DNA of 64,000 nt from Ralstonia pickettii (GTDB lineage: Bacteria; Pseudomonadota; Gammaproteobacteria; Burkholderiales; Burkholderiaceae), in NCBI RefSeq assembly GCF_001699815.1, contig NZ_MCGB01000025.1, forward strand, positions 248,001 through 312,000. The letters are read 5' to 3'. Below are positions 1 through 64,000 of the stretch, piece after piece. The notes beneath the pieces were generated by a model. That model saw only the letters and a list, made by a program, of their open reading frames with translations, did not search any database and was not told the DNA's origin. Within the stretch, counting starts at the first letter, position 1. Each line of letters begins with the position of its first letter. The position numbers and the translations under genes were made by a program.

Positions 1-220
1 CCGACGGCAGTGGAGAGATCGGTAGCCCGGCATGCTTGGCCAGCCAGCGCTCGTGCGGCAGCGTGGGCAGGTAGGCGTCGTCGTGGCGCTCGCGTTCCGT
101 TTCGCGCGCACGCGCGAGCAACCTTTCCAGGCCCGGCAAGGTCAATTGACGGTAAGCGTCATCCGCCACCTCGGCAGCGGCCGCGCAAAACGGGACAATC
201 AGGGTGAGTTCAGGAATCAT
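1..220 (-). CDS. Conserved hypothetical protein, N-terminal part, cut by the window edge
   Basis: An open frame on the minus strand starts at the ATG at 218-220 and runs off the left end without a stop (73 codons visible). The product begins MIPELTLIVPFCAAA and later carries a charged stretch rich in Arg and Glu. It diverges from lolC, with about 70 bp between the starts. The opening resembles a conserved proteobacterial family annotated as RpfE-like or phosphoglycerate-mutase-like regulatory proteins, often found near recJ and lolCD, but too little is present to prove this. Codon use fits the neighbours. Existence is fairly secure; function is not. Confidence 0.6.
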   Translation of the reverse strand, partial: MIPELTLIVPFCAAAAEVADDAYRQLTLPGLERLLARARETERERHDDAYLPTLPHERWLAKHAGLPISPLPS

Positions 221-291
221 GGCTCCGAGATTGTAAACTTCCGGCTTGTCGGCCAGTGAGCTGGACAAATCACACCCACGGGGAACCCCCT

Positions 292-1542
292 TTGAAACTT
301 CCATACGAATGGCAGATCGGCTGGCGGTATACGCGCGCAAGCAAGCGCGCCAGCCGCAATAGCTTCATCTCTTTCATTTCGCTCATCTCCATGCTCGGCA
401 TTGCGCTGGGGGTGGCGGCGCTGATCATCGTGCTTTCGGTCATGAACGGCTTCCAGAAGGAAGTGCGAGACCGCATGCTGTCGGTGCTGGCGCATATCGA
501 AGTGATGGCGCCGAACAGCCTGCCGGACTGGCAGCGTACCGCCAATGAGGCGATGCAGAACAAGGAAGTCATCGGCGCGGCGCCCTACGTGGGCGCACAG
601 GCCATGATCACGCGCGACGAGGCGGTGCGCGGCGTGCTGCTGCGCGGCGTGTCGCCGGCGGACGAGCCGAAGGTGTCGGACATTGCCAAGGATTTCAAAT
701 CGGGCTCGATCGACGATCTGAAACCCGGCGAATTCGGCATCGCCCTGGGCAGCCAGCTGGCCAACGGCCTGGGCGTGCATCAGGGAGACAAGGTCACGCT
801 GGTGGCGCCGCAGGGCACCATCACGCCGGCGGGCGTGTTGCCGCGCCTGAAGCAGTTCACGGTGACGGGCATCTTCGAGTCGGGCCACTACGAGTTCGAC
901 AGCTCCCTCGCACTCGTCAACATGGAAGACGCCGAACGACTGTTCCGCCTCGATGGCCCGACCGGCGTGCGTCTGAAGCTGGTCGACATGGACCGCGCCC
1001 CGCAGGTGGCCGAAGCGCTGTCGCGCACGTTGTCCGGCGAGCTGTACATCCGCGACTGGTCGCGCCAGAACCGCAACTGGTTTGCCGCCGTGAAGACCGA
1101 GAAGAAGATGATGTTCATCATCCTCACGCTGATCATCGCCGTGGCCGCGTTCAACCTGGTGTCAACGCTGGTGATGACGGTGACGGACAAGCAGGCCGAC
1201 ATCGCCATCCTGCGCACCATGGGCGCACAACCCGCGTCGATCATGAAGATCTTCATCGTGCAGGGCGTTGCGATCGGGTTCATCGGCACATTGCTGGGGG
1301 TCGGCTTCGGCACGCTCATCGCTTACAACATCGACGTGATCGTCCCTTTCATCGAGCGTCTTTTCCACGTGCAATTCCTGCCGCGTGACATCTATTTCAT
1401 CAGCGAACTGCCCTCGGACCCCCGCGTGAACGACATTGCAACCATTGGCGTCATTTCCTTCATCCTCGCGTCGGTGGCGACGCTGTATCCAAGCTGGCAC
1501 GCTTCGCGCGTGAATCCGGCGGAGGCACTGCGCTATGAGTGA
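292..1542 (+). CDS. lolC: LolC/LolE-family lipoprotein-releasing ABC transporter permease
   Basis: Inner-membrane permease of the LolCDE complex, which extracts outer-membrane lipoproteins from the inner membrane and hands them to LolA. The 416-residue product has the FtsX/MacB layout: a first membrane helix at about residues 26-52, a large periplasmic domain, then three helices in the C-terminal third. I chose the TTG at 292 because the product then begins [14 protein letters not shown], the usual start of the family. An in-frame ATG at 256 would add 12 unlikely residues. The stop overlaps the lolD start by 8 bp, so the two are translationally coupled. Only one permease gene is visible, so it may serve as both LolC and LolE. 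Confidence 0.93.
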
Positions 1543-2263
1543 GGCCGTCATGACTTCGATGGAAGCGCCTGCCGCGGCGCCGCAGGGTGGGGTGGTGCAA
1601 GCCGAAGGGCTGTCCAAGTCGTTCCGCCAGGGCGGGTTGAACGTCGACGTGCTCAAGGGCGTGGATATCCGCATCGGCGTGGGCGAGAAGGTCGCCATCG
1701 TCGGCGCCTCCGGTTCGGGCAAGAGCACGCTGCTGCATGTGCTGGGCGGGCTGGATGAGCCGACGTCGGGCCGCGTCTCTCTGCTCGGCAAGCCCTTCAC
1801 CGCCATGAAAGAGCGCGAGCGCAACACGTTGCGCAACCAGGCGCTGGGCTTTGTCTATCAGTTCCACCATCTGCTGCCCGAATTCACCGCGCTGGACAAC
1901 GTCGCGATGCCACTGCGTATCCGGGGCGTGGAAGAAGCGCAAGCGCGCCACACCGCACAGGCGATGCTCGAACGCGTGGGTCTGGGCCCGCGCACGGCAC
2001 ACCGTCCGGGTGAGCTGTCCGGCGGCGAGCGTCAGCGCGTGGCGATTGCGCGCGCGCTGGTCGGGTCTCCGGCTTGCGTGCTGGCTGACGAGCCTACCGG
2101 CAACCTTGACGATCACACCGCTGGTGAAGTGTTTGACCTGATGCTGGAACTCACGCGCACGCTGGGCACGAGCTTTGTCATCGTCACGCACGATATCGAA
2201 CTGGCCGGCCGCTGCGACCGCATCTTCCGCCTGCGGGACGGCCATCTGCACCAGGAGCGCTAA
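1535..2263 (+). CDS. lolD: Lipoprotein-releasing system ATP-binding protein LolD
   Basis: Cytoplasmic ATPase that powers lipoprotein release by LolCDE. The 242-residue product has Walker [10 protein letters not shown] at residues 57-65, the ABC signature [15 protein letters not shown] and Walker [13 protein letters not shown] followed by the H-loop histidine (VTHD). Length is usual, with about 20 extra Ala/Pro-rich residues at the N terminus. A second ATG 15 bp downstream (1550) is a possible alternative start. It overlaps lolC by 8 bp. Confidence 0.96.
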
Positions 2264-2347
2264 GCCGGCCGGCATGATCGGAAAAGGCGGATTCCACAAG
2301 ACCGCGCTTTCCGGTAGGTTGCCGCTTTCCCCAATGCTGAACCGACC

Positions 2348-3160
2348 ATGTGGATCGATACCCATTGCCACCTCGATGCCAGCGACTTTGATGCCGACCG
2401 TGATGCGGTCGTCGCGCAGGCGCATGCAGCGGGTGTCAACCACATCGTCGTGCCGGCGGTGGCACGCTGGAATTTCGACGCGGTGCGGGCGCTGGCACAT
2501 CGGCATGCCGGTTGCAGTTATGCGCTGGGCATCCATCCGATCTACGCCGCGCAGGCCAGTGAAGAGGACCTCCTCGAGCTGCGCCGCCAAGTCGCCGCGT
2601 CAATGGACGACCCGCGCTTTGTGGCGGTCGGCGAGATCGGCCTCGATTTCTTCATTCCCAACTACGACATTGAACGGCAGAACGCCGTGTTCCGTGCGCA
2701 ACTGCGCATCGCTCGCGAATTCGACCTGCCTGTGCTGATGCACGTGCGCAAGTCGCAAGATCAGGTACAGAGCGCCGCGGCCAAGGCGGGTGTACGCGGC
2801 ATTGCGCATGCGTTCAACGGCAGCCCGGAACAGGCGCATCGCTTTGTCGATTCCGGTTTCAAGCTGGGGTTTGGCGGCGTCTTTACCTTTTCGCGCGCCA
2901 ATCGCGTGCGTCGGCTGGCGCAGGAATTGCCGATCGAGTCGATCGTGCTGGAAACCGACGCGCCTGACCTCGCGCCAGCCTGGCTGGCCGATGATCAATT
3001 CGGGGAGCAGGGCGGTGTGCGCAATGTACCCACGGAAGTCGCGCGCATTGCCGATGCGATGGCGCAACTGCGCGGCATCTCCATTGAGGCGCTGGCCTAC
3101 CAGGCGCGCCGCAACAGCATCGACGCCATTCCCCGCCTGGAAGCGCTCCTGCAAGCCTGA
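2348..3160 (+). CDS. TatD-family metal-dependent hydrolase
   Basis: TIM-barrel metallohydrolase of the TatD DNase family (3'-5' exonuclease or related activity). The 270-residue product has the N-terminal metal site DTHCHLD, the glutamate motif VGEIGLDF, the histidine of LMHVRKS and the late aspartate in LETDAPDLAP. Length is normal. It lies 85 bp after lolD and 9 bp before comEC in the same direction, so it could be co-transcribed with both. Family assignment is firm; which TatD/YcfH/YjjV paralogue it is cannot be told. Confidence 0.92.
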   Translation: MWIDTHCHLDASDFDADRDAVVAQAHAAGVNHIVVPAVARWNFDAVRALAHRHAGCSYALGIHPIYAAQASEEDLLELRRQVAASMDDPRFVAVGEIGLDFFIPNYDIERQNAVFRAQLRIAREFDLPVLMHVRKSQDQVQSAAAKAGVRGIAHAFNGSPEQAHRFVDSGFKLGFGGVFTFSRANRVRRLAQELPIESIVLETDAPDLAPAWLADDQFGEQGGVRNVPTEVARIADAMAQLRGISIEALAYQARRNSIDAIPRLEALLQA

Positions 3161-3169
3161 CGCCCGCAC

Positions 3170-5692
3170 ATGCGTCTCGGGTTGATCGGCTTTGTTGCCG
3201 GCTGCGTGGCATTGCAGATGCAGGCGACGCTGCTGCCGGTGTGGCTGCCGCTTGGCGTGCTGGTGCTCTGTCTGTCGCTGGCCGGTGCCACGCGGCGTCG
3301 GCTGATGCTGTTTCCTGTGTTGCTCGTCGCCAGCACCATCGCGGCGGGCTTTGGCTGGAGCGATTGGCGTGCGCAGCAGCGCATGGCGGTGGCACTCAGC
3401 CCCGCGTGCGAAGGCAAGGACATCATAGCGACCGGCGTGGTGGCTGAGTTGCCGCAGACCGGTGATGACGCCACGCGCTTTCTCTTTCACATCGAATCCA
3501 GCAATGCGGGTGATACCGTGCCGCCCCGCGTGCGCCTGTCCTGGTATGGCCCACGCACGTGGGGCAACGTGGGCGAGGAAGATGCGAAGCCGGACCGACG
3601 CGCTGGCATCCCCGATCTGCAGCCCGGCCAACGCTGGCAACTGACGCTGCGCCTAAAGCGCCCGCACAGCCTGACCAACCCCGGCGGCTTCGATGGCGAA
3701 TACGCGATGCTGGCCGACAACATCCGGGCCGTCGGCTATGTGCGTACAGGCAAGCGCGCGCAGAACATCGCGCTTGGCGAGGCGAGCGCCGGTTTCGGAA
3801 TTGGCGTGGAGCGCTGGCGTGCCAGCGTGCGGCGCCACATCCTCGATGCCCTGCCCGATGGGCGCTACGCGGCTGTCATTGTCGCCCTGGTGGTGGGCGA
3901 CCAGAGCGGCATCGCTCCCGACGACTGGGACCTGTTCCGCCGCACCGGCATCAGCCACCTCGTCAGCATTTCGGGGCTGCACATCACGATGATCGCCGGG
4001 CTGTTTGCAGCGTTGTGGATGGCGCTGTGGCGTCGCTCGTTCTGGCTGGCGCGCTGGCTGCGTACGCCGTTGCCGCTGCGCATGCCGGCCCCGCGCGCAG
4101 GCGCCATCGCGGCCATGCTGGCTGCGTTCGCCTACTGCCTGCTCGTCGGGATGGGCGTGCCGGCGCAGCGCACGCTGCTGATGCTCTCCACCGTAGCCAT
4201 CGCCCGGCTGACCGATCGGAATGTGCCCGCCAGCCTGTCGCTGTGCTGGGCGGCGGCCGTGGTGGCGGTGGTGGACCCGTGGGCCGTCATGTCGGCGGGG
4301 TTCTGGCTGTCGTTCGGCGCGGTGGCGATCATCTTCATCGCCGCGCAGATGGCGCTCGATGGCCATCGCAGTGACAACCCAGATGGCTGGGTCGAACGCA
4401 CGCGCCGTGCGCTCGCTGGCGGTACGCGGATTCAGTTCGCGGTCACATTCGGGCTATTGCCTTTGACTTTGCTGCTGTTCCAGCAGACGTCGGTCGTCTC
4501 TGCTGCGGCGAATGGGCTGGCGATTCCCGCGGTGAGTTTCATGACGACACCGCTGGCGCTGATCGGCGCGGCTCTCCCGGACCCGCTAGCGCAGCCAGTG
4601 CTGATGTTGGCCGAAGCGAGCTTCCGGTGGCTGGTCGTATGGCTTGAATGGCTGGCGAAGCCGCGCTGGTCTGTGTGGGTTGCGCCGGTTGGACCCATGT
4701 GGGCAGTGTTGCTGTCGATGGTTGCGGTGGCGCTATTGCTGGTGCCGGGTGGCTTGCGCGCATGGGTGTGGCGCGCTCAGGGTGCCTTGCTCCTCTTGCC
4801 GTTGGTACTGGCGCGCGAGCCATTGCCATCGCCTGGCGAATTCCGGCTCGTCGCGTTCGACATCGGCCAGGGCGCTGCGGCCTTGGTTGAAACGGCCAAC
4901 CATCGCCTGCTGTTCGACACCGGCCCGCGCTACGGCGACCATGCCGATGCCGCCGCCCGCGTCATCGCTCCCTATCTGCGAGCACATGGCGTGGAAGCGC
5001 TCGACACGCTTGCCGTCAGCCACGAAGACAACGACCACGCCGGTGGCACCGAAACGGTGATCGGCGCGGTGCCGGTGCGCACCATGTTGGCGTCTTTGCC
5101 TCCGGGGCACGCCCTGCGCGGCACGGCCGATGCCAACAACATCGGTTTTGCCGATTGTTTGGCTGGGCAAGCATGGACGTGGGACGGCGTTGTCTTTGAG
5201 GTGCTGCACCCGCGGCGTTTGCCGGCTGAAAGCGAGCGCGTGTCCAGCAACGCCCGCAGTTGTGTGCTGCGTATCGCCAATGGCCGCCACGCCGCCTTGC
5301 TGACCGGCGATATCGAAGCCGCCCAGGAAAGCGCGCTGATCGACGCAGAAACGCCTGAGCGACTGATGGCAGACATCTTGCTTGTGCCTCATCACGGCAG
5401 CAAGACAAGCTCCAGCGGCGCGTTCCTGAACGCGGTTTCTCCGCAAGTGGCGGTTTTCCAGGTCGGCTACCGCAATCGGTACGGACATCCGCATCCGCAG
5501 ATTTGGCAGCGCTACGTAGCGCGCGACATCGACGGGTTGCGCACGGACAAGACCGGTGCCGTCGTCATTCAGACCGACGGCGATGTGCTGGACATCCAGA
5601 CCGCGCGCAAAATGCGGCCGCGGTACTGGTCTTCCGCACAGGAAGTGGAACCCCTGGCAACGGCCACCGGCGCCTTCGACGCCCAGCCGTGA
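3170..5692 (+). CDS. comEC: DNA internalisation protein ComEC/Rec2
   Basis: Inner-membrane channel that carries single-stranded DNA into the cytoplasm during natural transformation. The 840-residue product has an N-terminal membrane and DUF4131 region (about 1-200), a central multi-helix Competence domain (about 220-510, including the conserved GISHLVSISGLHITMIAGL-type segment) and a C-terminal metallo-beta-lactamase domain with SHEDNDHAGG (about 610). Full length and intact. The gene starts 9 bp after tatD. Natural competence is known in Ralstonia, so the gene is probably functional. Confidence 0.95.
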   Translation: MRLGLIGFVAGCVALQMQATLLPVWLPLGVLVLCLSLAGATRRRLMLFPVLLVASTIAAGFGWSDWRAQQRMAVALSPACEGKDIIATGVVAELPQTGDDATRFLFHIESSNAGDTVPPRVRLSWYGPRTWGNVGEEDAKPDRRAGIPDLQPGQRWQLTLRLKRPHSLTNPGGFDGEYAMLADNIRAVGYVRTGKRAQNIALGEASAGFGIGVERWRASVRRHILDALPDGRYAAVIVALVVGDQSGIAPDDWDLFRRTGISHLVSISGLHITMIAGLFAALWMALWRRSFWLARWLRTPLPLRMPAPRAGAIAAMLAAFAYCLLVGMGVPAQRTLLMLSTVAIARLTDRNVPASLSLCWAAAVVAVVDPWAVMSAGFWLSFGAVAIIFIAAQMALDGHRSDNPDGWVERTRRALAGGTRIQFAVTFGLLPLTLLLFQQTSVVSAAANGLAIPAVSFMTTPLALIGAALPDPLAQPVLMLAEASFRWLVVWLEWLAKPRWSVWVAPVGPMWAVLLSMVAVALLLVPGGLRAWVWRAQGALLLLPLVLAREPLPSPGEFRLVAFDIGQGAAALVETANHRLLFDTGPRYGDHADAAARVIAPYLRAHGVEALDTLAVSHEDNDHAGGTETVIGAVPVRTMLASLPPGHALRGTADANNIGFADCLAGQAWTWDGVVFEVLHPRRLPAESERVSSNARSCVLRIANGRHAALLTGDIEAAQESALIDAETPERLMADILLVPHHGSKTSSSGAFLNAVSPQVAVFQVGYRNRYGHPHPQIWQRYVARDIDGLRTDKTGAVVIQTDGDVLDIQTARKMRPRYWSSAQEVEPLATATGAFDAQP

Positions 5693-5721
5693 AAACTTGG
5701 TGGCACAACGGGTTGGCCCCA

Positions 5722-5751
5722 TTGTGGCGGTCAAAACCGCTGTGCTATAAA
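5722..5751 (+). promoter_or_regulatory. Probable sigma-70 promoter of the ATP-grasp/Anbu cluster
   Basis: A TTGTGG box at 5722-5727 is followed after 18 bp by TATAAA at 5746-5751. The spacer holds a small inverted repeat (GCGGT, 4-nt gap, ACCGC, 5727-5740) that could be an operator. A strong ribosome site (AGGGGAGGAAAG) precedes the ATG at 5798. No other promoter-like sequence is obvious between comEC and this gene. Confidence 0.5.
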
Positions 5752-5797
5752 AACCGCGTGCCGCGTACATCGCGCGGCGCCGTCAGGGGAGGAAAGC

Positions 5798-7282
5798 ATG
5801 GCAGTCCGGTTCTACGATGAAATGCTCAGCTGGCATGACGGGGACCGCAACCCCCATGCCGCCGAACCGGCCCCGGCAGCGCTCGTCCAGCAGGGCGAGG
5901 TTCGCGGCCACTACGGACGTTTCGCCGAATGGCTGGGCGCGCAATCCGCCTCGACGCTGCAGAACAAGCGCGCCGAGGCAGACCTGATCTTCCGCCGGGT
6001 CGGTATCACCTTTGCTGTGTACGGCGACAAGGACGATTCGAACAGCGGCACTGAACGCACCATCCCGTTCGACATCATTCCGCGCATCTTCCCCGCAAGC
6101 GAATGGGCCACGCTCGAGCGCGGCCTGCGGCAGCGCGTTGATGCGCTGAACCGCTTCCTGCACGACATCTACCACGAGCAGAACATCCTGCGCGCGGGCG
6201 TCATACCGCCCGATCAGATCTACAACAACGCCCAATACCGCCCGGACATGCTGGGCGTCAACGTGCCGCGCGACATCTACGCGCACGTGGCTGGCATCGA
6301 TATCGTGCGGGCCGGCGAGGGCGAGTTCTACGTGCTGGAAGACAACCTGCGCGTGCCCTCGGGTGTGTCGTATATGCTGGAAAACCGCAAGATGATGATG
6401 CGGCTGTTTCCGGAGTTGTTCGCACGCAATCGTGTGGCGCCGGTTGCGCATTACCCCGACATGCTGCTCGACATGCTGCGCAGCGTGTCGCCGCAGAACA
6501 TTGCGGACCCCACCGTGGTGGTGCTCACGCCGGGCATGTACAACTCGGCATATTTCGAGCACGCGTTCCTGGCACAGCAAATGGGCGTCGAGCTGGTGGA
6601 GGGCCACGATCTGTTCGTGCAGGACGACCACCTCTACATGCGCACGACGCAGGGTCCGCAGCGCATCGATGTCATCTACCGCCGTGTGGACGACGACTTC
6701 CTCGACCCGCTGGTGTTCCGCCCGGATTCTTCGCTCGGCGCAGCGGGGCTGCTGTCGGTCTATCGCGCGGGCAACGTGACGATCTGTAATGCCATCGGCA
6801 CCGGCGTGGCAGACGACAAGTCGATCTATCCGTATGTGCCGGACATGATCCGTTTCTACCTGGGCGAGGAGCCGATTCTGAATAACGTGCCGACATACAT
6901 GTGCCGCCGTCCAGATGACCTGCAATACGTCCTGGACCACATGGGCGAACTGGTGGTCAAGGAGACGCACGGGGCAGGCGGCTACGGCATGCTGGTCGGT
7001 CCGGCTGCCACGCAGGAAGAGATTGCCGCTTTCCGTGAGGTGGTGAAGGCGCGCCCTGATCAATACATCGCCCAGCCCACCTTGGCGCTGTCGACTTGCC
7101 CAACCTATGTGGAGGCTGGTATTGCACCGCGCCACATCGATCTGCGGCCTTTTGTGCTGTCCGGCAAGGACGTGCGCATGGTGCCGGGCGGCCTCACGCG
7201 CGTGGCGTTGCGAGCGGGCTCGCTGGTGGTCAACTCGTCTCAGGGCGGGGGAACGAAGGACACGTGGGTGCTGGAGCGCTGA
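5798..7282 (+). CDS. Circularly permuted ATP-grasp protein (DUF404/DUF407 type)
   Basis: The 494-residue protein belongs to the circularly permuted ATP-grasp type 2 family, predicted to form amide or peptide bonds at the cost of ATP. Visible hallmarks are LEDNLRVPSGVSYMLENR in the middle, KETHGAGGYGMLVGP, and a C-terminal GKDVRMVPGGLTRVAL segment ending in SSQGGGTKDTWVLE. It is the first gene of a cluster with an alpha-E protein, a transglutaminase and Anbu, an arrangement known from comparative genomics but with unknown substrate. Soluble and presumably cytoplasmic. Start supported by an excellent ribosome site 6 nt upstream. Confidence 0.92.
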   Translation: MAVRFYDEMLSWHDGDRNPHAAEPAPAALVQQGEVRGHYGRFAEWLGAQSASTLQNKRAEADLIFRRVGITFAVYGDKDDSNSGTERTIPFDIIPRIFPASEWATLERGLRQRVDALNRFLHDIYHEQNILRAGVIPPDQIYNNAQYRPDMLGVNVPRDIYAHVAGIDIVRAGEGEFYVLEDNLRVPSGVSYMLENRKMMMRLFPELFARNRVAPVAHYPDMLLDMLRSVSPQNIADPTVVVLTPGMYNSAYFEHAFLAQQMGVELVEGHDLFVQDDHLYMRTTQGPQRIDVIYRRVDDDFLDPLVFRPDSSLGAAGLLSVYRAGNVTICNAIGTGVADDKSIYPYVPDMIRFYLGEEPILNNVPTYMCRRPDDLQYVLDHMGELVVKETHGAGGYGMLVGPAATQEEIAAFREVVKARPDQYIAQPTLALSTCPTYVEAGIAPRHIDLRPFVLSGKDVRMVPGGLTRVALRAGSLVVNSSQGGGTKDTWVLER

Positions 7283-7356
7283 ACGCACGCGCAGCGACGC
7301 AACCTGGCAATCGATTGATCGATCCACCGCATATCGGATACGTAGAAGGGAACGCC

Positions 7357-8307
7357 ATGCTCAGCCGCACCGCAGACCACCTTTTCTGGATGGCGCGCTA
7401 CACCGAACGCGCCGAGAACACCGCCCGCATGCTCGACGTGAACTACCAGACCTCGCTGATGCCGCAATCGGCGGAAGTGGCGGAGCAGGGCTGGTGGGCG
7501 ATGCTCGATATATCCGAACTCACGCAGGTTTTTGCCGACCGCTATGGCTTGCTTTCGCGCGACGACGTGATTGACTTCATGGTGCGCGACATGACCAACC
7601 CGTCGTCGATCATGAGCTGCCTGCGCGGCGCGCGTGAGAACGCCCGCGCCGTGCGCGGCTCCCTCACAACGGAAGTGTGGGAAACCATCAACACCACGTG
7701 GCTCGACGTGCAGCGCCTGATTGCCGAAGGCATGCTGCGCGAGGATCCGTCGCAGTTCTTTGAGTGGGTGAAGTTCCGCTCGCATCTGTCGCGCGGCGTG
7801 CAGGTCGGCACCATGCTGACGGACGACGCGTTCCACTTCATGCGGCTGGGCACGTTTCTGGAACGCGCCGACAACACTGCGCGGCTGCTGGACGTGAAGT
7901 TCCAGTCCACGCCCACACGCGATGAAGCCGCCGCAGAGCAGGGCGACTTCTACCACTGGGCCGCCACGCTGCGCTCCGTGTCGGGTTTCGAGGTTTATCG
8001 CAAGATCTATCGCAACGTCATCACGCCGACGCGCGTGGCGGAACTGCTGATCCTGCGCAGCGACATGCCGCGTTCGCTGCTGGCCAGCATGGACGAGGTG
8101 GTTGCGATTCTTTCGACCGTGCGCAACAGTCAATCGGCGGAGACGGAGCGTCGCGCTGGTAAACTGCACGCCGACCTGCGGTACGCCCGCATCGAAGATA
8201 TCTTTTCGGTCGGCCTGCATGCCTGGCTGACCAACTTCCTGGAGCGGATCGGCGACCTGGGCAACGGCATCAGCCAGGATTTCCTGGTGCCGCTCGAGGT
8301 CGCATGA
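7357..8307 (+). CDS. Alpha-E domain protein (DUF403)
   Basis: The 316-residue, largely alpha-helical protein begins MLSRTADHLFWMARYTERAEN, the typical opening of the alpha-E family; a longer upstream frame from 7096 lies inside the ATP-grasp gene and is not used. The family is almost always encoded beside a circularly permuted ATP-grasp enzyme and is thought to be its partner. A distinctive segment WETINTTWLDVQ lies near residue 110, and a second ERADNTARLLDVK repeat echoes the N terminus, hinting at an internal duplication. It lies 75 bp after the ATP-grasp gene. Confidence 0.92.
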   Translation: MLSRTADHLFWMARYTERAENTARMLDVNYQTSLMPQSAEVAEQGWWAMLDISELTQVFADRYGLLSRDDVIDFMVRDMTNPSSIMSCLRGARENARAVRGSLTTEVWETINTTWLDVQRLIAEGMLREDPSQFFEWVKFRSHLSRGVQVGTMLTDDAFHFMRLGTFLERADNTARLLDVKFQSTPTRDEAAAEQGDFYHWAATLRSVSGFEVYRKIYRNVITPTRVAELLILRSDMPRSLLASMDEVVAILSTVRNSQSAETERRAGKLHADLRYARIEDIFSVGLHAWLTNFLERIGDLGNGISQDFLVPLEVA

Positions 8308-8333
8308 CCCTGCAGGGCATTGTGCATACATCG

Positions 8334-8357
8334 GGGCGCCGCTTTCGGGCGGCGCCC
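8334..8357 (+). promoter_or_regulatory. Strong hairpin covering the transglutaminase translation start region
   Basis: GGGCGCCGC at 8334-8342 pairs perfectly with GCGGCGCCC at 8349-8357 across a 6-nt loop. The hairpin ends 8 nt before the GTG start at 8366, where a ribosome site should lie. No T run follows, so it is not a classical terminator. It may be an RNA-processing or stability element, or may throttle translation of the downstream gene. Confidence 0.5.
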
Positions 8358-8365
8358 GTGTCATC

Positions 8366-9211
8366 GTGAAATACCAAATTCGACATACGACGGTCTACCG
8401 TTATGCCGAGCCGCTGCGCCACAGCGTGCATGAGCTGCGGCTGACGCCTCGCAGCGGCGAGCTGCAGCAGGTGGAGAGCTGGCAGATCCACGCGCCTGGC
8501 AACCTCACGCGCGCCACCGACGGTTTCGGCAACATCGTCCACCACTTCACTCTCGGCAACCGTACGGAAGACGTCATCATCGACGCGCGCGGCATTGTCG
8601 AAGCGTTTCCTGCGGGCTCGCCTGGCAGCCAACGGTTTGTCGAAGCACGCGAGCAGGGGCGCTATCGCGTTTCGCCGCTGTATTTTCTGAGCGCCACGCC
8701 GCTGACTTCCGCGCCCGCCGAGATGATCGACTTTGCGCGCGAGCATGCACTGGTGCACGGCGACGCAGAATCTGCCGTGCGCCTGGCGCAAGCCATTGCC
8801 ACGCGTGTGCGCTACAAGCCGAACACCACTCACGTCGGCACGGCCGCTGCGGAGGCGTTTGGCCTGGGCACGGGCGTATGCCAGGACCAGGCGCAGGTGA
8901 TGGTCGCGTGCTGCCGGGCACTGGGCGTGCCGGCGCGCTATGTCAGCGGCTATTTCCAAGCCGTGGGCGAGGAAGACCTTGCCAGTCATGCCTGGGCCGA
9001 CGTCTGCCTCGATGCCGAATCCCACACGTGGTGCAGCATCGACGTCACCCACCAATGCTTTACCGATGCGCGCCATATCCGGTTGGCGGTCGGGCGTGAT
9101 TACCAGTCGGCTGCGCCGGTTCGCGGCGTGCGGCAGGGCGGGGGTGCTGAGACGCTGGATGTCAGCATCTCCATCGAGCCGCTGCCCGCCGAGGCTGCGC
9201 AAGTGAATTGA
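8366..9211 (+). CDS. Transglutaminase-like cysteine protease family protein
   Basis: The 281-residue product has the two-part structure of bacterial transglutaminase-like proteins: an N-terminal beta region (KYQIRHTTVYRYAEPL, about 1-95) and a papain-like core with a plausible triad Cys172 (GVCQDQAQ), His208 (ASHAWADV) and Asp226 (CSIDVTHQ). The GTG start at 8366 gives the conserved family N terminus. No signal peptide is visible. In the Anbu cluster it is presumed to cleave or exchange amide bonds opposite to the ATP-grasp ligase; this is inference. It has no clear Shine-Dalgarno and is preceded by a strong hairpin. Confidence 0.9.
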   Translation: MKYQIRHTTVYRYAEPLRHSVHELRLTPRSGELQQVESWQIHAPGNLTRATDGFGNIVHHFTLGNRTEDVIIDARGIVEAFPAGSPGSQRFVEAREQGRYRVSPLYFLSATPLTSAPAEMIDFAREHALVHGDAESAVRLAQAIATRVRYKPNTTHVGTAAAEAFGLGTGVCQDQAQVMVACCRALGVPARYVSGYFQAVGEEDLASHAWADVCLDAESHTWCSIDVTHQCFTDARHIRLAVGRDYQSAAPVRGVRQGGGAETLDVSISIEPLPAEAAQVN

Positions 9212-9252
9212 GCATCTCTTCCAAGCGCGCGGATGGGTTCTGATCGCCGCGC

Positions 9253-9258
9253 TAGAAT
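9253..9258 (+). promoter_or_regulatory. Candidate -10 box of the Anbu gene
   Basis: TAGAAT at 9253-9258 lies about 35 bp before the Anbu ATG, in the 82-bp gap after the transglutaminase gene. The same hexamer precedes several other genes in this window (accA, yejA, the tRNA). No good -35 is evident. It suggests Anbu can be transcribed apart from the upstream genes. Confidence 0.4.
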
Positions 9259-9293
9259 GCCCTCAACCACCGTTTCCGTTTGTTGTTTCGCCC

Positions 9294-10196
9294 ATGACTT
9301 ATTGCGTCGCCATGCGCCTGGACGCAGGCCTTGTGTTCCTGTCTGACTCCCGTACCAACGCGGGCGTGGATGCTATTTCCACGTTCCGCAAGATGACCGT
9401 CTTCGAGCGCGAAGGCGATCGCGTCATGGTGCTGCTGACGGCCGGCAATCTCGCCATCAGCCAGGCGGTGCGCCAGGTGCTGACCGAAGCGCGCGGCAAG
9501 CCGCGCTCGCTGTGGACGGCGCGTGACATGTTCGAGGCGGCCACGATCGTGGGCGAGGCCGTACGAGACGTCTACGACCGCGACGCCGCGGCATTGGCCA
9601 AGGCCAAGATCGACTTCAATGTCAGCATCATCTTTGGCGGGCAGATCGGCGCAGAGCGGCCGCGCCTGTTCAACGTCTACGCGGCGGGAAACTTCATTGA
9701 AGCGACGCCCGAGAACTGCTATTTCCAGATTGGCGAAGCCAAGTACGGCAAGCCGATCATCGATCGCGTGGTCAGCCCCGGGCTGCCGCTGGATGAAGCC
9801 GCAAAATGCGCGCTCATCTCGATGGATTCGACGCTGAAGTCCAATATTTCGGTGGGCTTGCCGCTGGATCTGCTGGTCTACGAGGCCGACTCGCTGCATG
9901 TGACGCGCTTTGTCGCCATTGATGAAGAGAACCCATATTTCACGATGATTCGCGGCACATGGGGTAAGCGGCTGCGCCAGGTGTTTGCCGAAATCGACGA
10001 TCCGGATTGGGAAACCGGCACTTCGCCGTCGTATCCGCTGCGCCGCGAGGGACATCCCTCCGCAGAGGTTGAGCCCGTACGCATTGCGCCGCCTGCCGCC
10101 GACGCGCCAGCGGCGCCGGACCGTGCGCCCGGCCCCGCGTTGGAACAGGTTTCGACCATCCAGCGCGTGGCTGGCGGATCGCAGAAGTCGCACTGA
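9294..10196 (+). CDS. Anbu-type proteasome-like peptidase (bacterial proteasome homologue)
   Basis: The 300-residue protein begins MTYCVAMRLDAGLVFLSDSR, the signature of Anbu, an Ntn-hydrolase of the proteasome beta fold. Removing Met1 leaves Thr as the N-terminal nucleophile. Asp18 and Lys33 (17 and 32 in mature numbering) sit where the proteasome has Asp17 and Lys33, so the active site looks intact. The ATG at 9294 is therefore fixed by chemistry. About 60 C-terminal residues form a Pro/Ala-rich extension (SYPLRREGHPSAEVEP onward) beyond the usual core. The leader is pyrimidine-rich and lacks a Shine-Dalgarno. The physiological substrate of Anbu is unknown. Confidence 0.92.
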   Translation: MTYCVAMRLDAGLVFLSDSRTNAGVDAISTFRKMTVFEREGDRVMVLLTAGNLAISQAVRQVLTEARGKPRSLWTARDMFEAATIVGEAVRDVYDRDAAALAKAKIDFNVSIIFGGQIGAERPRLFNVYAAGNFIEATPENCYFQIGEAKYGKPIIDRVVSPGLPLDEAAKCALISMDSTLKSNISVGLPLDLLVYEADSLHVTRFVAIDEENPYFTMIRGTWGKRLRQVFAEIDDPDWETGTSPSYPLRREGHPSAEVEPVRIAPPAADAPAAPDRAPGPALEQVSTIQRVAGGSQKSH

Positions 10197-10213
10197 ACGG
10201 CACAGGATCTGCG

Positions 10214-11035
10214 ATGCGCGATGTGATGCTCTTTTCGCATGCCAACGGCTTTCCCGTCGGGACGTATCGCAAGATGCTGGGCGTGCTGGGTGACGAATTC
10301 GACATCCGCGCGGTGGAGCGCTTTGGGCACGATCCACGTTTCCCCGTCACACGTTCGTGGCCTGGCCTGGTGAAAGAGCTGCTTGCGGAAATCGACGCGC
10401 AGCCCGAGCCGGTCTGGCTGGTAGGGCACTCGCTGGGCGGTTTTTTGAGCTTGATGGCGGCACTTCGTCGGCCCGAGCGCGTGCGCGGCGTCGTGATGCT
10501 TGATTCACCGATCATTGCGGGGTGGCGCGCCAAGCTGCTGCGCGTTGCGCAGTGGCTGGACATTGATGAGAGCCAATCACCTGCCGCAGCAACGAAGAAC
10601 CGGCGCCACCTGTGGCCTGATCTCGACTCCGTCTGGAGCCACTTCAAGGCCAAGCGCAAGTTCGACCGTTGGGACGAAGACGTGCTGCGCGACTATGTCG
10701 AGCATGGTACAGAGCCCACCGGCCGTGACCATGAGCGCACACTGCGTTTCTCTCGCGAAATCGAATACCAGATCTACCGGACCTTGCCGACCAACATGGG
10801 GCGAAAGGTTGCGGGCGGCACGGCGTTTCCGGTCAGTTTCGTGGCAGGCACCCGCTCGCGCGAGATTCGGCAGGTCGGACTGGGCGCCACCCGGCGCATC
10901 GTCGGCAGCAGGCTGCGCTGGATCGAGGGCAGCCACCTCTATCCGATGGAAAAGCCGCTGGAAACGGCCGGGTTGATCCGCGAGTTGATCCACGAAATGC
11001 GCGCCAACGCAGGCTCCATGCCGCACGCCGCATAG
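10214..11035 (+). CDS. Alpha/beta hydrolase
   Basis: The 273-residue protein has the alpha/beta hydrolase fold with oxyanion-region SHANGFPVGTY at residues 8-18, nucleophile elbow GHSLGG (Ser73), an acidic residue in LDSPI or later and a C-terminal histidine in EGSHLYPMEKP. No signal peptide. It begins 17 bp after Anbu in the same direction, so it is probably co-transcribed with it. The substrate cannot be read from sequence. Confidence 0.88.
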   Translation: MRDVMLFSHANGFPVGTYRKMLGVLGDEFDIRAVERFGHDPRFPVTRSWPGLVKELLAEIDAQPEPVWLVGHSLGGFLSLMAALRRPERVRGVVMLDSPIIAGWRAKLLRVAQWLDIDESQSPAAATKNRRHLWPDLDSVWSHFKAKRKFDRWDEDVLRDYVEHGTEPTGRDHERTLRFSREIEYQIYRTLPTNMGRKVAGGTAFPVSFVAGTRSREIRQVGLGATRRIVGSRLRWIEGSHLYPMEKPLETAGLIRELIHEMRANAGSMPHAA

Positions 11036-11095
11036 GCAAGACCGCGCTGGGGCAAATTCCACCGTTCTGTCACGGATCGGAGAGGGGACCTTTGC

Positions 11096-11101
11096 TATAA
11101 T
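11096..11101 (+). promoter_or_regulatory. -10 box of pyrG
   Basis: A consensus TATAAT at 11096-11101 lies 25 bp before the pyrG ATG, giving a predicted leader of about 20 nt. No convincing -35 hexamer is seen at the proper spacing. Confidence 0.6.
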
Positions 11102-11123
11102 CCGGCTTTCCCCGGCAAGCTAG

Positions 11124-12788
<1,665 letters not shown>

Positions 12789-12809
12789 GCGCCGGCACAC
12801 GGGAACATC

Positions 12810-13664
12810 ATGAAACTCTGCGATTTCGAAGTCGGCCTCGACAAACCGTTCTTCCTGATTGCCGGCACCTGCGTGATCGAATCCGAGCAGATGGCGATCG
12901 ACACCGCCGGTACGCTCAAGGAGATCACGGGTGCGTTGGGCATTCCGTTCATCTACAAGTCGTCGTTCGACAAGGCGAACCGCTCGTCGGACGCTTCGTT
13001 CCGCGGTCTGGGCATGGAAGAGGGGCTGCGCATTCTGTCGGAGGTCCGTCGCCAGGTGGGCGTGCCGGTGCTGACCGACATCCACGAGATCGACGAGATC
13101 AAGCCGGTGGCCGAAGTCGTGGACGTGCTCCAGACGCCGGCGTTCCTGTGCCGCCAGACCGATTTCATCCGCGCCTGCGCGCAGAGCGGCAAGCCCGTCA
13201 ACATCAAGAAGGGCCAGTTCCTCGCACCGCACGACATGAAGAATGTCATCGACAAGGCGCGTCACGCTGCCCGCGATGCCGGTCTGCCGGAAGACAACTT
13301 CATGGCCTGCGAGCGCGGCGCCTCGTTCGGTTACAACAACCTGGTGTCGGACATGCGCTCGCTGGCGATCATGCGCGAGACGGGGGCGCCGGTGGTGTTC
13401 GACGCCACGCATTCGGTGCAATTGCCGGGCGGCCAGGGCACCAGTTCGGGCGGCCAGCGGGAGTTCGTGCCGGTGCTGGCTCGTGCCGCGATCGCTGTGG
13501 GGGTTGCAGGTGTCTTCATGGAAACGCACCCCGATCCCGCATGCGCAAAATCAGATGGCCCGAATGCTGTGCCGCTGCGGCGCATGAAAGACTTGCTGTC
13601 AGTACTGAAAGAACTGGATGCGCTCACCAAGCGCAGCGGTTTCCTGGAAAATCAGTTCGACTGA
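12810..13664 (+). CDS. kdsA: 3-deoxy-8-phosphooctulonate synthase (KDO8P synthase)
   Basis: Condenses phosphoenolpyruvate with arabinose 5-phosphate to KDO 8-phosphate for the LPS inner core. The 284-residue product has the family segments [21 protein letters not shown] and the C-terminal [10 protein letters not shown] stretch. Full length; cytoplasmic. It is 21 bp downstream of pyrG, so probably in the same transcript. Confidence 0.97.
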
Positions 13665-13756
13665 TTTCCCCCGATGACCGGCGGCTCTACCAGCCGCCGC
13701 TGTCGTTTTCGGTTCAGCCCAGTTCAGTTTTCGTTTCGGCATCCGGAGAGAGACAC

Positions 13757-14047
13757 ATGGCCGCTGGCTACATCCTCGCGTACGTGGACGTGACAGACCC
13801 CGTGCAGTACGAGCAATACAAGACGCTGTCGACCAAGGCCATGCAAGCGCACGGCGCCGAGCCGCTGGTGCGCGGCGGCAAGACCGAGCCACTGGAAGGC
13901 GAGTGGAACCCTACCCGCATCGTTGTGCTCAAGTTCCCGAGCTACGATGCCGCCAAGACGTTCTACAACAGCGAGGAATATCGCGCTGCGCGCAATGCGC
14001 GCGCCAACGCTGCCAACATGAACATGATCGTGGTCGAAGGCATTTAA
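13757..14047 (+). CDS. DUF1330 domain protein
   Basis: A 96-residue protein of the DUF1330 family (dimeric ferredoxin-like alpha-beta fold), with AAGYILAYVDVTDPVQYEQY at the start and the conserved VVLKFPSYDAAKTFYNSEEY in the second half. The ATG at 13757 has a purine-rich GGAGAGAGA just upstream; a longer frame from 13148 lies inside kdsA. Biochemical role unknown. Located between kdsA and eno. Confidence 0.9.
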   Translation: MAAGYILAYVDVTDPVQYEQYKTLSTKAMQAHGAEPLVRGGKTEPLEGEWNPTRIVVLKFPSYDAAKTFYNSEEYRAARNARANAANMNMIVVEGI

Positions 14048-15385
<1,338 letters not shown>

Positions 15386-15413
15386 TTCCTCGCAGTTTTG
15401 CCCTGCATGACTG

Positions 15414-15438
15414 TGCGACCGCCGCTCTGGCGGTCGCA
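15414..15438 (+). terminator. Perfect hairpin between eno and ftsB, without a T run
   Basis: TGCGACCGCC at 15414-15423 pairs perfectly with GGCGGTCGCA at 15429-15438 around a GCTCT loop. Only a weak T stretch follows, so it may be an attenuator or 3'-end stabiliser that lowers read-through from strongly expressed eno into ftsB, rather than a complete terminator. Confidence 0.45.
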
Positions 15439-15476
15439 TGGCATTTGGGGCCCGAGTCCTGCCAACGCTTGTCTCT

Positions 15477-15812
15477 ATGCGCCTGATTACGCTGTTCCTG
15501 CTGCTGTTACTGCTTGCCATCCAGTACCCACTCTGGCTGGGCAAGGGTGGTTGGTTGCGCGTGTGGGACATGCAAAAGCAGGTGACGGCACAGAATCAGC
15601 GCAACGCTGAACTGAAGCAGCGCAACACCAAGCTCGAAGGTGAAGTGAAGGATCTGAAGGAAGGCACGGGCGCCATTGAAGAGCGCGCGCGCTATGAGCT
15701 CGGGATGGTGAAGGACGACGAAGGCTTCGTGCAATTTGTCGCCCCGGCCCCGAAAACCAGCGAGACTCCGCTACCGCCGCCCCCTCCGGCGGGTCAGCAG
15801 GCGCATCACTGA
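15477..15812 (+). CDS. ftsB: Cell division protein FtsB
   Basis: Bitopic divisome protein that forms a complex with FtsL and FtsQ. From the ATG at 15477 the 111-residue product begins [22 protein letters not shown], a single membrane helix, followed by a coiled coil (about 30-65, rich in Gln, Asn, Leu, Lys and Glu) and a Pro-rich tail. The family motif [16 protein letters not shown] is present. A longer frame from 15438 would put the helix internally and is unlikely. The eno-ftsB order is conserved in proteobacteria. Confidence 0.93.
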
Positions 15813-15869
15813 GCCCGCCATGCGAACGCGTCCAACAGACGCGCTCGCCTTGACGACAATTTCCGGGTT

Positions 15870-16283
15870 TTACCAGTAGTACGGATAGCCCCACACGGGT
15901 GCACCGTAGCTGACGCCCCAGCCGCCCCGGTGGCGCCATCCGCTGCCGTAATACACCGAATAGCCTCCGTAGTACGGGTACGGTGCGTAATACGGCGCCG
16001 CAGCATAGGCACGCGCCTCGGCATCGCGTCTGATGGCTTGATCCGATTCGCGCAGTGCCTTGGCATTCAGCGCATCCAGCTTTTTGCGGTCTTCCGCCGA
16101 CAACGGCGCCGGTGCCGCAGCCTGCGTATTGTCCGGTAGCCGGGCGGTGTAGGGCGTGCCTCCCGGTCCACGCGGCACGGCAACACAGGCTGACGCCAGC
16201 AGCGCGGCCCCGATCGGCAACGCCAGCGCGCCAGCACGAGAGAAATTCAACGATCGCAAGGACGAAGAAGTGAGCTTGGACAT
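15870..16283 (-). CDS. Predicted small lipoprotein, Tyr/Gly-rich C terminus
   Basis: A 137-residue protein of unknown function. The N terminus has a basic start, a hydrophobic stretch and a lipobox ending in Cys33 (LLASAC), so it is predicted to be lipid-anchored. The middle is charged (LSAEDRKKLDALNAKALRESDQ in part) and the end is rich in Tyr, Gly, Pro and Trp, as in surface-exposed flexible tails. It converges with ftsB. Its upstream region (16284-16388) separates it from hslO on the same strand. Confidence 0.8.
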   Translation of the reverse strand: MSKLTSSSLRSLNFSRAGALALPIGAALLASACVAVPRGPGGTPYTARLPDNTQAAAPAPLSAEDRKKLDALNAKALRESDQAIRRDAEARAYAAAPYYAPYPYYGGYSVYYGSGWRHRGGWGVSYGAPVWGYPYYW

Positions 16284-16388
16284 GGTGCGCTCCGCAGCAA
16301 GCGGCAGATGAGGGGGCTGGCGATTTAGAGCGTGGGCGGCACTGATAAGTGCCGCGCGCTACGCGCACTTCATACTATGTCGCCGTGT

Positions 16389-17402
16389 TCAGTGGCGCTG
16401 GTCGGATGCGCCCTGAATACCCTGCGCGACAGTGTCTTGTGCGAAGAGCTGTGCACAATCCACGGCGTCGAAGCTGTAGTGCTGGCCGCAGAATTCGCAG
16501 TCGATTTCCACCTTGCCGCGTTCTTCCAGAATGCTGTCGACCTCGGGTTGGCCGAGCGAACGCAGCATGGATCCCACGCGCAGACGCGAGCACGAGCAGC
16601 GGAAACGCGGGCTCTGCGGCTCGAACATGCGGATGCCGGCGGCTTCCATTTCTTCCCAGTACAGGCGCTTGATGAGCGTGTCGATGGGCTGCCCGAGCAG
16701 TTCGTCGCGGCGCAGCGTCTTGCCGAGCTGGCAAACGCGTTCCCACGTGTCGAGGTCTTGCTCCTGCACGTCCTTGTGCAGAGGCTGGCCGGTCTCGCCC
16801 ACCTGTGCGAACACATGGCCCGTGCGGCCTTCCATCGCACCGCCATACGAAGGCAAGCGTTGCAGCAGCATGCCCGACGCGACCTTGCCGTCGGCAGCCA
16901 GCCATAGACGCGTGTCGAGCTGCTCGGAGCTTTGCATGTAGTGCTCAAGCACTTCGGTGATGCTGGCGAGCGGCCCGTTCTCGTCCGACAGCGGCACGAT
17001 GCCCTGATATGGCTGCTGGCCGGGCAGCTTGTCTTGCGGATCGAGCGTGATGGCGAAGCGCCCGTTGCCGTGCACGTTGACCATGGTGGCCAGCGTGGCG
17101 TCGTCGGCAATCTCGGCACCTTCGGCAATCTTGGCCGTGGCCCGCATCGACAGGTCGGAGTTGCACTCCACGACCAGCATGCGCACCGGGCCGTCGCCGT
17201 GCAGTTGCATCACCAGTGCGCCGTTGAACTTGAGGTTGGCCGACAGCAGCGCAGCAGCGGCCATCATCTCGCCCAGCAGCGTGCTGACCGGGGCGGGGTA
17301 GCGGCGGCGGTTCAGCACTTCTTGCCACGTGCCTTCCAGGCGCACCAGTTCACCGCGCACGGGCGCAGCGTCAAATACAAATTTCTTCAGCTCGTCAGTC
17401 AT
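16389..17402 (-). CDS. hslO: Redox-regulated chaperone Hsp33
   Basis: Holdase chaperone activated by oxidative unfolding. The 337-residue product has the Hsp33 core and the C-terminal zinc switch with Cys269 and Cys271 (CSCSR) and Cys302 and Cys305 (CEFC), all four present. Slightly longer than the E. coli protein because of an N-terminal and a linker extension. Its start overlaps the stop of the gamma-carbonic anhydrase gene by 4 bp, so the two are translationally coupled. Confidence 0.97.
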   Translation of the reverse strand: MTDELKKFVFDAAPVRGELVRLEGTWQEVLNRRRYPAPVSTLLGEMMAAAALLSANLKFNGALVMQLHGDGPVRMLVVECNSDLSMRATAKIAEGAEIADDATLATMVNVHGNGRFAITLDPQDKLPGQQPYQGIVPLSDENGPLASITEVLEHYMQSSEQLDTRLWLAADGKVASGMLLQRLPSYGGAMEGRTGHVFAQVGETGQPLHKDVQEQDLDTWERVCQLGKTLRRDELLGQPIDTLIKRLYWEEMEAAGIRMFEPQSPRFRCSCSRLRVGSMLRSLGQPEVDSILEERGKVEIDCEFCGQHYSFDAVDCAQLFAQDTVAQGIQGASDQRH

Positions 17403-17926
17403 CCATCAATCCGTTTCAGTTGCTGCTTGTACATCGCCTGACGCACTGCATACGTTTCGGTGTTCAGGTGCATCTTGGCAATGTCGTCTTCCGTCAGTTT
17501 GCGCACGGCCTTCGCAGGCGCGCCCAGAATGAGCGTGCCGTCTTCGAAGACCTTGCCTTCGGTGACGATCGCACCCGCGCCCACCAGGCAGTTCTTGCCG
17601 ATCACCGCGCGATTGAGCACCACCGCCTGGATGCCGATCAGAGAGCCTTCGCCGATCGTGCAGCCATGGAGCATGGCCTGGTGGCCGATCGTTACGCGGT
17701 CGCCGATGTTCAGCGGGCAACCCGGGTCGGTGTGCAGCACCGAGCCTTCCTGCACGTTGCTGGCCTCGCCCACGGTAATCGGCTCGTTGTCGCCGCGGAT
17801 GACGGCACCGGGCCACACGCTCGCGCGAGCCTTCAGCTCCACGCAGCCGATGACGGTCGCTTCCGGGGCCACATAGGCGTTGGCGTCAATGGTCGGTGCA
17901 ACATCGCCGAGTTGGTAGAGGGCCAT
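17399..17926 (-). CDS. Gamma-carbonic anhydrase-like hexapeptide protein (YrdA/PaaY type)
   Basis: A 175-residue left-handed beta-helix protein starting MALYQLGDVAPTIDANAYVA. It has the histidines of the gamma-carbonic anhydrase metal site (SVLHTD, TIGHQAMLHGC) and the typical C-terminal helix. The start at 17926 is where homology-like sequence begins; the open frame continues to 18400 but overlaps the divergent DUF455 gene. Enzymatic activity is not certain, as many members are of unknown function. It forms a two-gene operon with hslO. Confidence 0.92.
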   Translation of the reverse strand: MALYQLGDVAPTIDANAYVAPEATVIGCVELKARASVWPGAVIRGDNEPITVGEASNVQEGSVLHTDPGCPLNIGDRVTIGHQAMLHGCTIGEGSLIGIQAVVLNRAVIGKNCLVGAGAIVTEGKVFEDGTLILGAPAKAVRKLTEDDIAKMHLNTETYAVRQAMYKQQLKRIDG

Positions 17927-18010
17927 GCGATCGGTCTCCAGAGTCTGCTTAGGTGGGGGAAAAGAGCGCGTCTTCAAGCTTGCCGGGCAAGGCAGGCCGA
18001 TGCGTCGAAT

Positions 18011-18016
18011 TAAAAT
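18011..18016 (+). promoter_or_regulatory. -10 box of the DUF455 gene
   Basis: TAAAAT at 18011-18016 in the divergent gap puts the transcription start near 18023. This excludes the in-frame ATG at 18015 and supports the ATG at 18042 as the true start. Confidence 0.45.
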
Positions 18017-18041
18017 GGCGGAAAGTCCAAATTGTACGCTG

Positions 18042-18884
18042 ATGACCGCTTCGCAACCTCGCCACCAAACGCCCGCTGACACACTGCGCCATGCTGCCCT
18101 GGCCGCGCTGTGTCTCACCGATCCGGCCAGCAAGGTGGACGCCACGCTGCGTCTGGGCGAGCGCGCCAAGAACGCCGACGACGCGAGCTGGGGCATTGAC
18201 GAGGCCATTGCGGCACCAGCAAACGGTGTCCCCGGCCGCCCCGCCGTACCGGTGCTCGTGCCGCCGTCCGAGGTTCCGCGCCGTCGTGCGATCGATACGC
18301 CACGCGGTCGCGGCGCGCTGCTGCACGCGCTCGCGCACATCGAATTCAATGCCATCAATCTTGCACTCGACGCGGTGTGGCGTTTTGCCGGGATGCCCAC
18401 GGCGTTCTACCAGGACTGGACGCGCGTGGCGGCGGAAGAAGCGACGCACTTTTCGCTGCTTTCTGCCCATCTGGCCACGCTCGATTGCCGCTACGGCGAT
18501 CACCCGGCCCATGACGGCCTTTGGCAGATGACGGAGAAAACCGCCGCCGATCCGCTCGCGCGCATGGCGCTGGTGCCGCGCACGCTGGAGGCGCGCGGGC
18601 TCGATGCCTCTCCGCCAATCCGCGCCAAGTTGGCGCAGGCGGGCGACATGGCCGCCGCGGGCATCCTCGACATCATCCTGCGCGACGAGATTGGCCACGT
18701 GGCGGTCGGCAACCGCTGGTACCGCTGGCTGTGCGAGCGCGCGGGGCTCGATCCCGTGCCGACGTATCGCAAGCTGGCCGAGCAATACGGTGCGCCGCGT
18801 TTGCGCGGGCCATTCAATCTCGAGGCGCGCCGCCAAGCTGGTTTCGACGACGACGAAATCGCCGCGCTGGAAGCCTCGTTCTAA
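18042..18884 (+). CDS. Ferritin-like DUF455 domain protein
   Basis: A 280-residue helical protein of the DUF455 family, a ferritin-like superfamily member. Candidate metal ligands are in HIEFNAINLALDAVWRF, EEATHFSLL and DEIGHVAVGN, each an E/H pair spaced as in di-iron four-helix bundles. Family function is not established. I chose the ATG at 18042 (MTASQPRH) because the upstream ATG overlaps the -10 box. It diverges from the gamma-carbonic anhydrase gene. Confidence 0.9.
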   Translation: MTASQPRHQTPADTLRHAALAALCLTDPASKVDATLRLGERAKNADDASWGIDEAIAAPANGVPGRPAVPVLVPPSEVPRRRAIDTPRGRGALLHALAHIEFNAINLALDAVWRFAGMPTAFYQDWTRVAAEEATHFSLLSAHLATLDCRYGDHPAHDGLWQMTEKTAADPLARMALVPRTLEARGLDASPPIRAKLAQAGDMAAAGILDIILRDEIGHVAVGNRWYRWLCERAGLDPVPTYRKLAEQYGAPRLRGPFNLEARRQAGFDDDEIAALEASF

Positions 18885-18910
18885 GCGCCACGGCGCAGCT
18901 CATCCGCCGC

Positions 18911-18939
18911 TATAATCCCGAGAAAAAGAACGATCGTTC
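18911..18939 (+). promoter_or_regulatory. Promoter -10 box with a 12-bp palindromic operator candidate
   Basis: A consensus TATAAT at 18911-18916 is followed by the perfect palindrome GAACGATCGTTC at 18928-18939, covering the expected transcription start of the downstream hydrolase gene. The position and symmetry are those of a TetR-type repressor site. No regulator gene lies beside it in this window. Confidence 0.55.
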
Positions 18940-18963
18940 GATTTATATTCGGTGACGGAAACC

Positions 18964-19881
18964 ATGAACTCCACCACACAGCCTGCCGTGCGCCTGGCAT
19001 CCCGCTCGACGTACCTGCCCGTGCGCGGCCTGCGCTACCACATCCGCGAATGGGGCGAGCCGGGTGCGCCAATCCTCTTCCTGTTTCACGGGTGGATGGA
19101 TGTGTCGGCATCGTTCCAGTTTCTGGTCGACGCGCTGCGCCAGCGCTGGCATATCGTGGCGCCGGATTGGCGCGGCTACGGCCAGACCGCCCGGCCCACG
19201 GACGCCCCCGGCGTCGAGAGCTACTGGTTTGCCGATTACGTGGCCGACCTCGAAGCCATCATCGACCACTACCAGCCGGAAGGGCAGGTGACGCTGGTCG
19301 GGCACAGCCTGGGCGCCAACGTGGTTTGCCTGTACGCGGGTATCCGGCCCGAGCGCGTGCGGCGCGTGGTGGATCTGGAAGGCTTCGGCATGTCGGCGTC
19401 GAAGGCATCGCAGGCGCCGCGCCGCTATGCGCGATGGCTCGACGAGCTGAAGGACAAGCCGCGCCTGAACACCTACGCGACCGTCGAGGACGTCGCCGCG
19501 CGCCTGCAGAAGACCAACCCACGCCTGCCGGCCGACAAGGCCGCATTCCTGGCGCAACACTGGTCGAGCCAGAATGCTGACGGCCGCTGGGAGATCCTCG
19601 GCGACCCCGCGCACAAGATCATCAATCCGCAGCTTTATCGGCTGGATGAGGTGATGGAAATCTGGCGCCGTGTTACCGCCCCCGTGCTGCACGTCGAGGC
19701 AGTCGATTCGCCCACACTAAAAGCCATTGCTGGCGACGTGCCGCTGGCCGAGTTCAAGACGCGCTTTACGGCGTTTCCTGATTTCCGTGAGGTGCTGATT
19801 GCGGATGCAGGGCACATGCTGCATCACGATCAGCCTGAACAGGTGGCCGCGCTGATCGAAGAGTTCTGTTTGCAGCGCTAA
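18964..19881 (+). CDS. Alpha/beta hydrolase
   Basis: The 305-residue protein has the alpha/beta hydrolase fold with the oxyanion region LFHGWMDVSASF, nucleophile elbow GHSLGAN, and a late histidine in DAGHMLHHDQPE. No signal peptide. The ATG at 18964 follows GGTGACGGA; the GTG at 18952 is an alternative start four codons upstream. Possible esterase, lipase or haloalkane-type hydrolase; the substrate is not readable. A palindrome over its promoter suggests repression. Confidence 0.9.
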   Translation: MNSTTQPAVRLASRSTYLPVRGLRYHIREWGEPGAPILFLFHGWMDVSASFQFLVDALRQRWHIVAPDWRGYGQTARPTDAPGVESYWFADYVADLEAIIDHYQPEGQVTLVGHSLGANVVCLYAGIRPERVRRVVDLEGFGMSASKASQAPRRYARWLDELKDKPRLNTYATVEDVAARLQKTNPRLPADKAAFLAQHWSSQNADGRWEILGDPAHKIINPQLYRLDEVMEIWRRVTAPVLHVEAVDSPTLKAIAGDVPLAEFKTRFTAFPDFREVLIADAGHMLHHDQPEQVAALIEEFCLQR

Positions 19882-19889
19882 GCGGCAGG

Positions 19890-20279
19890 TCAATCAAGAA
19901 ACCGCTGCGCCGCGCCGGGCGGCGGCAGAATGCAGGTGTCTGACCGCCCAAACCATCGATAGCGATTGCGTGCAACGCGGCGATACAACGCGTCGCGCAG
20001 CGTTGCGGGGATCAACCAGCCGATCCAGGCCAAGCGCCACGGCCAGCCAAGCGCATGCAGGATGCGCAGGACGGCCGCGCTTTCACGCCACGCACGGCCG
20101 TCTCGCACGAAGAGCACGGTATCCACGTCATCCGGATTCACGCCGGCCTGCGCGAGCAGCTGCCGCCCAGTTTGACCCTGCATGGACGCGAAGCGCAGCA
20201 ACCCTTGCCGGTCATGCCGCAGCAGAAACTGGATGGAGCCGCTGCACAGCAGGCAGTGCGCATCGTAGACGACGATCAT
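19890..20279 (-). CDS. DCC-family thiol-disulfide oxidoreductase-like protein (DUF393)
   Basis: A 129-residue protein starting MIVVYDAHCLLCSGSIQFLL. The D-x-x-C-x-x-C motif (YDAHCLLC) is the family hallmark and suggests thiol redox chemistry. The C terminus has the usual RYRWFGRSDTC. Last gene of a three-gene minus-strand operon; its start overlaps the DUF4166 stop by 4 bp. The substrate is unknown. Confidence 0.92.
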   Translation of the reverse strand: MIVVYDAHCLLCSGSIQFLLRHDRQGLLRFASMQGQTGRQLLAQAGVNPDDVDTVLFVRDGRAWRESAAVLRILHALGWPWRLAWIGWLIPATLRDALYRRVARNRYRWFGRSDTCILPPPGAAQRFLD

Positions 20280-20821
20280 TCGCGCTCCATCGTCGACAGG
20301 TCGAGATAACCTCGATACGCCGCTACCACGCCGAGCAACGGCACACTGGCACGCACGTTGAACCGGAAGCGGTCACCGTCACCGGATTCCTCGGCCAACA
20401 CGGCGGGCCGCAGCCAGGCAGGGCAAGGGATGCCGAGGAAGCGCAAGCCTTCCAGACGCATGCGCAATACGGCGTGATTCGCCTCCAGCGAAAAGAACAG
20501 GCGCACCGCGCCGAGCCGCTCTGTGAGGTACCCCCGGTGCAGCGACAAGGTCGAGCGCATCGTGTGGCGGGGAAACTGGCGCGTCCAGATTTCTTCTGTG
20601 CCGGCGGTGTTGAGCGTGATTCGGAGCGGGCCACGCGTCGGTGTCCGCGGCGTGCGAATGCACCATGCAAGCATGCGTGCGAGGTGCGAGGCTGGCGGTT
20701 CCGTTTCGACTTCGCCGTGCAGCGTCACCGCGCCGGTCAGGCGGTGGAAGGTTTGCACGGCCGGCGCCAGTTCCGCATATCTCGCACCAAGCACGGTTTC
20801 GTAGAGCGACGGTGCGCGCAT
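20276..20821 (-). CDS. DUF4166 domain protein
   Basis: A 181-residue protein with the DUF4166 pattern: an N-terminal AELAPAVQTFH segment, a central TWTR-like TRQFPRHTM stretch and a C-terminal PLLGVVAAYRGYL. No transmembrane helix or signal. Function unknown. It lies 7 bp after the NADP reductase gene and overlaps the DCC gene by 4 bp, so all three are probably made together. Confidence 0.85.
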   Translation of the reverse strand: MRAPSLYETVLGARYAELAPAVQTFHRLTGAVTLHGEVETEPPASHLARMLAWCIRTPRTPTRGPLRITLNTAGTEEIWTRQFPRHTMRSTLSLHRGYLTERLGAVRLFFSLEANHAVLRMRLEGLRFLGIPCPAWLRPAVLAEESGDGDRFRFNVRASVPLLGVVAAYRGYLDLSTMERE

Positions 20822-20828
20822 GCGAGAC

Positions 20829-21908
20829 TTATTCCGCCGTTACATGCAGTTTCGTCTGCAGCCCGGCGTCGTTGCTCGAATGCGTATGCACCAGCGTCTT
20901 GTCCGGATTCGCATACCGGTAGGCGCGCCGCAGCGCCATCGCCACTTCATGGAAGCCCGACAGAATCAGCTTCTGCTTGTTCGGATACAGCGCGATATCG
21001 CCCGCCGCGAACACGCCCGGGCGCGAGGTCTCGTACGCCGTTGTTTCCACCGTGATGCGGCCGGCGCGCATCTCCACGCCCCAGTTGACAATCGGGCCTG
21101 GCTCGGAAACCAGACCATACAGGGCGATCAGTTCATCGCAGGGCAGAACGGTTTCGCCGTCGCGCCCGCGGATGGCTGCGCCGATGAGCGTGCCGTCGGG
21201 CGTGCTGTCCAGGCGCGAAAGCATGCCGAGCACGAAATCCATTTCGCCGGCGACGACGGCGGCGCGCATTTCAGCAACGCTGGCATCGGCTGCGCGGAAG
21301 CCCTCTCGCCGATGGACCAGTGTCACGCGTGCGGCGACTTTGCGCAGCGCGAGCGCCCAGTCGAGCGCGGAATCCCCGCCGCCGGCAATGACGACGCGCT
21401 TGCCCGTAAAGCGCGCGGTGTCGCGCACGGCATAGTGCAGATGGCGGCCTTCCAGTGCGGCCGCTTCAGGCAAAGCCACACGTTGTGGGGTGAACGCGCC
21501 GTTGCCTGCCGTGATGAGTACGGCGGCGCAGTCGAACACGTCGCCGGCGCTGGTGGTGACCCGAAAGCGCCGGCCGTGCTCGTTTTCCAGCGTTTCCACG
21601 GTTTCGGCCCGGCGACCACACAGGATGGGGTAGTTGAACGGCGCGCACTGGGCCATCAGCCGATCGACGAGTTCCTGTGCGGTGCACGACACCAGCGCCG
21701 GGATGTCGTAGATGGGTTTTTCCGGGTACAGCTCTGTGCATTGACCACCCGGGCGGTCCAATGCATCCACCAGCACACACGACATGCCAAGCACGCCCGC
21801 CTGGAACGCCGCGAACAGGCCTACCGGCCCAGCGCCCACGACAAGCACGTCGGTGCGTTGCTCCACGGGCTGGGGGGAATCGGCGTTGAGAGTGGCGGCG
21901 GAAGTCAT
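20829..21908 (-). CDS. Ferredoxin/flavodoxin-NADP+ reductase, thioredoxin-reductase type
   Basis: FAD-dependent reductase of 359 residues that moves electrons between NADPH and ferredoxin or flavodoxin. FAD site VVGAGPVGLFAA near residue 24, NADPH site IAGGGDSALDWA near residue 175, and GVFAAGDI near the C terminus. It lacks the CxxC of true thioredoxin reductases, as in the YumC/FNR2 class. The ATG at 21908 is chosen; the open frame extends further upstream over the divergent PHP gene. First gene of an operon with DUF4166 and DCC. Confidence 0.92.
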   Translation of the reverse strand: MTSAATLNADSPQPVEQRTDVLVVGAGPVGLFAAFQAGVLGMSCVLVDALDRPGGQCTELYPEKPIYDIPALVSCTAQELVDRLMAQCAPFNYPILCGRRAETVETLENEHGRRFRVTTSAGDVFDCAAVLITAGNGAFTPQRVALPEAAALEGRHLHYAVRDTARFTGKRVVIAGGGDSALDWALALRKVAARVTLVHRREGFRAADASVAEMRAAVVAGEMDFVLGMLSRLDSTPDGTLIGAAIRGRDGETVLPCDELIALYGLVSEPGPIVNWGVEMRAGRITVETTAYETSRPGVFAAGDIALYPNKQKLILSGFHEVAMALRRAYRYANPDKTLVHTHSSNDAGLQTKLHVTAE

Positions 21909-22046
21909 GACAAAGCGAAGAAAACGAAACAATGCGGCCACTATAGCCTGCAGCAAGCGGCCCGCCGCGAACACCGCCACGGGCAGTCGGGTCTTCCGGA
22001 TGCCGATCCGTGGGGGGGCAGGGCCCCCGGTTGCGCGCCGCAGCAG

Positions 22047-22052
22047 TAAAAT
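22047..22052 (+). promoter_or_regulatory. -10 box directly before the PHP gene
   Basis: TAAAAT at 22047-22052 ends 6 bp before the ATG at 22059, so the predicted transcription start falls on or next to the start codon. A leaderless mRNA is suggested. No Shine-Dalgarno is visible. Confidence 0.45.
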
Positions 22053-22058
22053 GGCGAA

Positions 22059-22919
22059 ATGCCAAATCTCTCCGCCGCCTCCGCCCGAAATGCCGATCTG
22101 CACTGCCACTCCACGGTGTCGGACGGCATGCTCGCGCCGCACGAAGTTGCCGCGCGCGCTGCCGCCCACGGTGTGACGCTCTGGGCGTTGACTGACCACG
22201 ACGAAGTGGGTGGACAGGCCGCCGCGCGCGAAGCCGCAACGGCCCTGGGCATGGATTACCTCTCGGGTGTGGAGATTTCCGTGACGTGGGCGGGGCGCAC
22301 GCTGCACATCGTCGGCCTGGGCATCGATCCGGATAACGCCGATCTGGCGCAGGGCCTGGAACGCACGCGCTCCGGCCGCTGCGCGCGCGCTGAAGACATC
22401 AGCGCCGCGCTTGCCAAGCTCGGCATCGAAGGCGCCTACGAAGGTGCTTTGCGCTACGCCGGCAACCCGGACATGGTCTCGCGCACCCATTTCGCACGCT
22501 TCCTCGTCGAGCACGGTCACTGCCGGGACATCCACGAGGTGTTCGACCGCTATCTGGGCGACGGCAAGCCGGGCTACGTGCCGCATCGCTGGGCGCGCCT
22601 GGCCGATGCGATCAACTGGATCAAGGGCGCGGGCGGCGTCGCAGTGATGGCGCATCCGGGGCGCTACACGTTGTCGCTGGTCGAGCACGGTGCGCTGTTT
22701 GATGAATTCAAGGCGCTGGGCGGCGAGGGGGTCGAAGTCGTCACCGGCAGCCATACCCCCGACCAGTACGCGCTGTACGCCGACGTAGCCCGCCGTTACG
22801 GCCTGCTGGCATCGCGCGGTTCAGACTTTCATGGCCCCGGCGAGGGCCGCGTCGAACTCGGCACACTGCCGCCGCTGCCCGACAACCTGACGCCGGTGTG
22901 GAGCCGGTGGATGTCCTGA
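22059..22919 (+). CDS. PHP-domain phosphoesterase (YciV/TrpH, RNase AM-like)
   Basis: A 286-residue metal-dependent phosphoesterase. The PHP motifs are complete: DLHCHSTVSDG (I), TDHDEV (II), GVEIS (III), MAHPGRY and the final SDFHGPGE. The E. coli relative (RNase AM) removes nucleotides from RNA 5' ends and hydrolyses 3',5'-nucleotide bisphosphates. Followed after 13 bp by the YciO-type gene, an arrangement seen in many proteobacteria. Confidence 0.93.
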   Translation: MPNLSAASARNADLHCHSTVSDGMLAPHEVAARAAAHGVTLWALTDHDEVGGQAAAREAATALGMDYLSGVEISVTWAGRTLHIVGLGIDPDNADLAQGLERTRSGRCARAEDISAALAKLGIEGAYEGALRYAGNPDMVSRTHFARFLVEHGHCRDIHEVFDRYLGDGKPGYVPHRWARLADAINWIKGAGGVAVMAHPGRYTLSLVEHGALFDEFKALGGEGVEVVTGSHTPDQYALYADVARRYGLLASRGSDFHGPGEGRVELGTLPPLPDNLTPVWSRWMS

Positions 22920-22932
22920 GCGCGCGGCTGCC

Positions 22933-23556
22933 ATGTCCCAGTTCTTCCAGATCCACCCGACCACGCCGCAAGGGCGCCTGATTCGCCAGGCGGCGGAGAT
23001 CATCCGCGCCGGCGGCCTGGTCGCGCTGCCCACCGATTCCTGCTACGCGCTCGCCTGCCATCTGGACGACAAATCGGCCGTCGAGCGCCTGCGCCGCGTG
23101 CGCGGCATCGACGAAAAGCACCACCTGACATTGATGTGCCGGGACCTTTCCGAGCTGGCCACGTTCGCGCGTGTCGACAACAAGCAATATCGCGTGCTGA
23201 AGGCGGCCACACCGGGGCCGTTCGTCTTCCTGCTGGAGGCGACCAAGGAGGTGCCGCGCCGGCTTTCGCACCCGTCGCGCAAGACGATCGGCCTGCGCGT
23301 ACCGGAACACGCGATTCCCCTGGCGCTGATGGCGGAACTGGGTGAGCCGCTGCTCTCCGCCACGCTGCAACTGCCCGGCGATGACGAACCCCTCAACGAG
23401 GCCGAGACCATTCGGGATCGGCTTGAAAAGCAGCTTGAACTCGTCATCGACGGCGGCCCGGCCCCGGCCGAACCCACCACCGTCATCGACCTGACGAGCG
23501 GCGAGCCCGAACTTGTGCGCCAAGGCCGGGGTGATCCGGCTCGCGTGGGCCTGTAG
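22933..23556 (+). CDS. YciO-type threonylcarbamoyl-AMP synthase-like protein
   Basis: A 207-residue member of the Sua5/YciO/YrdC family. It has the KxR/S-type nucleotide pocket in LPTDSCYALACHL and RRVRGIDEKHHLTLMCRD, and the PGPFVFLLEATKEVPRR segment. It is more like YciO than TsaC, so a direct role in tRNA t6A synthesis is uncertain. It lies 13 bp after the PHP gene and 66 bp before the membrane protease gene. Confidence 0.9.
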   Translation: MSQFFQIHPTTPQGRLIRQAAEIIRAGGLVALPTDSCYALACHLDDKSAVERLRRVRGIDEKHHLTLMCRDLSELATFARVDNKQYRVLKAATPGPFVFLLEATKEVPRRLSHPSRKTIGLRVPEHAIPLALMAELGEPLLSATLQLPGDDEPLNEAETIRDRLEKQLELVIDGGPAPAEPTTVIDLTSGEPELVRQGRGDPARVGL

Positions 23557-23607
23557 GCGAGCCCTTGGCGCGTGCTTCGGTGGCGCCGTGCCGCGGCGCG
23601 CGCTTGC

Positions 23608-23613
23608 TACAAT
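23608..23613 (+). promoter_or_regulatory. -10 box directly before the site-2 protease gene
   Basis: TACAAT at 23608-23613 lies 9 bp before the ATG at 23623, so the predicted transcript begins within a few bases of the start codon. No ribosome site lies between them. A leaderless mRNA is suggested. Confidence 0.45.
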
Positions 23614-23622
23614 AGCTCGCTT

Positions 23623-24288
23623 ATGGACCCCACACTGATCCAGAACATCGCGGTTTACGCGATTCCCGTCCTGTTTGCCATCACGCTGCATGAGGCGGCG
23701 CACGGTTACGTCGCCAAGCATTTCGGCGACGATACAGCCTATGTCATGGGCCGCGTCAGCATCAATCCGCTGCGGCACATCGATCCCATCGGCACGATTG
23801 CGATGCCGCTGTTGCTGTATTTTGCAACCCAGGGTGCCTTTGTTTTCGGCTATGCCAAGCCGGTGCCGGTGCGCTTCGACCGTCTGCGGGACCCGCGCTG
23901 GCATGGCATGTGGGTGGCGCTGGCGGGGCCCGTCACCAACTTTGTCCAGGCGATCTTCTGGGGCGTATTGGCGGTGGTGTTCGCGGTGGGCGGCGTGAAC
24001 GAACCGTTCCTGATCGGCATGGCGCGCGCTGGCATTCTGGTCAATATGGTGATGGCCGCGTTCAACATGTTTCCGCTGCCGCCGCTCGATGGCGGGCGCG
24101 TGCTGGCAGCACTCCTGCCACCTCGGATGGCGCTCGGTCTGTCGCGCATCGAACCGTTCGGCTTCTTTATCGTGATGGCGTTGATTATTTCCAACGTCAT
24201 CACCAACGTCTGGATGCGCCCGATCATGGCGCTGCTGTTTCAACTGCTGCAGTGGATTCTGAGTCCGCTGCAGATGCTGTTTTCCTGA
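23623..24288 (+). CDS. Site-2 protease family (M50) membrane metalloprotease
   Basis: A 221-residue polytopic membrane protein. The zinc motif HEAAHG lies in the first helix region (about residues 23-28) and the third ligand region is FPLPPLDGGRVL. It lacks a PDZ domain, unlike RseP, and belongs to the compact group often encoded beside trpS. Substrate unknown. I chose the ATG at 23623 (MDPTLIQNIAVYA); an upstream in-frame start at 23572 would include the promoter. Confidence 0.92.
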   Translation: MDPTLIQNIAVYAIPVLFAITLHEAAHGYVAKHFGDDTAYVMGRVSINPLRHIDPIGTIAMPLLLYFATQGAFVFGYAKPVPVRFDRLRDPRWHGMWVALAGPVTNFVQAIFWGVLAVVFAVGGVNEPFLIGMARAGILVNMVMAAFNMFPLPPLDGGRVLAALLPPRMALGLSRIEPFGFFIVMALIISNVITNVWMRPIMALLFQLLQWILSPLQMLFS

Positions 24289-24309
24289 GTCTTCAACCCC
24301 ATTTCCCAC

Positions 24310-25512
24310 ATGTTTCCTGACCGCGTTCTCTCTGGCATGCGTCCGACCGGTGCTCTGCACCTGGGGCATTACCACGGCGTCCTGAAAAACTGGGTCCGGC
24401 TGCAAGCCGAATACCCGTGCTTCTTCTTCGTCGCCGACTGGCATGCGCTGACCACGCACTACGAGTCGCCCGAGGTGATCGAGGAATCGGTGTGGGAAAT
24501 GCTGATCGACTGGCTCGCTGCCGGTGTCGATCCGACGCAGTCCACGCTGTTCATCCAGAGCCGTGTGCCCGAGCACGCGGAGCTGTTCCTACTGCTCTCG
24601 ATGGGCACGCCGCTGGGCTGGCTCGAACGCGTGCCGACATACAAGGACCAAATCGAGAAGCTCAAGGAGAAGGACCTCTCCACCTACGGCTTCCTCGGTT
24701 ACCCGCTGCTGCAAGCCGCCGACATCCTGATCTACCGCGCCGGCTTCGTGCCGGTGGGCGAAGACCAGGTGCCGCACGTCGAGATGACGCGCGAAGTCGC
24801 CCGCCGCTTCAACTACCTCTATGGCCGCGAACCAGGTTTCGAAGAGAAGGCGCTGGAAGCGGCCAAGAAGCTCGGGGGCAAGCGCGCCAAGCTGTATCTG
24901 GAGCTGCGCACTGCCTACCAGGAGCGTGGTGAAGACGAGGCCCTGGAGCAGGCCCGCGCGCTGCTGGCCGAATCGCAGAGCCTGTCCATGGGCGACCGCG
25001 AACGCCTGTTCGGCTATCTGGAAGGCGCCCGCAAGATCATCCTGCCCGAACCGCAGGTGCTGCTGACCGAGGCATCGCGCATGCCGGGTCTTGATGGCCA
25101 GAAGATGTCCAAGTCGTACGGCAACACGATCCGCATGCGCGAGGACAAGGAAACCGTCGAGAAAAAGGTTCGCACCATGCCGACCGATCCGGCTCGCGTG
25201 CGCCGCACCGATCCGGGCGACCCGGACAAGTGCCCGGTCTGGCAGTTGCATCAGGTCTACTCTGATGCCGACACGAAAGAGTGGGTGCAAAAGGGTTGCC
25301 GCAGCGCCGGCATTGGCTGCCTGGAGTGCAAGCAGCCCGTGATCGAGGGCATCCTGCGGGAGCAGCAGCCGATGCTTGAGCGCGCCCAGAAATACATCGA
25401 CGATCCGTCACTGCTGCGCGCCATCATTGCTGATGGCTGCGACAACGCCCGCAAGGTTACGCAGGAGACCATGCGCGAGGTGCGCGAGGCGATGGGTCTG
25501 TCGTACAGCTGA
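24310..25512 (+). CDS. trpS: Tryptophan-tRNA ligase
   Basis: Charges tRNA-Trp. The 400-residue class I synthetase has the HIGH-type motif HLGH at residues 17-20 and KMSKS at about 266-270 (GQKMSKSYGN). It is about 65 residues longer than the E. coli enzyme; the extra part is a charged helical insertion (about 185-245) before KMSKS, common in Burkholderiales. It starts 21 bp after the membrane protease gene. Confidence 0.97.
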   Translation: MFPDRVLSGMRPTGALHLGHYHGVLKNWVRLQAEYPCFFFVADWHALTTHYESPEVIEESVWEMLIDWLAAGVDPTQSTLFIQSRVPEHAELFLLLSMGTPLGWLERVPTYKDQIEKLKEKDLSTYGFLGYPLLQAADILIYRAGFVPVGEDQVPHVEMTREVARRFNYLYGREPGFEEKALEAAKKLGGKRAKLYLELRTAYQERGEDEALEQARALLAESQSLSMGDRERLFGYLEGARKIILPEPQVLLTEASRMPGLDGQKMSKSYGNTIRMREDKETVEKKVRTMPTDPARVRRTDPGDPDKCPVWQLHQVYSDADTKEWVQKGCRSAGIGCLECKQPVIEGILREQQPMLERAQKYIDDPSLLRAIIADGCDNARKVTQETMREVREAMGLSYS

Positions 25513-25522
25513 TGGGCTGTTG

Positions 25523-26089
25523 ATGTCTGCTGTCGCGTCTGATTCACACACGTTCGCTGCGCCCTCGCCGTGGGTGGTGCGTTGGGCGGCTGGACTGCCG
25601 GCTGGCGCCTCCGTGCTGGACGTGGCTTGCGGCAGTGGACGCCACGTGCGCTGGCTGGCCGCACGCGGTCTACGCCTGACTGGCATCGACCGCGATGCGG
25701 CCGCGCTGTCGGGCCTCGTCGGCATCGCCGAAACCATCGTCGCTGACATCGAAGGCGGCCCCTGGCCGTTGCCTGCCGGCGCCACTTTCGATGCCGTTGT
25801 CGTCACGAACTATCTGCACCGACCGCTTTGGCCGCACTTGCTGGCGGCCGTCGCGCCGGGCGGCCGGCTGATCTACGAAACTTTCGCCGACGGAAACGAA
25901 ACCGTCGGGAAGCCGTCGAACCCGGCATTCCTGCTGGCACCGGGCGAACTGCTCGATGCCGTGCGAGGCCAGATGCGGGTGATCGGCTACGAAGACGGTT
26001 TTCTCGCATCGCCCCGAGACGCTTACGTGCAGCGGATTTGCGCGGTTCGCGAGCCCTCAGGGGCGGTTGCGCCGCGCTACGCACTTTGA
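25523..26089 (+). CDS. Class I SAM-dependent methyltransferase
   Basis: A 188-residue protein with the AdoMet site VLDVACGSGRHVRWLA, the acidic LTGIDRDAAAL and a post-II VVTNYLHRPLW segment. No target-recognition features are visible, so the substrate is unknown. The ATG at 25523 follows the trpS stop by 10 bp; a longer frame from 25376 lies inside trpS. Probably co-transcribed with trpS. Confidence 0.88.
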   Translation: MSAVASDSHTFAAPSPWVVRWAAGLPAGASVLDVACGSGRHVRWLAARGLRLTGIDRDAAALSGLVGIAETIVADIEGGPWPLPAGATFDAVVVTNYLHRPLWPHLLAAVAPGGRLIYETFADGNETVGKPSNPAFLLAPGELLDAVRGQMRVIGYEDGFLASPRDAYVQRICAVREPSGAVAPRYAL

Positions 26090-26161
26090 AGTTGCTGAGG
26101 ACGGCGGCTTACCCGTCTCTTGGCGGGTCTCAGATGTGGCGAATCCGTTCTGACGATCCGG

Positions 26162-26167
26162 TACAAT
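26162..26167 (+). promoter_or_regulatory. -10 box of dapA
   Basis: TACAAT at 26162-26167 lies 40 bp upstream of the dapA ATG, in a gap of 118 bp after the methyltransferase gene. Confidence 0.45.
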
Positions 26168-26207
26168 CCGACTGTTTACGTTCACGCTTTTGTCTGCTTT
26201 CGAAACC

Positions 26208-27092
<885 letters not shown>

Positions 27093-27153
27093 TTGTTTCA
27101 AGGCGCTTCTCAGGCCCTTAAGCCATCGTTCTCATCTGAAGGATCGCAAGTCA

Positions 27154-28350
27154 ATGAAACTGCACCAAACCCGTCGCGGGGCTGTGGCGACGTCCGCTCA
27201 ACTGTTGCTGGCCGCGCTGTCGGTTGCCCTGATTTCCGGTTGCGATACCGTCAATGAGGTGATGCAGCCGGACCGCATCGATTACAAATCGCAGGCCAAG
27301 AAAGGCCCGACGCTTGAGGTCCCGCCCGACCTGACCGGCATCCAGGCTGACCGCCGCTATGCCGCACCGGACACGGGCACGACCACGCTGTCGGCGTATA
27401 CGTCAACGGCGCCCAAGGTCACGACGCCCGGCTCGGGCACCGAGAATGTGCTGCCTGCCGTGTCCGACATGCGTATCGAGCGTGATGGCAATCAGCGCTG
27501 GCTGCTCGTGAAGACCACGCCGGATGCCTTGTGGCCGCAATTGCGCACGTTCTGGCAAGAACTGGGCTTCCTGCTGGTGATCGACTCGCCCGAGACCGGC
27601 ATCATGGAAACCGACTGGGCTGAAAACCGCGCGAAGATTCCGCAGGACATCATCCGCCGCACCGTCGGCAAGGTATTCGATGGCTTGTACTCGACGTCTG
27701 AGCGTGACAAGTTCCGCACCCGCATCGAGAAGGGTCCGAACGGCACGGTCGAAGTCTACATCTCGCACCGCGGCGCGCAGGAACAACTGGTCGGTTCGTC
27801 CAAGGACCAGACCGTGTGGACGCCGCGTCCGGCCGATCCGGAACTCGAAGCCGAATTCCTGTCGCGCCTGATGCAGCGGCTGGGCGCCAGCAAGGAGGCC
27901 GCACAGCAGAAGCTCGCGCAAACGCAGGCAGCGCACCCGGTGCAAGACGGCACGAAGGCTGAACCGGCCCCGCGTACCGGCCCATCGTTGCTGACGCAGT
28001 CGAATGGCCAACCGGTCCTGCAGGTGCCGGAGCCCTTTGATCGCGCATGGCGCACCGTGGGCTTGGCGCTGGATCGCGTGAACTTCACCGTGGATGACCG
28101 CGACCGCTCGCAAGGGGTCTACTTCGTTCGCTACGCTGATACGCGTGCCGAAGCCAACGCACCGGGCTTCTTCTCGCGCCTGTTCTCGGGCACGAAGATC
28201 GAAGACCTCAAGCGGGCCAAGCGTTACCGCGTGGTCGTGAAGGATGCTGGCACGTCTTCGACGGTGCTGGTGCAAAACGACGATGGCTCCGCGCAGACCG
28301 GCGACATCGGCAAGCGCATCCTGTCGCTGCTCGACGAGCAACTGCGGTAA
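27154..28350 (+). CDS. bamC: Outer membrane protein assembly factor BamC (NlpB/DapX)
   Basis: Lipoprotein of the BAM complex that inserts beta-barrel proteins into the outer membrane. The 398-residue precursor has a signal peptide with lipobox ISGC (Cys about 30), an unstructured N-terminal segment that in BamC binds BamD, and two helix-grip domains. ATG at 27154 has AAGGATCG upstream. Longer frames from 27073 would bury the signal peptide. The dapA-bamC linkage gives added support. Confidence 0.93.
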   Translation: MKLHQTRRGAVATSAQLLLAALSVALISGCDTVNEVMQPDRIDYKSQAKKGPTLEVPPDLTGIQADRRYAAPDTGTTTLSAYTSTAPKVTTPGSGTENVLPAVSDMRIERDGNQRWLLVKTTPDALWPQLRTFWQELGFLLVIDSPETGIMETDWAENRAKIPQDIIRRTVGKVFDGLYSTSERDKFRTRIEKGPNGTVEVYISHRGAQEQLVGSSKDQTVWTPRPADPELEAEFLSRLMQRLGASKEAAQQKLAQTQAAHPVQDGTKAEPAPRTGPSLLTQSNGQPVLQVPEPFDRAWRTVGLALDRVNFTVDDRDRSQGVYFVRYADTRAEANAPGFFSRLFSGTKIEDLKRAKRYRVVVKDAGTSSTVLVQNDDGSAQTGDIGKRILSLLDEQLR

Positions 28351-28384
28351 TCGGCATCATGCAGTACGGCTGCCTGGGTGGGCG

Positions 28385-29170
28385 ATGACACTGAGATTCG
28401 CCAGCCTTGGCAGCGGCAGTGAAGGCAATGCGCTGCTCGTGGAATCCGCGAGCGGCGCGACGTGCACGCGCATCCTGCTGGATTGCGGATTCGGTATCCG
28501 CGAGACTGTGCGGCGGCTCGAGCGCCTGGGCTGTACGCCCGAATCCCTCAACGCCATCCTCGTCACGCACGAGCATAGCGATCACGTTGGCAGCGCCTAT
28601 GCGGTTGCCGCCAAATTCAATATCCCGGTCTGGACCAGTCACGGCACGTATCGCGCCACGGAAAACCTGCGCGGCGCCGACCGTGCAGCCGTGCGTTTCT
28701 GTCGCGCCGACGATATGTTCTCCGTCGGCGATCTGCAAATCTTGCCTTACACCGTGCCGCACGACGCGCGCGAGCCGCTGCAGTTCGTCTTCAACGACGG
28801 CGCGCGGCGCTTGGGCGTGCTGACCGATGCCGGCATGTTGACGGAATACCTTTGCGCCCATCTGGCAGGCATGCACGCCCTCGTGCTCGAATGCAATCAT
28901 GACCGCGAGATGCTGGCCAATTCAGCCTATCCGTGGTCATTGAAATGGCGTATCGGTGGAGATTTCGGCCATTTGGCCAATGACATTGCAGCCGCGATCC
29001 TTACGCGCGTTCGCCACGACGCGTTGCATACGGTCGTTGCTGCGCATCTGTCCAAGCAGAACAACACGCCGCTATTGGCTGCTGAGGCGATTGCCGTGCC
29101 GCTGGGGGCTCGCACTGAAGACGTGCCGATTGCGGATCAGGAAGAGGGCCTGCTTTGGTGCACCGTTTGA
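28385..29170 (+). CDS. Metallo-beta-lactamase-fold hydrolase (YycJ/WalJ-like)
   Basis: A 261-residue hydrolase with the metal motif THEHSDHVGS, a later acidic ligand in GVLTDAG and HLSKQNN near the C terminus. It starts MTLRFASLGSGSEGNALLVE, typical of the YycJ group, some members of which are DNA exonucleases. It lies 34 bp after bamC and is probably co-transcribed. Confidence 0.9.
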   Translation: MTLRFASLGSGSEGNALLVESASGATCTRILLDCGFGIRETVRRLERLGCTPESLNAILVTHEHSDHVGSAYAVAAKFNIPVWTSHGTYRATENLRGADRAAVRFCRADDMFSVGDLQILPYTVPHDAREPLQFVFNDGARRLGVLTDAGMLTEYLCAHLAGMHALVLECNHDREMLANSAYPWSLKWRIGGDFGHLANDIAAAILTRVRHDALHTVVAAHLSKQNNTPLLAAEAIAVPLGARTEDVPIADQEEGLLWCTV

Positions 29171-29277
29171 GGGCGGCTGGTCCGATCGACGCGGCTTGTA
29201 AGATTCAGAAACAACTTTGAATGGCGGATGGGTCGCGTAGTTGCTGCTCGGAGTTCCAACGCTAGATGGGCGCCCAT

Positions 29278-29308
29278 AAAAAAAGCCGACCTGAAGGTCG
29301 GCTTTTTT
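29278..29308. terminator. Bidirectional Rho-independent terminator
   Basis: GCCGACC at 29285-29291 pairs with GGTCGGC at 29296-29302 around TGAA, flanked by seven A on the left and six T on the right. It can end both the bamC-MBL transcript from the left and the small lipoprotein gene from the right. Confidence 0.9.
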
Positions 29309-29326
29309 GTCTCGCGAGAAACGCGA

Positions 29327-29458
29327 TTATTGCTTGGCAGCCGGGGCCGAAGCAGCAGCATCCGGAGCGGCGGCCGGAGCAGCGGCTTCTTCCTTCTTAC
29401 CGCAAGCAGCCAGAGCCACAGCAGCCATCAGCGAGGCGATCAGGAGAGACTTTTTCAT
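29327..29458 (-). CDS. Small Ala-rich lipoprotein (43 residues)
   Basis: Too short for routine gene calls. The 43-residue product starts MKKSLLIASLMAAVALAACG, a textbook lipoprotein signal with lipobox LAAC (Cys19), followed by KKEE and an Ala/Pro-rich tail. Mature length is 25 residues. Similar tiny Ala-rich lipoproteins are common in Burkholderiaceae and of unknown role. It ends 18 bp before the strong bidirectional terminator on its own strand, supporting a real gene. Confidence 0.8.
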   Translation of the reverse strand: MKKSLLIASLMAAVALAACGKKEEAAAPAAAPDAAASAPAAKQ

Positions 29459-29698
29459 TTTTTCGATCCTTAAACTGAATTATGGAAAGCGGACAACAGA
29501 AAGCGCGATGAATAATTACCGGTAATTATCGCTCAGGTACTACACCTTCTTCTATGCTGGCAGCCAAGCCGCACGAGGACTGCTCGGCTTGCAAGCTAGC
29601 GTCGGATTATAGCGGCCTTTACCTACTGTGTGTAGCTGAGTCGGGGCTGACGCACGTGCGATTCAGACGCTTTTGTAACGATCTGTTTCAATGCGGAA

Positions 29699-30928
29699 TC
29701 ATCGTTGCGCGGGTCCAGCCAGCCTGAGCCAGCCTTCTTCGTACCAAGCGTGCAGCGTATCCATCAGATCTGGCAAGCCGGCCGCCGCATCCACGGATGC
29801 AGCGCTCGCACGACGTGCGTCCGCCAACGCGGAGAGCCACGCAAGCAGCGTTCCCGATGGTTCAAACGTATCGCCGTTGATCCAGAAGCGTTGCGCGTCA
29901 TACAGCGCCTGCGTGCGCGCGTCCAGCACGATGCCTTCCTTGCGCGCCCGAGCCGTGAAGCGGGCAAGCGGCAAGCGGGGCTGCGTGACGAAGTCGACGT
30001 GATCCTTGGGTTCGGAAAGGTACGCGCCGAGGAATTCACCGACGAGTTCAGGCGTCCAGCGCAACGCGTTGAGCTTCTGGACAAGGGCCTTGACCATGGC
30101 GGCCGGCAGTTCGCCGGGGTGGGTGGTGGGCTTCTGTTCGGGATCGGCGTAGCGGCCGTCGAAGTTGGGGTCGTCTTCCAGCGTTTGCGACAGGAAGCCC
30201 AGGAAGTGGCCGGCCAGTTCGCGGTACGACGGTGAGCGGAAGCCGATCGAATACGTCATGCAGTCGCCCTCGGCCACGCCGTCATGTGCGTAGTGCGGCG
30301 GCAGATACAGCATGTCGCCGGGCTCTAGTACGAATTCCTCTTCGGGCTGGAAGTTGGCGAGGATCTTGAGCGGCAGATCGGGGACGAGCGTGAGATCGTC
30401 CTGGGCTGAGATGCGCCAGCGGCGCCTGCCGTGGGCCTGCAGCAGGAACACATCGTACGAATCGAAGTGCGGGCCGACGCCGCCGCCGTCGGTTGCGAAG
30501 CTGATCATCACGTCATCGAGCCGCGCGTCGGGAATGAACCGGAAACGCTGCATCAACGCTTCGACCGCCGGCTCGACGAGGTTCGCGCCCTGCACAAGCA
30601 CCGACCAGTTGCGTGTCTTGCGCGAGGGCAGCGGGCGTTCGTCGAAGGGGCCGTGATTGAACGACCAGCGCCCGCGCGATTGCGCGATCAAGCGGGACTC
30701 GACATCGGGGCGCGCAGCCAGGGCAAGTACACGTTCAGGCGAGAGCGGAAAGTGCAGCGCACGCATCTCTTCGGGGGAGAGTGCCTGCCGGATCAGCAGA
30801 GGCTTCTTCTGCCAGTGCGTGCGCATGAAATCGCGCGGTGACAGCCCGCCGAGGAGTTGCGCCGGATGCCCCGCTGGAAGAGCAGGTTGGACGCCGCCAT
30901 CGGCAGCGTATAATGGGACTTCGTTCAT
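29699..30928 (-). CDS. JmjC/cupin-type ribosomal protein oxygenase (RoxA/YcfD-like)
   Basis: Fe(II)/2-oxoglutarate oxygenase of 409 residues; the E. coli relative hydroxylates an arginine of ribosomal protein uL16. The iron ligands are visible as HFDSYDVF (H-x-D) and the later histidine in LPPHYAHDGVAEGD. A winged-helix-like C-terminal domain follows. Its start lies 11 bp from the slyD start on the other strand, and its first codons overlap the slyD promoter. Confidence 0.92.
   Translation of the reverse strand: MNEVPLYAADGGVQPALPAGHPAQLLGGLSPRDFMRTHWQKKPLLIRQALSPEEMRALHFPLSPERVLALAARPDVESRLIAQSRGRWSFNHGPFDERPLPSRKTRNWSVLVQGANLVEPAVEALMQRFRFIPDARLDDVMISFATDGGGVGPHFDSYDVFLLQAHGRRRWRISAQDDLTLVPDLPLKILANFQPEEEFVLEPGDMLYLPPHYAHDGVAEGDCMTYSIGFRSPSYRELAGHFLGFLSQTLEDDPNFDGRYADPEQKPTTHPGELPAAMVKALVQKLNALRWTPELVGEFLGAYLSEPKDHVDFVTQPRLPLARFTARARKEGIVLDARTQALYDAQRFWINGDTFEPSGTLLAWLSALADARRASAASVDAAAGLPDLMDTLHAWYEEGWLRLAGPAQR
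30887..30914 (+). promoter_or_regulatory. slyD promoter inside the start of the oxygenase gene
   Basis: TTGGAC at 30887-30892, 16-bp spacer, TATAAT at 30909-30914. The predicted transcript starts near 30921, leaving about 19 nt before the TTG start at 30940 with GGAG as ribosome site. The promoter lies over the first codons of the divergent oxygenase gene. Confidence 0.7.
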
Positions 30929-30939
30929 GGAGTGCGCAA

Positions 30940-31464
30940 TTGAAAATCGCGAAGAATACGGTAGTGTCGGTGGCTTACAAACTGTCCGACGCGCAGGGCA
31001 ACGTCATCGAGGAATCCGATGAGCCGATGGTGTATTTGCACGGCGGCTATGATGGCACGTTCCCCAAGATCGAGGAAGCGCTGGACGGCCAGGAACAAGG
31101 CTTCGAGACCAAGCTGCAGCTCGAACCGGACGACGCTTTCGGTGACTACGATCAGGAGCTGATCAAGATCGAGCCGCGTGATCGCTTTCCGGAACCGCTC
31201 GAAGTTGGCATGCAGTTCGAGGGCGTGCCCGAAGATGGCGACGAGGAAGATGCCATCGTCTATACAGTCACCGACGTGGCGGAAGACAAGGTTGTGCTGG
31301 ACGGCAATCACCCGCTCGCCGGCATGGCGCTGCGCTTCGAACTGAAGGTGACCGAAGTGCGGGAAGCCACGGCTGAAGAGATCGAGCACGGCCACGTGCA
31401 CGGTGAAAATGGCCTTGAAGTGGTGGACGAGGACGAGGACGATAAGCCGCACACGCTGCACTGA
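30940..31464 (+). CDS. slyD: FKBP-type peptidyl-prolyl isomerase SlyD
   Basis: Peptidyl-prolyl cis-trans isomerase and chaperone. From TTG at 30940 the 174-residue product starts with the usual KIAKNTVVSVAYKLSDAQG, contains FKBP and insert-in-flap domains (YLHGGYDGTFPKIEEALDGQ region), and ends in an acidic tail with few histidines, so metal binding is probably weaker than in E. coli SlyD. GGAG lies 7 nt before TTG. An in-frame ATG at 30913 overlaps the -10 box and is rejected. Confidence 0.93.
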   Translation: MKIAKNTVVSVAYKLSDAQGNVIEESDEPMVYLHGGYDGTFPKIEEALDGQEQGFETKLQLEPDDAFGDYDQELIKIEPRDRFPEPLEVGMQFEGVPEDGDEEDAIVYTVTDVAEDKVVLDGNHPLAGMALRFELKVTEVREATAEEIEHGHVHGENGLEVVDEDEDDKPHTLH

Positions 31465-31488
31465 TCGGCAAGTCCATCAAGATACGAG

Positions 31489-31516
31489 AACGGGAGCTTC
31501 GGCTCCCGTTTTCTTT
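31489..31516 (+). terminator. Rho-independent terminator after slyD
   Basis: AACGGGAGC at 31489-31497 pairs with GCTCCCGTT at 31502-31510 around a stable TTCG tetraloop, followed by TTCTTT. It ends slyD transcription just before the convergent phosphoesterase gene. Confidence 0.9.
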
Positions 31517-32591
31517 ATTGCGCCGGCGCTGGCGTGATTTCCGGCGCTGGGATGGGGGTGTTGTCAAGGCGGCGGCTGCGGGTATGGAACAGCGGCGTGC
31601 GGCCTGGCGTGACGGAGACTTCCAGCCAGCGATCGAGCACCGGCGAACCATAGGTGCGTGCGCGCATGACATGCGCGTCCGGGCGGCCGTCTTCGTCTTT
31701 GAGCGGGCGGTCGAGCATGAACGTCTGGCTGGCGCCGTGGATGAGCAGGACGGCACCGTCGTAGTCGCGCGTGAGCGCTCGCAACTGACGCTTGAGTGCA
31801 AGGTAGCCGTCATGCGAGCGGCGGCGCAGCCAGCCGTCGAACAGATTGGGTGCGCGGCGCCGTTCCCAACCGTCTTCAAAGAGTGGATCGGCCTGCATCA
31901 TGACGACCACGCCCGCCATCTTGCGTTGGCGCGCGACGGCAAAGGCGCGTGCGAGCCATTGGCGATTGGCTTCAAGGCGGTCTTCGTATTCGCCGTTGCG
32001 CCCGCCCGCGGTCTTGTAGTTGTTGTTGTCGCCGGGCACGTTGAGGGTGACGAACAGCACGTCATTCATCGTCCAGCGCGTGTTTTCGCGGTAGCTGCGG
32101 AACTTCGCCTGGTCGGACTGGCGCATGACCGTCATGGTGCGCTGGCCGAGCGTGTTGTCGTCGGGGTAGAACAGCTCGCGCAGGCGCAGCAGGCGCTCCA
32201 CCGGGTCGAAACTGCCCGCGGCGGGGCGCTGGCAGTCGCTCCAGTCGTGGTCGCCCGGGATGTAGATGACGGGCGCGATCAGGCTGTCGAGCAGGTCATG
32301 GCGCGCTTCGAGCAGCGTGTCGGAACACGCTTCATCGCGGCCCTTGAGGTTGCCCAGATGGACGACGAAGGCGGGGTGTTCGGCGTCGATGGCGTCCAGC
32401 AGTGCGCGCACGGGGGCGACATCCTCGGCGCGGTCGGGCACGTTGCCGATCACCGTGAAGGTGAAGGCGCCCGGCGCGTCAGGTGCAGAATTCGCGACCT
32501 TGGGTGCAGCTGGTACAGCCACCGGCATCAGCATCGCCAACGCCATGGCGATGCATTGAAACGTGCGGGAAACTGCGCCGAGCCGGGTCAT
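31515..32591 (-). CDS. Secreted metallophosphoesterase-like protein with altered metal ligands
   Basis: A 358-residue protein with a signal peptide (cleavage near AVPA-AP, residue 29). The calcineurin-like fold is recognisable from FTVIGNVPDR, VVHLGNLKGRDEACSD and GDHDWSDC. In related proteins the first two motifs carry Asp (GD) where this one has Asn, so two metal ligands may be lost. It may be a poor or inactive phosphatase, or the ligands may be supplied otherwise. It converges with slyD and lies 5 bp after the mutS stop on the same strand. Confidence 0.8.
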   Translation of the reverse strand: MTRLGAVSRTFQCIAMALAMLMPVAVPAAPKVANSAPDAPGAFTFTVIGNVPDRAEDVAPVRALLDAIDAEHPAFVVHLGNLKGRDEACSDTLLEARHDLLDSLIAPVIYIPGDHDWSDCQRPAAGSFDPVERLLRLRELFYPDDNTLGQRTMTVMRQSDQAKFRSYRENTRWTMNDVLFVTLNVPGDNNNYKTAGGRNGEYEDRLEANRQWLARAFAVARQRKMAGVVVMMQADPLFEDGWERRRAPNLFDGWLRRRSHDGYLALKRQLRALTRDYDGAVLLIHGASQTFMLDRPLKDEDGRPDAHVMRARTYGSPVLDRWLEVSVTPGRTPLFHTRSRRLDNTPIPAPEITPAPAQ

Positions 32592-32596
32592 CGGAA

Positions 32597-35245
32597 TCAG
32601 GCGGCCGGGCTCGCCAATGCCTTGAGGCGGTACAACGCATCAAGCGCTTCCCGCGGCGTCATATCGTCGGGATCGATCCCGGCAAGCGCATCCGCAAGCG
32701 CGCTGTCGGGTGTTTCGGCGTCGGCATCGCCTTCGTCGACGATGGGCATATCGGCGGCGAGTGCAAACAGGTCGAGCTGGGGCGTGGCGCCTGTGTCGGC
32801 GGAATGCTGCTCCAGCCAGGCCAGCCGTTTGCGCGCGGCGCGAATGACCGGCTGCGGCACGCCCGCCAGTTGTGCGACCTGCAAGCCGTAGCTCTGGCTG
32901 GCCGGACCTTCCTGCACGGCATGCAGGAAGACGATGCCGTCACCATGTTCGACGGCGGAGAGATGCACGTTGGCGGCCTGTGCGAACTCCTGCGGCAGTT
33001 GTGTCAGCTCGAAATAGTGCGTGGCGAACAGCGTGTGGCTGCGATTGTGCGACAGCAAGTGACGCGCAATCGCCCAGGCAAGCGCCAGGCCGTCGAACGT
33101 GCTCGTTCCGCGGCCAATCTCGTCCATCAGCACCAGGCTGTTGGGTGTGGCGCGGTGCAGGATGGCAGCCGCTTCCGTCATCTCAACCATGAAGGTGGAT
33201 CGGCCACCCGCCAGATCGTCGGCCGCGCCGATACGCGTGAAGATACGGTCGATTGGGCCGATGACTGCGGCCTCCGCCGGCACAAATGCGCCCACGTAAG
33301 CGAGCAGCACGACCAGCGCGGTTTGCCGCATGAAGGTCGATTTACCGCCCATGTTTGGGCCCGTGATCAGCAGCAGCTTGCGCGCCTCCTGCAGCATGCA
33401 GTCGTTGGCGACGAACTGTTCGACTTGTTGTTCGACCACCGGATGGCGTGCGCGCGTCAGCTCAATACCGGGTGCGTCCGTCAGCGTGGGGCGCGACCAC
33501 GACAGCGCATGCGCACGCTCGGCCAGCGTCGCGAGCACATCGGCCTGTGCCAGCGCGGCGGCGATACGTTTGAATTCGGCCAGGTGCGGCAACAGTTTCT
33601 GGAGCAGCTCTTCGTAGAGGAGCTTTTCGCGCGACAGGGCACGGTCCTGCGCCGACAACGCCTTGTCTTCGAACGCTTTCAACTCGGGCGTGATGTAACG
33701 CTCGGCGTTCTTCAGCGTCTGGCGGCGGCGGTAATCGTCCGGCACCTTGGCGGCCTGGCCGTTGGTGACTTCGATGTAGAAGCCGTGCACGCGGTTGTAT
33801 TCGACGCGCAGATTGGCGATACCGGTGCGCTCGCGCTCGCGGGCTTCCAGATCGACGAGGAACTGGCCGCAGTTTTCCGAGATGTCGCGCAGCTCGTCGA
33901 GGTCGGCATCGTAGCCGCGGGCGATGACGCCGCCGTCTCGCACCATCGCTGCCGGCTCGGCCATCACGGCGCGCTGCAGCAGGGCGTGGGCGTCTTCGGG
34001 CAGGGTGAGCGCGGCGTACAGCTCGATGAGCAGCGGAGCCGCGTCGCTCTGCGGCAGTTCTTCGCGAATCTCGGGCAGGCGCGCGAGCGTGTCGCGCAGC
34101 GAAGACAGATCGCGCGGGCGCGCCGACAGCAGCGCCAGTCGCCCGGTAATGCGCTCCACATCCGACAGCGTGCGCAGCGTCGAGCGCAATGTTTGCCAAT
34201 CGCCGCCGAGCAGCACCTCGATCGCCTGCTGCCGCGCTTGGGGGATGGCACGATCCCGCAGTGGATGATGCAGCCAATGGCGCAGCAGGCGGCTGCCCAT
34301 GCTCGTGGCGCACGTGTCGAGCAGCGAGAACAGCGTCGGCGATTCCTGCCCACGCAGCGTCTCGGTCAGTTCCAGGTTGCGGCGCGTGGCGGTGTCCAGG
34401 CCGATGAATTCGCTTTCGTGCTCGACGGTCAGGCCGATCACGTGACGCAGCGATTGGCCTTGCGTGGCGGCTGCGTAATTGAGCAGCGCGCCGGCAGCCG
34501 CCAGTGCGGCCGTCAACGTTTCCGCACCAAAGGCGACGAGGCTCGCGACGCCGAGTTGCTCGCGCAGGCGGCGGGTGCCGGCTTCCACGTCGAAGTGCCA
34601 ATCGGGCAGGCGCGTGCGGGCAACATCCACCTGGATGGTGTTGAGCGTTGCATCGTCGGCCAGCACTTCGGCGGGGCGGATGCGTTCGAGTTCGCGGTCG
34701 AGCTGGTCGGGGCTGCACTCCATCACGCGCAATTCGCCGCCGACGAGGTTGAGCCAGGCCAGACCGATCAGCGGTGCGGCGCCGCGCTTGGCCGGCAGAT
34801 GCGCGATGGCCAGCAGATGGTTGTTGATCTTGTCGGAAAGCAGGGCGGCGTCCGTCAGCGTGCCGGGTGTGACGACGCGTACGACCTTGCGCTCGACCGG
34901 CCCCTTGGCTGTGGCCGGGTCCCCGATCTGTTCGCAGATGGCCACGGATTCGCCCAGCTTGACCAGCTTGGCGAGGTATTGCTCGGCAGCGTGGAACGGG
35001 ATGCCCGCCATGCGGATCGGATGCCCGTTGGAGCTGCCGCGTGCGGTGAGCGTGATATCGAGCAGGCGCGAGGCTTTTTCGGCATCTTCAAAGAAGAGCT
35101 CGTAGAAGTCGCCCATGCGATAGAAGACAAGCGTGTTCGGATGCCCCGATTTCAGCCGTAAATACTGCTGCATCATCGGGGTGTGCTTGTCGAAAGGGCC
35201 GTATTTCGGGTCGATCTCCAGAACCGGAGCGGAGTGTTCAGCCAT
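32597..35245 (-). CDS. mutS: DNA mismatch repair protein MutS
   Basis: Recognises mismatches and recruits MutL. The 882-residue product has the mismatch-binding motif [11 protein letters not shown] (F-x-E type) near residue 40, connector and lever domains, Walker [11 protein letters not shown] and [12 protein letters not shown]. Full length for the family. I chose the ATG at 35245 ([16 protein letters not shown]); the longer frame to 35326 lacks family-like sequence. Confidence 0.97.
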
Positions 35246-35341
35246 GAGTACTAAAGCGCAGCGCGCGGCCGGATGTGATCCGATCAGGCCGCGCGCGGAA
35301 GGTGTTGAATCGCGCAATTGTTGCATACCAGCGATGCTGCT

Positions 35342-36238
35342 TCACTGCTTATCGTCGGCGAGCCGGGCTTCGAGAAAATCGAGAAAGCACGCAATCCGCG
35401 AAGCCAACTGCGTGTTGCGGTAGTACACCGCGTGAATCGGCTGCAGCACCTCCACCGTGGCGTCCTGCAGCACCTGCATGAGATCGCCCGCGCGGCGGTC
35501 TTCAGCGGTCATGAAATCAGCCAGGCAGACGATGCCCGCGCCTTGCAGCGCGAGCTGGCGCAGGGTTTCTCCGCTGGAGGCCTTGAGCGTGGGCTCGATG
35601 CGCAGGCGATCGCCGTACGGGCCGCGCAGGGGCCATTGGTTTAGCGATTCCGGCTGCACGAAACCGAGCAGGGCGTGCTTCTGCAGCTCATCCACGTGGC
35701 GGGGCCGCCCGTGCGCTTTCAGATAGGCAGGGCTCGCCAGCACGCGCAGCCGCCGCGTGCCAAGCAGGCGCGCACGCAGGGTGGAATCGCGCAGCGTGCC
35801 GATGCGGATCGCCACGTCGGTGTCTTCTTCCAGCAAATCGATGATCAGGTCGTTGGTGTTCAGCTCCAGCTCGATCTGCGGATACCGTGCGCGGAAGTCC
35901 GGCACCAGCGGCGCCACCACATGCAGCATGAACGGCATGGCAGCGTTGACACGCAGGCGGCCGGCAGGCTGCTGGCGGCGCAGGGCGATCTGCTCCTCGG
36001 CCTCGTCGACGGCGGCGAGGATGCTGCGCGCCTGCGCCAGAAACGTCGCGCCCTCGTCGGTGAGCGACAGCCGCCGCGTGGTGCGCGAGAGCAGGGTGGT
36101 GTCCAGCTTCTCTTCCAGGCGGCGCAACGCGCGGCTCACGCCCGACACCGTCTGGCCGAGCCGCTCAGCCGCCGCCGTGACGGAGCCCGTATCGACGACG
36201 GTGCGGAAGGCGAGCAGTTCTTCGAGTGTGGTTTTCAT
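35342..36238 (-). CDS. LysR-family transcriptional regulator
   Basis: A 298-residue regulator with the N-terminal winged HTH (LEELLAFRTVVDTGSVTAAA region, residues 5-62) and a periplasmic-binding-like effector domain. It is followed 97 bp later on the same strand by mutS. It diverges from the first chemoreceptor gene; the 237-bp gap holds the promoters but no classical T-N11-A site that I can name with confidence. Targets and ligand unknown. Confidence 0.93.
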   Translation of the reverse strand: MKTTLEELLAFRTVVDTGSVTAAAERLGQTVSGVSRALRRLEEKLDTTLLSRTTRRLSLTDEGATFLAQARSILAAVDEAEEQIALRRQQPAGRLRVNAAMPFMLHVVAPLVPDFRARYPQIELELNTNDLIIDLLEEDTDVAIRIGTLRDSTLRARLLGTRRLRVLASPAYLKAHGRPRHVDELQKHALLGFVQPESLNQWPLRGPYGDRLRIEPTLKASSGETLRQLALQGAGIVCLADFMTAEDRRAGDLMQVLQDATVEVLQPIHAVYYRNTQLASRIACFLDFLEARLADDKQ

Positions 36239-36475
36239 CGACGATTGTCAATTCAAAATCAAAAGAATTCTGCCTAATGTGGCGTAATTTGCAAAGGTCG
36301 CGTGCGGGGCGCCTTGCCCTGGACGGGCGCAAATGCAGTGCGGCGGCGCTTGGCGCGCGACGCCCCCTCAAGGTTGGCGGCCAGCCTGCCGATAGACCAT
36401 TCGGACCCCTAAAACCATAGTGGGAACGCGTTTGCGCAAATGGCGCCTCGCGGTTCCGCATCCGGAGACTCTGGA

Positions 36476-38341
36476 ATGAGTAAGCTCAGCTTTCGCCAAA
36501 AGCTTTGGCTGCCGCTGATCATCAGCCTTGTCGCGCTGACCTTGATCTCGGTATTCAACGCGTATCAGGCGCGCGAGATCCGCGTCGAGGAGCGCAAGAA
36601 CAACCTCGTCAGCGTGACGACCATGGCCGTGAACCTGGTCAAGCAATATGACGACCTGACCAAGAACGGCACGTTGAGCAAAGACGCCGCGCAGAAAGAG
36701 GCGCTCGACCGCTTCAAGGCGCTGCGCTACGACAAGGACGGCTACTTCACCATCACCAGCTCCAACAACGTGGTGGTGATGCACCCGATCAAGCCCGAGT
36801 TCATCGGCAAGGACCAATCCGGCTTCAAGGACGCACAGGGCAATGCCGTCTACGTGGGCTTGTCCAACGCGGCCAAAGATCCGAAGGGCGGATTCACCAG
36901 CTATGTGTGGCCGAAAGTCGGCGGCTCGGAGCCGGTGCCCAAGACGGCTTTCGCGATGCGCTATGAGCCGTGGGACTGGGTCTTCTCGACCGGCGTCTAC
37001 ATGGACGACATCAATGCCGCGTTCATGACTTCGCTGTACCAAACCGGCGGGCTGCTGGTATTGGTCGGCGGTTTGCTGTTGCTGCTGGGCGGCGTCGCGA
37101 ACCGCAGCCTGCAGCGCACGCTGGGCGGCGACCCCGCCTACGCGGCTGATGTGGCCAACCGCATTGCCGGCGGTGACCTGACGCTGGAGATTGCCACCCG
37201 CGCCGACGACAACAACAGCCTGCTCTACGCCATGAGCCGCATGCGCGGCGCGCTGGTGGACACCATCGGCCGCATCAAGGGCGCGTCGGAGACCATCGGC
37301 ACCGCCACGCGCGAAATCGCCAGCGGCAACCTGGATCTGTCGTCGCGCACCGAGCAGCAGGCCAGCTCGCTGGAAGAAACGGCTTCGGCCATGGAGCAGC
37401 TGATGTCGACCGTGCAGCAGAACGCCGACAACGCCCAGCAGGCCAACCAGTTGGCCGCGTCCGCCTCGGATGTGGCCGTGCGCGGCGGCGACGTGGTGAC
37501 GCGCGTGGTGGAAACCATGGGCTCAATCAACGCGTCGTCACGCAAGATCGTCGACATCATCGGCGTGATTGATGGCATTGCGTTCCAGACGAACATCCTT
37601 GCACTCAATGCGGCAGTCGAAGCCGCGCGTGCGGGGGAACAGGGCCGTGGTTTTGCTGTGGTGGCCGGTGAGGTGCGCAGCCTTGCGCAACGCAGCGCGG
37701 CTGCCGCCAAAGAGATCAAGGCGCTGATCGATGATTCCGTCGTCAACGTGGATGCAGGCAGCGCGCTGGTGGAAGAAGCCGGCACGACCATGCGGGAGAT
37801 CGTCGCGAGCGTGAAGCGCGTGACCGACATCGTTGGCGAGATTTCGTCGGCCAGCCAGGAACAGCGCTCCGGCATTGAAGAAGTGAGCCACGCCGTCACG
37901 CAGCTTGACGACGCCACGCAGCAGAACGCTGCGCTGGTGGAGCAGGCCGCTGCTGCTGCGCAATCGCTGGAAGAGCAGGCCGTGAGCCTGACGCAGGTGG
38001 TGGCGCAGTTCCGCCTCGATGCGCATGCGCTGCGTGCGCCGGCCATGGTGGCGCGGGTTGAGCCGGCTGTTGCGCCGGTCAAGCCCGTGGCACTCGCAAC
38101 GCCGATGGCACCGGCATCACCCAAGGACGAAGCGCCGCGGCGCGGGGCCGCCAGGCCGAGCACCGAAGCTGCCAAGCCCAAGCTGACGTCGCGCAAGCCG
38201 CCTGTGTTGCGAAAGGCTGCTGCCAAGCCGGTCGAGCGAACCGAAAAGAGCCTGGCTGCACCGGCAGCGATACCCGCGAGCCTGGCCAAGGCGAAGCCTC
38301 TGGTCGCCGCTGGAGACAACGCTGACTGGGAAACGTTCTGA
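36476..38341 (+). CDS. Methyl-accepting chemotaxis protein with single Cache domain
   Basis: Transmembrane chemoreceptor of 621 residues. TM1 at about 12-32; periplasmic single Cache domain (about 35-185, with [11 protein letters not shown] and [10 protein letters not shown]); TM2 at about 187-207; HAMP to about 260; cytoplasmic coiled coil with the hairpin tip [20 protein letters not shown] near 367. An Ala/Pro/Lys-rich linker leads to the tail DWETF, the CheR/CheB docking pentapeptide. The ATG at 36476 has GGAGACTCTGGA upstream. Ligands of this Cache type are often small organic acids, but that is inference. Confidence 0.93.
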
Positions 38342-38416
38342 CCCACGATTGACCTTCACCTCGTTGACCCCGCACACCGCAAGCATGGGTTTGCCTGCCG
38401 GGACCCCGGAGACAAG

Positions 38417-40222
38417 ATGGACCGCATTTTGAAGAACACCAGCGTGCGCGCTGGCCTGCTGGCGATTCTGATCACCTTTGCACTGATGATCGTGGTCGGC
38501 GCGGCGGTGGGTGTGCTGGCCTTGCGCACCACCAACGCGGCCACCGAGCGCGTGCATCAGATTTCCGACCGCAGCATGCTGTTGAACGACGCGTACAAGG
38601 ACATGCAGCGCGCGCGCACCGGCATGTCGCGCCTGTACAGCGTCCTGCGCGAGAACATGGATGGCGCTGCCAAGACGACAGCGCTTGCCAGCTCGGAGAA
38701 GGGCCTGAAGAAGTCCATCGAACAGGTCGAAGCCTTCAAGAATGCGCCGCCCATCGAAGGTGTGGACGAGTCGCTGCGCCAGGCGATCGTGCAGGCCGCA
38801 CAGACGCACATCGAAGCCGTGCAGCGTGGCATGGCGGCCTTGCGCGCAGGTGATGCCTCAGCTTATGCCCCGATCAACTACAAGGACGTGACCGATACCG
38901 GTGCAGCGTGGTCGGTGCAAATCGAGAATTTCCAGCAGCTCGTCAAGAAGCTGGCCAAGGACGAGGCCGACAGCGGCCGCGCGCGCTACGAAACGATCCT
39001 CAAGTTCGTGGCGCTCGGTATTGCCATGGCGCTCGCGTTGATCGTGGCGGTGTTCTACGGGCTCAAGGCCTTCGTGATCACGCCGCTCAACGAAGCCGTG
39101 ACCGTGCTGAGTCGCGTGGCTGAAGGCGATTTGGCCGTGCATGTCAAGACGGGTGGCCGCAATGAACTGGGCCGCCTGCTGGCTGCCGTGGGTCGCATGC
39201 GCGAAAGCCTGGTGAACACCGTTCGCCAGGTGCGTAACAGCTCGGATTCGGTCAACACCGGCGCGCACGAAATCGCCAGCGGCAACCTCGATCTGTCTTC
39301 GCGTACCGAGCAGCAATCCGCCTCGCTCGAGAAGACGGCTGCCAGCATGGAGCAGATGACCTCCACCGTCACCAACAACTCCGAGAACGCCCGCCAGGCC
39401 AGCGCGCTGGCGTCGAATGCGGCAGACCTGGCTTCGCGTGGCGGCGATGTAGTGCGTGGCGTGGTGGCCACCATGGACGACATCAGCGCGGGCTCGCGCA
39501 AGATGGCCGACATCATCGGCGTGATTGACGGCATTGCGTTCCAGACCAACATCCTGGCGCTCAACGCTGCCGTGGAAGCTGCCCGCGCCGGCGAGCAGGG
39601 CCGCGGCTTTGCCGTGGTGGCAGGCGAAGTGCGCGCGCTGGCTCAACGCAGTGCTGCTGCGGCCAAGGAAATCAAGACGTTGATCGACGATTCGGTGTCG
39701 CGCGTGCAAGCGGGCCACACGCAGGTGGCGCAGGCCGGCGAGACTATCACCGAGACCGTGGAGGCCGTGCGCCGCGTCGCCAACATCGTTGAAGACATTG
39801 CCTCCGCATCGGTCGAGCAGACGCAGGGCATCCTGCAGATCGGCCAGGCCGTGACGGAAATGGAGCAGGTGACGCAGCAGAACGCCGCGCTGGTCGAACA
39901 GGCGGCCGCCGCCGCGCAATCGCTGGAAGAGCAGGCGCAGAACCTTACGCAGGTCGTGTCGCAGTTCCGGCTGGATGGGGCAGGGAACGCCGCGATGGCT
40001 GTGCGCAAGCCCGAGAAGGTTTCCAAGCCGGTGGCCAAGGCCGCTGCACAGCCGGTCAGCGCGGCCAAGCCGGCACGGGCGGCGCTGCGCAAGCGCGAAC
40101 CGAAGATCGCAGTTCAGCCGGTGGCTTCGGTGCCGGTCGCACCTGCCGCTGCCGCCCGGAAGCAACAGCAACCTCTGGCCGTAGCCGGTGGCAGTTCCGA
40201 CGCGGATTGGGAAACGTTCTAA
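38417..40222 (+). CDS. Methyl-accepting chemotaxis protein, Tar-like four-helix sensor
   Basis: Chemoreceptor of 601 residues. TM1 at about 12-32; a helical periplasmic four-helix-bundle sensor (about 35-190); TM2 at about 195-215; HAMP; signalling coiled coil with [20 protein letters not shown] near residue 373. It ends DADWETF, the CheR/CheB docking tail. It follows the other receptor gene by 75 bp with the same CCGGAGAC ribosome-site sequence, and the two signalling domains are nearly identical, so they likely arose by duplication with sensor replacement. Confidence 0.93.
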   Translation: MDRILKNTSVRAGLLAILITFALMIVVGAAVGVLALRTTNAATERVHQISDRSMLLNDAYKDMQRARTGMSRLYSVLRENMDGAAKTTALASSEKGLKKSIEQVEAFKNAPPIEGVDESLRQAIVQAAQTHIEAVQRGMAALRAGDASAYAPINYKDVTDTGAAWSVQIENFQQLVKKLAKDEADSGRARYETILKFVALGIAMALALIVAVFYGLKAFVITPLNEAVTVLSRVAEGDLAVHVKTGGRNELGRLLAAVGRMRESLVNTVRQVRNSSDSVNTGAHEIASGNLDLSSRTEQQSASLEKTAASMEQMTSTVTNNSENARQASALASNAADLASRGGDVVRGVVATMDDISAGSRKMADIIGVIDGIAFQTNILALNAAVEAARAGEQGRGFAVVAGEVRALAQRSAAAAKEIKTLIDDSVSRVQAGHTQVAQAGETITETVEAVRRVANIVEDIASASVEQTQGILQIGQAVTEMEQVTQQNAALVEQAAAAAQSLEEQAQNLTQVVSQFRLDGAGNAAMAVRKPEKVSKPVAKAAAQPVSAAKPARAALRKREPKIAVQPVASVPVAPAAAARKQQQPLAVAGGSSDADWETF

Positions 40223-40234
40223 ACGGTTGAGAAC

Positions 40235-40939
40235 TCAGGCTTCGAGCGCTGGGCCATCGATGCGTCTGGCCCAGCTTTCCACCTCGCCACGTGCGAGGCG
40301 GCCTTCCACCAGCTTGCGCCATGAGGGCGTGAGCGGCAGCGTCAGCATCTCGGCCAGCGCCGCACGATCGAGCATGTTGCGGTAAAGCACATCGAGTACA
40401 CGCGCCAGCGGCCAATGCGGCCATGGACGCTCGAACCATTCGAGCATATCGCCCGCGCGCAGCGTGCCACCTTCCAATACCCGGTAATACCAGCCCGTGC
40501 GGCCCGTGTGCTGCACGCGGCGCGCCATGTCGCGCGTGTTGAACCGGTCGTTGAGCTTCCAGCACGGCTGACGGAGTTGCGACACTTCCAGCACCACGCT
40601 GCCCGCACGCAGGCGGTCACCTACGCAGATGTCGGCTTCGGTGATGCCCGTCGTGCTCAGGTTCTCGCCAAACGCGCCGGGCTGTGCGAGCATGGGATGC
40701 GCGCCGATATCCGCCTGCCAACCCGCGTAGTGGTCGAACGGGTAGTGATGGATTGCTTTGTCGGGGCCGCCGTGCACACGCAAATCGCCTTGCTCATCAC
40801 CGACGATGCCGTTGATGCCTACCTCCACCGCATCGTGCACGGGGCGCTTGTCAATGGCGCTGCGCGAGCCTGGGCGGGTGTAGTCGACAGCGCGCCCGGT
40901 GAGGACGGTATCGATGCAGACGGGAGCCGGCAGCGTCAT
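40235..40939 (-). CDS. MOSC domain protein (YiiM-like)
   Basis: A 234-residue protein with the MOSC core including the candidate cofactor cysteine in LRQPCWKLNDRF and the C-terminal three-helix domain typical of YiiM. E. coli YiiM is a molybdenum-cofactor enzyme that reduces N-hydroxylated bases. The ATG at 40939 overlaps the amidotransferase stop by 4 bp, so the pair is translationally coupled. Confidence 0.9.
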   Translation of the reverse strand: MTLPAPVCIDTVLTGRAVDYTRPGSRSAIDKRPVHDAVEVGINGIVGDEQGDLRVHGGPDKAIHHYPFDHYAGWQADIGAHPMLAQPGAFGENLSTTGITEADICVGDRLRAGSVVLEVSQLRQPCWKLNDRFNTRDMARRVQHTGRTGWYYRVLEGGTLRAGDMLEWFERPWPHWPLARVLDVLYRNMLDRAALAEMLTLPLTPSWRKLVEGRLARGEVESWARRIDGPALEA

Positions 40940-41640
40940 GCGGCCTCCGCGCGATCCAGCCAAGCGGTGAAGACCTCTCGCGCGCATTGCGACAGGCGTT
41001 CCGCAACCGCCGGCACCTGCGCGCGGAACGCACGTGGGTCGATGCCCGCTGCGCCGAGTTCCGCCGCATGCCCGATCAGCCAGGCTTCAAGCTCGTCCAG
41101 GTCGGCCTCCAGATGGAATTGCAACCCCAGTGCGTGGTTGCCAATGGCGAAAGCCTGCTCGGCGCAGATTTCAGTGAATGCCAGCCGTTGCGCGCCGGGC
41201 GGTAAGTCGTACTGGTCGCCATGCCAGTGCAGCACCGGCGTGCCGTCGGCCAGCGGCGCGAGCGGTGAGCCTGCGCCTGCGGCCGTGAGCGTGATGGGTG
41301 CAAAGCCGATTTCCTTCACGCCCATCGGCTTGACCGCCGCACCGAGCGCGCGAGCGATCAGCTGGGCGCCCAGGCAGATGCCAAGCAGCGGCTTGCGTGC
41401 GGCCAGCCGCTGCGCAATGGCGGCCGCTTCATCGCGCACGAACGGATACGTTGCATCGTCATACGCGCCGATGGGTCCGCCCAGCACGATCAGCAGATCC
41501 GCATCCACCACGTCGTCGGCCGGCACCGGCTCCACGCCCACGTCCACGGTGCGCACCGTGTAGCCCCTCGCTTCCAGCAGCGGCTGCAGTATGCCGAGAT
41601 GCTCGAACGGAACATGGCGCAGGGCGAGGGCGTTTTTCAT
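40936..41640 (-). CDS. Class I glutamine amidotransferase-like protein
   Basis: A 234-residue stand-alone class I amidotransferase with the nucleophile elbow GICLGAQLIA, LVLGGPIGAYDD-like oxyanion strand and the His-x-Glu pair in LQFHLEADLDELE. Resembles the GMP-synthase-like and YfeJ-type stand-alone proteins. The acceptor is unknown. Upstream of and coupled to the MOSC gene. Confidence 0.9.
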   Translation of the reverse strand: MKNALALRHVPFEHLGILQPLLEARGYTVRTVDVGVEPVPADDVVDADLLIVLGGPIGAYDDATYPFVRDEAAAIAQRLAARKPLLGICLGAQLIARALGAAVKPMGVKEIGFAPITLTAAGAGSPLAPLADGTPVLHWHGDQYDLPPGAQRLAFTEICAEQAFAIGNHALGLQFHLEADLDELEAWLIGHAAELGAAGIDPRAFRAQVPAVAERLSQCAREVFTAWLDRAEAA

Positions 41641-41959
41641 GGCAGTCGATGGCGTTGAGGGCGAGGCTCATTGTGAATGAGGGGCGAGGCGCGCAAAACC
41701 CGTTCGGCTTGCGGGGGATTGTTTCGGGGCATTGGCAGGTTGCTCGACACGCTCGCCGATGGGGTGGTCCGCGCCGCCGGTAGCGAACCTGCTACCGAAC
41801 ACGCCGGCTAAGCGTCGCTTATATCGGTTGTTAGTAACGTGCATTGCACTCCCCACGAAAAACCCGATTCGAGGGGGTGTCAGTCTCGCGTCATCTCATT
41901 GAGATCGTTCTCCACAGAGTGCCGCCTCGGTACCGATAAAAAAGATTCTGGAGGGAGTT
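41641..41959. other. Intergenic region with two inverted repeats, no gene seen
   Basis: This 319-bp stretch separates the amidotransferase gene from the divergent lipoprotein pair. I see no gene-like frame. It contains CGGTAGC...GCTACCG at 41778-41797 (6-nt loop) and the 13-bp palindrome TAAGCG-T-CGCTTA at 41809-41821. The second could be a regulator site. No terminator T run follows either. Confidence 0.5.
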
Positions 41960-42355
41960 GTGCAGAAGCCAATGCTGCATTGGGCTGTGGCGTGCATTGC
42001 CGTGGCTTGCCTGGGCGCGTGCGCGCCGATGGTGTCCACCGCACCAGCCACGCTGGCCAGCGACAACGCGACAGGCCCGTCGCGCATTCAGTTGAAATCT
42101 TCAACGGAGATACGCCTGGAAACTGGCTATACGCGCACGCTTGCGGCCGGCTCCAACTGGCAGCGCGTGGGTACGCTGTCGCAAGGCGCTGTCTATCGCC
42201 CGGTCGGCACGATCTTCACGATTGAAGGCCGCCAGGTCCACGAGGCCTATCTGGTGATCGCCGGTCAACGCCTGGTCGGGTTTTACCTGCCAGGCGAGCA
42301 GGCGTACTCCCCGCTTTCTACCGCTGTATCCATCACAACAGGAGAATCACAATGA
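41960..42355 (+). CDS. Predicted lipoprotein of unknown function
   Basis: A 131-residue protein. GTG start at 41960 with GGAGGGAG 3 nt upstream. Signal peptide with lipobox LGAC (Cys21). The mature part is small, beta-rich in appearance and has IEGRQVHEAYLVI and VGFYLPGEQAYSPL. No family recognised. It overlaps the DUF2846 gene by 4 bp, so both are made together, perhaps as an envelope pair. Confidence 0.82.
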   Translation: MQKPMLHWAVACIAVACLGACAPMVSTAPATLASDNATGPSRIQLKSSTEIRLETGYTRTLAAGSNWQRVGTLSQGAVYRPVGTIFTIEGRQVHEAYLVIAGQRLVGFYLPGEQAYSPLSTAVSITTGESQ

Positions 42356-42810
42356 AGGGAGTTTTGCGCGCATTGGCTTCGGCCATCGGTGTCACGGTTC
42401 TGATGGCGGGTTGCGCGTCGGGCGTGAAGTATTCCGAAATGGCTTCGTCGATTCCGACGCTCAAGCAGGATCAAGGGCGCGTGTACTTCTTCCGCTCGTC
42501 GTCGCTGATCGGCGCGGCACTGCAGCCGGACATCAAGCTGAACAGCGAAGTGATTGGCCAATCCAAACCGGGCGGCTTCTTCTTCGTTGACCGTCCGGCT
42601 GGCAAGTATGTCGTGTCAACAGCCACCGAGACCGAGAAGACGCTGAGCTTCGCACTGGACGCCGGTGAGACAAAGTACGTGCGCACGTCGCCGTCGCTGG
42701 GTCTGATTGTCGGCCGCGTGGTGCCCGAGCTTGAAACGCCGGAAAAGGCGCAGGCCGAACTGCCCTCGTTGAGCTTCGCGCCCAACGAGCCGCCGGTTGC
42801 CAAGAAGTAA
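42352..42810 (+). CDS. DUF2846 lipoprotein
   Basis: A 152-residue protein with a lipobox MAGC (Cys21) and the DUF2846 pattern: GRVYFFRSSSLIGAALQP and the later RPAGKYVVSTATE segment. Predicted outer-membrane or periplasmic anchored lipoprotein of unknown function. It starts in the stop of the preceding lipoprotein gene and ends before a strong terminator. Confidence 0.88.
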   Translation: MKGVLRALASAIGVTVLMAGCASGVKYSEMASSIPTLKQDQGRVYFFRSSSLIGAALQPDIKLNSEVIGQSKPGGFFFVDRPAGKYVVSTATETEKTLSFALDAGETKYVRTSPSLGLIVGRVVPELETPEKAQAELPSLSFAPNEPPVAKK

Positions 42811-42823
42811 GCTCCGAGACGTG

Positions 42824-42850
42824 AAAAAGCCCGCATAAAGCGGGCTTTTT
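42824..42850. terminator. Bidirectional Rho-independent terminator
   Basis: AAAAAGCCCGC at 42824-42834 pairs with GCGGGCTTTTT at 42840-42850 around ATAAA. It ends the lipoprotein pair and, from the other strand, suhB. Confidence 0.9.
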
Positions 42851-42878
42851 GTTGGCGGCTACTGGCGCAGCGCCGCAA

Positions 42879-43691
42879 TCAAGCTTCAGCCTTCGACCGC
42901 GAGAACGGCGAGGTGATCTTGATCATCTGCACGAAAGCCTTCGGGTTGCCGGCCAGGATTTCACCTTGGTCCAGATAGCCCGATTCGCCGGTGTAGTTGC
43001 CCACCAGGCCACCCGATTCCGTCACGAGCAGCGAGCCTGCGGCCATGTCCCACTTGCTCAGGCCTTGCTCGAAGAAGCCGTCGAGGCGGCCGCAGGCGAC
43101 GTAGGCGAGGTCCAGCGCGGCAGCGCCTGGGCGACGCAGGCCGGCGCAGTTTTCCGTCATGGTCGCAAACAGGCGGGTGTAGTCGTACAGGCCTTCCAGA
43201 TCGCGGTAGGGGAAGCCCGTGCCGATCAGGCAGTCAGCCAGCTTGTCGCGGCGCGTGACGCGGATACGGCGGTTGTTCAAAAACGCGCCGGCGCCCTTGG
43301 AGGCGGTGAAGAGTTCGTCGCGCGTCGGGTCGTACACCACGGCCTGCGTGACGACGCCACGCTGCATCAGCGCGATCGACACACCATATTGCGGAAAGCC
43401 GTGGATGAAGTTGGTCGTGCCGTCCAGCGGGTCGATCACCCAGACGTTTTCGCTGGCGGTTTCGCCGTCGGCCCAGGATTGGCCTGACTCTTCCGCTAGA
43501 ATCGCGTGATCGGGGTAGGCAGTCTTGATGACTTCGATGATCGCCGCTTCCGCTGCACGATCGACTTCGGTGACGAAATCGTTGTGTTGTTTGCGCTCGG
43601 TGCGCAGGCTATCAACGTCGAAGGACGCGCGGTTGATGACGGTGCCGGCCTTGCGAGCAGCCCGGACGGCGATATTGAGCATCGGATGCAT
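42879..43691 (-). CDS. suhB: Inositol monophosphatase family protein SuhB
   Basis: A 270-residue Mg2+-dependent phosphatase with the metal motifs [18 protein letters not shown] and [11 protein letters not shown]. coli SuhB is also a subunit of rRNA transcription antitermination complexes. Length normal. It diverges from trmJ; both face 171 bp of shared upstream sequence. Confidence 0.95.
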
Positions 43692-43862
43692 GTGGGATCT
43701 CCGCGCCTGACGCGCCGATTTTTCGGAAGCGGCCGCAGGCGAAACAACACAACGAATTGTAGAAGAACGAGCGGCGGGCCAATCTTGCGATCCTGCCCGC
43801 CGTCAAAAGAGTGGCCGTATTGTATATGAACCCCGCCCCCCGGCGCCCCGCGAATTGCGCCA

Positions 43863-44711
43863 ATGAGCACACCGAACACCACACCCGCCGACCCGGAAAT
43901 CCTGCGCCAGCAAGCCACGCGGTGCCGCTTCGTGCTGGTCGAGACCAGTCACCCGGGCAATGTCGGCTCCACGGCACGTGCGCTCAAGACCATGGGGTTT
44001 GGCGAGCCCGGTAGCTTCGTGCTCGTCCGCCCGCGCGAGGCCGACGCAAAGCGCCACGCTGATGCCGTTGCCATGGCAAGTGGCGCCGATGACGTGCTGG
44101 CCGCCGCCCGCGTCGTCGACGACATTGGCGAGGCGTTGGCCGGTGCCTCGCTCACGATTGCGCTGACGGCCCGCCCGCGCGAATTCGGTCCGCGCCGCAT
44201 CGGCCCGCGTGCTGCGGCAGAAGAAGTGGCCGCATTGCTGGCCGCGCCGGACGCCACCGTCGCCTTCGTCTTCGGCAACGAGCGATTCGGCTTGCCCAAC
44301 GAGGTGGTGGAGCGCTGCCACGTCGTCACGCACATTCCAGCCAACCCGGCGTATGCCTCGCTGAACCTGTCGCAGGCCGTGCAGTTGATTGCGTACGAGG
44401 TGCGCATGGCGCTGCTGGCCGGCACCGGCACGGGCGACACGCGCATGGAAGGCGTCGGCTTTGTCGGCGAGCCGGCCACGGCCGAGCAGATCGACGGGAT
44501 GTTCGAACATCTGGAGCAGGGCTTGGTCGAGATCGGCTTTCTCGACCCGGCCCAGCCGAAAAAGCTGATGCCGCGCCTGCGACGTCTGTTCGCCCGCACG
44601 CAGCTGGAGACCGAAGAGGTCAACATCCTGCGCGGCATCGCCAAGCGCATGCTCGGCCGCCGTGCCGAAGCCACCACGCCGCCCACCGGCGCCGCCGACG
44701 ACTGTCGCTGA
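43863..44711 (+). CDS. trmJ: tRNA (cytidine/uridine-32-2'-O)-methyltransferase TrmJ
   Basis: SPOUT-class methyltransferase acting on position 32 of certain tRNAs. The 282-residue product has VLVETSHPGNVGSTARALKT at the start, the knot motifs VFGNERFGLPNEV and ANPAYASLNLSQAVQL, and a C-terminal helical extension. Longer than typical by the divergent tail. It lies upstream of cysE, a known linkage. Confidence 0.94.
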   Translation: MSTPNTTPADPEILRQQATRCRFVLVETSHPGNVGSTARALKTMGFGEPGSFVLVRPREADAKRHADAVAMASGADDVLAAARVVDDIGEALAGASLTIALTARPREFGPRRIGPRAAAEEVAALLAAPDATVAFVFGNERFGLPNEVVERCHVVTHIPANPAYASLNLSQAVQLIAYEVRMALLAGTGTGDTRMEGVGFVGEPATAEQIDGMFEHLEQGLVEIGFLDPAQPKKLMPRLRRLFARTQLETEEVNILRGIAKRMLGRRAEATTPPTGAADDCR

Positions 44712-44791
44712 TCGCCCAGAAAGCCGCCTCCTGGCTGATCCAGCAGGGCGGCATTTCCTGCATGTCTGGTTAAAACCCTTGCCGCAGCGCG

Positions 44792-44808
44792 GTAAGGCAA
44801 TGCCTTAC
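44792..44808. promoter_or_regulatory. 17-bp palindrome upstream of cysE, operator candidate
   Basis: GTAAGGCA at 44792-44799 and TGCCTTAC at 44801-44808 are perfect inverted halves around one central A. The site lies 52 bp before the cysE ATG, upstream of an AT-rich segment with TATAGA (44831-44836) that may be the -10. There is no loop large enough for a hairpin, which favours a protein-binding site. Confidence 0.45.
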
Positions 44809-44859
44809 ACTGCCCTCAGCGCATCGCGCATATAGATATAACAATCTACACACCTCAAG

Positions 44860-45606
44860 ATGTTCACACGCATTCGCGAAGATATCGGCGCCATCATGGA
44901 GCGAGACCCGGCTGCGCGCAGCCGCTGGGAAGTGCTGACCTGCTACCCAGGTCTGCACGCCATCATCGTCCATCGGGTCGCGCATGCGTGTTGGCACGGC
45001 GGCTTCCGGTGGCTGGGGCGCTGGTTCTCGCACCTCGGGCGCTTTCTCACCGGCATCGAGATTCATCCCGGCGCGACGGTCGGCCGGCGCGTGTTCATCG
45101 ACCACGGCATGGGTGTCGTGATTGGCGAGACGGCCGAGATCGGTGACGACTGCACGATCTACCAAGGTGTCACGCTCGGAGGCACGTCGCTCTACAAGGG
45201 CGCCAAGCGGCATCCGACGCTCGGCAAGGGCGTGGTGGTGAGCGCGGGCGCCAAGGTGCTTGGCGGCTTTGTCATCGGGGATGGAGCGCGCGTTGGCTCC
45301 AACGCGGTCGTGCTCAAGCCGGTACCGCCGGGTGCTACGGCGGTTGGCATTCCGGCGCGCATCATCGAACGCGATGTGGCCACCGAAGCCCAGTCTGCGC
45401 TGAAGCAGGAGTTTTCCGCCTACGGCATCACGCCGGATGCGGACGATCCGGTATCGCTGGCACTCAAGCGGCTGATCGACCACAGCGAGCTTCAGCAGGA
45501 GCGTATCGAGTCGATTCTTTCTGCGCTGGATCGCCTGGGCGCGCACCTGGAAAACTCGCCGAACGATCCGTTCGATGCGAGCGAGCTGAAGCGGATGCTC
45601 AAGTAA
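44860..45606 (+). CDS. cysE: Serine O-acetyltransferase
   Basis: Acetylates serine as the first step of cysteine synthesis. The 248-residue product has the N-terminal helical domain and a left-handed beta-helix ([23 protein letters not shown] region, about 65-170). Its tail beyond residue 175 is longer than the minimal form and ends ELKRMLK, without the Ile that in E. coli binds CysK. A palindrome upstream suggests regulation. Confidence 0.95.
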
Positions 45607-45628
45607 GCAAAGGGCCGGTGGCGACGGC

Positions 45629-46447
45629 TTATGTCGTCACTTGCTCGACCGTCAGCGTGCCGTCTTGCAGTTTGAGGAAACTGCCGCGCGGGTGTGCTTG
45701 ATCGAAATCCCAGTCGGAAAGTACCCAGCGGCTGCCGCTCGGCTCGTGATGCAATTGCGGGCGGTGCGTGTGGCCGTGGATGAGCGTGGACGTATTGGAT
45801 GCCTTGAGCAGCGCGTCCACCGCATCAGGTGCGACGTCGCCCATCATCGCAGCGGCGCGGGGTTCGCCGGCAACATTGGCGGACATGGCGCGGCCAGCTT
45901 CGCTTTCTGCGCGCATCTTCTGCGCGATCTTCAGCCGCCAGCGCAGCGGCATCGTCAGGAATATCCGCTGCACCCAGCGCTTGCGCGTCCAGTGGCGAAA
46001 GCGCATGTAGGCCGCGTCGCGCGTGCAGAGGGCGTCGCCGTGGGCAAGCACGATGCGCTGGCCATCATCCGCTTCCAGCACGGTGGGATCAGGTAGCAGC
46101 GTAGCGTGCGCGGCATTCAAGAAACGCTTGCCGAGCAGGAAGTCGCGATTGCCGTGCATGAACAGCACGCGCGTGCCGGCCACTGAAAGCTCTGCGAGCA
46201 GGCTGGCGATGTGCTGGTGGAACGGATCAGCCAACTCTTCATCGCCGACCCAGTATTCAAAGAAGTCACCCAGGATGACGAGCGTGCGTGCCTCGCGGGC
46301 GCGCGTGCGCAGGAAGCGCTCGAACGCAGCGGCGGTGGCCGGCATGCTGGCCGTGAGGTGCAGATCCGAAATAAAAAACACCGGCCCGGAAACCCGGACC
46401 GGTGTCTTCAGCGCGGAGGCCTGTGCGGCGTGCGCTGCGTCGATCAT
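45629..46447 (-). CDS. lpxH: UDP-2,3-diacylglucosamine diphosphatase
   Basis: Lipid A pathway enzyme that cleaves UDP-2,3-diacylglucosamine to lipid X. The 272-residue product carries the calcineurin-like metal motifs [30 protein letters not shown] and HGHTHRP. It has about 20 extra N-terminal residues. It overlaps the ppiB gene by 4 bp. Confidence 0.95.
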
Positions 46448-46950
46448 TCGATCACTTCGGCGCTTTCGATGATCACGTCTTCCATCGGCACGTCCTGGTG
46501 GAAGCCGCGGTTGCCCGTGCGCACCGAGCGGATTTTGTCGACCACATCCATGCCTTCGGTCACTTTGCCGAACACGGCGTAGCCCCAGCCTTGCGGCGTC
46601 GGCGAGGTGTGGTTCAGGAAGTCGTTGTCGACCGTGTTGATGAAGAACTGCGCCGTGGCCGAGTGCGGGTCGTTGGTGCGAGCCATGGCAATGGTGCCGC
46701 GCTCGTTCTTCAGTCCGTTGTTGGCTTCGTTGTCGATCGGCGCCTTGGTGGGCTTCTGGCTCATCTTCTCGCCCGGCTCGAATCCGCCGCCCTGGATCAT
46801 GAAGCCCTTGATGACGCGGTGGAACACCGTGCCGTTGTAGTGGCCATCCTTCACATAGGCGACGAAGTTGGCAACCGACTTGGGTGCCTTCTCAGCGTCC
46901 AGGGCCAGGGTGATGTCGCCGTGGTTGGTGTGCAGCTTGACTTGGGTCAT
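46444..46950 (-). CDS. ppiB: Cytoplasmic cyclophilin-type peptidyl-prolyl isomerase B
   Basis: A 168-residue cyclophilin without signal peptide. Hallmarks are [31 protein letters not shown] and the C-terminal [13 protein letters not shown]. Its stop overlaps the lpxH start, and it lies 30 bp after ppiA on the same strand, forming ppiA-ppiB-lpxH. Confidence 0.96.
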
Positions 46951-46980
46951 GGTGAATTCCTTGGGTGGGGCAAAAATGCG

Positions 46981-47562
46981 TTACTTGGAGACGACGGTGG
47001 CCGATTCAATCACGATCGGCTTCACGGGCACGTTCTGGTGCGGGAACTTGGTGGTGGTTTCCACCGCCTTTATCTTGTCGATGGTGTCAGTGCCGTCAAC
47101 CACCTTGCCGAAGACGGTATAGCCGTAACCGTCCTGACCAGGGTAGTTCAGCATGTTGTTGTCGACCACGTTCACATAGAACTGCGCCGTGGCGGAGTTC
47201 GGGTCCATGGTGCGTGCCATGGCGATCGTGTACTTGTCGTTCTTCAGGCCGTTCTTCGATTCGATCTCGACCGGCGGGCGCGTGTCCTTCTGTTTCATGT
47301 CGGGCGTGAAGCCGCCGCCCTGGATCATGAAGCCGTCCATCACGCGGTGGAAAATCGTGCCCTTGTAGAAGCCGTCCTTCACGTACTGCAGGAAGTTGGC
47401 GACCGTCTTGGGCGCCTTGTCCGGATACACCTCAACGGTGAAGTTACCCATCGATGTCTTGAACTGGATGCGCGGCGCGGACGCGGTGGCTGCCGTGGCT
47501 GCGGTGGCGGTTACGGCCAGTGCACACACGAGCCCGGCAAAGAGGGAGCGAATACGGAGCAT
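46981..47562 (-). CDS. ppiA: Periplasmic cyclophilin-type peptidyl-prolyl isomerase A
   Basis: A 193-residue cyclophilin with a signal peptide (cleavage near ATASA, residue 28) and the catalytic FHRVMDGFMIQGG and TAQFYVNVVD. Nearly parallel in sequence to its neighbour ppiB, so likely a tandem duplication with one copy exported. First or second gene of a run with ppiB and lpxH. Confidence 0.95.
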   Translation of the reverse strand: MLRIRSLFAGLVCALAVTATAATAATASAPRIQFKTSMGNFTVEVYPDKAPKTVANFLQYVKDGFYKGTIFHRVMDGFMIQGGGFTPDMKQKDTRPPVEIESKNGLKNDKYTIAMARTMDPNSATAQFYVNVVDNNMLNYPGQDGYGYTVFGKVVDGTDTIDKIKAVETTTKFPHQNVPVKPIVIESATVVSK

Positions 47563-47614
47563 GGTCAGGAAGAGAGAGCTTGTGGGTGGGAAAGCAGGAT
47601 CGGGCCGCGTCTTC

Positions 47615-48265
47615 TTATTGACGCTTCGCCGGCTTGGCAGTCACACCGCTGGCTGCAGGCAGCGTGGTCGTGACAGGTTTGGTGGCAGGGTGCACGCCCG
47701 GCAGGTCGGGCAGGGCATCCAGACGTGCCCGGGCGGTGGCGTTCTTGGGGTTCAGCTTGATCGCGCTCTGGTACGACTGCGCGGCCAGGCGGACGTAGAC
47801 ATCGCCAAGATTGAATTGCGCCAGCGCATTTTCCGGTGCCACGCGGTTCGCCATGATCAGGCTGTCGCGGGCACGGAGCAGCTCACCGCGCTCGGCATAC
47901 AACGCAGCCAGGTTGATGTATGGCTCGGGCAGTTCCGGGAAATCCTGTGTCATCTGGCTGAAGGCCACGATGGCGTCGTCCGCGCGGCCCAGGCCGGCAA
48001 GTGCAACACCGCGCTGGAAGCGTGCCTGCGCGTTGCGCGGCTGGGAGGCGACGTCCTTGTCCAGCTCTGTCAGCGCCTCGGCGTATTGCTTCTTGGTCAA
48101 CGCGTCGTCGATGCGCTTCTGGCGCGCGACCTGCGGCGCTTGCTGCGTGCTGGGCATCAAATCGGCCGGCAAGGCAAAGCCGGCGGTCTGGGCGAAGGCC
48201 GGTGCCGCCGACATGGCAAGCAGGCAAGCCAGGGTTGCAGCGGTCTGACGCAGCGGTCTGTTCAT
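47615..48265 (-). CDS. Secreted tetratricopeptide-repeat protein
   Basis: A 216-residue protein with a signal peptide (MNRPLRQTAATLACLLAMSA, cleavage near AFAQ) and two to three TPR-like units (about 75-165: AEALTELDKDVASQP, ARFQRGVALAGLGRADDA, INLAALYAERGELLRARD). The tail is Ala/Pro/Lys-rich. Partner unknown. The ATG at 48265 is chosen; TATAAC (48277-48282, minus strand) is the candidate -10 just upstream. It lies 52 bp before ppiA and may share its transcript. Confidence 0.88.
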   Translation of the reverse strand: MNRPLRQTAATLACLLAMSAAPAFAQTAGFALPADLMPSTQQAPQVARQKRIDDALTKKQYAEALTELDKDVASQPRNAQARFQRGVALAGLGRADDAIVAFSQMTQDFPELPEPYINLAALYAERGELLRARDSLIMANRVAPENALAQFNLGDVYVRLAAQSYQSAIKLNPKNATARARLDALPDLPGVHPATKPVTTTLPAASGVTAKPAKRQ

Positions 48266-48518
48266 GAGAATCGGTTCCGTTATACTCCGCCGCATTCTAA
48301 CAAACCGTCTTTGTGCGCAGCAGCGGCCGTGCGCGCCAGGAAAGGTTCTTGACGGGGAGCATGCCTCACGCACTGGCAGGCCGCCCTGTCAGCGCAGTTC
48401 CGGTAAGATATGCCGCTAGTTTTGCAGGCGCCGTGCCGGCGCCGATTGCCTCCAATTTAGTCCGCCCGCAACGTTGTACCTCGCATGCGCGGCGCGCTGA
48501 GTCTCCCGACACCGCTTC

Positions 48519-49910
48519 ATGGAATCACTCAAGATCTACAACACGCTCGCGCGTGAGAAACAGACGTTCGTCCCCATCGAGCCCGGCCGCGTGCGCATGT
48601 ACGTGTGTGGCATGACGGTGTACGACTACTGTCACGTCGGGCATGCGCGGGTCATGGTGGTGTTCGACATGGTGCAGCGTTGGCTGCGCGCGGCCGGTTA
48701 CGACGTCACCTACGTGCGCAACATCACCGACATCGACGACAAGATCATCAAGCGTGCGGTCGAGAACGGCGAGACGATGAGTGCGCTGACGGGCCGCTTC
48801 ATCGCTGCCATGCACGAAGACGCCGATGCGCTTGGCGTGCAGCGCCCGGACCACGAACCCCGCGCCACCGAATACGTGCCGCAGATGCTGAGCATGATCG
48901 GCAGGCTGCAGACGAACGGCCTCGCCTATCAGGCGACCGACGGCGATGTGAACTACGCGGTGCGCAAATTCCCCGGTTACGGCAAGCTGTCCGGCAAGTC
49001 GCTCGAAGACCTGCGCGCCGGCGAGCGCGTGGCGGCCAATGATGCCAAGCAGGACCCGCTCGACTTCGTGCTGTGGAAATCCGCCAAGGCCGACGAACCG
49101 GCTGAATCGCGCTGGGCGTCGCCGTGGGGCGAGGGCCGTCCGGGCTGGCATATCGAATGCTCGGCGATGAGCTGCGAGCTGCTGGGCGAGCATTTCGATC
49201 TGCACGGTGGCGGCGCCGATCTGCAGTTCCCGCATCACGAGAATGAAATTGCGCAGTCCGAAGGGGCGACCGGCAAGACGTTCGTCAACATGTGGATGCA
49301 CAACGGCTTCGTCCGTGTGAATGACGAGAAGATGTCGAAATCGCTCGGCAACTTCTTCACCATCCGTGACGTGCTGAAAGTGTACGACGCGGAAGTCGTG
49401 CGTTTCTTCATCCTGCGCTCGCACTATCGCAGTGACCTGAATTACAGCGACGCCCACCTCGACGACGCGCGCCATGCGCTCACGCGCCTGTACACCGCGC
49501 TCAAGGATGTGCCGGCGGCGGTGGGTGCAAAACCCGACTGGAGCGAGTCGCATGGCAAGCGCTTCCTCGAAGCGATGAACGACGACTTCAATACGCCGGT
49601 CGCCGTGTCGGTGTTGTTTGAACTCGCGAGCGAAGTGAACAAAACGCGCTCGCCCGAACTGGCCAGCCAACTGGCTGCGCTGGCCGGCGTGATCGGCCTG
49701 CTCGGCCGCGATCCGCATGTGTTCCTGCAGGGCGGTGTGTCGGCCGATGGTGTGGACGCGGCAGAAGTGGAAGCGCGTATCGAAGAGCGCCGCGCCGCCA
49801 AGGCTGCCCGCGATTTTGCCCGCGCTGATGCCATCCGTGCCGATCTGCTGGCCGCCGGCATTGTCCTCGAAGACAAACCGGGTGGCCTGACCGAGTGGAG
49901 ACGCGCATGA
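48519..49910 (+). CDS. cysS: Cysteine-tRNA ligase
   Basis: Charges tRNA-Cys. The 463-residue class I synthetase has the zinc cysteine and HVGHAR (HIGH motif) at about residues 29-42, and KMSKSLGN near 270. Full length. Divergent from the TPR gene across a 253-bp gap that contains a GGCGCC-rich hairpin (48427-48443). Its stop overlaps an ATGA that probably once started the glycosylase gene. Confidence 0.97.
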
Positions 49911-49968
49911 GCGCGGTGGCCAAGAAAGCCAACGTAGGACGCAGCACCGCTGCCAAGAAGCGCCGGCG

Positions 49969-50778
49969 GTGACGGTGTCGGCTGCCAAGAAAGCAGTCGC
50001 CAGAAAAGTCGACGGCGTGGCGAGCAAGACGGTCGTCGCCAAGAGCGCACCGATCAAGGCCGCCAAGGCCCCGGCCAAACGCGTGCCTGCGAGCAAGGTG
50101 CCACTGCCCGAAGCACTTGCCGCCAGCGAGACGCTGCCTGTGCCCGCCGAAGTGGTGCTCTCGGGGCCGCCCGAGTACTGGCAAGAAGCTTGCGCAGACC
50201 TGATGAAGCGCGACCGTATCCTGCGCAAGATCATTCCGACGTGTGGCCCGGCGCACTTGGCTTCGCGCGGCGATCCGTTCGTCACGCTGGCGCGCTCGAT
50301 TGTCGGGCAACAGATTTCCGTGAAGGCTGCGCAGTCGGTGTGGGAACGCGTCGTGGGTGTGTGCCCCAAGCTCGTGCCCGCCCAGTTCCTGCGTGCGGGC
50401 CAGGAAAAGCTGGCGGGTTGCGGCCTGTCCAAACGCAAGGCCGAGTACATCCTTGATCTGGCCGATCACTTTCGCAACGGCACCGTGCACGTCGCCAAGT
50501 GGGCCGAGATGGAAGACGAAGACGTGATCGCCGAGTTGACGCAAATCCGCGGCATCGGCAGATGGACAGCAGAGATGTTCCTGATGTTCAATCTGATGCG
50601 CCCGAACGTGCTGCCGCTGGACGATATCGGCCTCATCAACGCGATTTCCCAGAATTATTTCAGTGGCGAACCCGTCACTCGCAGCGAGGCGCGGGAAGTG
50701 GCCGCCAACTGGGAGCCATGGCGCACCGTGGCCACTTGGTATATGTGGCGCAGCCTAGACACGGCGACCACCTATTGA
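49969..50778 (+). CDS. AlkA-type DNA-3-methyladenine glycosylase, 5' end apparently frameshifted
   Basis: HhH-GPD glycosylase that removes alkylated bases. The 269-residue frame has a Lys/Ala-rich tail at the N terminus, SIVGQQISVKAAQSVWERV, the helix-hairpin-helix LTQIRGIGRWTAEMF and the catalytic Asp region LPLDDIGL. An ATG at 49907 overlapping the cysS stop starts the same kind of Lys/Ala-rich sequence in another frame. Adding one G after 49960 joins the two as KKAPAVTVSAAK. So either the GTG at 49969 is now used, or one base is missing in this sequence or strain. Confidence 0.88.
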   Translation: MTVSAAKKAVARKVDGVASKTVVAKSAPIKAAKAPAKRVPASKVPLPEALAASETLPVPAEVVLSGPPEYWQEACADLMKRDRILRKIIPTCGPAHLASRGDPFVTLARSIVGQQISVKAAQSVWERVVGVCPKLVPAQFLRAGQEKLAGCGLSKRKAEYILDLADHFRNGTVHVAKWAEMEDEDVIAELTQIRGIGRWTAEMFLMFNLMRPNVLPLDDIGLINAISQNYFSGEPVTRSEAREVAANWEPWRTVATWYMWRSLDTATTY

Positions 50779-50828
50779 TCTGTTCATTTCGATGAAACGG
50801 AGCGCGTCGCCGGGCGGTCAAAATCCGG

Positions 50829-50834
50829 TAGAAT
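50829..50834 (+). promoter_or_regulatory. -10 box of accA
   Basis: TAGAAT at 50829-50834 lies 30 bp before the accA ATG, in the 86-bp gap after the glycosylase gene. Confidence 0.45.
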
Positions 50835-50864
50835 GCGCGCCTTCAAGAGCCTTTCAGAAGATCC

Positions 50865-51833
50865 ATGAAAACAACCTTCCTGGAGTTCGAGCAGCCGATC
50901 GCAGAACTTGAGGCGAAGATCGAAGAACTTCGCTTCGTACAAGACGATTCCGCTGTCGACATTTCTGAAGAAATTTCCCGCCTGGCTTCCAAGAGCCAGC
51001 AGCTCACCAAAGATCTGTACGCCAACCTGACGCCTTGGCAGGTCGCGCAGATCGCCCGGCACCCGCAGCGTCCATATACGCTCGATTACGTCCGCGAGAT
51101 CTTTACCGACTTCCACGAACTGCACGGCGATCGCACCTTCGCCGACGACCTGTCGATCGTGGGCGGTCTGGCGCGCTTCAACGGCCAAGCTTGCATGGTG
51201 ATCGGTCACCAGAAGGGCCGCGACACGAAGGAACGCGCGCTGCGCAACTTCGGCATGTCCAAGCCCGAGGGCTACCGCAAGGCCAAGCGGCTGATGGAGC
51301 TGGCGGACAAGTTTGGCCTGCCGATCTTCACGTTTGTCGATACACCGGGCGCATTCCCGGGCATTGATGCGGAAGAGCGTGGCCAATCCGAAGCCATCGG
51401 GCACAACCTGTTTGTGATGGCTGGCCTGAAGGTGCCTCTGATCGCCACCATCATCGGTGAAGGCGGTTCGGGCGGCGCACTGGCCATTGCCATGGGCGAC
51501 TCGGTGATCATGCTGCAGTTCGCCACCTACGCCGTGATCTCGCCGGAAGGCTGCGCGTCGATCCTGTGGAAGACCGCAGAGAAGGCGCCGGAAGCCGCTG
51601 AGGCACTGGGCCTGACCGCGCATCGCCTGAAGGCGCTCGGCCTGATCGACAAGATCGTCAACGAGCCGCTGGGCGGCGCACACCGTGATCCGAAGAGCAT
51701 GGCGACGATGCTCAAGCGCGCGCTGGCCGAATCGCTGCGCCAGTTCCAGGGCATGAAGACGTCGGAACTCCAGGCGCGCCGTCACGAGCGCCTGATGGCT
51801 TATGGCAAGTTCAAGGAAACCGAAGGTCGCTGA
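50865..51833 (+). CDS. accA: Acetyl-CoA carboxylase carboxyltransferase subunit alpha
   Basis: Subunit of the enzyme that makes malonyl-CoA for fatty acid synthesis. The 322-residue product starts with the usual [18 protein letters not shown] and contains [16 protein letters not shown] and [11 protein letters not shown]. Full length. Its end overlaps the tilS start by 32 bp. Confidence 0.97.
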
Positions 51834-53220
51834 TTCGTCGGCTGATCTCGTCAACAAGGTCGCACAACGCGTTGCCGCGTGTGCGGCCTTTGTTGTTTCT
51901 GGCGAGATCGAAACACCGACCGTGGCGATTGCACTGTCGGGCGGGCGGGATTCCGCCGCGCTCCTGCACGCGTGTGCTGCGTGGCGGGATGCGGGCGCCC
52001 GTGTGCAGCTCGTTGCCCTGCATATTCACCACGGCTTGCAGGCCGATGCCGATGTCTGGGAATGTGCCTGTCAACGTATGGCCCAAGCCGCTGGCGTGGC
52101 GTTTCATGCGCGTCGCGTCTACGTAGAGATTGATGCGGGGCAGGGCGTTGAAGAAGCGGCGCGCGAAGCCCGGTATGCAGCGCTCGAAGCGCTGTGCGCG
52201 CAGACAGGCGCCTCCATTCTGCTGACGGCCCATCATCAGGATGACCAGGCTGAGACGGTACTGCTGCAATTGATGCGCGGCGCCGGCCTCGATGGCCTCG
52301 CCGCCATGCCGATGGCCCGGGCGGGTGCAGTCACGTTGCTGCGTCCATGGGTCGATGCACCGCGCAGCGAGATCGAGCTGTACGCACACGCCCACGCGCT
52401 CTGCTGGGTCGAAGACCCGTCCAACACCGACGCACGCTACGCACGCAATGCATTGCGTCCACTGCTCGCAGGCATGGCGGACCATTTCCCGGCCTATCGC
52501 GAGGCGCTGTCGCGCAGCGCGGCACATCTGGCGGATGCGGCCGCATTGATCGACGAGATCGCTCAGGCGGATTTGACGCGCATTGCTTCGGCGAATGGAC
52601 TGGATGTAGCGGCGCTGATTGCGCTGTCCGCGCCACGTCAGCGTGCGGTGCTGCGTGCATGGTTGACCAAAGCGGGCATGCGCGCGCTGTCGAGTCGCCG
52701 CCTGGAGGATCTGCATACGCAACTGATTGACGCACGAGATGACGGTGCACTGCGCATTGAATTGCCGACTGGGCAGGTCAGGCGCTACCGTGGCGTTGCA
52801 TGGATCGACACTGGCGCCAACGATCGCCCCGGGCAGGCCGCGGTCGCCATCGGGGCCCAGCTGTTCGAGCCGGCGCATCCGGCCGAGCAGCGTGTGACGG
52901 TGGACGCATGGGGCGGGGCGCTGTTGTTTGCGCCCGTGGCGAGCGATGGCGTTGCGACGCAAACTTTGCAAGCGCCGCTGGTCCTGTCGCCCCGGCGCGG
53001 CGGCGAGCGCATCGCGCTGCGCCCGGGCGGGCCGTCGCGGGCGCTCAAGCAGGCTTACCAGGAAGCCGGCATTCCTGCGTGGGAGCGCCAGCGTTTGCCA
53101 CTGCTCTATGCAGGCGAAATGCTAGTGTTTGCCGCGGGGCTGGGAATGAACCAGGCGGCCACGCATAGCGGTACTGGCTGGCGCATCACGTGGCGTCCTG
53201 GCCTTGAGGGTGCGTCGTGA
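51802..53220 (+). CDS. tilS: tRNA(Ile)-lysidine synthase
   Basis: Modifies C34 of tRNA-Ile(CAU) to lysidine so that it reads AUA. The 472-residue product has the PP-loop [12 protein letters not shown] near residue 48, [12 protein letters not shown], and the C-terminal substrate-binding domains. ATG at 51802 overlaps accA by 32 bp, a common arrangement in the order. The next ATG-like choices are later and would trim the N terminus only. Confidence 0.95.
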
Positions 53221-53273
53221 TACGCATCGTCACCGGCGGATTGCTTGCCGATCGATGCAAATTGCTGTATTTT

Positions 53274-53285
53274 CAAAAGCTTTTG
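53274..53285. repeat. 12-bp perfect palindrome in the aspartokinase gene leader
   Basis: CAAAAGCTTTTG at 53274-53285 lies 31 bp before the ATG. It could be a weak hairpin or protein site. No lysine riboswitch is visible. Confidence 0.35.
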
Positions 53286-53316
53286 CACCGCTCCGCCTCC
53301 TCCTGATCTTTCCAAG

Positions 53317-54567
53317 ATGGCTCTCATCGTTCACAAATACGGTGGCACCTCGATGGGTTCGGTTGAACGCATCAAGAATGTCGCCAAGCGCGTTGCCAAG
53401 TGGCACCGTGCAGGTCACCAGATCGTGGTCGTTCCGTCGGCCATGTCTGGCGAAACCAACCGCCTGCTGGGTATGGCCAAAGAGATTTCGGCCCAACCCG
53501 ACCCGCGTGAACTCGACATGATTGCCTCGACTGGCGAGCAGGTGAGTGTGGGTCTGCTGGCCATTGCTCTGCATGCTGAAGGCATCGATGCCCGCAGCTA
53601 CACCGGCTGGCAAGTGCCGGTGAAGACCGATTCGGCCTACACAAAGGCGCGCATCCAGTCGATCGACGACGAGCGTGTGCGCGCCGATCTCGACGCCGGT
53701 CGTGTGGTGGTCATCACGGGCTTCCAGGGCATCGACAGCGAAGGCCATATCACCACGCTGGGCCGTGGTGGCTCGGATACCTCGGCCGTGGCGGTTGCCG
53801 CCGCGCTCGAAGCCGAGGAATGCCTGATCTACACCGACGTCGACGGTGTCTACACCACCGACCCGCGCGTGGTGGACGACGCTCGCCGGCTGGACAAGAT
53901 CACCTTCGAAGAGATGCTGGAAATGGCCAGCCTTGGCTCGAAGGTGCTGCAGATTCGCTCGGTGGAGTTTGCCGGCAAGTACCGCGTGAAGACGCGCGTG
54001 CTGTCGTCGCTGACCGACCCGCTGATGCCGCTCGACATTGAGATGAACTCGGGCACGCTGATTACTTTTGAGGAAGATTCGAACATGGAAGCCGCCGCCA
54101 TTTCCGGCATCGCCTTTGCCCGCGACGAAGCCAAGATCACCGTGATCGGTGTGCCGGACAAGCCTGGCATCGCTTATCAGATCCTGGGCCCGGTCGCCGA
54201 CGCCAACATCGACGTCGACATGATCATCCAGAACCAGTCGGTGGAAGGCAAGACGGACTTCACCTTCACCGTGCCGCGCGGCGAATACCAACGCGCCTTG
54301 GCGATCCTGAACGACAGCGTGAAGGCGCACATCGGCGCGGCCAGCGTGTCGGGCGACCCGAAGGTGTCGAAGGTGTCGGTGGTGGGTGTGGGCATGCGCT
54401 CGCACGTGGGCATCGCCAGCAAGATGTTCCGCACGCTGTCGGAAGAGGGCATCAACATCCAGATGATCTCCACCTCGGAAATCAAGATCTCGGTGCTGAT
54501 CGATGAGAAGTACATGGAGCTGGCCGTGCGCGCGCTCCACAAGGCGTTCGAGCTGGATCAGGCGTAA
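53317..54567 (+). CDS. Aspartokinase
   Basis: Phosphorylates aspartate for lysine, threonine and methionine synthesis. The 416-residue monofunctional kinase has the N-terminal [24 protein letters not shown] and [11 protein letters not shown], then two ACT domains (about 265-410) that mediate feedback inhibition. The ATG at 53317 gives the usual family start. It resembles the Ask type of Burkholderiaceae; the gene symbol (lysC or ask) is not assigned. Confidence 0.96.
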
Positions 54568-54669
54568 TCGGCTGAACTGGCACTGTATGGCCGGGGTGGC
54601 GCCCCCCGGGGGCCACAGATTCTCACCGCGTGTCATGCAGTTGTCGTTGACCGGGTGGGGTGAAGTGGC

Positions 54670-54709
54670 TAGAATACGCGCTTCGTTGCACGGGCTCCTT
54701 CGTGCAACG
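54670..54709 (+). promoter_or_regulatory. tRNA-Ser promoter -10 box and leader inverted repeat
   Basis: TAGAAT at 54670-54675 is the candidate -10. CGTTGCACG at 54684-54692 and CGTGCAACG at 54701-54709 form a perfect 9-bp stem with an 8-nt loop at the predicted 5' end of the tRNA precursor. Confidence 0.5.
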
Positions 54710-54717
54710 CGAGTTTG

Positions 54718-54811
54718 GGAGACGTGGCCGAGAGGTCGAAGGCACTCCCCTGCTAAGGGAGCATCCGGGCCAAAACCTGGATCGAGGGTTCGAATCCCTC
54801 CGTCTCCGCCA
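54718..54811 (+). tRNA. tRNA-Ser (anticodon GCT)
   Basis: Class II tRNA reading AGC and AGU. Acceptor stem GGAGACG (54718-54724) pairs with CGTCTCC (54801-54807), anticodon stem CTCCC/GGGAG encloses a loop with GCT at 54752-54754, the long variable arm and GGTTCGAATC T-arm are present, and CCA (54809-54811) is encoded in the DNA. It is monocistronic between the aspartokinase and fabI genes. Confidence 0.96.
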
Positions 54812-54893
54812 GTTTGGCGCTTCTCGCGGGAAGCGCACACAACAGGCGGATGCGAGTCGAGCTGACGTGACGGCTCGCATTGCAATGCACGTC

Positions 54894-54929
54894 AAAAAGC
54901 CCGCATGGCGCAAACCATGCGGGCTTTTT
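54894..54929. terminator. Bidirectional Rho-independent terminator
   Basis: A 15-bp stem (54894-54908 with 54915-54929; core AGCCCGCATGG) with a CGCAAA loop, flanked by A5 and T5. It ends the tRNA transcript and, on the other strand, fabI. Confidence 0.92.
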
Positions 54930-55017
54930 CTTTGTCTGCTGGGGTCTTGTACGCGTCGCGCCCTGACTTGCAAGCGCCATCCGAAGATGGCGCCGCTTGC
55001 ACCCATCAATCAATGCA

Positions 55018-55812
55018 TCAGCCTTGGCCGACGCTCTCCGGCACGCCTGCGGTCACGTTGAAGCCGCAGTCGACGTAGGTGATCTCACCGGTCACGCCGC
55101 TTGCCAGGTCCGACAGCAGGAACGCGGCCACGTTGCCGACTTCCTCGATCGTGACGTTACGGCGCAGCGGGGCGACATCTTCCATGTACTTCAGCAGCTT
55201 GCCGAAATCCTTGATGCCGGAAGCAGCCAGCGTCTTGATCGGGCCAGCCGAGATGCCGTTGGCACGAATGCCCTTCGGCCCCAGCGCGCCGGCCAGGTAG
55301 CGCACGCCGGCTTCCAACGACGCCTTGGCCAGGCCCATCGTGTTGTAGTTCGGGACGATGCGCTCAGCACCCAGGTACGTCAGGGCGAGCAGCGAAGCAG
55401 TGGGCGAGAGCATCGGCAGCGCGGCCTTCGCCAGCGCCGGGAAGCTATATGCCGAGATGTCGTGCGCGATGCGGAACGACTCGCGCGACAGGCCTTCGAT
55501 GAAGTTGCCGGCAATCGCTTCGCGCGGCGCAAAGCCGATCGAGTGCACCAGGCCATCGAAGTGGCCCCAGTGCTGGCCAAGATCTTCGAACACCTTGGCG
55601 ATCTGTTCATCGCTGCCGACGTCGCAATCAAACACCAGCTTGCTGTCGAACTCGGTGGCGAATTCAGTAATGCGGTCTTTGAAGCGTTCGCCGACGTAGG
55701 TGAACGCCAGTTCCGCGCCTTCGCGCTTGCAGGCGTTGGCGATGCCGTAGGCGATCGAGCGATTGGACAGAAGGCCGGTAATCAGAATGCGCTTGCCAGC
55801 GAGGAATCCCAT
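55018..55812 (-). CDS. fabI: Enoyl-[acyl-carrier-protein] reductase (NADH) FabI
   Basis: Last step of each fatty acid elongation round. The 264-residue product has the N-terminal [16 protein letters not shown] and the catalytic Tyr-x6-Tyr-x6-Lys pattern in [21 protein letters not shown] chose the ATG at 55812 ([13 protein letters not shown]), the usual start; a longer frame to 55911 adds an unlikely leader. It diverges from yejA and ends at a shared terminator with the tRNA. Confidence 0.96.
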
Positions 55813-56044
55813 AGTTTCTCCGTACAAATGTGGGGCAACGTCGCGCCCGTATGTTGCTGTGGTCACTCGTCGCTGCGGTTGCGCAGCGGCGGTATCCGGG
55901 GCACGAGGCAATTAGGTGGGCGCGATCATACCGGAAAGCACGGGGCAGCTCCGCATTTGCGCAGTGCCGCACAACCCCTGCCAGCCTTGTCAATGCGGGA
56001 CGATCCCCGGGGCCGGAATTGGCGGGATTGCCGCGTGAGGGCGT

Positions 56045-56072
56045 TAGAATCGTCTGAAACAGTTTTTCAGAC
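56045..56072 (+). promoter_or_regulatory. yej operon -10 box and adjacent inverted repeat
   Basis: TAGAAT at 56045-56050 is followed at 56052-56072 by GTCTGAAA and TTTCAGAC with a 5-nt spacer. The repeat covers the predicted transcription start, so it could be an operator or form the first hairpin of the transcript. Confidence 0.5.
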
Positions 56073-56122
56073 AGCGATCAATCGGATCAACGCATGCAAG
56101 GACAATGGGGGCTAGGGGCGCA

Positions 56123-58009
56123 ATGAGCGTGCGCGTTGCGACACACAAGCGATTCATGGCGCTGGTCTGCCTGCTGGCGGCAATCTGCGTGACACCCGCC
56201 TGGGCGGCACACGGCTACGCCGAATATGGTGACCTCAAGTATCCGGCCGGTTTCTCGAACTTCGGCTATCTGAACCCGAAGGCGCCCATCGGCGGCATGC
56301 TGCTGCTCGGCAACCCAGACCGCCGCACGAGCTTCGACAAGTTCAATCCGTTCACGATCAAGGGAACGTCGGCGCCGGGGTTGAATCAGCTGGTCTTTGA
56401 AAGCCTGCTCATTACAAGCTGGGACGAAACCGCCAGCGGCTATGGTCTGCTTGCGGACGACGTGACGGTCGCCCCCGACGAGCTCTCGGTCACCTTCCAC
56501 ATCAACCCGCGCGCACGATTCTCCGACGGCGATCGCGTGCGCGCGTCCGACGTCAAATACTCCTACGACATGCTGATGGGCAAGGGGGCAAGCCCCGCCT
56601 ACCGCAGCATGACCGCGGATGTGGCCAAGGTCACGGTGGTGGACGCGAGCACCATCCGCTACGACTTCAAGCGCAGGAACAAGGAGTTGCCGCTCATCGT
56701 CGGTGGGCTGCCGGTGTTCTCGCCAAAGTGGGGCAAGGGCAGTGGCAAGCCCGATGATCCGGACGGCGGCAAGGATGTCGCGTTCGACAAGCTGACCTTC
56801 CAGGACCCGGTCGCGAGCGGCCCGTATGTGATCGAGCGCTTTGACCCGTCGCGCGGCATTACCTTTCGGCGCAATCCCGCTTACTGGGGGCGTGACCTGA
56901 ACGTGCGCCGTGGCTCGTTCAATTTCGAGCGCATTCAGTACAAGCTCTACAAGGACGAAACCGCCCGCCTGGAAGCGTTCAAGGCCGGCGAATACGACGC
57001 CATGGTGGAGTACCGTGCCAAGAACTGGGCCAAGAGCTATGTCGGCGTGAAGTTCCGCAGCGGCGAGCTGATCAAAAGCGAATTCCCGCATCGCAACGGT
57101 GCCGGCATGCAGGGTTTTGTGATGAACCTGCGGCGGCCGCTGTTCCAGGACCTTCGCGTGCGCAAGGCGCTGACGTTGGCGCTCGATTTCGAATGGCTCA
57201 ATCGCCAGCTCTTCTATGGTGCGTATCGCCGGCTTGACAGCTACTTCGCCAACAGCGAGCTGGCCGCGTCGGATTCACTCACGGGCATGCCCAGCGCGGG
57301 CGAACTGGCGTTGCTGGAGCCGCTTCGCAGCAAGCTCGACCCAGAGGTGTTTGGCGTGCTGCCCGCACCCCCCTCGACTGATGCTCCCAGCTCTCTGCGT
57401 GACAACCTGCGGCAGGCGCGTCGCCTGCTGGCCCAGGCAGGTTGGACATACTCCGATGGCGCGCTGCGCAACACCAAGGGCGAGCCGTTTGTCTTCGAGA
57501 TGCTCGACGATGGCGGCGCCATGAGCCGCGTCATGGCGGCATATGCGCGCAACCTTGAGAAGCTCGGCATCCAGGTCAACCAGCGCATGACCGATTTCGC
57601 GCTCTACCAGAAGCGACTGGAAGAGTTTGATTTCGACATGATCTCGCTGCGCTTCCCCGATTCGCAAAGCCCGGGCAACGAGCTGAAGGACCGCTTCGGC
57701 TCCGCCGCAGCTGACGAGGCCGGCTCGGACAACGTGATCGGCCTGAAATCGCCAGCCGTGGACGCGCTGATCGACGATGTACTGCGTGCCAACAATCGCG
57801 ACGAGCTGGTCACGGCTTCACGCGCGCTCGACCGCGTGCTGATGCGCGGCTGCTATGTGATTCCGCACTGGTATTCGGCCTCGCACCGTGTGGCTTACAA
57901 CAAGAACCTGATGTACCCGGATCGTTTGCCGTACTACTACTCGGCCGAAGCCTGGGTGCTGACGGCTTGGTGGCGGACGCCGGACTCCGCCCAATCGGCT
58001 GCCAAATGA
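56123..58009 (+). CDS. yejA: YejA-type peptide ABC transporter substrate-binding protein
   Basis: Periplasmic binding protein (family 5) of the Yej peptide importer, which in E. coli takes up microcin C and short peptides. The 628-residue precursor has a signal peptide (cleavage near AWA-AHG, residue 29), then GYAEYGDLKYPAGFSNFGYL, typical of YejA, and RFSDGDRVRASDVKYSYD. I chose the ATG at 56123 because AGGGGCG lies just upstream; ATG at 56105 is the alternative. First gene of yejABEF. Confidence 0.9.
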   Translation: MSVRVATHKRFMALVCLLAAICVTPAWAAHGYAEYGDLKYPAGFSNFGYLNPKAPIGGMLLLGNPDRRTSFDKFNPFTIKGTSAPGLNQLVFESLLITSWDETASGYGLLADDVTVAPDELSVTFHINPRARFSDGDRVRASDVKYSYDMLMGKGASPAYRSMTADVAKVTVVDASTIRYDFKRRNKELPLIVGGLPVFSPKWGKGSGKPDDPDGGKDVAFDKLTFQDPVASGPYVIERFDPSRGITFRRNPAYWGRDLNVRRGSFNFERIQYKLYKDETARLEAFKAGEYDAMVEYRAKNWAKSYVGVKFRSGELIKSEFPHRNGAGMQGFVMNLRRPLFQDLRVRKALTLALDFEWLNRQLFYGAYRRLDSYFANSELAASDSLTGMPSAGELALLEPLRSKLDPEVFGVLPAPPSTDAPSSLRDNLRQARRLLAQAGWTYSDGALRNTKGEPFVFEMLDDGGAMSRVMAAYARNLEKLGIQVNQRMTDFALYQKRLEEFDFDMISLRFPDSQSPGNELKDRFGSAAADEAGSDNVIGLKSPAVDALIDDVLRANNRDELVTASRALDRVLMRGCYVIPHWYSASHRVAYNKNLMYPDRLPYYYSAEAWVLTAWWRTPDSAQSAAK

Positions 58010-58025
58010 CCGCATCGGTGACACC

Positions 58026-59078
58026 ATGTTCGCGTACCTGATCAAACGGTTGCTGCTTCTGATCCCGACGCTGATCGGCGTGGTCACGCTGACGTTCGTC
58101 GTGATCCAGTTCGTGCCTGGCGGCCCCATCGAACAGATGATGATGGAGATGAAGGGGCGAGGCGGCGGAGGCGAGGCCAGCGGTGGCGGCGCGTTCGACT
58201 ATCGCGGGCGTCGCGGCGTAGACGCCGAGAAGATCAAGGAAATCCGCGCGTTGTATGGCTTCGACAAGAGCCCCGTCGAGCGCTACTTCCTGATGCTCGG
58301 CCGCTTTGCGCGCTTCGACTTGGGCGAGAGCTATTTCCAGCACCGCAGCGTGTGGGATCTCATCAAGTCGAAATTGCCGGTATCGATTTCGATCGGGTTG
58401 TGGACGTTCTTTCTCACGTACCTGATAGCTGTGCCGCTCGGCATTGCGAAGGCCGTGCGTGCGGGCAGTCGGTTTGATCTGGTGACGAGCATCATCGTGC
58501 TGGTGGGGTATGCCATCCCGGGCTTCGTGCTGGGCGTGCTGCTGCTGGTGCTCTTTGGTGGCGGCACGTTCTTCCAGTGGTTCCCGATCCGGGGCATCAC
58601 TTCCGACAACTGGGATCAGCTCAGCCTGCTCGGCAAAATCACGGATTACCTTTGGCACATCACGCTGCCTGTCATGGCGTCGGTGGTGGGCAGCTTTGCC
58701 GTCATCACCATGCTGACGAAGAACGCGTTCCTGGAGGAAATCCGCAAACAGTATGTGCTGACCGCGCGTAGCAAGGGCTTGTCGGAGCGGCGCGTGCTGT
58801 GGAAGCACATTTTCCGCAACGCGTTGCTGCCGCTGGTGACGGGCTTCCCGTCGGCCTTCATTGGCGCATTCTTCACAGGTTCGCTGCTCATCGAGCAACT
58901 GTTCTCGCTTGATGGCATGGGCCTGCTGTCGTATGAGGCGGTGATGCGACGCGATTATCCGGTCGTGCTCGGCACGCTGTACTTGTTCACGCTGATTGGC
59001 CTGGCTGCGCGGTTGATTTCCGACGTGTGCTACGTGCTGGTTGATCCGCGTATCCATTTCGGCTCGGTTGGGCGATAG
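58026..59078 (+). CDS. yejB: YejB-type peptide ABC transporter permease
   Basis: A 350-residue inner-membrane permease with an N-terminal helix, a Gly-rich stretch (about 42-58) unusual in content though commonly variable in YejB, and the binding-protein-dependent transport domain (about 125-345) ending in the conserved DVCYVLVDPRIHF. 16 bp after yejA. Confidence 0.93.
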   Translation: MFAYLIKRLLLLIPTLIGVVTLTFVVIQFVPGGPIEQMMMEMKGRGGGGEASGGGAFDYRGRRGVDAEKIKEIRALYGFDKSPVERYFLMLGRFARFDLGESYFQHRSVWDLIKSKLPVSISIGLWTFFLTYLIAVPLGIAKAVRAGSRFDLVTSIIVLVGYAIPGFVLGVLLLVLFGGGTFFQWFPIRGITSDNWDQLSLLGKITDYLWHITLPVMASVVGSFAVITMLTKNAFLEEIRKQYVLTARSKGLSERRVLWKHIFRNALLPLVTGFPSAFIGAFFTGSLLIEQLFSLDGMGLLSYEAVMRRDYPVVLGTLYLFTLIGLAARLISDVCYVLVDPRIHFGSVGR

Positions 59079-59092
59079 GCGGGCCGGCGACC

Positions 59093-60217
59093 ATGACCCA
59101 GTATTCGCGCACTTCAACGCATGCACCCAACACGGCAGCGCCACATCCGGTGCGCCACTCGCCGTCGCCGCTCAAGCGCGCGTGGCGGCGCTTCAAGCAG
59201 CATCGGCTGGGCTATTGGAGCCTGCTCATCTTCGTGGTGCTGTTCGTGCTCAGTCTGGGCGCCGAGTGCATCTCCAATGATCGGCCGCTGGTGGTCAGGT
59301 ACCACGGCAACTGGTATTTCCCGATCGTGAAGGCATACCCCGAGATGACCTTCGGGGGGGATTTCCCCACACCGACGGACTACCTTGATCCGTTCATCCG
59401 GGACAAGTTCAAGGAGCCGGGAAGCTTTGCGATTTACCCGCCCAATCCGTATTCGTACGAGACGCTGAACTACTTTTCGAAAGAGCCCAATCCGGCGCCC
59501 CCTTCTGCGGAAAACTGGCTCGGCACAGATGATCGCGGCCGCGACGTGTTTGCGCGGCTGCTGTATGGCTTCCGTGTCTCGGTGCTGTTCGGGCTGGCGC
59601 TTACGGTGCTTGGCGTGCTGGTCGGCACGCTGACCGGCGCGCTGATGGGCTTCTTCGGCGGGCGCTTCGATATGGTGTCGCAGCGCCTGATTGAAATCTG
59701 GAGTTCGATGCCGGAGCTGTACCTGCTGATCATCTTCGCGTCGATCTTCACCCCCAGCCTTGGGCTGCTGATCATCCTGCTGTCGCTGTTCGGCTGGATG
59801 AGCCTGTCGGATTACGTGCGCGCCGAGTTCTACCGTAACCGCTCGCTCGACTATGTGAAGGCCGCGCGAGCGATGGGCCTGTCCAGTTGGCAGATCATGT
59901 GGCGCCACATCATGCCCAACAGCCTGACACCGGTGATCACGTTCCTGCCGTTCCGCATGAGCGCGGCCATTCTTGCGCTCACGAGCCTCGATTTCCTTGG
60001 CCTTGGCGTACCGCCATCCACCCCGAGCCTCGGTGAGCTGCTTGCCCAGGGTAAGGCCAACCTGGACGCGTGGTGGATCTCGCTGTCGACTTTCGTGGTG
60101 CTCGTGCTGACCCTCGTGCTGCTGACTTTCATGGGCGACGCGCTGCGCGATGCCTTCGACACGCGCCTGTCATTCGCGCAACTGCGCACGCGCCAGAAAC
60201 CGGCGGGGGTGAAATGA
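59093..60217 (+). CDS. yejE: YejE-type peptide ABC transporter permease
   Basis: A 374-residue permease with a cytoplasmic N-terminal tail, TM1 (about 43-63), a periplasmic segment and the permease domain from about 155, including GTDDRGRDVFARLLYGFRVS and the coupling EAA-like motif YVKAARAMGLSSWQIMWRHI. 14 bp after yejB; overlaps yejF by 4 bp. Confidence 0.94.
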   Translation: MTQYSRTSTHAPNTAAPHPVRHSPSPLKRAWRRFKQHRLGYWSLLIFVVLFVLSLGAECISNDRPLVVRYHGNWYFPIVKAYPEMTFGGDFPTPTDYLDPFIRDKFKEPGSFAIYPPNPYSYETLNYFSKEPNPAPPSAENWLGTDDRGRDVFARLLYGFRVSVLFGLALTVLGVLVGTLTGALMGFFGGRFDMVSQRLIEIWSSMPELYLLIIFASIFTPSLGLLIILLSLFGWMSLSDYVRAEFYRNRSLDYVKAARAMGLSSWQIMWRHIMPNSLTPVITFLPFRMSAAILALTSLDFLGLGVPPSTPSLGELLAQGKANLDAWWISLSTFVVLVLTLVLLTFMGDALRDAFDTRLSFAQLRTRQKPAGVK

Positions 60218-61869
60218 CCCGCGTCGATCTGCGTTCCTCAGCGCCGAAGTACGACGGCCCGCTGCTGCGCCTGGATGACCTGTGCGTGCATTTCGAATCC
60301 GAGCACGGCGAGGTGACGGAAGCCGTCAAGCATGTCTGCTTCGATTTGCACGCCGGCGAGCGGTTCGCGTTGGTGGGCGAATCCGGCTCGGGCAAGTCCG
60401 TCACCGCGCTATCGATCATGCGCTTGCTGGCCGACGCGCAATACAGCGGCCGCATACTGCTCGAAGGGCGCGACCTGCTGGCCGCCAGCGAGCGCGAAAT
60501 GCGCGGCCTGCGTGGCGCCGACGTCGCCATGGTGTTCCAGGAACCGATGACAGCGCTCAACCCGCTGTACACGATCGGCAACCAGATCGTCGAAACGCTG
60601 GAATTGCACGAGGGACTGGACAAGCGCGCTGCCAAGGCACGTGCGATTGCGCTGCTGGAACGCACCGGCATTGCCGAGGCGCCGCGCCGGTTTGACGCCT
60701 TCCCGCACCAACTGTCGGGTGGTCAGCGCCAGCGCGCAATGATCGCCATGGCGCTGGCGTGCTCGCCCAAGCTCCTGTTGGCCGATGAGCCGACCACCGC
60801 GCTCGACGTGACGGTGCGCATGCAGATCCTGCAGTTGCTGCGCGAACTGCAGGCCGAGTTCGGCATGGCGATCATGCTGATCACGCACGACCTGAACATG
60901 GTGCGTGCCTTCGCCGAGCGCGTCGGCGTGATGGAGCGCGGCATCCTGGTCGAAACCGGCAGCACGGCCGACGTATTTGCCGCGCCCCAACATCCGTACA
61001 CCGTGCGCCTGCTTGAGAGTCGTCCGCAGCGCGACGTGCTGCCGCTAGTGCCGCTTGCGCCCGTGCTGCTCGAAGCCGACAAGCTGACGGTCATCTACGA
61101 GCGCCATCGCCCCGGGTTTGCCGGCTGGTTCAGGGCAGATCCGTTCACCGCGGTCGATGCCGTGTCGCTGCAACTGCGCGAAGGCGAGACGCTCGGCATC
61201 GTGGGTGAATCCGGCTCCGGCAAGACCACGCTCGCGCAGACGCTGCTGGGTCTGCAAGCAGCAAAGAGCGGCGACTTGCGTTTCCTTGGCAACTCGCTGC
61301 TGCACATTTCGCGCGACGAGCGCCGCGCGGTGCGTGCGCGCATGCAGGTCGTGTTTCAAGACCCGTATGGCTCGCTGTCGCCACGCATGACGATTGAGGA
61401 GATCGTCGGCGAAGGACTGGCACTGCACCAACCGCATGTCAACGTTACAGAGCGGCGCCACCGCGTGATCGAGGCGCTGCGCGAGGTCGGCCTCGACCGC
61501 ACGGCGCTGGGCCGCTATCCGCATGAGTTTTCAGGCGGGCAGCGCCAGCGCGTCGCCATTGCCCGAGTGCTTATCCTCAAGCCGCAGCTGCTGGTGCTGG
61601 ATGAACCGACTTCGGCACTTGACGTGTCGATCCAGCAGCAGGTGCTCTCGCTGCTGTCTGCCCTTCAGAAAAAGTACAACCTGTCGTATCTGTTCATCAG
61701 CCACGACCTTGCTGTCATCCGCGCGATGTCACATCGCGTGGTGGTGATGAAGGATGGAAAAGTGGTGGAAGAGGGCGACACTGAAGCGGTATTGGCGTCG
61801 CCTTCGCACCCCTATACCTGCAAGCTAATGGCGGCGGCTTCGCTCATCCCCACCCGGGATAACCCGTAA
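60214..61869 (+). CDS. yejF: YejF-type dual ATP-binding protein
   Basis: The 551-residue ATPase has two ABC domains: Walker [11 protein letters not shown] near residue 53 and [10 protein letters not shown] near 332, each with its own signature ([15 protein letters not shown] and [15 protein letters not shown]) and Walker B. It drives the YejBE permease. The ATG at 60214 overlaps the yejE stop by 4 bp; an upstream frame from 60070 lies inside yejE. Confidence 0.95.
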
Positions 61870-61900
61870 AATCCACCGTTTTCGCCCTAGGGCAGTGCAG

Positions 61901-61956
61901 TTTAGATGCGCTGTTTTTGTAAGAATGCGCATCTAAAGTCATGTCTAAGTACATGA
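61901..61956. repeat. Two inverted repeats between yejF and the NlpC gene
   Basis: TTTAGATGCGC at 61901-61911 matches GCGCATCTAAA at 61927-61937 (11-bp arms, 15-nt loop). TCATGT at 61939-61944 matches ACATGA at 61951-61956. Neither has a proper T run after it, so neither is a classical terminator; they may close the yej transcript or bind a regulator of the next promoter. Confidence 0.45.
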
Positions 61957-61991
61957 TTTGCATGTGGATTCCGAGGAATTTGTAACGACCT

Positions 61992-62020
61992 TTGACAAGT
62001 CAACGTGTCACTTTTATCAT
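61992..62020 (+). promoter_or_regulatory. Near-consensus sigma-70 promoter of the NlpC gene
   Basis: TTGACA at 61992-61997, 17-bp spacer and TATCAT at 62015-62020. The -35 box lies in the palindrome TTGAC-AA-GTCAA (61992-62003), a possible operator. Predicted leader about 84 nt. Confidence 0.7.
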
Positions 62021-62110
62021 CCTGCGAGATTGTTTTAACAAGATTCGGACTGTTCTCATTTGCGGCGGCGTATGTGCGCCGCATCATTACAAGTTTCCGA
62101 GGGAGAACCA

Positions 62111-62758
62111 ATGCAGCATTTCGTACTTCATTCCATGGCGCGCCTGGCGGTAGGGGTTGTGATCGGCTGCGGCGTGATGCTGTCGAATGCAGTGCATGCT
62201 GATACGGTCTTCAAAGACACGGAAGTCCGCGCCGACGTCAAGCCCGAGGCCAAACCGGGCCTCATCTCAAACGTGATGAGCAAGACCGGCGACGTCGTCA
62301 TGAACGCTCTGGGCATGATCGGGCTGCGCTACCGTTTCGGCGGCAACACGCCGGAATCGGGCCTCGACTGCAGCGGCTTCGTCCGCTACGTCTTCAACGA
62401 TACTTTCGGCTTCCTGCTGCCGCGTCGCGCCGTGGAAATGAGCCGCGTTGGCACCAGCGTGGACACGGCGGAACTGCGTCCGGGCGATTTGGTGTTCTTC
62501 AACACCATGCGCCACACGTTCTCGCACGTCGGCATCTATATCGGCGACAACAAATTCGTGCACGCTCCCTCCACCGGCAGCAAGATCCGCGTGGATGACA
62601 TGACCGCTTCGTACTGGGTGACACGCTACAACGGCGCCCGCCGCATCGAGGGCAAGTCCGGTGCCGCAATCAAGGACGGCGCCGACAACTTTGTCGAGCA
62701 ACTCAAGCGTGTCGACCCGAATGCCGCCGGCAAGCCGCTGGCAATGTACGGCGGTTGA
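62111..62758 (+). CDS. Secreted NlpC/P60 (C40) peptidoglycan endopeptidase
   Basis: A 215-residue precursor with a signal peptide (cleavage after NAVHA, residue 30) and the NlpC/P60 triad Cys87 (GLDCSGF), His139 (FSHVGIYIG) and His151 (KFVHAPS). It probably cuts peptide stems of peptidoglycan in the periplasm. The ATG at 62111 follows GAGGGAGA; the upstream frame from 62060 is not signal-like. Its neighbour YejABEF can import peptides, so a role in wall-peptide recycling is possible. Confidence 0.93.
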   Translation: MQHFVLHSMARLAVGVVIGCGVMLSNAVHADTVFKDTEVRADVKPEAKPGLISNVMSKTGDVVMNALGMIGLRYRFGGNTPESGLDCSGFVRYVFNDTFGFLLPRRAVEMSRVGTSVDTAELRPGDLVFFNTMRHTFSHVGIYIGDNKFVHAPSTGSKIRVDDMTASYWVTRYNGARRIEGKSGAAIKDGADNFVEQLKRVDPNAAGKPLAMYGG

Positions 62759-62784
62759 TTCGCTCTGATGCGCATCACGCAATA

Positions 62785-62819
62785 GAAAAAAGCCACGCAG
62801 CTACGCGTGGCTTTTTTTT
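62785..62819. terminator. Rho-independent terminator after the NlpC gene
   Basis: GCCACGC at 62792-62798 pairs with GCGTGGC at 62805-62811; A6 precedes and T8 follows. It ends just before the left end of the IS element. Confidence 0.92.
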
Positions 62820-62880
62820 GTTCGCTGACCCGTCCTGAATAAGGTTGACACTTTTTCCCCGCCAGGGAGTGAGGGTCAAG

Positions 62881-63279
62881 ATGGACGGGCAGAAGAAGCG
62901 AACGCAGAGGGACTACACGCTGGCTTTTAAGTTGGCAGTGGTTGAGCAGGTGGAAAAAGGCGAGCTGACCTACAAAGAGGCGCAGCGACGCTATGGCATT
63001 CAGGGTCGCTCGACGGTGCTGGTATGGTTGCGCAAGCACGGACGACAGGACTGGAGCGCCTCGGCGGCGGCCAAAACCACGATGGGAAATCAAACCAGCC
63101 AGCGCAAGCCGCTCACGCCTGAGCAGCGCATCAAGGAATTGGAAGTGCAGTTGCGGGAGGCCCAAGAGAAGGCACGCCTGTTCGAGGCGGTGATCGACGT
63201 GATCCAGAAAGAGCATGGGGCGCGCGTCGTAAAAAAGCCTTCGGGCAGGTCCTCACGCAAAAGCTCGTCCAAGGGCTGA
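62881..63279 (+). CDS. IS3-family transposase OrfA
   Basis: A 132-residue DNA-binding part of the transposase with an HTH (YTLAFKLAVVEQVEKGELTY to VLVWLRKHG, about 12-55) and a leucine-zipper region (IKELEVQLREAQEKARLFEA, about 81-100). The ATG at 62881 has GGAGTGAGGG upstream; the in-frame TTG at 62845 lies in the IS end and is rejected. Joined to orfB by a -1 frameshift. Confidence 0.93.
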   Translation: MDGQKKRTQRDYTLAFKLAVVEQVEKGELTYKEAQRRYGIQGRSTVLVWLRKHGRQDWSASAAAKTTMGNQTSQRKPLTPEQRIKELEVQLREAQEKARLFEAVIDVIQKEHGARVVKKPSGRSSRKSSSKG

Positions 63280-63297
63280 GTGTGGGCAGGGCCTGCC
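63231..63297 (+). promoter_or_regulatory. Programmed -1 frameshift signal of the IS3 transposase
   Basis: The heptamer A-AAA-AAG (63231-63237) is in the orfA frame as required. Starting 6 nt later, GGCAGGTCCT (63244-63253) can pair with AGGGCCTGCC (63288-63297) as a 10-bp stem with one G-T pair, a likely stimulator. The orfA stop (63277-63279) lies in the loop. Confidence 0.75.
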
Positions 63298-64000
63298 GCT
63301 ACATTGGCATCAGCCGCCAAGCGTACTACAAACGCCAGCAAAGCGAGACACGGCAAATCGCGCGTGAGGCCAAGGTCTGTGCGTTGGTCAACCACTTACG
63401 GCTGCGCCAGCCGCGCTTGGGTACGCGCAAGCTCCAGCACGTGCTGCGCACGCCGCTGGCCGAGGCAGGCATCCAGGTTGGCCGGGATCGCCTGTTCGAT
63501 ATCCTGCGTGCAGCCCGGCTGCTGGTCGTGCCGCAGCGGGCGTATCACAAGACCACACACAGTCATCATCGCTTCCGGCGCCATCCCAATCTGCTCAAGG
63601 ACGGCCCGAACCAGGTCATCCCCACCGGGCCGGAGCAGGTCTGGGTGGCCGACATTACCTATCTGCCGACCGCCCAGCGCTGTGCGTACCTGAGTCTGGT
63701 GACTGACGCCTACTCGCGCAAGATCGTGGGCTACCGCGTGCATGACAGCCTGCATGCCGAGTCGGTCGCCCAGGCGTTGAAGATGGCGCTGAAGACGCGC
63801 CATACGCGACAGCCTCTGGTTCATCACTCGGATCGGGGCATCCAATACTGTTCAGCCGAGTACCAGCGCATCCATCAGCGGCACGGCATCACGTGCTCCA
63901 TGACCGATGGCTACGACTGCTACCAGAATGCCCTGGCCGAACGGGTCAACGGCATCCTCAAAGGGGAGTTGCTGCTCAAGCGCCCCGCCGACCTAGAGCA
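63231..64000 (+). CDS. IS3-family transposase OrfB (partial), read by -1 frameshift
   Basis: The DDE integrase part, running off the right edge. Read in the -1 frame from the slip site it contains VGRACRYIGISRQAYYKRQ, the helical region and the catalytic core: first Asp in VWVADITYL, second in HHSDRGIQY, and Glu in NALAERVNGILKGELL. A GTG at 63282 could allow separate synthesis. About 85% of the expected core is present. Confidence 0.9.

What the first reader, a model, noticed from the sequence alone, without database searches (positions are those of the whole stretch)
5798..11035. Collinear ATP-grasp / alpha-E / transglutaminase / Anbu peptidase cluster with an added alpha/beta hydrolase
Five genes in one direction encode a circularly permuted ATP-grasp enzyme, an alpha-E protein, a transglutaminase-like protease with an intact Cys172/His208/Asp226, the proteasome-like peptidase Anbu with Thr1/Asp17/Lys32 (mature numbering), and an alpha/beta hydrolase. 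The first four are a known genomic association of unresolved function. My inference is a peptide-tag or secondary-peptide system in which the ligase makes an amide, the transglutaminase removes or exchanges it and Anbu destroys the tagged product. This is the strongest candidate here for an undescribed biological system.
Basis: partly seen in the sequence, partly recalled or inferred. Interest (0 to 1): 0.75.

Follow-up and report, generated by a model that had tools for sequence, protein, structure and literature searches.

The report
Known Anbu cassette beside unrelated hydrolase
Four of the five genes are a known but still unexplained bacterial gene set, elsewhere switched on by nitrogen starvation and here apparently lacking that switch, while the fifth gene is most likely just a long-standing neighbour.

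Summary
Five co-directional genes encode a circularly permuted ATP-grasp, alpha-E, a transglutaminase-like protein, Anbu and an alpha/beta hydrolase, catalytic residues intact. The first four are the published Anbu operon. The hydrolase is most likely not a member: in 160 family genomes it is beside Anbu in 29, present but apart in 46, alone in 35, and Anbu is alone in 30 (p=0.37). In 11 of 11 fetched loci of related genera it stands between comEC and pyrG without the cassette. One result cuts the other way: in a second family Anbu, far from alpha-E, lies within 1.6 kb of the hydrolase in 32 of 80 genera. There the hydrolase keeps its place when Anbu is elsewhere, so I read an inherited site; a real Anbu-hydrolase pair stays open. 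Upstream of the ligase gene a sigma-54-type site (nitrogen-starvation type) occurs in 28 of 45 loci outside this genus (1.35 expected), but in 2 of 16 genomes of this genus, both inside comEC; these 16 share an extended -10-like TATAAA instead. Best mechanism: an ATP-grasp/alpha-E amide ligase with amide-opening partners for nitrogen economy. The chemistry is untested.

The parts
5693..5797 (+). Intergenic region comEC to ATP-grasp: nearly invariant TTGGCCCCATTGTGG (5713-5727) and extended -10-like TGC-TATAAA (5743-5751); no conserved sigma-54 -24/-12 site
   Evidence: Alignment of 16 genomes of the genus (TATAAA in 16 of 16, TGC in 15 of 16); sigma-54 scans. That it is the promoter is inferred; the tool's sigma-70 scan found no site here
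5798..7282 (+). Circularly permuted ATP-grasp ligase, 494 aa
   Evidence: PF14403/PF04174; PDB 3n6x E=9.3e-217
7357..8307 (+). Alpha-E protein, 316 aa, all-helical, two-fold internal repeat
   Evidence: PF04168; halves align by hhalign, E=2.6e-18; model pLDDT 90.2; ATP-grasp directly upstream in 143 of 145 alpha-E genes
8366..9211 (+). Transglutaminase-like cysteine enzyme, 281 aa, C172/H208/D226
   Evidence: PF08379 and PF01841; triad conservation
9294..10196 (+). Anbu proteasome-like Ntn hydrolase, 300 aa, T1/D17/K32 (mature numbering), with a 60-residue Pro/Ala-rich tail
   Evidence: PDB Anbu entries; tail
10214..11035 (+). Alpha/beta hydrolase (S73, H241): neighbour, first gene of an old hydrolase-pyrG-kdsA block; most likely not part of the cassette
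11127..13664 (+). pyrG (11127-12788) and kdsA (12810-13664): right flank
   Evidence: gene order in relatives
2348..5692 (+). tatD (2348-3160) and comEC (3170-5692): left flank
   Evidence: gene order in relatives

Best explanation
The locus is the known four-gene Anbu cassette (ATP-grasp, alpha-E, transglutaminase-like, Anbu) lying between comEC and an old hydrolase-pyrG-kdsA block; the hydrolase is a positional neighbour. Mechanism, inferred: ATP-grasp and alpha-E act as one ligase that activates a carboxylate as acyl phosphate and joins it to an amine. The transglutaminase-like cysteine enzyme and, where linked, the N-terminal-threonine hydrolase Anbu open amide bonds of the same class of compound. 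Expressed on nitrogen starvation in other bacteria, such a cycle would store, modify or release amide nitrogen. Shown here: gene identity, conserved catalytic residues, the ATP-grasp/alpha-E unit (adjacent, or fused in one protein), separability of hydrolase and Anbu, sigma-54-type sites outside the genus and their lack inside it. Inferred: that this genus expresses the cassette from a housekeeping-type promoter, outside NtrC control. Not known: substrate and product. My separate estimates: hydrolase not a functional member 0.8; ancestral nitrogen-starvation control 0.8; sigma-54 promoter lost in this genus 0.75; amide-nitrogen mechanism 0.35.
For: Identity and residues. Own family, 160 genomes: hydrolase and Anbu adjacent 29, both but apart 46, hydrolase only 35, Anbu only 30, neither 20. 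comEC-hydrolase-pyrG-kdsA without cassette in 11 of 11 fetched loci of related genera. Second family, 20 fetched loci without Anbu at the site: mutS next upstream of the hydrolase in 15 (one with an 896-bp gap), pyrG next downstream in 13. The hydrolase follows closely whatever is upstream: median gap 18 bp after Anbu (47 loci, some fetched twice), 3 bp after mutS (15), 71.5 bp after comEC (12). ATP-grasp directly upstream of alpha-E in 143 of 145, fused in L044. Sigma-54-type site within 300 bp upstream of ATP-grasp: g3 (Cupriavidus-type) 12 of 12, other own-family genera 7 of 12, other families 9 of 17, g13/g22 0 of 3, g5 0 of 1, own genus 2 of 16 (both at -202, inside comEC); loci of named organisms 34 of 73 usable of 80, 2.82 expected. 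Same threshold upstream of other genes outside the genus: alpha-E 1 of 131, transglutaminase 1 of 63, Anbu 4 of 99, hydrolase 0 of 79, comEC 0 of 25, pyrG 5 of 48, kdsA 1 of 42, tatD 0 of 15, mutS 0 of 38. Published: P. putida PP_2685 (Anbu) log2 4.44 and PP_2688 (ATP-grasp) 3.99 on nitrate versus ammonium (PMC8050072); B. cenocepacia ATP-grasp/alpha-E/transglutaminase genes at -6.0 to -9.4 in the table of genes changed in the ntrC mutant (PMC5491218); Y. bercovieri ATP-grasp releases phosphate from ATP (PMC6376114).
Against: No substrate, product or phenotype came up in the searches I made; published Anbu assays with peptide substrates were negative and co-expression showed no specific complex. 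Anbu stands directly before the hydrolase in two families, which fits a functional pair too; the Anbu tree does not resolve whether the shared site is ancestral. Lack of a sigma-54 match is not lack of nitrogen control: it could be indirect or act from further upstream. 17 of 45 loci outside the genus also lack a match at my threshold, and with gene starts taken by a cruder rule only 38 of 124 loci outside the genus match. One stand-alone Anbu of 9 has a site of its own (L107). NtrC is present in the genome. At a looser score and a wider stretch, comEC upstream regions matched in 12 of 20; at the stricter one 2 of 14 in the own genus, as often as ATP-grasp there. The score weights are mine.
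Confidence: 0.45

Rival explanations
1. One reading: a five-gene tag or secondary-peptide system in which the ligase makes an amide, the transglutaminase removes or exchanges it, Anbu destroys the product and the hydrolase takes part.
For: Five collinear genes with a 17-bp gap between Anbu and hydrolase, adjacent in 16 of 16 genomes of the genus; catalytic residues conserved.
Against: Hydrolase and Anbu occur independently. 4 of 15 g3 genomes have Anbu without the hydrolase (their gene order in L022-L025). Anbu is unlinked from alpha-E in 32 of 32 Anbu-hydrolase pair genomes of the second family.
Confidence: 0.08
2. Anbu and the hydrolase are a real functional pair, independent of the ligase: one opens an amide, the other an ester or amide of the same substrate.
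For: Anbu next to the hydrolase in two families with different left flanks, 29 of 160 and 32 of 80 genomes; same strand and Anbu first in the 14 second-family pair loci fetched; short gaps.
Against: No co-occurrence beyond chance (p=0.37, 0.16). The two are apart in 46 genomes of one family and more than 12 kb apart in 17 of the other. The hydrolase remains behind mutS or comEC when Anbu is elsewhere. In the order-wide sample 6 of 28 genomes with both have them adjacent: the own genus, g3 and four of the second family; no other family in that sample (counted by hand).
Confidence: 0.17
3. Protein tagging: the ligase adds an amino acid or peptide to proteins and Anbu acts like a deconjugating isopeptidase rather than a destroyer.
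For: Published suggestion reported in PMC6376114 and, as a peptide-synthesis system, in PMC5666114; proteasome-type active-site residues conserved.
Against: No tag protein or AAA+ unfoldase among the genes from 256 to 13664. Genera g12 and g25 lack Anbu while ATP-grasp, alpha-E and transglutaminase matches are present in the three loci fetched from them (L044-L046).
Confidence: 0.25

Closest known systems
Anbu operon (Iyer 2009; Valas and Bourne 2008; neither read by me, cited through PMC6376114 and PMC5666114)
   Same: Same four proteins, same order, same strand; catalytic residues conserved.
   Different: Lies between comEC and hydrolase-pyrG-kdsA; no convincing sigma-54 promoter; Anbu with a 60-residue Pro/Ala-rich tail.
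NtrC/sigma-54 cluster I35_5080-83 of Burkholderia cenocepacia H111 (PMC5491218)
   Same: ATP-grasp (DUF404/407), alpha-E (DUF403) and a transglutaminase-domain protein.
   Different: A large transglutaminase-domain protein as fourth gene instead of Anbu; NtrC-dependent.
P. putida PP_2685 and PP_2688 (PMC8050072)
   Same: Anbu and type 2 ATP-grasp.
   Different: Both induced on nitrate versus ammonium and the PP_2688 promoter responds to nitrogen depletion; the own-genus promoter region lacks the sigma-54 site.
PDB 3n6x, putative glutathionylspermidine synthase
   Same: Nearly full-length sequence match to the ATP-grasp.
   Different: The name is an annotation; that activity was not tested here.

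Membership tests
Anbu operon (four genes) | Circularly permuted ATP-grasp type 2 | tested here: met
   PF14403 E=1.5e-171
Anbu operon (four genes) | Alpha-E protein directly downstream | tested here: met
   PF04168 E=1.8e-97; 7357-8307
Anbu operon (four genes) | Transglutaminase-like protein with Cys-His-Asp | tested here: met
Anbu operon (four genes) | Anbu with T1, D17, K32 after the initiator Met | tested here: met
Anbu operon (four genes) | Conserved order on one strand | tested here: met
NtrC/sigma-54 nitrogen-starvation regulon | -24/-12 promoter upstream of the ATP-grasp gene | tested here: not met
   2 of 16 own-genus genomes over threshold, both inside comEC; the window's own best site (17.0 of 21.4) is below it and not conserved
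NtrC/sigma-54 nitrogen-starvation regulon | Induction by nitrogen limitation in this organism | not testable with these tools
   needs RNA data
Five-gene system including the hydrolase | Hydrolase co-occurs with Anbu beyond chance | tested here: not met
   Fisher p=0.37 (160 genomes) and 0.16 (80 genomes)
Five-gene system including the hydrolase | Hydrolase stays linked to the cassette | tested here: not met
   adjacent to Anbu in 29 of the 75 own-family genomes with both
ATP-dependent self-compartmentalizing protease (HslVU, 20S) | Partner AAA+ unfoldase encoded alongside | tested here: not met
   genes from 256 to 13664 named by Pfam: none is an AAA+ unfoldase; the rest of the genome was not searched for one
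Glutathionylspermidine synthase | Joins glutathione and spermidine | not testable with these tools
   only an annotation of 3n6x
Anti-phage defence system | Match to a PADLOC model | tested here: not met
   0 matches at E<=0.001 for the 5 proteins

The most novel reading that the evidence does not exclude
Anbu is not bound to the ligase at all. In a large part of a second family it stands apart from ATP-grasp/alpha-E, shows no sigma-54 site above chance and pairs with the alpha/beta hydrolase. Anbu's true partner would then be this hydrolase, and the 'Anbu operon' a frequent but optional meeting of two modules: a nitrogen-regulated ligase module and an Anbu-hydrolase module.
Probability: 0.15. 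Interest if true: 0.7.

Novelty: new member of a known kind. Interest (0 to 1): 0.38.

Why it matters
Anbu is a proteasome relative for which the papers seen here report no function or substrate. Showing which neighbours are constant (ATP-grasp with alpha-E) and which are optional (Anbu, hydrolase), and that a sigma-54-type promoter is widespread in the order but missing in this genus, narrows the experiments: test the ligase pair first, under nitrogen starvation, and use genera where Anbu stands apart from the ligase to find its own function.

Tried and rejected

Rows dropped or added before counts: 9 of 119 family genomes with hydrolase matches of 28-41% identity were dropped; 2 of 160 genomes that appear in none of the tables were counted as having neither gene. 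In one search the alpha-E set holds 69 of the 71 genomes that matched, since two showed only fused-type or fragment matches. In one search, 7 of 80 named loci had no usable upstream stretch. In some searches some loci were fetched twice and second copies in one genome are included.
Full report
Identity. The window is part of a 5.24-Mb genome in 113 contigs. Names of G handles are hidden. I infer the genus Ralstonia for the window and Cupriavidus for group g3 (two named Cupriavidus loci, L162 and L195, have g3's gene order and promoter site), and something like Comamonadaceae for family f2; these names are inference or recall. The five genes are as described, with alpha-E starting at 7357. Flanks are tatD and comEC on the left, pyrG and kdsA on the right.

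What is known. PMC6376114 and PMC5666114 (passages read) describe the operon ATP-grasp, alpha-E, transglutaminase, Anbu and its unconfirmed hypotheses; the Yersinia Anbu showed no peptidase or amidase activity on the substrates tried, its ATP-grasp released phosphate from ATP, and co-expression found no specific complex. PMC8050072 (passages with Table 2) gives induction of PP_2685 (proteasome beta subunit) and PP_2688 (circularly permuted ATP-grasp type 2) on nitrate versus ammonium, log2 4.44 and 3.99, and a 3.7-fold response of the PP_2688 promoter on nitrogen depletion, while the PP_2685 promoter fragment did not respond. PMC5491218 (passages) lists I35_5080-83 among NtrC- and sigma-54-dependent genes, values -6.0 to -9.4. 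PMC3597751 (passages) reports that these domains associate with urea metabolism domains in marine metagenomes. PMC12316311 (one passage) finds the proteasome-type protease COG enriched in predicted sigma-54 regulons of alpha-, beta- and gammaproteobacteria. Iyer 2009 is not held. Other papers were seen only as passages and added nothing on function. I saw no mention of this hydrolase with Anbu in the two papers returned by a search for Anbu, hydrolase, Ralstonia and proteasome (listing only) nor in the Anbu passages read.

Is the hydrolase part of it? In 160 genomes of the family the hydrolase matched in 119 (110 after dropping 9 weak ones), Anbu in 105, alpha-E in 128. Adjacent Anbu-hydrolase: 29 genomes, confined to the own genus (16 of 16), g3 (11 of 15), g5 (1 of 1) and g24 (1 of 1, in fragments). 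Both but apart: 46. Hydrolase only: 35, among them 15 of 15 of g12 and 11 of 11 of g25. Anbu only: 30, among them 15 of 15 of g13. Neither: 20, counting two genomes listed nowhere. Fisher p=0.37. In the 11 loci fetched around the hydrolase in genera where the cassette is elsewhere or absent, the order is comEC-hydrolase-pyrG-kdsA (L010-L018, L027, L028; in L018 with about 2.3 kb between comEC and hydrolase). Four g3 loci have the cassette followed by pyrG with no hydrolase (L022-L025).

The result that cuts the other way. In a class-wide sample (185 genomes; Anbu 48, hydrolase 8) the one genome beside the window's own with both had them adjacent. It belongs to family f2. In 80 genomes of f2, one per genus, Anbu matched in 66, hydrolase in 63, alpha-E in 71. 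Of 54 with both, 32 are within 1.6 kb start to start, 5 within 12 kb, 17 apart; none of the 32 has alpha-E within 4.5 kb of Anbu, and of the 11 with Anbu beside alpha-E none has the hydrolase there. Fisher p=0.16. Gene orders seen in the fetched f2 loci: mutS-Anbu-hydrolase-pyrG-kdsA or mutS-Anbu-hydrolase followed by uppP; without Anbu at the site mutS-hydrolase-pyrG-kdsA or -uppP; also mutS-Anbu without hydrolase (MutS and BacA/UppP named by Pfam in L070). So hydrolase-pyrG-kdsA is an old block, and the place just before the hydrolase holds comEC, mutS, Anbu or the whole cassette. I take this as inherited position, but a functional pair is not excluded; the Anbu tree is unresolved at the point that matters.

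Which parts are constant? ATP-grasp lies directly upstream of alpha-E in 143 of 145 alpha-E genes with enough room (exceptions in L119 and L166), and the two are one protein in L044 (887 aa), beside an 1165-aa transglutaminase/DUF2126 protein. What follows alpha-E varies: transglutaminase then Anbu, transglutaminase only, Anbu only, Anbu then transglutaminase, or neither within 3.5 kb. In genera without Anbu the ligase persists: alpha-E in 15 of 15 of g12 and 8 of 11 of g25. Alpha-E itself is a tandem repeat: residues 1-153 and 154-316 align by profile comparison (hhalign E=2.6e-18 over 131 columns with alignment A1, 2.8e-14 over 102 with A3), each half with E-R-A-[ED]-N-T-A-R in the window protein; E17, R18, E20, N21, R24 and E169, R170, D172, R176 are invariant in the 22-row alignment.

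Promoter. I scored -24/-12 sites (GG and GC at the right spacing required) in 300 bp upstream of the ATP-grasp gene. 28 of 45 loci outside the own genus reach 18.7 of 21.4, against 1.35 expected from dinucleotide shuffles: g3 12 of 12, other own-family genera 7 of 12, other families 9 of 17, g13/g22 0 of 3, g5 0 of 1. In the own genus 2 of 16 (0.32 expected), both at -202 within comEC. The loci of named organisms give 34 of 73 usable, 2.82 expected; some may repeat species of the first set. With a cruder rule for gene starts, over all loci outside the genus, ATP-grasp has 38 of 124, against alpha-E 1 of 131, transglutaminase 1 of 63, Anbu 4 of 99, hydrolase 0 of 79, comEC 0 of 25, pyrG 5 of 48, kdsA 1 of 42, tatD 0 of 15, mutS 0 of 38; in the own genus ATP-grasp 2 of 16 and comEC 2 of 14. 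With shuffled controls: Anbu in g3 0 of 11, Anbu in other cassettes 0 of 17, Anbu at the f2 site 1 of 24 (0.57 expected), Anbu standing alone 1 of 9 (0.05 expected), hydrolase 2 of 99 (1.77 expected). An earlier, looser scan (350 bp plus 60 bp of gene, threshold 18) was less clean: ATP-grasp 26 of 45, comEC 12 of 20, hydrolase 11 of 45, pyrG 10 of 49. In the own genus the 105-bp gap instead keeps a nearly invariant TTGGCCCCATTGTGG and TGC-TATAAA. The genome does have an NtrC gene (G000:C4:13028, 631.9 bits, over the curated cut-off). I infer that the cassette left NtrC control in this genus.

Mechanism. ATP-grasp enzymes typically join a carboxylate and an amine through an acyl phosphate (stated in PMC6376114). 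With a transglutaminase-like cysteine enzyme and an N-terminal-threonine hydrolase, both suited to opening amides, and nitrogen-starvation expression elsewhere, the most economical reading is a cycle that makes and opens amides for nitrogen economy. Whether the substrate is a protein, a peptide or a polyamine-like amine cannot be told from sequence. Verdict: a known operon, one gene shorter than claimed, with a promoter change and a clearer division into constant and optional parts.

Noticed in passing
7357-8307: Alpha-E is a tandem duplication of a helical unit of about 150 residues; each half carries E-R-A-[ED]-N-T-A-R. I made no search for whether this is in print.
   Followed up: partly
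10014-10193 (Anbu residues 241-300): Anbu of this genus has a 60-residue Pro/Ala-rich tail beyond the 240-251 residues of the solved Anbu chains; median length 300 in 16 own-genus loci, 273 in 11 g3 loci.
   Followed up: partly
L151-L153, L158, L160: mutS-Anbu-hydrolase-pyrG-kdsA in a second family, with alpha-E elsewhere in the genome.
   Followed up: yes
L044: A second operon type follows the first: ATP-grasp/alpha-E fusion beside a transglutaminase/DUF2126 protein. 5 of 16 own-genus genomes have a second alpha-E match.
   Followed up: partly
L021:1911-5047: In this g3 locus a dehydratase of the IlvD/Edd family and an rpiR-type regulator lie between comEC and the cassette.
   Followed up: partly
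G090 and G099 (genus g8): Only fragments of the hydrolase are left, in G090 with in-frame stops.
   Followed up: no
L020: comEC, ATP-grasp, Anbu and hydrolase matches are split into several pieces in the single g24 genome; decay or sequencing errors.
   Followed up: no
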